In this document: in pieces, positions 1 to 25,851 of the stretch
Position numbering within the stretch: position 1 is the first letter of the stretch
Layout of the letters: each line of letters opens with the position of its first letter
Virus record (IMG/VR): IMGVR_UViG_3300044960_000804
Location: 1-25,851 of that record
Length of the DNA: 25,851 nucleotides
Direction: 5' to 3' (one strand)
From: a virus
Position numbers and translations under genes: made by a program
Notes under the pieces: generated by a model
What the model saw: only the letters and a program-made list of their open reading frames with translations
The model's database searches: none
Told to the model about the DNA's origin: nothing

Positions 1-151
1 CGGCGACAAGGTCTCGTGGGACGACTCCGCCAAACAGGTCAACCTCCCCGGCACCGGCCGCTATCCGATCGGCACCGCCATCGAAGCCGCCGGCAACGGC
101 GCGACCACCGTGCGTGTGCGGCTCGATGGGATTGCCACGGCCGCGGGGTGA
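1..151 (+). CDS. DUF2190 family phage capsid-associated protein, C-terminal 50 codons (partial)
   Basis: Reading from base 2 gives 50 codons ending in TGA at 149-151. The translation has the pattern of the small DUF2190 phage proteins: GDKVSWDD near the start, then YPIGTAIEAAGNGATTVRVR and LDG close to the C-terminus, typical of the beta-rich, glycine-rich end of this family. In phages with a GpA terminase and lambda-type portal this gene usually follows the major capsid gene directly and is thought to be a capsid decoration or stabilising protein. Its 5' end lies outside the window. What follows is not a tail gene but a cargo-like pair of different base composition, so the structural cluster stops abruptly here. 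The family call rests on remembered sequence pattern over a short stretch. Confidence 0.72.
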   Translation, partial: GDKVSWDDSAKQVNLPGTGRYPIGTAIEAAGNGATTVRVRLDGIATAAG

Positions 152-211
152 GTCAAAACAACCACTCGTCAAGGACGTTTGAGATAGATATCTTCGAGCG
201 TCGAGGTAGCT

Positions 212-952
212 ATGGAATACCGGTTCACCATTGCGGACAGCTTCACCCCTGAGACGCTTCCGATGGAACGGCTTGGGGATTATGTTGTCGTTCTCGCTAA
301 GCTATTGGGTGAACAGTCGAATGTTCATTTCCGAGGCATTGAAGCGGGTTCGGCGGTGCTTGTGGCCACCGTTGACCCACCCGCTCTGCCGAAGGTCCAC
401 GAACGGGTGCTTGCAGTCCGCGACGGCGGCGGCCCTAACGACGCGAGGAAGGCATACGGCGACCTGGACGAAATGCTGCGCAAAGACAATGCAACCGGTA
501 CGCTGAGCGACGGAGCCGGAGGTGTCGTCATCCCATTCCCAGGTCGCAACCGCCCGGAGCCGCTTGTTTATGGACCGTTCCGAGAGAACGGCACGATCGA
601 CGGACAACTGATCCGGGTCGGTGGCAGGGACGAGACCGTCCCGGTGCATCTTCGCGATGGCGCCATCATTCACACGGGCCTCGTATGCACGCCGGAGATC
701 GCGCGCAGGATCGCGCCGCATCTCTATGGGCCGACGCTGCGCGTCCATGGCACTGGTACCTGGTTCCGAACCGGAGCCGGCGTCTGGGAACTCCGAAGCT
801 TCAGGATCAGCGATTTCGAGGTTTTGGACGAGGCGCCACTTCTCGAAGTCGTCGGCAAGCTTCGCAAGGTGAAGGGCAGCGATTGGAGCACGGTTCCCGA
901 TCCGGTGCGCACTTTGCTGGCGGAGCGCCATGGCGATGAGGGTGCCCATTGA
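212..952 (+). CDS. Hypothetical protein, possible OB-fold-like domain, partner of the PIN protein
   Basis: A 246-residue soluble protein with no signal peptide or membrane segment. I do not recognise a named family. The N-terminal half (about 1-110) looks helical. The C-terminal half (about 118-215) alternates short beta-like stretches with glycines: VYGPFRENGTIDGQLIRVGG, VPVHLRDG, LRVHGTGTWFR, VWELRSFRISDFEVLDE. That arrangement resembles an OB-like beta barrel, which is inference from pattern only. The ATG at 212 has a weak GAGG about 8 bases upstream. The stop overlaps the TTG start of the PIN gene (TTGA at 949-952), so the two are translationally coupled and probably act together, perhaps as antitoxin or targeting partner. 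The 60-base gap before it (152-211) is AT-richer and is the likely promoter site. Confidence 0.75.
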   Translation: MEYRFTIADSFTPETLPMERLGDYVVVLAKLLGEQSNVHFRGIEAGSAVLVATVDPPALPKVHERVLAVRDGGGPNDARKAYGDLDEMLRKDNATGTLSDGAGGVVIPFPGRNRPEPLVYGPFRENGTIDGQLIRVGGRDETVPVHLRDGAIIHTGLVCTPEIARRIAPHLYGPTLRVHGTGTWFRTGAGVWELRSFRISDFEVLDEAPLLEVVGKLRKVKGSDWSTVPDPVRTLLAERHGDEGAH

Positions 953-1500
953 TCGTCGCATTCGATGCCAGCATTCTGATTTATGTCATCGACGAGCAAG
1001 CGAAGCCGCCGACCGATCCCGCGACCGGTAACCCGGTCGATCGCTGCCGGGAGCGTGTAACGCACTTTCTCGAATCCCTTCAGCAGCAGAACGCCAAGAT
1101 CGTCATTCCAACACCTGCGCTCGCTAAAGTTCTTGTGCGTGCGGCAAAGGGAGGTCCGGAGCTTCTTCGTATCCTTTCTTCAAGCAAGCACTTTCGCATT
1201 GCGCCGTTTGATGAGCGGGCCGCCGTGGAATTCGCGGCCCGCCAAGCGGAGCGCATTGCCGCCAACGAGCGAGCGCCTGCGGTGACGCGAACAAAAGCAA
1301 AATTCGACGATCAGATCGTCGCGATTGCTTCCGTCGAAAACGCCACGATCATCTATTCCGATGATGAGGACATCGCGAAGCTCGCGGAAGGGCGCTTCGA
1401 TGTCGTCAAGATCGCCACCATCCCGCTGCCGCCCGAATCCGCGCAAGGCAAATTACCGTTCGACGCCGAAGAACAGGGCAGCTCGAATACGATAGCGTAA
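949..1500 (+). CDS. PIN-domain protein (putative RNase/toxin-like), TTG start
   Basis: A 183-residue PIN-like protein. PIN domains are Mg-dependent RNases with three or four clustered acidic residues, common as VapC-type toxins. Visible acids are D6 in VAFDAS, the DD of KAKFDDQIVAIA (about 125-126), and the DDED run in IYSDDEDI (about 138-141). The second conserved acid, normally a Glu in the PTPxLxE segment, appears as Lys in IPTPALAKVL, so one metal ligand may be missing. Translation likely starts at TTG 949, overlapping the upstream stop; no ATG precedes the conserved N-terminal strand. The coupling with the upstream gene suggests a toxin-antitoxin-like or defence-related pair, although the partner is not a recognised VapB. 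The C-terminal tail after the Rossmann-like core (LPPESAQGKLPF) appears in other long PIN proteins. Confidence 0.8.
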   Translation: MIVAFDASILIYVIDEQAKPPTDPATGNPVDRCRERVTHFLESLQQQNAKIVIPTPALAKVLVRAAKGGPELLRILSSSKHFRIAPFDERAAVEFAARQAERIAANERAPAVTRTKAKFDDQIVAIASVENATIIYSDDEDIAKLAEGRFDVVKIATIPLPPESAQGKLPFDAEEQGSSNTIA

Positions 1501-1564
1501 AGCGGTAGCGAGGGCGCGCTTGCCGCCTGCGCGATCCCGGAAAGGTATCGACATACCAGCCTGA

Positions 1565-2485
1565 TCACAGACCGAGGTCGTCAAAGTAGTCGGTATCGAG
1601 CTTCTTCATCTCGACATTACGATAGACGCGAACCCCGATGCCGTATTGAACCAGGAGCCGCGTCAACTCCTCGCCATCGATGAGGACGAGGCGCTTCGGG
1701 CTGCGCTGGGCATAGGCTCGCGCCTGCGGTGCGAAGTGACTTGTGGTCACGAACACGCCTTTTGTCGCACCACGCTCATCCAGAGCACCCGCAAACTCCC
1801 TGATCTTGTCGACGCCGATCGCGTTGCCGATTGCATATCGTTTGGCTTGCAAATAGATGATGTCCAGCCCGAGCACGTCCTCGTTAATCACGCCATCAAC
1901 GCCGCCGTCGCTCGTGCGTCCGAGGTGCTTGCTCGATCCTCCCGCGCCATATCCCATCCCGAGCATGAGATCGATGATCAGTTTCTCGAAGGCAGTCGGG
2001 TGCATCGTCTGAACGCGATCCAACAGCTCTGCCCGCAATGTCACGTTCATATCGTTGAACGCGGCTTCGATGCGTTCGTCCGGCGTGCCTACGGCAGGTG
2101 TTGCGGTGGATTCGGCCGAAGGTTCGCCCTCGATATCCTCTGATGCCTTCGTCCGAAACTGGTCGAACCCATCGAACTGCGAGAGGAAATTGATATCGAT
2201 CCGGGCCGGGGGCTTGGCCAGGACTTCTCTTCCCTTTTCGGTTATGGCGAAGACGCCGCGCCGCGGGCGACTGAGGAGCCCGGCCTTGACGAGATAGGTC
2301 ACTGCCCAATGCACGCGGTTGGCGATCTTCGCCTGCCGACCGCTCGGAAGAAGCTCGGCTCGTTCGTCGGGCGTCAGGTGAAACTCGTCGGAAATGCGAT
2401 CAACCGCATCAGAGGCGCGCACTTCGCCACCATTAGCGAGGCGCAAGACCGGAAGCATCACTGTCTGGAAATCTGGGACCGGCAT
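1565..2485 (-). CDS. mrr: Mrr-type restriction endonuclease
   Basis: A 306-residue protein with the two-domain layout of Mrr. An N-terminal winged-helix domain (about 1-95; VHWAVTYLVKAGLLSRPRRG and FAITEKGREVL) is followed by a variable acidic linker and a C-terminal PD-(D/E)xK nuclease domain (about 160-290). Catalytic motif elements visible are FEKLIIDLMLGMGYG, SDGGVDGVI and IIYLQAKRY, where the D and QxK occupy the nuclease active site. Mrr proteins are type IV enzymes that cut modified DNA, and length and architecture match E. coli Mrr. The gene points leftward, converging on the PIN gene with about 64 bases between. It lies just outside the tRNA attachment remnant, so it is either host DNA or the terminal cargo gene of a neighbouring or tandem element. 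It is probably a defence gene against phages with modified DNA. Confidence 0.92.
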   Translation of the reverse strand: MPVPDFQTVMLPVLRLANGGEVRASDAVDRISDEFHLTPDERAELLPSGRQAKIANRVHWAVTYLVKAGLLSRPRRGVFAITEKGREVLAKPPARIDINFLSQFDGFDQFRTKASEDIEGEPSAESTATPAVGTPDERIEAAFNDMNVTLRAELLDRVQTMHPTAFEKLIIDLMLGMGYGAGGSSKHLGRTSDGGVDGVINEDVLGLDIIYLQAKRYAIGNAIGVDKIREFAGALDERGATKGVFVTTSHFAPQARAYAQRSPKRLVLIDGEELTRLLVQYGIGVRVYRNVEMKKLDTDYFDDLGL

Positions 2486-2584
2486 GGCGCGAAGGGAATC
2501 GTTTGGACCAGCGGCAATATTCGCACCATGTGCCGGCTGGCACTACCGCTGCATGCCAGCGAGCGCCAGTGACCGCCATGGATT

Positions 2585-2606
2585 TTGTTGACTCGTTGTT
2601 GACTCG
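2585..2606. repeat. Perfect 11-bp tandem duplication
   Basis: The unit TTGTTGACTCG occurs at 2585-2595 and again at 2596-2606 without a gap, and a further TTGAC lies about 8 bases downstream. It sits between the start of mrr and the tRNA terminator. Function is unknown: it may be a protein-binding site for recombination at the adjacent attachment site, or just a local slippage product. Confidence 0.6.
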
Positions 2607-2639
2607 ACCGCCCTTGACGCGAGGAGCCCAAAAGCAAAC

Positions 2640-2666
2640 GCCCGCTAAGCCTTTGACTTAGCGGGC
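2640..2666 (-). terminator. Rho-independent terminator of the initiator tRNA
   Basis: Perfect 10-bp inverted repeat: GCCCGCTAAG at 2640-2649 pairs with CTTAGCGGGC at 2657-2666 around a 7-base loop. Read leftward, the hairpin is followed by the T-rich stretch GTTTGCTTTT. It lies 5 bases beyond the tRNA CCA end, so it is the natural terminator of the tRNA reading leftward. Confidence 0.85.
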
Positions 2667-2671
2667 TGATT

Positions 2672-2716
2672 TGGTTGCGGGGGTAGGATTTGAACCTACG
2701 ACCTTCAGGTTATGAG
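2672..2716 (-). other. Attachment site: 45-nt 3' remnant of initiator tRNA-fMet
   Basis: Read on the minus strand this is the last 45 nt of a tRNA: the CAT anticodon with loop bases CTCATAA, the 3' side of the anticodon stem (CCTGA), the variable loop, a perfect T arm (TTCAAAT loop) and an acceptor 3' strand ending CCCCGCA-A-CCA. The A at position 72 predicts the C1:A72 mismatch of bacterial initiator tRNA. Identity to a tRNA stops just after the anticodon (TATGAG at 2711-2716 on the plus strand) and no 5' half follows, so this is not a working gene. Such remnants mark one end of an element integrated into the tRNA 3' half; the restored full tRNA should be at the other end, outside the window. 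The integrase nearby supports this. Confidence 0.88.
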
Positions 2717-2720
2717 CGGC

Positions 2721-2735
2721 GAACAAACACAGAAC
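2721..2735 (-). promoter_or_regulatory. Candidate LexA (SOS) box beside the att core
   Basis: GAACAAACACAGAAC is GAAC-N7-GAAC, the reverse complement of the alphaproteobacterial LexA operator GTTC-N7-GTTC. It begins 4 bases from the tRNA remnant and about 320 bases upstream of the integrase start. About 0.8 such 8-base matches are expected by chance in a window this size, so position is the main support. It may control the integrase, or, in a circular or tandem form, the leftward mrr gene. Confidence 0.5.
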
Positions 2736-2939
2736 GCGAGACCAGAGAAATCAGGCGGTTAGGCCGTAATGCATTGAACTGATTGAATCTCATTGCCGCA
2801 TTCGGCCGCGTTCAGCGGCATCGGACCGCATTCGCCGGATGACGACTCCGTTACGCCAGCGGACGTATTGCGGAGTTGAAAATCACGATCCGTCCGCCGG
2901 GCGCTCAACCGATCTCGTAGTCGTGCATCGAGGCGTCTC

Positions 2940-2979
2940 TTTGCGCCCCTTTCCGCCCCTTTCCGCCCCTCTCCGCCTC
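2940..2979 (+). repeat. Four tandem 10-bp repeats upstream of the integrase
   Basis: Consecutive 10-bp units TTTGCGCCCC, TTTCCGCCCC, TTTCCGCCCC and TCTCCGCCTC occupy 2940-2979, one helical turn apart and on one face of the DNA. They end about 60 bases before the integrase ATG. The same unit recurs as a three-copy array at 9789-9818 before the replication operon, so both are likely operators for one regulator encoded by the element. Confidence 0.7.
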
Positions 2980-3041
2980 TGCGCCACCGCTTGGAAAAGA
3001 GCATCTTGCCTGCCGCGAAGGCTCAACGCTCAGTGACAGGC

Positions 3042-4277
3042 ATGAAGCAACATCTGACCGAGCGCGCCGTAAAGGCGATGGTGCCGGCAATCGACCGCGA
3101 CGTGCTCGTCTATGACGACGAGGTCACGGGTTTCGGCGTCTTCATCCTTCGCTCCGGGAAGCGCGGCTTCTTTCTCCGCTATCGCATCGCCGGCCGCGAG
3201 CGCCGCTTCACGATCGGCGCCTGGCCCACCTGGTCGGTCACCGCCGCGCGCGAAGAGGCGAAGCGGCTCAAGCGCGAAGTCGATGCCGGCAACGATCCGC
3301 TCGGCAAGCGCATCGAGCAACGCCATGCGCCGACCATGTCCGATCTGATCGATCGCTACCTCAAGGAGCACGCAGTCAATCTCGCGCCGCGGAGCTTCAG
3401 CGATCGGACTTCGCTTCTGCGCAAGCTAGTCGAGCCGGAATGGGGCGCCCGCAAGGTCGCGGAGATTACGCCGGAGGATGTCGATCGGCTGCTCGCCAAG
3501 ATCGCCAAGGGCCGACCCCGGCCGCGTAAGCATCCGCCGAAGGCTAATCCGCGGCGGCCGGCGATGAAGGGGCCGTTCAAGCCGACGCCGATCCGGGCGA
3601 ACCGCGTCGGCGAGATCCTGCGCAAGATGTTCAACCTCGCGATCCGCTGGCAGATGCGGCCGGACAATCCGGTCGTCGGCTTCTCGCGCTATCCCGAAAT
3701 CCCGCGCGATCGGTTTCTTTCCGCCAACGAAATTAAGCGCCTTGCCGACGTGCTCGCCGACCATCCGAACCGCCGCTGCGCGAATGTCATTCGCCTGATC
3801 CTCTTGACCGGCGCGCGGCGAGGCGAGGCGATGAACGCGCGCTGGGAGCAGTTCGATCTTGAGAACGGGATCTGGACCAAGCCCGCGGCCACCACAAAGC
3901 AACGCCGGCTCCATCGGGCGCCGCTTTCGCGGGCCGCGGTTGAACTCCTTCGCACGATCCGCCCAAGCGTGCCTGCAGATTGCCCGTGGGTCTTTCCCGG
4001 CGAGATCAAGGGGAACCCGTTGCGCGAAATGCAGACCTTCTGGGAAGGCGTGCGGGCGAAGGCGAAGCTCGGCGATGCCCGCATTCACGATCTGCGCCAT
4101 ACCTTCGCCTCGCTCCTCGTTTCGGGCGGCATGACGCTGCCGATGGTCGGCTGGCTGCTTGGCCACACACAAGCGCAAACCACGCTTCGCTACGCCCATC
4201 TTTATGACGATCCGCTGAGGGCCGGCCTTGATGAGGTGGGGGAAGCGCTGCGTCCCAAGCTGCGTCTTACCTCCTGA
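3042..4277 (+). CDS. int: Site-specific tyrosine recombinase (integrase), DUF4102 N-terminal type
   Basis: Phage/island integrase of about 411 residues from ATG 3042; an in-frame TTG at 2991 would add 17 residues, but MKQHLTERAVKAM is the usual start of the family. Domains in order: an N-terminal arm-binding DUF4102-like domain (about 1-90, with YDDEVTGFGVFILRSGKRGF and RRFTIGAWP), a SAM-like core-binding domain (about 95-205) and a C-terminal catalytic domain. Catalytic residues seen are Arg in TGARRGEAMNARW, His-Arg in IHDLRHTFAS, His in WLLGHTQ and the nucleophile Tyr in TTLRYAHL. It integrates and excises the element at the tRNA-fMet 3' end, whose remnant lies 325 bases upstream. A proline- and lysine-rich insert (about residues 153-180) lies in the core-binding domain. 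Expression may respond to the LexA box and 10-bp repeats upstream. Confidence 0.96.
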   Translation: MKQHLTERAVKAMVPAIDRDVLVYDDEVTGFGVFILRSGKRGFFLRYRIAGRERRFTIGAWPTWSVTAAREEAKRLKREVDAGNDPLGKRIEQRHAPTMSDLIDRYLKEHAVNLAPRSFSDRTSLLRKLVEPEWGARKVAEITPEDVDRLLAKIAKGRPRPRKHPPKANPRRPAMKGPFKPTPIRANRVGEILRKMFNLAIRWQMRPDNPVVGFSRYPEIPRDRFLSANEIKRLADVLADHPNRRCANVIRLILLTGARRGEAMNARWEQFDLENGIWTKPAATTKQRRLHRAPLSRAAVELLRTIRPSVPADCPWVFPGEIKGNPLREMQTFWEGVRAKAKLGDARIHDLRHTFASLLVSGGMTLPMVGWLLGHTQAQTTLRYAHLYDDPLRAGLDEVGEALRPKLRLTS

Positions 4278-4435
4278 AATGGATCAATTCCGTACCTCGT
4301 TTGTTCGATTTTGTGCTACTGAAGCGATCCGATCCTCGCGGTGGCCTAGGTTTTCATCAGACGCTCGTCGCGTCGGTAGCTCCATGTTAACCTCACATTA
4401 GAGGTCCTGCTTCGATCAAGGAGCGGGGTGCGAAA
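4278..4435 (+). promoter_or_regulatory. Intergenic promoter region before ietA
   Basis: A 158-base AT-richer gap between the integrase stop and the ATPase gene, with no gene visible. It probably holds the promoter of the ietAS pair. A purine-rich AAGGAGCGGGG about 12 bases before the ATG at 4436 can serve as ribosome-binding site. I see no clear operator. Confidence 0.45.
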
Positions 4436-5473
4436 ATGGCTAGAAGCGATCTCCTTGTTTCTCTTGTGCGCGCCGGTGCGACCGGAGACCGATCGATGCT
4501 TGCATCGACCGTCGAAGCCATTGTGGCCGAGGAGAAGTCACGAAGCCACCACATCTTGGCGAACCGTCTCCAGCAGGCGTTGCAAGCTGTACCGGTAACA
4601 ACCTCAAGCGAAGTCCGCCGACCGCACAGCGGGGGGCGAGACTTCGTGTTGGAAATTGAGCCACGGGTCAGACTTGAGGACTTGATTCTCACTCTTCCAG
4701 CGGAGCGCCTAAGCCAGCAGCTGATTGAAGAGCAGAACCGCGCAGACCTCCTTCGGGCCCAAGGGATGCAACCCCGTAACCGAGTCTTGCTCTCGGGCCC
4801 GCCTGGGAACGGGAAGACGTCGCTAGCCGAAGCCATCGCGGAGGCTGTGGCCCTACCGTTTTTGATTGTCCGATATGACGCTTTGGTTGGGGCCTATCTG
4901 GGCGAGACTAATGCTCGATTGGCGCGGCTGTTCGAGTACGCGCGTGCGACACCGTGCGTCCTCTTTTTCGATGAATTTGATGCGGTCGGCAAAGAGCGCG
5001 GTGATGTGCATGAGACCGGTGAGATAAAGCGCGTTGTATCATTTCTGCTGATGCAAATCGACCACTTGCCCAGCTACGTAATTGCCATCGCAGCCACGAA
5101 CCATGCCGAACTGTTGGACAGGGCCGTGTGGCGCCGGTTCCAGCTTCGAATTGAGATGCCAGCGCCCGATTCTGCCCGTCGAGCCGTTCTGGTCTCTCGC
5201 TTTTTCTCAGTCTGGCGCGAGGACGTTGGCCTCAGCCCGCAGGAGTTGGCCGACCGGCTGGGGATGGTGAGCTTTGCCGAAGTGTACGAGTTCTGCCAAA
5301 ACGTGCGCAGACGACATATTCTCGGGCAAGGCGGTGAGTCGCTGAAGCGAATCGTCGCTGAAGAACTCGAACTATGGGCGTCGCGAGTGACGCCATCGGC
5401 AAATGGCGACTCCTTCGGAATACGCTCTACTCCGGCTCGATCAGCCAAGAATCGGCGGCCGAAAGACTCGTAG
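4436..5473 (+). CDS. ietA: AAA+ ATPase of an IetAS-type system
   Basis: A 345-residue ATPase. Walker A is GPPGNGKTS at about 121-129, Walker B is CVLFFDE at about 174-180, sensor 1 is the Asn of AATNH near 222, and a likely arginine finger is WRR at about 232-234. The N-terminal 100 residues look helical and probably bind the partner; a small helical lid follows the core. It overlaps the subtilisin-like protease gene by 71 bases, and ATPase plus subtilase is the signature of IetAS. That pair was first described as a stability and incompatibility system of the Ti plasmid pTiC58, with the ATPase as antitoxin and the protease as toxin, and homologues are now counted among anti-phage systems. The basic C-terminal tail (after about 320) is encoded by the overlap. 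Lower GC than the flanks suggests separate acquisition. Confidence 0.88.
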   Translation: MARSDLLVSLVRAGATGDRSMLASTVEAIVAEEKSRSHHILANRLQQALQAVPVTTSSEVRRPHSGGRDFVLEIEPRVRLEDLILTLPAERLSQQLIEEQNRADLLRAQGMQPRNRVLLSGPPGNGKTSLAEAIAEAVALPFLIVRYDALVGAYLGETNARLARLFEYARATPCVLFFDEFDAVGKERGDVHETGEIKRVVSFLLMQIDHLPSYVIAIAATNHAELLDRAVWRRFQLRIEMPAPDSARRAVLVSRFFSVWREDVGLSPQELADRLGMVSFAEVYEFCQNVRRRHILGQGGESLKRIVAEELELWASRVTPSANGDSFGIRSTPARSAKNRRPKDS

Positions 5474-7925
5474 GCCTGCCTTCCCGACCCCGCGAAGATA
5501 CGGGGCTGCGGAGCAACTGAACCGACCACCTGGCTTGCGGTTGCAGCGGCTTGCTCAAGCATTTGCCGAAGGGCGGGACCCGCTAGAGCTCCGCGCTGAT
5601 CCAGCGGGGCTAGCGCCTGAACGCTTGCTCGTCTTTGAACTCACGACAGATGTCCAGAACTTTGCACGCGCTGCCGCCCAGATTCCTGGCTTGGAATTTA
5701 TCGGCGCTGAGGACCTGGAGCCGGACGAATTCGACAAAAACCCAGCGCTCTACCTCATGATCCCGGATGCAGCGGCCTTGCAGCAGATGGTAGGGCTTTG
5801 GAATCGTTTTCGCGAAGGCCAGACGTTTCCCGACGGATTTGCTCCCTGGCGCGATCTTTTTGCTCAGCTCCGCGATATCCGCCCATGGGGCCCAAGGGAT
5901 CGGGTCTCGGATAGCGACCTTAGCGTCCTGACTCAAGAACGAAGGGACGAAAGGGGGATGGTACGGATCGAGCTGGAGTTGGTCTATCGGCCGGAGACCG
6001 CTGCGGTTGAGCAGGATGCTCGCTCGGCGCTCCGATCCAGTGGGGGCGAGGTCATTTCCCATACGCGCATCGACGGCGCAAAATACCATGCGCTACTGGT
6101 TGACGTTCCACACGAAGAGCTCCAGCGCGTCTTGGCCAGAGGACATGAAGGCCTGGTCGCCGCCGAATCGGTGATGCATATTCGGCCTCAAAGCACAGCA
6201 CATTTGACGGTCTTTGAAGGTCAGGAACCTTCTCCGGCTCCAGCGGTGCCGCTGCCGACCGGCGATCCAATTGTAGCGATATTCGATGCCGTGCCGCTCT
6301 CCGGACACCCGTGTCTGTCCGGCCGCCTATCAGTTGACGATCCTTTTCATCTTGAGCCTCTAGCAGTGGGCGCGCGCCTGCACGGGACGGCAATGGCCTC
6401 AGCTGTCATTCACGGCGATCTCGCGGCACCTCCGCTCCCGCCGCTCGAACGACGAGTCTTCTTTGTCAATGTGATGTTTGCGCCTCAAGGACCGGATCAA
6501 GACGAGCGATTTCCCGATCGACTTCCCGCCGACCTATTTCACGAGGCGGTTCTTCGTCTCAAGGCCGGCGACGACCCACTTGCGCCCAGCGTTATCGTCA
6601 TTAACGCGTCGCTGGGGGACCGCAATAAGCCTTTCACGGGCAGAATGTCGGGCTGGGCTCGCGTTGTCGATTACCTCGCTCATACTTTCGGCCTTCTATT
6701 TATTATTAGCGCCGGAAACCATTTCGACGACCTCGTGACCGACGGCATGAATACGACGGACTTCGAAGCTTTGGACGCGGTCGAGAAGGCCAAGGTCGCG
6801 TTGCGCGCCAGCGGTGCAACGATCGGACAGCACCGCATATTGGCACCTGCTGAATCCATCAATGCGCTTACCGTCGGGGCCCTCCATAGCGACTCTGTTC
6901 CGGCTGGCGTGCTCCCGGCTTCGACATTCGACGTGTGGCAGAATACGGGGCTTTGCACCGTTTCCAGCGGATTAGGGCCAGGTCTAGGAAATGCTGTGAA
7001 GCCGGATGTCCTTGCCCCAGGTGGTCGCCATCATGTCCGGCTTCTGCCGACGACAACCGGACACGCTCTTCGACCGATTGGCAAGCAATCTACGCTGCTC
7101 GGCGGTATCGTGGTTGCGGCACCACCTGGGCCTACTGATATCAATCCAGACCGCACGAACAGAACCGTTGGGACGAGCGTTGCTGCTGCCTTGGTGACAG
7201 GTATCGCTGCTCGCGCGCATGAGGCCCTCGAAGCTGCCTATGATGATTTCAGTTCCATTGCGGGAGCTCAGCGAGCGGTACTCCTGAAGGCATTACTTGT
7301 GCACTGTGCTCGCTGGACATCGGCGCGTGACTTGATTGTTGAGATTCTTGGCCCTGCGGACGGCAAACAGCATGTTCGACAGAAGGACAACGTACGCCGA
7401 TATCTCGGCTATGGGGCGATCGACCCGAACATTGTGCTCGATTGTGCAAGCGACCGTGCCACATTGTGGGCAGTCGGAAGGCTTCAGAAGGAAGAGTCAC
7501 ATTCGTTCTCTGTTCCGTTGCCCACGGTTATGTCGGGAAAACCTCAACCGCATGAGTTTTCGGCGACCTTGGCTTGGCTTGCTCCGCCCCGAGTGGGCGC
7601 TGCAAACTATCGTGGTGTTCGTCTCAGACTGGTTGAACCCACGAATTCCGCGACGCTCTTCGCCGTCAAGGCTGCCGGCGAACAGCCCGACACGAATCAA
7701 GCTCATCGCGGAACTGTAATTCATCGCCGGTGGGCCGGGGAAAAGGCGGCAGTCCTGGCGACAGACTCGGCCTTTGAGGTGATGATTCAGCGCCAACCGG
7801 ATGAGATGGACGATCTAGCGCCCTATGCTCTCGTGGTCACGGTTGCTATGCCGGGAGTTGCTGGCGTTTACGCCGAGGTGCGAAACCGCATAGCCATCAA
7901 GCCTAAAGTGCCCGTCACCGCGTAA
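5403..7925 (+). CDS. ietS: Subtilisin-like (S8) serine protease of an IetAS-type system
   Basis: An 840-residue intracellular subtilase without a signal peptide. The catalytic set is intact: Asp295 in VAIFDAVPLSGHP, His327 in RLHGTAMAS, oxyanion Asn439 in IISAGNH and Ser592 in GTSVAAAL. Residues 1-285 form an N-terminal region (RPAFPTPRRY, LRLQRLAQAF) characteristic of the protease next to AAA ATPases, and about 650-840 form a beta-rich C-terminal domain. The ATG at 5403 lies inside ietA; the conserved region begins within 25 codons of it, so the long overlap appears real and implies coupled translation. In the pTiC58 system the protease is toxic and the ATPase neutralises it; an abortive response to infection is plausible here, by inference. 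The gene ends 30 bases before the end of the convergent gene at 7955. Confidence 0.9.
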   Translation: MATPSEYALLRLDQPRIGGRKTRRPAFPTPRRYGAAEQLNRPPGLRLQRLAQAFAEGRDPLELRADPAGLAPERLLVFELTTDVQNFARAAAQIPGLEFIGAEDLEPDEFDKNPALYLMIPDAAALQQMVGLWNRFREGQTFPDGFAPWRDLFAQLRDIRPWGPRDRVSDSDLSVLTQERRDERGMVRIELELVYRPETAAVEQDARSALRSSGGEVISHTRIDGAKYHALLVDVPHEELQRVLARGHEGLVAAESVMHIRPQSTAHLTVFEGQEPSPAPAVPLPTGDPIVAIFDAVPLSGHPCLSGRLSVDDPFHLEPLAVGARLHGTAMASAVIHGDLAAPPLPPLERRVFFVNVMFAPQGPDQDERFPDRLPADLFHEAVLRLKAGDDPLAPSVIVINASLGDRNKPFTGRMSGWARVVDYLAHTFGLLFIISAGNHFDDLVTDGMNTTDFEALDAVEKAKVALRASGATIGQHRILAPAESINALTVGALHSDSVPAGVLPASTFDVWQNTGLCTVSSGLGPGLGNAVKPDVLAPGGRHHVRLLPTTTGHALRPIGKQSTLLGGIVVAAPPGPTDINPDRTNRTVGTSVAAALVTGIAARAHEALEAAYDDFSSIAGAQRAVLLKALLVHCARWTSARDLIVEILGPADGKQHVRQKDNVRRYLGYGAIDPNIVLDCASDRATLWAVGRLQKEESHSFSVPLPTVMSGKPQPHEFSATLAWLAPPRVGAANYRGVRLRLVEPTNSATLFAVKAAGEQPDTNQAHRGTVIHRRWAGEKAAVLATDSAFEVMIQRQPDEMDDLAPYALVVTVAMPGVAGVYAEVRNRIAIKPKVPVTA

Positions 7926-7954
7926 TTGCAAAATGTGTTCTCGACAACTGGTTT

Positions 7955-8590
7955 TCAAGCCACGGAACTGCCCCTCAGTTCCCGCCAGACCGGCGTGATC
8001 TTCTTTCGGATCGTGCTCTCGTCCGGCGCGTGCTCGACATCGCGGGCCTCGAACCAGGCCACCATTTCGCGAACGAGCTCGGCCTGGGTCGCCGGAACGC
8101 CGTGTTCATGAATGCGTCGCGCAAGCGCCGCATAGAACGCGTCCCAATCGTGCCGTGGCGGAACGCCCGGGCCGCCGCGGCGGCGTGCTGCCGTGGCGCC
8201 GTCGCTTTCGGGCACATGCAGGCCGTTGAAGAACCCGTATTGCCGCTCGAAGCGCTCGACCTCGCCGCGCCTGACCAACACATCCGCGGCGGTAATCGCG
8301 ACGCCTTCCGCCGGATCAACGATCCATCGGAAATCGTCGCCGGCCTTCACGCGGCGGATCACCACCGTAGGGCTCGGCGCTCCGTCCCTGCGGAATAGCG
8401 GCAGCAGGTGCGTGGCCTCGACATCGGCGAGGCCCGATAGCGTCTCCGACGGCCCGATCTTCACCGGCGGCAAGGCGATCGAAAGCGCAAGCAATCCGTC
8501 CGTTGACCAGCCGATCACATCGAACGGGGTGGCCGACCAGCGGATCGCGATCTCGGTGAGGGAATAAAATGATCGCGGCGGAAGTTGCAT
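7955..8590 (-). CDS. Conserved hypothetical protein, possible DNA-binding
   Basis: A 211-residue protein, third gene of the leftward lysogeny-control operon, starting 22 bases after the XRE gene. The N-terminus (RSFYSLTEIAIRWSATPFDVIGW) resembles a MerR- or excisionase-like helix-turn-helix that begins with a tyrosine-rich signature. The middle (about 75-130) looks beta-rich. The C-terminal 65 residues (DWDAFYAALARRIHEHG, ATQAELVREMVAWFEARD, DESTIRKKITPVWREL) are three helices like a second winged-helix or wHTH unit. I recognise the pattern from alphaproteobacterial mobile elements but no named function. A regulatory or replication-control role fits the neighbours, by inference. It converges with ietS with only 30 bases between them, and no terminator hairpin is obvious. 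Confidence 0.8.
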   Translation of the reverse strand: MQLPPRSFYSLTEIAIRWSATPFDVIGWSTDGLLALSIALPPVKIGPSETLSGLADVEATHLLPLFRRDGAPSPTVVIRRVKAGDDFRWIVDPAEGVAITAADVLVRRGEVERFERQYGFFNGLHVPESDGATAARRRGGPGVPPRHDWDAFYAALARRIHEHGVPATQAELVREMVAWFEARDVEHAPDESTIRKKITPVWRELRGSSVA

Positions 8591-8611
8591 GTCCGGCGTG
8601 CCCCCGATTGC

Positions 8612-8893
8612 TCATTGACGGACCTGCTGGCGCAATCGTCGATACGCTTGCACCACCTGCTTGAGGTCGCTCCGCATGTCGGGCGGCAGGCGACCCGCCT
8701 CGACGAACAGATCGTCCATGCGGACGCCCAGGATCGCCGCGGCGCGTTCGACCAGCTCGTCGCGCGGCGGCTTTTCCTGCTCGCGCTCGACGCGCGACCA
8801 ATAGGCGGGCGAGACGCCAAGCCGTTCGGCGAAGTCGTTGAGGCCGATGCCTTGCTCGATCCGTTTCGTCCTCACCGTGAGACCGAATGCCAT
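8612..8893 (-). CDS. XRE-family (Cro/C1-type) transcriptional repressor
   Basis: A 93-residue protein with an HTH_3 domain at about 5-65: LTVRTKRIEQGIGLNDFAER, LGVSPAYWSRVEREQEKPP and LVERAAAILGVRMDDLF carry the five-helix pattern, and SPAYWSRVE is the recognition helix. The C-terminal 25 residues are charged and helical and may dimerise. It begins 12 bases after the ImmA gene stop. ImmA plus XRE pairs control lysogeny in ICEs and prophages: XRE represses excision and early genes, and the ImmA protease cleaves it on induction (known for ICEBs1 ImmA/ImmR). Here the order is protease first, repressor second, both behind a LexA box. The tandem 10-bp repeats at 2940 and 9789 are the best candidates for its operators, which is inference. 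Confidence 0.92.
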   Translation of the reverse strand: MAFGLTVRTKRIEQGIGLNDFAERLGVSPAYWSRVEREQEKPPRDELVERAAAILGVRMDDLFVEAGRLPPDMRSDLKQVVQAYRRLRQQVRQ

Positions 8894-8904
8894 GGCGGCC
8901 TCCT

Positions 8905-9618
8905 TCAGCCGACGAGTCCGTACTTGCGGAGACGCACCCCGATGAAGGCGCTCGTCACGCCGAACTCTTCGGCAAGCGCGCCGGCGATCGCATCAATCGC
9001 CGACCAGCCCGCAACGTTTGCCACGATGTAGGGCGTCGGGATCTCGTCGATCACCTTCCATCGAATCGCCACGCCGAACGCGGAGGCCTCGCGGGCGAAC
9101 GCTCGGGAGAGCTGCCGCCGCGGCACAAGAAACGCGCCCATGAACTCGTCGGCGCGCCATTCCCGCCAATCGATCGGCGCGGCGTCCCGCGCCGCAATCG
9201 CGCCGCTGCGGAAGGCGCGCGCCGCGCCCTTCGCCACCGCCGCCGGCATGTCGAAGATCGCGTGGCCGAACTCGTGCGCCGCCGTTGAACGCAGCATTTC
9301 GGGCTGATCGCCGAGCAGCTCGGCATTGAGACTGATCATGACCGTTGCCGGCTCCTGCGGATCGTGTTCGCAAACGCCGAGCACGGGTTCGCCGGTCTCG
9401 TCGTGAACCGCGTGCGCGGCGTCCCACACGATCTTGAGCTGACGGCCATTCACGCGGAGGCACCCCGCCCGGCGGAACAGGTCGGCCGGCTCGAACGGCC
9501 GCGCGGTGTAGCCGAGAAGGCGTTGCCGGAGTTCGGCCCCGAGCCGCCGGATCGCATCGGCCGAAAGCTTCATCGGCTCGCCCGAGCCGAAGCACGGATA
9601 TTCCACGTTGAGCGCCAT
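8905..9618 (-). CDS. ImmA/IrrE-family metallopeptidase
   Basis: A 237-residue zinc peptidase. The active-site motif is HEFGH at 115-119 within RSTAAHEFGHAIF, and the third ligand is likely Glu158 in EWRADEFMGAFLVPR, the usual second signature of the family. The C-terminal region (about 165-237) is a winged-helix-like substrate-binding extension with SAFGVAIRWKVIDEIP and AEEFGVTSAFIGVRLRKYGL. The ATG at 9618 follows AGGAGG (minus strand) by a good spacing; an alternative ATG at codon 16 (about 9573) also precedes conserved sequence. It heads the leftward operon with the XRE repressor, and its likely job is to cleave that repressor when the SOS response is on. The LexA box 40 bases upstream would make the protease itself SOS-induced, unlike the classical post-translational scheme. 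Confidence 0.93.
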   Translation of the reverse strand: MALNVEYPCFGSGEPMKLSADAIRRLGAELRQRLLGYTARPFEPADLFRRAGCLRVNGRQLKIVWDAAHAVHDETGEPVLGVCEHDPQEPATVMISLNAELLGDQPEMLRSTAAHEFGHAIFDMPAAVAKGAARAFRSGAIAARDAAPIDWREWRADEFMGAFLVPRRQLSRAFAREASAFGVAIRWKVIDEIPTPYIVANVAGWSAIDAIAGALAEEFGVTSAFIGVRLRKYGLVG

Positions 9619-9657
9619 GCCGATCGCCTCCTCGTTAACCGTTTCCTCAACAGCAAT

Positions 9658-9672
9658 GTTCCTTTTATGTTC
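9658..9672 (-). promoter_or_regulatory. Candidate LexA (SOS) box upstream of immA-xre
   Basis: GTTCCTTTTATGTTC is a perfect GTTC-N7-GTTC direct repeat, the LexA operator known from alphaproteobacteria. It lies 40 bases upstream of the ImmA start codon, in the promoter position of the leftward operon and in the divergent control region. This would link element induction directly to DNA damage. Confidence 0.68.
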
Positions 9673-9788
9673 TCTTCAGGGTAGGAGTCTAGTCCTTTTT
9701 TGCCCGTCCCCATGATGCACTCGGCCCATGGGCGCGGGAAACAGCCTAACCGTTTGATTCGACAGAAGTCCGCATAATTCCGCGGTTC

Positions 9789-9818
9789 TTTCCGCCTGTT
9801 TCCGCCCCTTTCCGCCTC
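9789..9818 (+). repeat. Three tandem 10-bp repeats before the replication operon
   Basis: Units TTTCCGCCTG, TTTCCGCCCC and TTTCCGCCTC follow each other at 9789-9798, 9799-9808 and 9809-9818. They end 49 bases before the first gene of the rightward operon and match the four-unit array upstream of the integrase. The setting in the divergent control region makes an operator array for the XRE or HTH regulator likely. Confidence 0.72.
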
Positions 9819-9867
9819 CGCCGGGGCCGCCCCGCCGTGTTCGGATCGACGCCGCTTCGAACGTGAC

Positions 9868-10140
9868 GTGGTGACGGAGGCTTTCGTGGAAGATCAACAG
9901 GAAAGGCCCGCGGCCGGAACGGCGCCGCTCCTCGGCGGATGGCTCACCCGAGCCCAGGTCGCGGCCGAAATCGGCGTATCGGTCGATACGCTCGCCCGCT
10001 GGGAAACCCGGCGCATCGGCCCGCCCTGCGTCCGCATCGGCCGCAAGGTGCTCTATCGCGCCGAGGCCTTCCGCGAATGGCTGGTCTCGCGTGAGCGTCA
10101 TCCCATCTCGAAGGGCGCGCGCCCGGGCGGTGAGCGATGA
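9868..10140 (+). CDS. Small helix-turn-helix DNA-binding protein (excisionase/AlpA-like)
   Basis: A 90-residue protein dominated by a MerR-superfamily HTH_17-type domain: GWLTRAQVAAEIGVSVDTLA, RWETRRIGPPCVRIGRKVLY and AEAFREWLVSRE. The pattern is typical of excisionases and AlpA-like regulators that bend DNA at att sites or activate integrase genes. GTG at 9868 is the longest start; GTG codons at 9871 and 9886 are alternatives and there is no ATG before the domain. It is the first gene of the rightward early operon, directly after the 10-bp repeat array, and its stop overlaps the next start (ATGA). Role as excisionase or early regulator is inference from size, fold and place. Confidence 0.85.
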   Translation: MVTEAFVEDQQERPAAGTAPLLGGWLTRAQVAAEIGVSVDTLARWETRRIGPPCVRIGRKVLYRAEAFREWLVSRERHPISKGARPGGER

Positions 10141-10406
10141 GCGCGCCGCTTGTCGTTGCCGCACGCCTCGAAGCTCGCGCGCTCGTCGCCAACGCCGTGC
10201 GCCTCGCCTTCTTCGAGCGCTACGGCGAATCGCCGAGCCCTGACGATCGGCTCTGGGAACTCGATCCGTTCGATCGCCTCGGCCTCGTGTGTGACGTCGA
10301 GCTGAAGCTTGGTGTTGCGTTCCGCGACGAGGACCTCGAATTCCTCGAAACGCCCGACGATCTCATCGATCGCGGCGTCGCCGTCCTCTTGGGAGGCGAG
10401 CGATGA
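10137..10406 (+). CDS. Acyl-carrier-protein-like small protein lacking the carrier serine
   Basis: An 89-residue acidic helical protein. Residues about 37-80 (PDDRLWELDPFDRLGLVCDV, ELKLGVAFRDEDLEFLETPD) line up by eye with the acyl carrier protein pattern of helix I, DSL motif, helix II (VELVMALEEEFG), IPDED and a final TVGDLVD segment. Where an ACP has Asp-Ser-Leu for phosphopantetheine attachment, this protein has Asp-Pro-Phe, so it cannot carry an acyl group in the usual way. It might be a degenerate ACP fold used as a binding adaptor. It is coupled by ATGA overlaps to the HTH gene before and the nuclease gene after it. The homology is inference; the gene itself is well supported by operon position. 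Confidence 0.75.
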   Translation: MSAPLVVAARLEARALVANAVRLAFFERYGESPSPDDRLWELDPFDRLGLVCDVELKLGVAFRDEDLEFLETPDDLIDRGVAVLLGGER

Positions 10407-11179
10407 ACGCCTTCGAACGGCACGGCATCGAGCACCTTTCCGCGTCATCGCTCAACCTCTGGGCCGCGCAGCCCGCGCTCTGGATCATGGAACGGCTCCT
10501 TGGCCGCCGCATGCCGCCCGGCGTCATCGCCGCGCGCGGCAAGGCGGTCGAGCACGGAGTCCATCTCGGCCTGAGCAATCCCCGTCTGTCGCTTGAGGAG
10601 TGCATCGAAGGCGCCGAACGCGAATTCGTCCGGCAGACCGCGCTCAGCACCGATCCGCGTCGGGAGGAAGAGCGAAAGAAACTGGCCGGATGGGTGCGGG
10701 GGGCGCTCGCCGAGCTTCGTCAATACGGCACGCCGGACGGCTATCAGGAGAAGATCGAGGTTTGGCTCGACGATATTGCCGTTCCGATCATCGGCTTCAT
10801 CGACTGGCGGTTCTCCGGTCACGGGCTCCTCGTCGATCTCAAGACAACCGAACGCTTCCCCTCGCAGATCGGCGACGCGCACGGGCGGCAAGGCGCCGTC
10901 TATGCCTCCGCGCACGGCAATTTCGGGATGCGCTTCGCCTATGCGAAGCCCGCGCCCGGCAAGACCGACAAGCGCCAGGTTACCGTCTACGAGATGTCCG
11001 GCGACGATGTGCGCCGTCATCTCGCGGCGCTGCGCGCCATCGCGCTCTCGCTCGGCCGCTTCCTCGCGATCTCGGACGATGCGCGCGAGCTCGCCGGCCT
11101 GATCGTCCCCGACTTCGATTCGTTCTGGTGGTCCGAGCCTGCCGCGCGCGCGGCGGGGCGGGAAGTCTTCGGGTTCTGA
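10403..11179 (+). CDS. RecB/Cas4-like PD-(D/E)xK exonuclease
   Basis: A 258-residue nuclease of the RecB-like family (PDDEXK_1). Active-site elements in order: His in ARGKAVEHGVHLGL (about residue 50), Asp in IIGFIDWRF (about 134), the D-x-K of LLVDLKTTER (about 145-147) and the QxxxY-type motif GRQGAVYASA (about 161-166). The N-terminal HLSASSLNLWAAQPALWIME is the usual opening of this group, in which a helix precedes the nuclease core. Phage proteins like this degrade one DNA strand from a double-strand end to start recombination with an annealing protein; the next gene is the likely ssDNA partner. It starts in an ATGA overlap with the previous stop. No cysteine cluster of Cas4 type is visible, so an Fe-S version is unlikely. 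Confidence 0.86.
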   Translation: MNAFERHGIEHLSASSLNLWAAQPALWIMERLLGRRMPPGVIAARGKAVEHGVHLGLSNPRLSLEECIEGAEREFVRQTALSTDPRREEERKKLAGWVRGALAELRQYGTPDGYQEKIEVWLDDIAVPIIGFIDWRFSGHGLLVDLKTTERFPSQIGDAHGRQGAVYASAHGNFGMRFAYAKPAPGKTDKRQVTVYEMSGDDVRRHLAALRAIALSLGRFLAISDDARELAGLIVPDFDSFWWSEPAARAAGREVFGF

Positions 11180-11209
11180 GAAGACCTTCAACGTGAAAGG
11201 AGAAACGCA

Positions 11210-11836
11210 ATGGGTCTCAACATCGGTGGCTCCGGCAGCATCAAGCCGTACTGCAAATACAATGCGAAGGCGGACAAATGGTTCGTCCGCTCGCCCGAGG
11301 GCGGCGACCAGGAGATCGCGCGTCCCACGTTCCTGCTCGATCTCAAGAACATCCGCACCGGATGGCTTCGTTTCCGCGAAGGCCAGGCCCCGGAGCGCGT
11401 GATCGATCCGTCGCTCGATCGCGCGGCGCCGAGCCCCGGCGAGGATTTCAAGCGCGGCTTCGTCGTCACCGCCTACAGCCCGAAATTCTTCGGCGGCGCG
11501 GTCGAGTTCTCCTCGGCCTCGATCCACCTCTCGAACGCGATCCGTGAGCTCTATGCCGCATACGAAGAACAAGGCACCAAGGCGGAGAACCGCGGCAAGG
11601 TCCCCGTCGTGTCCTGCACCGGCTCCGAGCCGATGAAGGACAAATACGGCACCAACTACCGCCCGAAGCTTGAGATCGTGAAGTGGGTCGATCGCCCCGA
11701 CGATCTGCCGGACGCGAGCCCGGTCGATGAAGCGGACGTGTGGAAGGGTGCGGCGCCCGCCGCAAGGCCCGCGCAGCATGTACCGCCTCCCGCCTTAAAG
11801 CCCGCGGCCGAGCCGCTCGCCGAACCTCTGTTCTGA
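11210..11836 (+). CDS. Putative phage ssDNA-binding protein
   Basis: A 208-residue protein from ATG 11210, with a good ribosome-binding site (AAGGAG) 8 bases upstream. The beta-rich core (GSIKPYCKYNAKADKWFVRS, PTFLLDLKNIRTGWLRF, RGFVVTAYSPKFFGGAVEFS) followed by a helix (SNAIRELYAAYEEQG) and the strand VPVVSCTGSEPMKDKYGTNY suggest an OB-fold-like single-strand DNA binder. The tail is proline- and alanine-rich and ends in a short acidic-hydrophobic tip (AEPLF) reminiscent of the SSB tip that recruits partners. It lies 30 bases downstream of the RecB-like nuclease and 39 upstream of the primase-helicase, the place for the annealing or SSB component of a phage recombination operon. The functional call is inference; I cannot assign a named family. 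Confidence 0.72.
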   Translation: MGLNIGGSGSIKPYCKYNAKADKWFVRSPEGGDQEIARPTFLLDLKNIRTGWLRFREGQAPERVIDPSLDRAAPSPGEDFKRGFVVTAYSPKFFGGAVEFSSASIHLSNAIRELYAAYEEQGTKAENRGKVPVVSCTGSEPMKDKYGTNYRPKLEIVKWVDRPDDLPDASPVDEADVWKGAAPAARPAQHVPPPALKPAAEPLAEPLF

Positions 11837-11875
11837 TCGAACGCGCCGGCGGGCCTCAAGCTCGCCGGCATCGCC

Positions 11876-14077
11876 GTGCGCGCCCCGATGGAAATCTCGA
11901 ACGTCCAGCCCATGATCGAGCCCGATGCCGAGCAGATGCGCCGTCACGTGGCACATCTGTTCGAGGGCTTTCTCGACGGCTGTCACGAAGGGCGCATTGA
12001 GCTTGCCTGGACCGACGGCCGCGACCGGCGCCTGCGTCACGCCGCGATCTTCGGCACCGACCAGCTCGACGAGCTCGTGGCGCGCGCGTTCGCGGAAAAC
12101 CGCAAGCCGGGGCAGAACGTCTACATCGGCCAGGCGCTTCGCAAGCCCGACATCCCGCCGTTCGGCCGCTGCAAGGACGAGGATTTCCTCGCGCTGACCG
12201 CCTTCTATGTCGATATCGACGACGACACGACGGCAACCGCGGTGACAAGCTATCGGCACCGCGGCTGCCCGCCGACCGCCGTCGTCATCACCGGCCGAAA
12301 GCCGCACGTGCGGGCGCAGATGCTCTGGCGGATCAACCGCCCGGAGCGCGATCCGCATGCTTGCCGCGCCCAGAACCTCGCGCTCGCGGAGGCGCTCGGC
12401 GGCGACACCAGCGTGGTCAATCCGGGCCGCGTGATGCGGCTCGGCGGATCGATCGCGTGGCCGGTGAAGCAAGGCCGCGTCATCGAGCGCACCGAATTCC
12501 TCACCTTCGACGACGGGCGGCCGAAGTCGTATCTGCCCGAACAGATCAGATGCGCGTTTCCGCCGGCGCAAGCGCCCATTCGGGAGGCGCCGCATTCTGA
12601 ACATGAGACAAACGAAACAGATCCGGCGCCGCCTTTGTCCGCGACGTCGCATACGCCGCTGCAAATCGGCTCGTCGAACGTCTCGGTCGAGGCTTGCCTC
12701 GCCCGCATCCGCGCCGGGGACCACTGGCACGACAACCTTGTTCGCCTGACGGGCCACTGGATCGCGCGCGGCTGGTCCGACGCGGAAATCCTCACCGCCG
12801 CGGAAGCGCTGACGCTTCCCGGCTACACGGTCGCGCAGACCCGTCGCGAAGTGGGATCGATGATCGCCGGCGGGCGCCGCAAGTGGGCCATTCCGAACCC
12901 GGAACACGCGGTCGAAGATCAACCCCCGCCAGGCATCGACCTCCTGCAATGGACCGCCGACCGCTACGCCGGCGAGGCAAAGCCGATTGCGTGGCTCTGC
13001 CGCGGCACCATCCCGCTCGGCGTGGCCGCATTGATCGCGGCCATGGGAGGCCTCGGCAAGAGCTATATTGCGCTCGATCTTGCGCTTCAGATCGCGGCCG
13101 GCGTCGCCGGGCTGGAGCAGCCGCGCAAGATTCTCGGCGGCCGGATCGCGGTCGAAGGAACCGCGGTGGTCGTCACCGCCGAGGACAGCTTCGACACCGT
13201 GCACCGGCGTCTCAACCGCATCGATCCCGCCGCCCGCCGGCTGCGCCATCCGAAGCGGCTGATCGTGCTGCCGCTGCCCGACGCCGGCGGTCCGCGCCCA
13301 TTGATCGCCACAAACGGCAAGGCACTAGGCCGAACGCCGTTCTTCGACGACCTCAAACGCCAGCTGGTGCAGTTGCAGGAGCTGCGGCTTGTCGTGATCG
13401 ATCCGTTGCAGGCGTTCGTGCTTGCCGACGTGAATGCCGATCCGGCGGCGGCGCAGTTCCTCTGGTCGGCGATGGCAGAGCTCGCTACCGCGACCGGCGC
13501 CACGATCCTGCTCACGCACCACATGCGCAAGGACGGCATGCTCCGCATCGCCGACGGCGACGATGCGCGCGAGGCGATCCGCGGGACGACTGCCCTGGTG
13601 GACGGCGCCCGGCTAGCCTACGCGCTCTGGAAGCTCGACGACGAAGCCGCGCGCTCGGTCTGCAACACGCTCCAGATCCCGTTCGAGCGCGGGCGCATCG
13701 TCCGCGGCGCGGTCGTGAAGGCGAACGACGAGGCCGACCACAACGCCCACACCTATTCGCGCGAAGAGAGCGGGCTCCTGGTCCAGCTCGAAGCAGAGCC
13801 GGACGACGGGACGCCCGAACAAACGTTTTCGATCGCGCAAGCCCGCGAAGTCCTGAAAGAGATCGACCGGCGCTTCAACGAGGGCAAATGGCCGTTCAGC
13901 CACGCGTCGCAAGGCGGCGCGCGCTACCTCGGTCACTACCTCCAGCGACAGTACGGAATGTCGAAGAAAGCCGCCGCCGATCTGATCACCGACTGGATGA
14001 ACAACGGGATCATCACGACCGAGGAATACGACCGGAAGCACAACCGCGTCGGCCTGAAGGTCCTGCGATGGCTCTGA
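11876..14077 (+). CDS. Primase-helicase replication protein (RepB-like primase plus RepA-like AAA ATPase)
   Basis: A 733-residue protein starting at GTG 11876 or ATG 11888. The N-terminal part (about 20-230) resembles RepB-family primases: AFYVDIDDD at about 109-117 holds metal-binding acids, and VITGRKPHVRAQMLWRINRP, GDTSVVNPGRVMRLGGSIAW fit the nucleotide-binding and template parts. A proline-rich linker leads to a helical PriCT-like segment (about 270-340). The C-terminal part (about 370-600) is a RepA-like hexameric helicase core with Walker A AAMGGLGKS at 388-396, Walker B LRLVVIDPLQ near 503-512 and LLTHHMRKD at 546-553. A winged-helix-like tail (about 650-733) ends it. It should prime and unwind DNA at the element origin; the repeat region just downstream is the best origin candidate. 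Confidence 0.9.
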   Translation: MRAPMEISNVQPMIEPDAEQMRRHVAHLFEGFLDGCHEGRIELAWTDGRDRRLRHAAIFGTDQLDELVARAFAENRKPGQNVYIGQALRKPDIPPFGRCKDEDFLALTAFYVDIDDDTTATAVTSYRHRGCPPTAVVITGRKPHVRAQMLWRINRPERDPHACRAQNLALAEALGGDTSVVNPGRVMRLGGSIAWPVKQGRVIERTEFLTFDDGRPKSYLPEQIRCAFPPAQAPIREAPHSEHETNETDPAPPLSATSHTPLQIGSSNVSVEACLARIRAGDHWHDNLVRLTGHWIARGWSDAEILTAAEALTLPGYTVAQTRREVGSMIAGGRRKWAIPNPEHAVEDQPPPGIDLLQWTADRYAGEAKPIAWLCRGTIPLGVAALIAAMGGLGKSYIALDLALQIAAGVAGLEQPRKILGGRIAVEGTAVVVTAEDSFDTVHRRLNRIDPAARRLRHPKRLIVLPLPDAGGPRPLIATNGKALGRTPFFDDLKRQLVQLQELRLVVIDPLQAFVLADVNADPAAAQFLWSAMAELATATGATILLTHHMRKDGMLRIADGDDAREAIRGTTALVDGARLAYALWKLDDEAARSVCNTLQIPFERGRIVRGAVVKANDEADHNAHTYSREESGLLVQLEAEPDDGTPEQTFSIAQAREVLKEIDRRFNEGKWPFSHASQGGARYLGHYLQRQYGMSKKAAADLITDWMNNGIITTEEYDRKHNRVGLKVLRWL

Positions 14078-14116
14078 TCGACGGATAGCGGGCGGCGAAA
14101 CAGGCATGTCTAACTC

Positions 14117-14223
14117 ATTGATTTGACTGAGGCGAAGGTTGGCGAAGGAGACGGCGAAGATGCGAAACTGCATGTGCCAAGTGCTTGATTTCACTCGGCG
14201 AAGGTTGGCGAAGGTCGGCGAAG
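14117..14223 (+). repeat. Iteron-like repeat region, candidate replication origin
   Basis: Six GGCGAAG units start at 14131, 14141, 14153, 14197, 14207 and 14217, mostly one helical turn apart in two groups of three. They belong to two imperfect copies of a larger repeat, 14117-14148 and 14184-14214, each beginning TTGATTT and ending GGCGAAGGTTGGCGAAGG. The flanking AT-rich bits (TTGATTTGACT, TTGATTTCACT) could be melting sites. The region lies directly downstream of the primase-helicase gene and has no gene of its own, as expected for an iteron origin recognised by that protein. A transcriptional operator is the alternative. Confidence 0.62.
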
Positions 14224-14299
14224 CGAAGAACCCCCATACCCCCGATGCGCGTCGCCGCCGTTGCGCGGCGGCTCGCGCATCAGGTTCCGGGGTCGCGCC

Positions 14300-14869
14300 G
14301 TGAGAGGCGCGACGCGAGCCTTGAGCCCGATCGCCGATGCGATGGCGCCGTCCGCCTATCGCATCCGGGCAATGGTCGCCGGTCTCGACCAGGTGGCGGT
14401 TGCCATGGAGCGCAAGTGGGGCGTCGGACGGCTGCGCCTTCTCGTTTCGGATTTCCTCCGCGCCAAATTCGACGAGCAGAAGGATCGGCTCGATGCGGCG
14501 CTGCGCTCGGGCGAAGAGCGCTTCGTCGCCGCGCAGGTCGAAGGCATGCGGCGCGCCTGGGATGCGCTTGACCGCGCCGCGCACGAAGCGGGCGCGAAGC
14601 CGCTCGCGCCGGAAGTCTGGGAATGCGTGCTGCCCTCGACAGGCGAAGTCATCTCGCTCGTGCGCAGCGAAGAGGAAGCCCACCACGTCGCGCGCGAAGG
14701 CCGCGTGTTCACGGTGGCCGAGATCGCAATCCTGATCGAGGCGCTCGGCGAAGGCGTCCTCGCCGTCAAGGAGAAATTCCCAGGCGCCGCCGTCACCGGC
14801 ATCCGGCGCAAGGCGATCCCCGCGAAGGCGGGGATCGACTGGTCGCGCGGAGATGAAATTCCGTTCTGA
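14300..14869 (+). CDS. Hypothetical phage protein
   Basis: About 189 residues from GTG 14300; an ATG at 14342 (MAPSAYRIRAMVAG) may be the true start, and an upstream start near 14261 is in the same frame. I do not recognise the family. The first 100 residues look helical (VAVAMERKWGVGRLRLLVSD, FLRAKFDEQKDRLDAALRSG), probably coiled. The middle has a beta-like stretch, VWECVLPSTGEVISLVRSEE, and the C-terminus ends with KAGIDWSRGDEIPF, an acidic-hydrophobic tip similar to SSB-type interaction peptides. It sits in the replication operon between the candidate origin and the resolvase gene, so a role in DNA metabolism is plausible by position only. No signal peptide or membrane segment is visible. 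Confidence 0.8.
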   Translation: MRGATRALSPIADAMAPSAYRIRAMVAGLDQVAVAMERKWGVGRLRLLVSDFLRAKFDEQKDRLDAALRSGEERFVAAQVEGMRRAWDALDRAAHEAGAKPLAPEVWECVLPSTGEVISLVRSEEEAHHVAREGRVFTVAEIAILIEALGEGVLAVKEKFPGAAVTGIRRKAIPAKAGIDWSRGDEIPF

Positions 14870-14883
14870 AGATAGGAGGACCC

Positions 14884-15414
14884 ATGCTTGCCGTTGCCGT
14901 TACCGAACCAATGCAAATGCCGGCGGAGCCGCATGTCGCCAGGCTCCCGCCGCGCGCCATCCTCGCGCTCGATCTCGGCTCGCGCTGCGGCTGGGCCGTG
15001 CTTCCCCGCTCGGGCCGCATCGCGTCCGGCGTCGTCGACTTCAGGCCCGGCCGCTTCGAAGGCGCCGGCATGACGTTCCTCAGATTTGAGCGATTCCTGG
15101 CCGATGCGACCAATGCCTCCGGCCCGTTCGACGTCGTCGTGTTCGAGGAGGTCCGCGCCCACGTCGGCACGCTCGCGGCGCAGGTCTATGGCGGCTTCCT
15201 CGCGCATCTCACCGCCTGGTGCGAGCGGCATGCGGCGCCCTATCTCGGCGTGCCGGTCGCAACCATCAAGCGGCACGCGACCGGCAAGGGCAATGCGTCG
15301 AAGGACGACGTGATCAAGGCCGTGCGAGCGCGCGGGCATATGCCGAAGGACGACAACGAGGCCGATGCGCTCGCGCTCCTCGATTGGGCGATCAAAAACG
15401 GGATCGGAGCATGA
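14884..15414 (+). CDS. RuvC-like Holliday-junction resolvase
   Basis: A 176-residue RNase H-fold nuclease of the RuvC type. Catalytic acids are visible in the usual order: Asp30 in ILALDLGSRCGWAV, Glu88/Glu89 in VVVFEEVRAHVG and Asp157/Asp161 in PKDDNEADALALLDW. The basic stretch IKRHATGKGNASKDDVIKAV before the last motif is the standard DNA-contact segment of RuvC proteins. It starts at an ATG with a strong site (AGGAGGA) 5-6 bases upstream. Phage RuvC-like enzymes resolve branched DNA formed during replication and recombination before packaging, which fits the nuclease and primase genes upstream. The stop overlaps the next start (ATGA at 15411-15414). Confidence 0.92.
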   Translation: MLAVAVTEPMQMPAEPHVARLPPRAILALDLGSRCGWAVLPRSGRIASGVVDFRPGRFEGAGMTFLRFERFLADATNASGPFDVVVFEEVRAHVGTLAAQVYGGFLAHLTAWCERHAAPYLGVPVATIKRHATGKGNASKDDVIKAVRARGHMPKDDNEADALALLDWAIKNGIGA

Positions 15415-15689
15415 GCATGGGGCGCACAGAATTCTTCGACGAGCTCGCCGGCATCCTCACCGATCGCGAGGACCAATATGGCGCTCCCGCCAAGCTGTTC
15501 GACGAGATCGCCCGCATCTGGACGGTGATCTTGAGCTTCGAGGTCGAACCCGAGCAGATCGCCTTGTGCATGATAGGCGTGAAGCTCGCGCGGCTCAGCC
15601 ACAATTGGTCGCACGCCGACAGCATCAAGGATGTCGCCGGTTACGCGGCCATTCTCTCCCAACTGGTCAACGAGGCCCGCGCGAAATGA
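15411..15689 (+). CDS. DUF6378 family phage protein
   Basis: A 92-residue protein matching the pattern of DUF6378: LTDREDQYGAPAKLFDEIAR, IWTVILSFEVEPEQIALCMI and VKLARLSHNWSHADSIKDVA, then GYAAIL. The all-helical fold resembles all-alpha NTP pyrophosphatases of the MazG type in general layout, but the full set of metal-binding acids is not evident, so I leave the activity open. It starts at ATG 15411 inside the resolvase stop, and its own stop overlaps the next start, so the three genes are translationally coupled. Its role in phages is unknown; a nucleotide-metabolism or replication function is inference from neighbours. Confidence 0.85.
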   Translation: MSMGRTEFFDELAGILTDREDQYGAPAKLFDEIARIWTVILSFEVEPEQIALCMIGVKLARLSHNWSHADSIKDVAGYAAILSQLVNEARAK

Positions 15690-16138
15690 AATACACGCCC
15701 AGGGACATCGAGGAACGCTTCGAGGAAGCAGCCGCCACGCTGCGCCGCCTGCCCGACACGCGAGTGCCTGGTTATTTCAGCACTTGGCCGCCGATCATCC
15801 GCGCCGCGGTCGAGGCCTACGGCTACGATCCCGCGCGCATGCCGCGCCTCGCCCCGTCCCCGCAGGCCATCAGCCGCATGGAGGAGACGTTCACCTGGCT
15901 CACCTGGCTTGAGCCCGACGACGCGCGGATCGTGTGGCTTCGGGCCGAAGGCGTGCGCTGGAAGCCGATCTGCTGGCGGGTCGGCCTATCCCGCGCCGTG
16001 GCATGGCGGCGGTGGGTTGCTTCGCTGATCACGATCGCAAACCGGCTGAATTTTAAGTATTTCGTAGGCGTCAAGAAGGGTCGCAAGAAGGGCGTGACCG
16101 CAACGATCGACGAAGCACGTCGCGAGGGCCTGCTTTAG
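15686..16138 (+). CDS. DUF6362 family protein, helix-turn-helix, possible late regulator
   Basis: A 150-residue protein with the DUF6362 signature PRLAPSPQAISRMEETFTWL followed by EPDDARIVWLRAEGVRWKPI and the HTH-like CWRVGLSRAVAWRRWVASL. The C-terminal part resembles region 4 of sigma factors: a helix that senses the DNA (WKPICWRVGLSRAVAWRRW) after a helical spacer. A lysine-rich tail (VGVKKGRKKGV) ends the protein. It is the last gene of the replication operon, placed where lambdoid and Gram-positive phages have late activators such as Q or the ArpU/RinA type, so it may switch on the packaging genes. This role is inference from position and fold. Starts in an ATGA overlap at 15686. Confidence 0.82.
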   Translation: MKYTPRDIEERFEEAAATLRRLPDTRVPGYFSTWPPIIRAAVEAYGYDPARMPRLAPSPQAISRMEETFTWLTWLEPDDARIVWLRAEGVRWKPICWRVGLSRAVAWRRWVASLITIANRLNFKYFVGVKKGRKKGVTATIDEARREGLL

Positions 16139-16322
16139 TCGTCGCACAAACCGCAAAACACGTCGAACTTCTGGCTTCAACAACGAAACGTTTTTCGGCA
16201 CAATTCCTGGCATGATCGCGGGACGCGCGCCCGCAATGCCCCGGCCCATAGGTTCTTTCCGGCGGCGAGCGAATGCGGGCGGCGAAGGCCCCGGCTTCCG
16301 CTAGCGCCAACCGCGAAATCCG
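16139..16322. other. Gap after the replication operon, no gene seen
   Basis: About 184 bases between the DUF6362 gene and the repeats of the toxin-antitoxin promoter. I see no gene and no clear terminator hairpin with a T-run. The AACGAAACGTTTTTCGG stretch near 16180-16196 is AT-richer and partly self-complementary, and could be a weak terminator. Confidence 0.35.
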
Positions 16323-16364
16323 GGTGCGCATTGCGGTGCGCCCCATTCGGGTGCGCAGGTGCGC
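16323..16364 (+). repeat. Four GGTGCGC direct repeats upstream of the TA promoter
   Basis: GGTGCGC occurs at 16323-16329, 16335-16341, 16350-16356 and 16358-16364, ending 3 bases before the TTGACA box. The clustering just upstream of the -35 suggests a regulator-binding site in addition to the palindrome downstream. Confidence 0.5.
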
Positions 16365-16367
16365 GGC

Positions 16368-16397
16368 TTGACAATGTAGCCACATGTGGCTACTTAT
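16368..16397 (+). promoter_or_regulatory. Promoter with an 18-bp palindromic operator for the TA pair
   Basis: A consensus -35 box TTGACA lies at 16368-16373 and a weak -10 (TACTTAT) at 16391-16397. Between and overlapping them is the perfect palindrome GTAGCCACATGTGGCTAC at 16376-16393. The antitoxin ATG follows at 16403. Phd-type antitoxins bind such palindromes with the toxin and repress their own operon, so this is very likely the autoregulatory operator. The short leader of at most a few bases to the ATG suggests little or no 5' untranslated region. Confidence 0.75.
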
Positions 16398-16402
16398 GCG
16401 GC

Positions 16403-16672
16403 ATGAAGACCGTCTCCATCCGCGAAGCCAAGAACCGGCTGACCGAACTCGCCCGCGAGGTTGAGGAGGGCGAGACGATCGTCGTCACCCGCAACGGACG
16501 CCCCGTTTTCGATCTTGTGCCGCATCAGCCTCGGAAGGGCCTCCGGCTCGAAGCGATCGACGAGTTCAAGCGGAAGCACGGCATCAAGACCGTCGTTCCC
16601 TACATTGCCGAGGACTTCGACGAGCCGCTTCCGGAGGACTTTCTGCTTCGACCGCTGCCGCCCGAAGCATGA
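16403..16672 (+). CDS. Phd/YefM-type antitoxin
   Basis: An 89-residue antitoxin. The N-terminal DNA-binding fold is clear: KTVSIREAKNRLTELAREVE, EGETIVVTRNGRPVFDLVPH is the Phd/YefM core that dimerises and binds the operator. The C-terminal third (KRKHGIKTVVPYIAEDFDEP, LPEDFLLRPLPP) is acidic and hydrophobic, as expected for the toxin-wrapping segment. It starts at ATG 16403, right behind the palindromic promoter, and its stop overlaps the toxin start (ATGA at 16669-16672). It neutralises the VapC-type RNase and should autorepress the pair. In an integrated element such a pair favours maintenance by killing cells that lose it. Confidence 0.93.
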   Translation: MKTVSIREAKNRLTELAREVEEGETIVVTRNGRPVFDLVPHQPRKGLRLEAIDEFKRKHGIKTVVPYIAEDFDEPLPEDFLLRPLPPEA

Positions 16673-17055
16673 GGTTGCTGCTCGATACCCACGTCCTGCT
16701 TGCCTTGATCGAGGATCGCCTCGTCGGCTTGCCGGCTGCGGTTGAGGGCCTGCTGAAGGACCCAGACAGCGAACATCATTTGAGCGCCGCGAGCTTGTGG
16801 GAGATTGCCATCAAATCGCGCTTGGGCAAGCTCAAGCTGACCCCCCGTTTGAGTTCGCTGCCCGAATTGCTTGACGGCTTGGGCATTCGGATCGTCGCAA
16901 TCAACGAGCACCACGCCCTCGCAAGCATTGAACCGGAGCCCGCGACTCGCGATCCGTTCGACAGGATGCTTTTGGCGCAGTGCCAAGTCGAAGGCCTTCG
17001 GCTGGTCACCGTGGACCGCGCGCTCGCCTCTCATCCGATGGCCGCCAAAGCTTAG
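16669..17055 (+). CDS. vapC: VapC-type PIN-domain toxin
   Basis: A 128-residue PIN RNase with all catalytic acids in place: Asp6 in RLLLDTHVLLAL, Glu45 in AASLWEIAIKSRLGK, Asp95 and Asp98 in ATRDPFDRMLLAQ and Asp116 in LVTVDRAL. The DTH and DPFDR forms are typical of VapC proteins that pair with Phd-type antitoxins; known VapCs cut tRNA or rRNA at single sites. It overlaps the antitoxin stop by 4 bases, so the two are co-translated. The gene ends 45 bases before the ParB-like gene with no terminator visible, so read-through into the modification genes is possible. In contrast with the PIN protein at 949, its active site looks intact. Confidence 0.94.
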   Translation: MRLLLDTHVLLALIEDRLVGLPAAVEGLLKDPDSEHHLSAASLWEIAIKSRLGKLKLTPRLSSLPELLDGLGIRIVAINEHHALASIEPEPATRDPFDRMLLAQCQVEGLRLVTVDRALASHPMAAKA

Positions 17056-17100
17056 TCGCCGCCCGCCGGCACTGTCGGAGTCAACAACGGTTAGCCAGCG

Positions 17101-17856
17101 ATGCTGATGATCGAGACTCGATCTCTCGACCGCCTAATCCCCTATGTCCGCAACGCGCGGACGCATTCGGAGGATCAGGTCGCGCAGATCGCCGCGTCGA
17201 TCGCCGAGTTCGGGTTCACGAATCCGATTCTGATCGGGGCCGATGACGTGGTCATTGCCGGGCACGGGCGGTTGCTCGCCGCGAAGCTCCTGGGGCTGAG
17301 CGAGGTTCCGGTCATCGTCCTCGATCATCTTTCGGATGCGCAGCGGCGTGCGTTGGTGATCGCCGACAACCGCATTGCCGAGAATGCGGGCTGGGACGAG
17401 GCGATGCTGCGCGCCGAGCTCGCGGCGCTGCGCGAGGACGCGTTCGATCTCGACGTGCTCGGCTTCGGCGACGCCGAGCTTCTCCGCATTCTCGATTCGA
17501 TCGACGGCTCCGCTTCGCTCGGGGGCGAGGACGCCGACGATTCCGGTCCTCCTCCCGCCGGATCGTCGGCGTCCGAGGCGTCCGCAACGCTGGCCGAACG
17601 CTTCGGCATTCCGCCGTTCACGGTTTTCGATGCGCGCAAGGGCTGGTGGCAGGAGCGCAAGCGGGCTTGGATCGATCTCGGCATTCGCTCGGAGCTCGGT
17701 CGCGGCGCCGCGCCTGGCGGAAGTCCGCGGCCGCTCGATCGGGCGCGGATGGCGAAGGCAAGCGCCGCGCCGGGCGGCTCGCCGTTGCCGGCCGCCGATT
17801 ATTCGAAATCGAAGGCACGGGGCGACGGGCGAGGCCGAGCAATCCCGAACAATTGA
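17101..17856 (+). CDS. ParB-like nuclease-domain protein, N-terminal half of a split ParB-methyltransferase
   Basis: A 251-residue protein (ATG 17101, or the ATG at 17107). Residues about 3-130 form a ParB/Srx-like domain: LIPYVRNARTHSEDQVAQIA, FGFTNPILIG, IAGHGRLLAAKLLG and RRALVIADNRIAE hold the CTP/nucleotide-binding motifs. After a Ser/Ala/Pro-rich linker come ERFGIPPFTVFDARKGWWQE and RKRAWIDLGIRSELGRG, a segment that in related phage proteins joins the ParB domain to a DNA methyltransferase in one chain. Here the frame stops at 17854-17856 after a low-complexity tail, and the methyltransferase starts as a separate gene at 18123. Function is probably DNA recognition for modification rather than plasmid partition. 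The split is seen directly; the comparison with fused relatives is from memory. Confidence 0.86.
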   Translation: MLMIETRSLDRLIPYVRNARTHSEDQVAQIAASIAEFGFTNPILIGADDVVIAGHGRLLAAKLLGLSEVPVIVLDHLSDAQRRALVIADNRIAENAGWDEAMLRAELAALREDAFDLDVLGFGDAELLRILDSIDGSASLGGEDADDSGPPPAGSSASEASATLAERFGIPPFTVFDARKGWWQERKRAWIDLGIRSELGRGAAPGGSPRPLDRARMAKASAAPGGSPLPAADYSKSKARGDGRGRAIPNN

Positions 17857-17867
17857 GGTTGTCTCAG

Positions 17868-18110
17868 ATGACAAAAGCAAAGGTTAGAGCGACGGCATTG
17901 GTAGATAGCGAACTCCAGTGCCGCCCGCTGACTGTCGTTGATGGGCTGTTCGCAATTGCTCAGGCGCTCGATAGCGTCGCGCATGCGATACACCGGCTCG
18001 GCAATGCCGACGCATGTACCCCTATGGGCGCAATCGAAGCTCACAGCAAACACATCGGTGAAAAGATGGACGGCTTGATTGACGCGATTCGGGAAATCGC
18101 GAGCCGATGA
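17868..18110 (+). CDS. Small hypothetical protein between the ParB-like and methyltransferase genes
   Basis: An 80-residue ORF from ATG 17868 to TGA 18108-18110. A purine-rich GAGGTT lies upstream at 17854-17859. The sequence is amphipathic helical (LTVVDGLFAIAQALDSVAHA, KHIGEKMDGLIDAIREIASR) and looks like a small coiled or dimerising protein; no known family. It lies exactly where fused ParB-methyltransferases have their linker, and local GC is lower than in both flanks, suggesting an inserted gene or locally acquired DNA. It may be co-translated with the methyltransferase, which starts 12 bases after its stop. Confidence is limited because of length. Confidence 0.62.
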   Translation: MTKAKVRATALVDSELQCRPLTVVDGLFAIAQALDSVAHAIHRLGNADACTPMGAIEAHSKHIGEKMDGLIDAIREIASR

Positions 18111-18122
18111 CTGAGCCAGCGA

Positions 18123-18920
18123 ATGACGAACCTCACCTTCGTGAAGGGCGATCGCGAATCCGAAGAACTCGATCCGGTCAGCCAGGCGATCCTCGAAGTG
18201 GGATCGGGCACTTCGATCTTCGATCCCGTGCTCTGCGAAATCGCCTATCGCTGGTTCTGCCCGCCGGGCGGCACCGTTCTCGATCCCTTCGCCGGCGGAT
18301 CGGTCCGCGGCATCGTCGCCTCGCGGCTCGGGCTGCGCTACGTGGGCATCGAGCTTCGCCCCGAACAGGTGGCGGCGAATGTCGCCCAGTTGCATCTCGC
18401 CGACGGCCTCAAGCCCGAATGGCGGCAGGGCGATGCGCGCGAGATTGCGCGGCTTGCCGGCGACATTGAGGCCGACCTGATCTTCTCGTGCCCGCCCTAT
18501 TGGAATCTCGAACGCTATTCGGACGATCCTGCCGACCTGTCGAACATGGATCGCGATGATTTCTTCTCGGCCTATGTCGAGGTCATTCGAGGAGCGGTCG
18601 AACGCCTCCGGCCGGATCGCTTCGCGGTGTGGGTCGTCGGCGATGTCCGCGACGACGACGGCGGTTATGTGAACCTTCCCGGTCGGACGGTCGAGGACTT
18701 CGAGGCCGCCGGCGCGCGGTTCTACAACGACGCCATCCTCGTCACCGCGGTCGGCTCGTTGCCGGTGCGGGTCGGACGGCAGTTCGAGGCGTCGCGCAAG
18801 CTCGGGCGCACCCATCAGAACGTGATGGTCTTCGTCAAGGGCGATCCGCGCAGGGCGACGAAAGTGTGCGGCCAGGTGGAATTCGGCGACATCGAGCCGG
18901 CCGCGGAAGGCGAATTTTGA
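18123..18920 (+). CDS. DNA methyltransferase (phage type, motif order I-IV)
   Basis: A 265-residue SAM-dependent DNA methyltransferase. The SAM-binding motif I region is VLDPFAGGSVRGIVASRLG (Asp54 to Gly59), followed by YVGIELRPEQVAAN, and the catalytic motif IV is FSCPPYW (122-127), the S/N-PP-Y form of amino-methyltransferases. The N-terminal LDPVSQAILEVGSGTSIFDP is the characteristic run-in found in phage ParB-methyltransferase fusions. Methylation of N6-adenine or N4-cytosine is predicted; the target is unknown. It may protect element DNA from host restriction. The stop (18918-18920) directly abuts a tRNA gene that starts at 18921, and its TGA shares the A with an ATG that reads through the tRNA. 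The gene starts 12 bases after the small ORF upstream. Confidence 0.92.
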   Translation: MTNLTFVKGDRESEELDPVSQAILEVGSGTSIFDPVLCEIAYRWFCPPGGTVLDPFAGGSVRGIVASRLGLRYVGIELRPEQVAANVAQLHLADGLKPEWRQGDAREIARLAGDIEADLIFSCPPYWNLERYSDDPADLSNMDRDDFFSAYVEVIRGAVERLRPDRFAVWVVGDVRDDDGGYVNLPGRTVEDFEAAGARFYNDAILVTAVGSLPVRVGRQFEASRKLGRTHQNVMVFVKGDPRRATKVCGQVEFGDIEPAAEGEF

Positions 18921-18992
18921 TGCAGGGTGGCGCAGCGGCAGCGCGCGCGGCTCATGCCCGCGAGGTCGCCGGTTCGATTCCGGCCCCTGCAA
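18921..18992 (+). tRNA. tRNA with CAT anticodon (tRNA-Met or tRNA-Ile2), phage-encoded
   Basis: A 72-nt cloverleaf: 7-bp acceptor (TGCAGGG with CCCTGCA), 4-bp D stem (GCGC/GCGC) with loop AGCGGCA, 5-bp anticodon stem (CGCGG/CCGCG) with loop CTCATGC, and a 5-bp T stem (GCCGG/CCGGC) with loop TTCGATT. Discriminator base is A; the next bases are CCG, so CCA must be added. All stems are perfect. The anticodon CAT would read AUG, or AUA if lysidine-modified. Position 37 is G, not the usual A of AUN-reading tRNAs, and T1:A72 differs from the initiator pattern. It starts at the base after the methyltransferase stop codon. Confidence 0.88.
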
Positions 18993-19003
18993 CCGCACCA
19001 ATT

Positions 19004-19693
19004 GTGATCGAGCACGACGGCGTGCTGGTCGTTCGCGACGATCTTTTCCCTGGCGGGACGAAGGCCCGCTTCATTGGCGCATTCTTCACCGGTGCCGACG
19101 AAGCCGTCTATGCGAGCCCGGCGGAGGGCGGCGCGCAGACGGCGCTGGCCACGGTCGCGCGTCAGCTCGGCAAGCGGGCGACGATCTTCGTCGCGCAGCG
19201 CGCATCGCCGCACCCGCGAACGCTCGAAGCGGCGCGCCTCGGCGCGAAGATCATCACCGTTCAGCCGGGCTACCTGTCGGTCGTTCAGGCCCGCGCCCGC
19301 GAGTATTGCCAGCGAACCGAAGCCGCTCTCGTGCCGTTCGGCGTCGATGCCGAGTTTGCGATCGCCGCAATCGCGCAAACCGCCGCCTCGCTCGCCATCG
19401 ATCCGGACGAGGTCTGGTGCGCCGCGGGTTCCGGAGTTCTCGTGCGCGGCCTTGCCCGCGCCTGGCCCAAGGCGCGGCACCATGCCGTTCAGATCGGACG
19501 CGCGCTCGCGCCGGCCGAGGTCGGGGGCGCGACGATCCACGTCTACTCGGCGCCGTTCGGCCGCAAGGCGAGGATCAAGCCGCCGTTTCCATCCGATCCG
19601 CACTACGACGCCAAAGCCTGGGAGCTATGCGCGGCCCGGAAGGGTCCGGGCCGCGTGCTGTTCTGGAATGTCGCCGGGTCGGCGCAACCGTGA
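19004..19693 (+). CDS. PLP-dependent enzyme-like phage protein (fold type II)
   Basis: About 229 residues from GTG 19004; an open frame from ATG 18920 reads through the tRNA and is unlikely to be the start. Sequence features recall ACC deaminase/D-cysteine desulfhydrase proteins: LFPGGTKARFIGAF holds the candidate PLP lysine, SPAEGGAQTALATVARQLGK matches the phosphate-side helix, GAKIITVQPGYLSVVQARAR the next helix, CAAGSGVLVRGLARAWP the Gly-rich loop, and HYDAKAWELC with VLFWNVAG the C-terminal part. Length is well below the usual 330 residues, so it is a compact or trimmed version. Downstream of ParB-like and methyltransferase genes it may take part in DNA base modification, as PLP enzymes do in some phages, which is inference. 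A strong hairpin occurs near its end. Confidence 0.75.
   Translation: MIEHDGVLVVRDDLFPGGTKARFIGAFFTGADEAVYASPAEGGAQTALATVARQLGKRATIFVAQRASPHPRTLEAARLGAKIITVQPGYLSVVQARAREYCQRTEAALVPFGVDAEFAIAAIAQTAASLAIDPDEVWCAAGSGVLVRGLARAWPKARHHAVQIGRALAPAEVGGATIHVYSAPFGRKARIKPPFPSDPHYDAKAWELCAARKGPGRVLFWNVAGSAQP
19630..19655. repeat. Perfect 11-bp hairpin in the end of the PLP-like gene
   Basis: CGCGGCCCGGA (19630-19640) and TCCGGGCCGCG (19645-19655) form a GC-rich stem around AGGG. It lies 38 bases before two convergent stop codons. No T-run follows, so classical Rho-independent termination is not supported, but it may still slow transcription from either side. Confidence 0.5.
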
Positions 19694-20422
19694 TCAACCG
19701 GCCCGTCGGCGCGCTTCAAGCGCCATGATGCAGAGATCGCGGTAACGCTTGATCGCCTTCGGGCTTGAGCTGACCGGGTTGATCTCGAACGCGCGCAGGC
19801 CGTTCAGATCGCCGGCCTTCGCAAGCTCGACGACGGCCGCGAGCTTGTTGCGGAACCGCCTGTGCGTCTCGGCGCTGAAGTCCGGCGGCTCGGGCAGCTT
19901 GCCTTCGCGGGCCGCCGCCTCGGTCGCGGCGCGCTTGCCGAGCGGGCGCTTCGGCGCGGCGGCCTGCGCCTCACCGTTTGCCCGCGGCTCGCGCGACGGA
20001 TCGGCCGCAAGCTTCGCATTGCGGGTGTCGGCGCGCTTCGGTTGCTGCTTCAGCCGCCAGGTGAAGCCGTCCTTCGCCTTGACGATCTCGATTTCATCGA
20101 GGCTGTGACCGGCGGCCTTGGCGGCCCGCTGGGCGTTGAACTTCTTGGCATAGGTCTTCATCGGGTTATCCTTGCTTTCGGTTGGAATGTCGTCGGTGAT
20201 GAGCGCCGAGCGGCCGTCGGCGTCGACGGCGTAGATCAGGGCGCGGCGCCCGTAGGGGTGTTCGGCTTCGAGCGCGGGCGCCGCGACGTTTCGCGCCTCC
20301 GCCAGGGTTCGTGCGCAAGCGCGGGCGTATTTCCCCCGGCCGATGAAGAGCGCGATGTCGAACCGGACCGCATTGGCGATGATCGCGGCATCGCGCGCGC
20401 TTGCCGGATGAACTTTCGGCAT
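19694..20422 (-). CDS. Conserved hypothetical protein, two-part
   Basis: A 242-residue protein encoded leftward, unlike the genes around it. The N-terminal 85 residues (AIIANAVRFDIALFIGRGKY, RRALIYAVDADGRSALITDD) form one small alpha/beta unit. A second unit begins at an internal Met (MKTYAKKFNAQRAAKAAG) with LDEIEIVKAKDGFTWRLKQQ; a charged Ala/Lys/Arg-rich linker follows, and the C-terminal 55 residues (ETHRRFRNKLAAVVELAKAG, DLNGLRAFEINPVSSSPKAI, KRYRDLCIMALEARR) are helical. I have seen this C-terminal pattern in alphaproteobacterial phage-related proteins but know no function. Two genes may have fused or a second start may be used. Its stop is back-to-back with that of the PLP-like gene (TGATCA at 19691-19696). 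It separates the modification genes from the packaging genes. Confidence 0.78.
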   Translation of the reverse strand: MPKVHPASARDAAIIANAVRFDIALFIGRGKYARACARTLAEARNVAAPALEAEHPYGRRALIYAVDADGRSALITDDIPTESKDNPMKTYAKKFNAQRAAKAAGHSLDEIEIVKAKDGFTWRLKQQPKRADTRNAKLAADPSREPRANGEAQAAAPKRPLGKRAATEAAAREGKLPEPPDFSAETHRRFRNKLAAVVELAKAGDLNGLRAFEINPVSSSPKAIKRYRDLCIMALEARRRAG

Positions 20423-20524
20423 GGATTGCCCTCCGTTTGACAGGGGTCAGTCAGGCTCGACCCGCGATTGAGAGCAACTGCCAGGTCACGGGGATTTCGA
20501 GCATATCGGGAGCGCTGGAGCAGC
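20423..20524. promoter_or_regulatory. Divergent promoter region before the packaging genes
   Basis: A 102-base gap between the leftward hypothetical gene and the small terminase. It contains TTTGACAGG near 20437, a candidate -35 reading rightward. It is the obvious site for a late promoter. Specific regulatory sites are not evident. Confidence 0.45.
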
Positions 20525-21103
20525 ATGGGTCTTTCCCGCAGGGCCTATGCCCGACATCGCGGCGTGGCCGAGAATGCCGTCCGCAAGGCGATTGCCTCGG
20601 GCCGGATCACGCTCGAGCCGGACGGCACCATCGATCCCGAGAAGGCCGATCGCGATTGGGCGGCGCGGACCGATCCCTCGCAGCAGCGCGGACCGCACGC
20701 CCCCTCGGCGCCGAAGGCGTCCCGCGAATCCGTTCAGGGCAAGGCGGTCCCGCGCGCTGCGCTCGATGCCGTGCAGAAGACGCTCCGCGAGTCGGGGGAA
20801 AACTCGGAAGGCGACGTGACCTTCCTGCGCGCCCGCACCGCCAACGAGGTGATCAAGGCGCAGGAGCGCAGCGTCCGCCTCGCGAAGATCAAGGGCGAGC
20901 TGGTCGATCGGGCGCGCGCGGTCGCCACGGTCTTCGGCCTCGCGCGGCGCGAGCGCGACGCATGGGTGCAATGGCCGGCGCGGGTCGCGGCGCTGATGGC
21001 CGCCGAGCTGCAGGTCGATCCGCATCAGATGGAAACGGTTCTGGAAAAGCATGTCCGACGGCATCTCGCCGAGCTCTCGGACGTTCGGGTCGAACTCCGG
21101 TGA
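20525..21103 (+). CDS. Terminase small subunit (Nu1-like)
   Basis: About 192 residues from ATG 20525 (MGLSRRAYARHRGVAENAVR), preceded by purine-rich GGAGCGCTGGAGC. An in-frame ATG at 20468 adds 19 non-conserved residues. The N-terminal HTH (RRAYARHRGVAENAVRKAIA, SGRITLEPDGTIDPEKAD) is the winged-helix DNA-recognition unit of lambda Nu1-like small terminases, which bind cos or pac. A linker rich in Ala/Ser/Pro leads to a helical C-terminal part (VTFLRARTANEVIKAQERSV, LVDRARAVATVFGLARRERD) that contacts the large subunit. It overlaps the large subunit gene by 53 bases. Together they cut concatemeric DNA and thread it into the prohead. Its presence with portal and capsid genes shows the element makes its own packaging machinery. 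Confidence 0.85.
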   Translation: MGLSRRAYARHRGVAENAVRKAIASGRITLEPDGTIDPEKADRDWAARTDPSQQRGPHAPSAPKASRESVQGKAVPRAALDAVQKTLRESGENSEGDVTFLRARTANEVIKAQERSVRLAKIKGELVDRARAVATVFGLARRERDAWVQWPARVAALMAAELQVDPHQMETVLEKHVRRHLAELSDVRVELR

Positions 21104-23054
21104 GGCCTATGACGGCGAGGCCGACATCATCCGCGCCTGGGCGCGCGGGCTTGCCCCCGATCCGGCGCTGACGGTTTCCGAATGGGCGGACCGCTATCGC
21201 ATCCTGTCCTCGCGCGCTTCCTCGGAAGCAGGCCGCTATCGCACCGATCGCACGCCTTATATGCGCGCCATCATGGACGCACTTTCACCGGCGCATCCCG
21301 CCCGGAAGATCGTGTTCATGAAAGCGGCGCAGGTGGGCGCCACCGAAGCCGGCAACAACTGGATCGGCTATTGCATCCACCAGGTGCCGGGCCCGTTTCT
21401 TGCCGTTCAGCCGACGACCGATCTGGCCAAGCGGCTTTCGCAGCAGCGCATCGAGCCGCTGATCGAGGAAAGCCCGGAGCTGCGCGCAATCGTGCTGCCG
21501 GCGCGCAGCCGCGATTCCGGCAACACGGTGCTGGCGAAACGCTTCGCGGGCGGGCAGTTGATCCTGGCCGGCGCCAACAGCGCCGTCGGCTTGCGCTCCA
21601 TGCCCGCGCGCTGGTTGTTTCTCGACGAGGTGGACGCCTATCCCGGCGACGTGGACGGCGAAGGCGATCCGATCGCGCTCGCCGAGGCGCGGACGCGGAC
21701 CTTCGGGCATCGCCGGAAGATTTTCATCGTAAGCACGCCGACGGTCAAAGGCCTCTCGCGCATCGAACGCGAGTTCGAGGAGACCGATCAGCGGCGATAT
21801 TTCGTGCCGTGCCCGCATTGCCGGTTCATGCAATGGCTCAAGTTCGAGCGCCTGCGCTGGGACAAGGGGAAACCGGAGACGGCGCAATATGTTTGCGAGA
21901 ATTGCGAGCGGGCAATCCCCGAGCACTGCAAGACCGAGATGCTCGCGGCCGGCGAATGGCGACCGACCGCAAAGGCCGTCGATCCGCACGTGATCGGCTT
22001 TCACATCTCCGGACTCTATTCGCCGGTCGGCTGGCTCTCATGGGCACAGATCGCGCGCGACTGGGAAGCGGCGCAGGGAAACGACGCGCTGCTGAAGACC
22101 GCGAAGAACACGCTGCTCGGCGAGACCTGGCAGGAGCGCGGGGAGGCGCCGGACTGGCGGCGGCTTTACGAGCGCGAGAAGGAACATGCGCTCGGGACGA
22201 TTCCCGAAGGCGGGCTGGTGCTGACGGCCGGCGCCGACGTGCAGGCGGATCGCATCGAAGTCGATGTGTGGGCCTGGGGGAGAGGTCTCGAAAGCTGGCT
22301 GATCGACCATGTCGTTCTGGAAGGCGAAACCTCGGGCCCGGCGGTATGGCGCGAGCTGACGAAGCTCTTGTCGCGGACCTGGCCGCACACGTGCGGCGCC
22401 ATCATGCAGATCGCGCGGCTTGCGATCGACTCGGGCGACGGCCGCACCACATCGCAGGTCTACGGCTGGGTGCGCGGCTTCGGTGCCGGCGTCGCGGTGG
22501 CGGTCAAGGGTGTTGAGGGTTTCGATCGCAGCGCGCCGGTTGACGGTCCGTCCTATGTCGACGTGACCGAGGCCGGGCGGAAATACCGGCGCGGATTGAA
22601 GCTCTGGAAGGTCTGCGGCGCGGTCTTCAAGTCGGAGACGTACCGCTTCCTGCGCCTCCCGCGGCCGACAGCGGAGGAGTTGGCCGCCGGCGCCGCCTTT
22701 CCCGAAGGCTTCATTCACATAGCGCACGGCGTCACCGCCGAATGGGTGAAGCAGCTTACGGCCGAGCAGCTGACCGCGGTGCGGGACCGGCGCGGATTTA
22801 CGCGCATGGAATGGCGGCAGGTTCGCGAACGCAACGAGGCGCTCGATTGCCGTGTCTATGCGCGCGCGGCCGCGTGGCTGTTAGGCCTCGACCGCTGGCC
22901 CGAGGAGAAATGGAAATCGCTTGAGCAGCAGGTCCGGGTGGCGGCTTGCGCCAAGGAAGCGCGGCCGGCGGGGCAGATCCGCAGCGCCGCGCCGAAGGGC
23001 GAGAAACGCCGTTCCGAGTGGCTCGGCGGCCGCAACGGAGGTTGGCTGAGGTGA
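21051..23054 (+). CDS. Terminase large subunit, GpA family
   Basis: A 667-residue GpA-type terminase (lambda A family). An N-terminal ATPase holds a deviant Walker A, FMKAAQVGATEAGNN (about 89-103), comparable to lambda gpA, and Walker B WLFLDEVDA (188-196, catalytic Glu193). VSTPTVKGLSRIEREFEETD is the coupling-motif region. A zinc-like cysteine set follows: CPHC at 254-257 and CENC at 282-285. The C-terminal half (about 360-600) is the nuclease domain with VLTAGADVQADRIEVDVWAW providing the first acid. Start ATG 21051 lies inside the small subunit gene; no later start precedes the conserved N-terminus. The enzyme cuts and translocates DNA at the portal. Length matches the family, so it appears functional. 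Confidence 0.96.
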   Translation: MSDGISPSSRTFGSNSGEAYDGEADIIRAWARGLAPDPALTVSEWADRYRILSSRASSEAGRYRTDRTPYMRAIMDALSPAHPARKIVFMKAAQVGATEAGNNWIGYCIHQVPGPFLAVQPTTDLAKRLSQQRIEPLIEESPELRAIVLPARSRDSGNTVLAKRFAGGQLILAGANSAVGLRSMPARWLFLDEVDAYPGDVDGEGDPIALAEARTRTFGHRRKIFIVSTPTVKGLSRIEREFEETDQRRYFVPCPHCRFMQWLKFERLRWDKGKPETAQYVCENCERAIPEHCKTEMLAAGEWRPTAKAVDPHVIGFHISGLYSPVGWLSWAQIARDWEAAQGNDALLKTAKNTLLGETWQERGEAPDWRRLYEREKEHALGTIPEGGLVLTAGADVQADRIEVDVWAWGRGLESWLIDHVVLEGETSGPAVWRELTKLLSRTWPHTCGAIMQIARLAIDSGDGRTTSQVYGWVRGFGAGVAVAVKGVEGFDRSAPVDGPSYVDVTEAGRKYRRGLKLWKVCGAVFKSETYRFLRLPRPTAEELAAGAAFPEGFIHIAHGVTAEWVKQLTAEQLTAVRDRRGFTRMEWRQVRERNEALDCRVYARAAAWLLGLDRWPEEKWKSLEQQVRVAACAKEARPAGQIRSAAPKGEKRRSEWLGGRNGGWLR

Positions 23055-23260
23055 GCTGGACGCAATCAGAGCTCGATGCGCTGCGCCGCGCTTATGCGAG
23101 CGGCACGCTGCGCGTGAGTTACGACGGCAAGACGGTGGAATACGGCTCCGAGGCGGATCTGAAGCGGCGCATCGACACGATCGAGAGCGCGATCGCCGCG
23201 GCACAAGGCAAGCCGCGGCCGGTCGCCGGCTATGCGGCCTTCGGCCGGGGCGACCGATGA
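23051..23260 (+). CDS. gpW-like head-tail connector protein
   Basis: A 69-residue protein starting at GTG 23051, which overlaps the terminase stop (GTGA). Pattern matches lambda gpW: SELDALRRAYASGTLRVSYD, GKTVEYGSEADLKRRIDTIE, with helix, beta hairpin and helix, then a C-terminal tail AGYAAFGRGDR. gpW joins the completed head to the tail in lambda. Position between terminase and portal is the normal one. The stop overlaps the portal start (ATGA at 23257-23260). A GTG start with no AGGAGG agrees with coupling to the terminase. The protein is one of few parts here that would contact a tail, whether its own or one supplied by a helper phage. Confidence 0.88.
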   Translation: MSWTQSELDALRRAYASGTLRVSYDGKTVEYGSEADLKRRIDTIESAIAAAQGKPRPVAGYAAFGRGDR

Positions 23261-24867
23261 AATCCTCCGCTTCTGTCCTGGCCGTCGCGCCGACGCTGTT
23301 CGATCGCGCCATTGCCAAGCTGGCGCCGCGCGCCGCCGTCCGCCGTTTTGCCGCGCGGCTTGCCTTCGAGAATTTGTCGCGCCGCGCCTATGACGGCGCC
23401 GCGCTCGGCCGGCGCACCGAAGGCTGGCGCGCCGGCGGCACATCGGCGGATGCCGAGATTGCGAACGCCGGCGCAATCTTGCGCAATCGCATGCGCGATC
23501 TCGTGCGCAACAACCCGCATGCGGCGAAGGCGGTTGCGGCCTGGGTCAACAACATCGTCGGCGACGGGTTCACGCCCTATGCCGCGACGGGCGATGCGGC
23601 GCTCAATCGGCGGATCGACGAGTTGTGGAGACGCTGGTCCGCGCAATGCGACGCCGACGGCCGCGGCGATTTCAATGCGCTCACCGCGCTTGCCGTGCGC
23701 GAGATGGTGGAGGCGGGCGAATGTTTCGCCCGCCGGCGCATGCGGCGGGCCGAGGACGGGCTGGTCGTGCCGCTGCAATTGCAGGCGCTGGAGGCGGATC
23801 ATCTCGACGAATCGCGCACTGATCCCGTGCGTCGCGAGGGCGGCCGCACCGTTCGCGGTATCGAGTACGACGCGATCGGACGCCGCGCGGCCTATTGGCT
23901 GTTCCCCGATCACCCGGGCGACATCGGCGCGGCCTTGAGCGCGTCCCGCGCCTCGTTGCGCGTGCCGGCCGGCGACGTGATTCATCTGTTCCGGCGCGAC
24001 CGCGTGCAGCAGCGCGGCGTGCCCTGGGGCGCGCCGGTGATCCGCGCGCTGCGCGATCTCGATGACTGGACCAACGCGGAGCTCGTCCGCAAGAAGACCG
24101 AAGCCTGCCTCGTCGGCATCGTCACCGCCGCCGACGACGCCGAGCAGGGAATTGCGCCCTCGGTGGTCGATTCCGCGGGCAAGGTGGTCGAGCAGTTCGA
24201 GCCGGGCCTCATCGCCTATGCGCGGGGGGCGAAAGACATCGAGTTCAATCAACCGGCGGCGGTCGCGGGGGTGAGCGAATGGCTGCGCGCGCAATTGCAC
24301 ATCATCGCCGCCGGCTGGTGCATCCCCTACGAATTGCTCACCGGCGACTTAAGCCAGGTCAACTACTCCTCGATCCGCGCCGGGCTGGTCGAGTTCCGCC
24401 GGCTCGTCGGCGCGATCCAGTGGCAATTGGTGATCCCGGTGTTCTGCCAGCCGGTGTGGGATTGGTTCATCGAATCCGCCTGGGCCGCGGGATTGCTCCC
24501 GGAGCCGACTGCGGCGGTGGAATGGCAGCCTGACGGATTCGAGGCGGTCGATCCGCAGAAGGACGCGACCGCCGATCTGATGGAAATCCGCATGGGCACC
24601 AAGACGCTGCGGCAGGCCATCGCCCAGCGCGGCTGGAACCCTGACGCGATGCTTGAGGAGATCGCCCGCACCAATGCCGATCTCGACCGGCTCGGCGTCG
24701 TGCTCGATTCCGATCCGCGCAAGGTCACGCAGCAGGGATTGATGCAGAAGCCTGTCGGCGCAGCAGATGAAGAGGACGCGAATGGCCGAAAACCTGATGC
24801 TGCCGCTGCTCGTGCGCGACGCCGAATTGCGCGCGCAAACGGCAGATCAAGAGAAGCGCACGGTTGA
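23257..24867 (+). CDS. Phage portal protein, lambda gpB family
   Basis: A 536-residue portal protein. Typical segments are RRAYDGAALGRRTEGWRAGG near 45-65, RDLVRNNPHAAKAVAAWVNN, VGDGFTPYAATG, GECFARRRMRRAEDGLVVPL, LQALEADHLDESRTDPVR, ASLRVPAGDVIHLFRRDRVQ, QRGVPWGAPVIRALRDLDDW and LTGDLSQVNYSSIRAGLVEF, all of lambda-family portals. Twelve copies form the channel through which DNA enters and leaves. The C-terminal 35 residues are charged and low in complexity and overlap the start of the protease gene by 86 bases. No disruption is visible. Together with GpA terminase and gpW this is a complete lambda-like packaging set. Confidence 0.96.
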   Translation: MKSSASVLAVAPTLFDRAIAKLAPRAAVRRFAARLAFENLSRRAYDGAALGRRTEGWRAGGTSADAEIANAGAILRNRMRDLVRNNPHAAKAVAAWVNNIVGDGFTPYAATGDAALNRRIDELWRRWSAQCDADGRGDFNALTALAVREMVEAGECFARRRMRRAEDGLVVPLQLQALEADHLDESRTDPVRREGGRTVRGIEYDAIGRRAAYWLFPDHPGDIGAALSASRASLRVPAGDVIHLFRRDRVQQRGVPWGAPVIRALRDLDDWTNAELVRKKTEACLVGIVTAADDAEQGIAPSVVDSAGKVVEQFEPGLIAYARGAKDIEFNQPAAVAGVSEWLRAQLHIIAAGWCIPYELLTGDLSQVNYSSIRAGLVEFRRLVGAIQWQLVIPVFCQPVWDWFIESAWAAGLLPEPTAAVEWQPDGFEAVDPQKDATADLMEIRMGTKTLRQAIAQRGWNPDAMLEEIARTNADLDRLGVVLDSDPRKVTQQGLMQKPVGAADEEDANGRKPDAAAARARRRIARANGRSREAHG

Positions 24868-25851
24868 GGTGATTTGGACCACCGGCGCGCGGGTGCGGCG
24901 CCGGCGCCTGTTCGACGACGATATCGACGAAGAATTGGTCGTCGATCCTGCCGCGGTGCGGCTCGAACGGCTCAACGGCGGAGCTCCGTTTTTGAACGCG
25001 CACAACGCCTTCGATCTCGGCGGCGTCATCGGCGTGGTGGTCGAAGGCTCGGCGCGCATCGAGAACGGCCGCGGGGTCGCCACGGTGCGGTTCAGCGAGC
25101 GCGCAGAGGTGGAATCGATCTGGCGCGACGTCGCGACCGGCATCATCCGCAACGTCTCGGTCGGCTACCGCGTGCACAGGTATGAGGTCGAGCAGCGGGA
25201 TGGAGCGCCGGAACTCTGGCGCGCCGTCGATTGGGAGCCGTTGGAAATCTCCGCCGTGCCCGTCGCGGCGGACCCGGGAGCGCGCATCCGCAACGATTCG
25301 ACGCTTGCGCCATGCCTCGTGGTCCGGGACGACGATCCTGCCGCCATGCCGGCGGCGCAACTTGAGAGGTCCGAAATGCTGAACACGCAGACGCCCGTCG
25401 CCGGCGAAGGAGGCGACAACATCGAGGCGGTGGCCGACGTTCGCGCGGACAGCGCCGGCGAGGCCCCGCTCGCGCCGCAAACGCAACCGCTGAACGCGGC
25501 GGAGGTACGCCGCGCCGAGCGTGAGCGCATTGCCGCCATTCAGAAGCTCGGCGAGCATTTTCATCTTGAACGCGAATTCGTCGATGACCTCATCGCTCGC
25601 GGGGTGGAAGTGCCCGAGGCCCGTTCCGCCGTGCTCGACAAGCTTGCCGAGCGCACGGAACGCGGCATTGGCCATACGCAGATCTCCATGCCGGCCGGCG
25701 GGCTTGATGCCACCGTGACGCGGCGCGGGGCGCTCGCCGAGGCCATCCTGCATCGCGCGGCGCCGACGGCGTTTCCGCTCACCGACCGCGCCAAGGACTA
25801 TCGCGGCATGTCGCTGATCGACGTCGCGCGCGATTGCCTTGAGGCGGCGGG
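24782..25851 (+). CDS. Prohead protease-major capsid protein fusion, N-terminal 356 codons (partial)
   Basis: Open from ATG 24782 to the window edge with no stop, so it continues beyond. Residues about 8-165 are a prohead protease: LPLLVRDAELRAQ, RTVEVIWTTGARVRR, FLNAHNAFDLGGVIG with catalytic-candidate His74, IIRNVSVGYRVHRYE with Ser126, and WEPLEISAVPVAADPGARIR. A spacer (about 185-240) rich in Ala/Pro/Gln follows, then AEVRRAERERIAAIQKLGEH begins the capsid part, with GHTQISMPAGGLDA and LTDRAKDYRGMSLIDVARDC characteristic of capsid proteins fused to a protease. The protease trims the scaffold part and releases mature capsid protein. The start lies 86 bases inside the portal gene; the conserved MLPLLVRDAE follows, which supports it. 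In such phages a DUF2190 gene follows next. Confidence 0.9.
   Translation, partial: MAENLMLPLLVRDAELRAQTADQEKRTVEVIWTTGARVRRRRLFDDDIDEELVVDPAAVRLERLNGGAPFLNAHNAFDLGGVIGVVVEGSARIENGRGVATVRFSERAEVESIWRDVATGIIRNVSVGYRVHRYEVEQRDGAPELWRAVDWEPLEISAVPVAADPGARIRNDSTLAPCLVVRDDDPAAMPAAQLERSEMLNTQTPVAGEGGDNIEAVADVRADSAGEAPLAPQTQPLNAAEVRRAERERIAAIQKLGEHFHLEREFVDDLIARGVEVPEARSAVLDKLAERTERGIGHTQISMPAGGLDATVTRRGALAEAILHRAAPTAFPLTDRAKDYRGMSLIDVARDCLEAA

Follow-up and report, generated by a model that had tools for sequence, protein, structure and literature searches.

A CAU tRNA gene nested in the first codons of a PALP-family enzyme gene of temperate phages

The closest described counterpart of the locus reported here is the tRNASec gene found inside the selB open reading frame (ORF) of Alphaproteobacteria (Mukai 2021, PMC8124441). 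In that system an entire tRNA is contained in a protein ORF, its length is a multiple of three, an overlapping stop/start lies beside it, alternative tRNA and protein products are proposed, and remnants occur in relatives, all of which have parallels here. The two differ in that tRNASec makes up the C-terminal end of its ORF and serves a function bound to SelB, whereas the tRNA here is of Met type, opens a PLP-enzyme ORF at its 5′ end and belongs to temperate phages; its processing would cost the message its start codon rather than its stop codon. Among the papers listed in a search of the open-licence literature, only this one describes a tRNA nested in a bacterial ORF. Two phage systems share other parts of the arrangement. 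Like the locus studied here, tRNA-dependent lysogeny (Guerrero-Bustamante and Hatfull 2024, PMC10865867) combines a tyrosine integrase, attachment in a tRNA gene and a phage tRNA of the same amino-acid type, but here integration rebuilds the host tRNA. Changes in the loop 3′ of the anticodon, as seen here, also mark phage tRNAs that escape cleavage by anticodon nucleases (van den Berg 2023, PMC10264068), but the tRNA described below is nested in an ORF and no nuclease matching it is known. A phage Met-type tRNA and integration in a tRNA gene are the ordinary parts of the locus; the nesting is the unusual part.

The window, that is, the whole stretch of DNA analysed, is a 25,851-base virus record (IMG/VR) encoding a terminase, a portal protein and an integrase, which bears out the phage origin assumed in a preliminary description of this DNA. 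A tRNA-CAT is called at 18921-18992 (+) by both ARAGORN and Rfam RF00005 (63.3 bits, E 8.7e-12), and this is the only match above the gathering score in the window; tRNA classification and a covariance score, which the preliminary description had proposed as a check, both return a tRNA-CAU. The gene comprises bases 1-73 in the standard numbering, with the anticodon CAT at 18953-18955 (+), G37 at 18956 and C38 at 18957. CCA is not encoded, A73 being followed by CCG, and base 1 lies directly 3′ of the stop codon (TGA, 18918-18920) of a DNA methyltransferase ORF (N6_N4_Mtase; 18123-18920, +); on these points, as on the CAT anticodon and G37, the preliminary description was accurate. What it missed is that the tRNA is not intergenic but lies wholly inside the next ORF (18920-19693, +), where it is read in frame as the first ~25 residues (residues 1-25) of a PALP-family protein, assigned to the fold-type II PLP enzymes by PF00291, phrog_7093 and its predicted fold. 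The ATG of this ORF (18920-18922) overlaps the methyltransferase stop (TGATG), as does a TTG in the same frame (18917-18919), so that the overlapping stop/start occupies 18917-18922 (+). Upstream of it is a Shine-Dalgarno-like GGAAGG (18905-18910, +), with a pairing energy of -5.7 kcal/mol with the anti-Shine-Dalgarno sequence.

This layout is shared by related viruses. Among the best 80 of 131 viral PALP homologues, ARAGORN called a tRNA-CAT at the same spot in 16, giving 17 loci with the window, and a second scan based on alignment and profiles recovered the same 16 and no more among the best 80 of 112. The whole tRNA lies inside one ORF at all 17 loci, and every one of them has a TGA directly before base 1 and a TTG/ATG at -4 that overlaps it. 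The length of the tRNA is divisible by three (72 bases to position 73, 75 with CCA), and changes in length are in frame (one codon shorter in L011 and L016, two codons in L014, L015 and L018). At the 13 loci for which it was computed, the anti-Shine-Dalgarno energy at the -4 start was always between -4.7 and -8.1 kcal/mol.

Conservation of the tRNA was assessed on 11 of the 17 loci, aligned gap-free after leaving out four near-copies and L011/L016, which have a shorter tRNA. The mean pairwise difference was 0.005 over the 40 stem positions and 0.148 over the 32 other positions. At third codon positions it was 0.041 in the tRNA versus 0.424 in the PALP core, where none of 176 equally sized segments fell below 0.336. 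All 12 third codon positions that fall in stems are invariant, compared with 25/200 in the PALP core (175/200 vary), and this points to selection on the RNA structure. Variation within the tRNA is concentrated at codon positions 1 or 2 (11 of the 14 variable columns), the reverse of what protein constraint produces, so the peptide is not what is conserved. The cloverleaf, and not the leader peptide, is conserved, and the RNA structure is under selection.

In 61 of the 64 relatives without a tRNA, a 4-base stop/start overlap lies ahead of PALP. The tRNA-less proteins typically begin M-T-A-P-I-V, and the window reads ...A-T-A-P-I-V after the tRNA; the tRNA-bearing loci in general read A-T-x-P at this point. 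These sequences would be most simply explained if 24 codons had been inserted immediately after the start codon, in which case the second codon of PALP (ACC) is inferred to supply tRNA bases 73-75. On a tree of 29 chosen PALP sequences, tRNA presence is patchy, with four changes, and a single clade is rejected (p-AU 0.0039). Because the spot is identical in all tRNA-bearing loci, the likely history is a single insertion with later losses or recombination at the conserved flanks; separate insertions are a possible alternative. L076 has a remnant-like sequence, as if the tRNA had been deleted internally and in frame; the enzyme frame breaks further on, and we therefore give it little weight as a deletion case. 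None of 29 genome loci with the PALP enzyme carries the tRNA, and strong matches in a 385-genome sample of the class were confined to the centre genome. In another phage region, a very similar CAT tRNA (L254 3232-3309, +) sits directly 3′ of a TGA and inside an open 251-aa ORF (3033-3788) of a different gene; this could be another case of nesting or a frame that is open by chance. A relative of the locus in the record of L213 (G425, 18120-18834) is without the nested tRNA; other tRNA-like matches lie in the middle of its genome, and the left end has a strong tRNA.

The protein specified by the nested ORF is a member of the PALP family by both Pfam (PF00291) and PHROG (phrog_7093) assignment. 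Its predicted model is folded from about residue 27 onwards and is similar to fold-type II PLP enzymes, D-cysteine desulfhydrase among them; a search of solved structures by sequence yielded nothing meaningful. Residues 1-18, which are encoded by the tRNA, have a pLDDT below 50, and the tRNA-encoded leader is probably disordered in this model. In Erythrobacter phage ZS04 (L400 1831-4269), a single CDS of 2,439 bases, annotated as a DNA methyltransferase, includes the PALP stretch, and this suggests that methyltransferase and PALP probably work together, perhaps in DNA modification. The two are separate CDSs with a 4-base overlap in Microcystis phage Mae-JY30. A ParB-like nuclease/partition protein (17101-17856, +) is encoded upstream in the same gene cluster of the window. 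Still further upstream lies a PIN-domain (VapC-like) gene (16669-17055, +), which shares 98% identity with its counterpart in L011; the remaining 15 tRNA-bearing relatives, several short ones included, yielded no copy of it.

We propose, with a probability of roughly 0.6, that this is a nested tRNA gene at the methyltransferase-PALP stop/start overlap, and that a single transcript can end as a processed tRNA or serve to make the enzyme, but not both. The observed basis for the proposal is the position and frame of the tRNA, the conservation of the layout, the selection on the stems and the Shine-Dalgarno sequence at the overlapping start. A CAU tRNA of initiator-like descent would occupy the first 25 PALP codons, and the fates of the transcript would be exclusive. 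Where the cloverleaf folds, RNase P would cut directly behind the UGA, and 3′ processing would release a free Met-type tRNA; the PALP message would then have lost its start codon. Where a ribosome starts at the UUG/AUG over the UGA, it would unfold the tRNA and make PALP with a tRNA-encoded leader. The two products would exclude each other on any given transcript, in line with Mukai's proposal for selB and its tRNASec (PMC8124441). RNase P processing, Met charging, mutual exclusion and any regulatory use are the steps that we infer.

The nesting itself could be read differently. Taken alone, an open frame through the tRNA is weak evidence that the frame is used, because the same frame is also open, in combination with a length that is a multiple of three, in 27 of 130 unrelated CAT tRNAs. 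That baseline, together with GTG codons at +83 and +101 in the window, would suit an ordinary phage tRNA lying between two genes, with PALP starting at a later GTG or TTG and the frame open by chance. We judge this unlikely, since there is no ATG, GTG or TTG from the tRNA to the conserved RDD motif in two of the 13 loci tested (L006 and L012), internal start candidates in the other 11 have poor Shine-Dalgarno energies apart from two GTG codons at the core edge (-6.1 in L008 and -6.9 in L016), and the TTG/ATG over the stop is kept in 17/17 loci. It is also possible, if doubtful, that the cloverleaf is a tRNA-shaped processing signal or a decaying relic through which RNase P punctuates the operon, with no charged tRNA being used. 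The putative cut site lies directly behind the stop codon at all 17 loci, as such a signal would have it, and some copies look degraded: C73, which would hinder Met charging, is present in L014, L015 and L018, L011/L016 have C33 and a shortened mini D-arm (with a different anticodon stem that is still paired) and were not detected by the Rfam searches of their records, and the remnant-like L076 fits the same picture. Judged by these sequences, not every locus copy need be a working tRNA. Against a mere signal or relic stand the conserved stems, A73 in 14/17 loci and an encoded CCA in 15/17. Further points weigh against our own reading: the leader peptide is not conserved, the window copy has G37, a competing fold and no encoded CCA, and tRNA presence on the PALP tree is patchy. 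A tRNA gene whose RNA and reading frame would both be used is the reading we prefer.

By its sequence features, the tRNA is an initiator-like hybrid and not an initiator. It resembles bacterial tRNA-fMet in its CAU anticodon, in A73, G2:C71, C3:G70, G30:C40 and G31:C39, and in having no Watson-Crick 1-72 pair at 16 of the 17 loci (C-A in nine, A-A in four, C-U in two and U-U in one); the window has U1-A72. In one survey, 98.6% of bacterial initiators are mismatched at 1-72, and U1-A72 is the only matched pair in predicted initiators, occurring in 66/4438 of them and in 3/5179 elongators (PMC5143459). The tRNA departs from tRNA-fMet in its short D-loop, in C or U at position 38 for A38, in G37 at five loci and in two stem pairs: C11:G24 replaces the initiator feature R11:Y24 in 11/11 aligned loci, and C29:G41 accompanies G30:C40 and G31:C39, again in 11/11, in place of the G29:C41 of the three-G:C initiator feature (G29:C41, G30:C40, G31:C39; PMC7949028). 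Raw similarity with the D-loop left out is 47/65 to host fMet and 45/65 to host Met for the window tRNA, and overall similarity to the fMet and Met genes of six Alphaproteobacteria is about equal and does not divide initiator from elongator. With CAU and A73, the window tRNA has the Met charging identity (identity set from PMC9976931), and decoding of AUG with Met is most likely its function on this evidence. The suggestion that it could replace or compete with the host initiator is possible: the initiator-like 1-72 position favours it, and the absence of R11:Y24 and G29:C41 tells against it.

G37 is present at five of the 17 loci (the window and L012-L015) and A37 at the other 12, so G37, which the preliminary description had remarked on, is not the defining feature of the locus. 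That it is unusual holds true: it is absent from all 12 distinct host CAT tRNAs compared, which come from six Alphaproteobacteria. On the PALP tree G37 requires three changes, and it is, as far as the sequences indicate, a local anticodon-loop variant with about three origins. All 17 loci have C or U at position 38, never A, and host CAT tRNAs have A38. Among the matches listed for at least 120 initiator-type tRNAs in viral contigs, A37A38 was found in 104/120 and G37, which this search pattern did not require, in 3/120. These figures do not give a phage frequency, as host attachment sites could account for many of these tRNAs. Initiator-like viral tRNAs with G37/C38 occur in 22 contigs (L082-L103), some of them in large tRNA clusters; the search pattern demanded G37/C38, and the count indicates recurrence only. 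The "perfect cloverleaf" of the preliminary description is upheld by the covariance model but not by the minimum-energy fold of the bare RNA, which is not a cloverleaf (-37.8 vs -34.8 kcal/mol), since G37 is able to pair with C32. This competing fold could give way to the cloverleaf under the influence of modifications and proteins, and the relatives with A37 that were tested fold as cloverleaves, except L018.

The element is itself inserted in a tRNA-CAT gene, as had been stated, and the site can now be specified as a host tRNA-fMet gene, whose 3′ half (2672-2717, -) is the attachment site and is adjoined by a tyrosine integrase gene (2991-4277, +; PF00589). The window record ends before its own right attachment end, and the rebuilt tRNA-fMet was read from records G010, G012 and G017, where it is complete at the right end in 3/3 records that hold this end; from this it follows that the host tRNA is rebuilt on integration. 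In two of these records, G010 and G012, halves of the tRNA are present as well, either on the left or in between two prophages arranged in tandem. The fMet sequence is carried by 9/20 relatives without the nested tRNA as well, and the attachment site and the nested tRNA are probably independent facts. The 92,497-base record of L007 and L018 (G012) apparently holds two tandem prophages of the group in one tRNA-fMet gene, each with one nested tRNA, the sequences of which differ. Beside the integrase, the prophage encodes an anti-phage defence system, IetA (AAA ATPase) and IetS (S8 peptidase), at 4436-7925 (+) (PADLOC, E 1e-143 and 2e-258), and an Mrr-type IV restriction endonuclease (1565-2485, -) lies on the host side of the attachment site.

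These features bear on what the tRNA might be for. A lysidine-modified tRNA-Ile2 reading AUA, which the preliminary description had raised, would agree with the CAU anticodon, A73 and C29-G41, but the window tRNA has A4-U69, G12-C23, G37 and C38 in place of the C4-G69, U12-A23, A37 and A38 of bacterial Ile identity (PMC9976931), and AUA makes up only 6/5747 codons in 16 window genes; we rejected this candidate as scarcely credible. Nor do we believe, except at very long odds, that the tRNA stands in for a host tRNA destroyed by integration. Integration in tRNA-fMet by a phage with a CAU tRNA of the same amino-acid type would invite that explanation; the complete tRNA-fMet at the right end of 3/3 records and the fMet site in 9/20 tRNA-less relatives lead us to reject it. 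A further proposal is that the tRNA is a nuclease-resistant spare initiator that sustains translation when the anticodon loop of host tRNA-fMet is cut, for example by a VapC that cuts between A38 and C39. Enteric VapC is described as cutting fMet at this bond (PMC4105405), position 38 is its 5′ side, and a role in nuclease evasion is for this reason possible; the C or U found there in 17/17 loci, against A38 in the host, would agree, as would the anticodon-loop changes of phage tRNAs proposed as evasion in PMC10264068. On the other side, C11:G24 and C29:G41 do not belong to the initiator features, no nuclease is known in the hosts or linked with the locus, and the PIN-domain gene of the window is common to only one of the 16 tRNA-bearing relatives, so that we consider a spare initiator rather improbable. 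A link to the phage VapC was considered separately and dropped, the PIN gene being present in 1/16 tRNA-bearing and 1/64 tRNA-less relatives.

Within the nested-gene reading, a more speculative extension, to which we attach little probability, is a self-adjusting initiator-tRNA switch, in which the operon junction would sense and restore initiator tRNA. The idea comes from E. coli, where the properties of initiator tRNA matter for re-initiation at coupled genes (PMC2268962). Ribosomes ending the methyltransferase would need initiator tRNA to restart at the overlapping UUG/AUG. With plentiful initiator tRNA, re-initiation would run through the nested tRNA and give the enzyme; with scarce initiator tRNA, for instance under attack by an anticodon nuclease, re-initiation would fail, the cloverleaf would fold and RNase P would free the tRNA. 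The phage would then replenish initiation with a tRNA copy altered at positions 37/38.

Seventy-two bases that serve a tRNA fold and an open frame at once would be a rare natural case of dual coding outside organelles. At a translational-coupling junction, maturing the tRNA and translating the gene that follows would be in physical competition, and the locus would offer a compact, testable setting in which to study how a single RNA is shared between ribosomes and RNase P. The case also suggests that protein N-termini derived from a tRNA need not always be mistakes of annotation, and gene finders that forbid overlap between a CDS and a tRNA would mis-start the members of the PALP family that have a nested tRNA.
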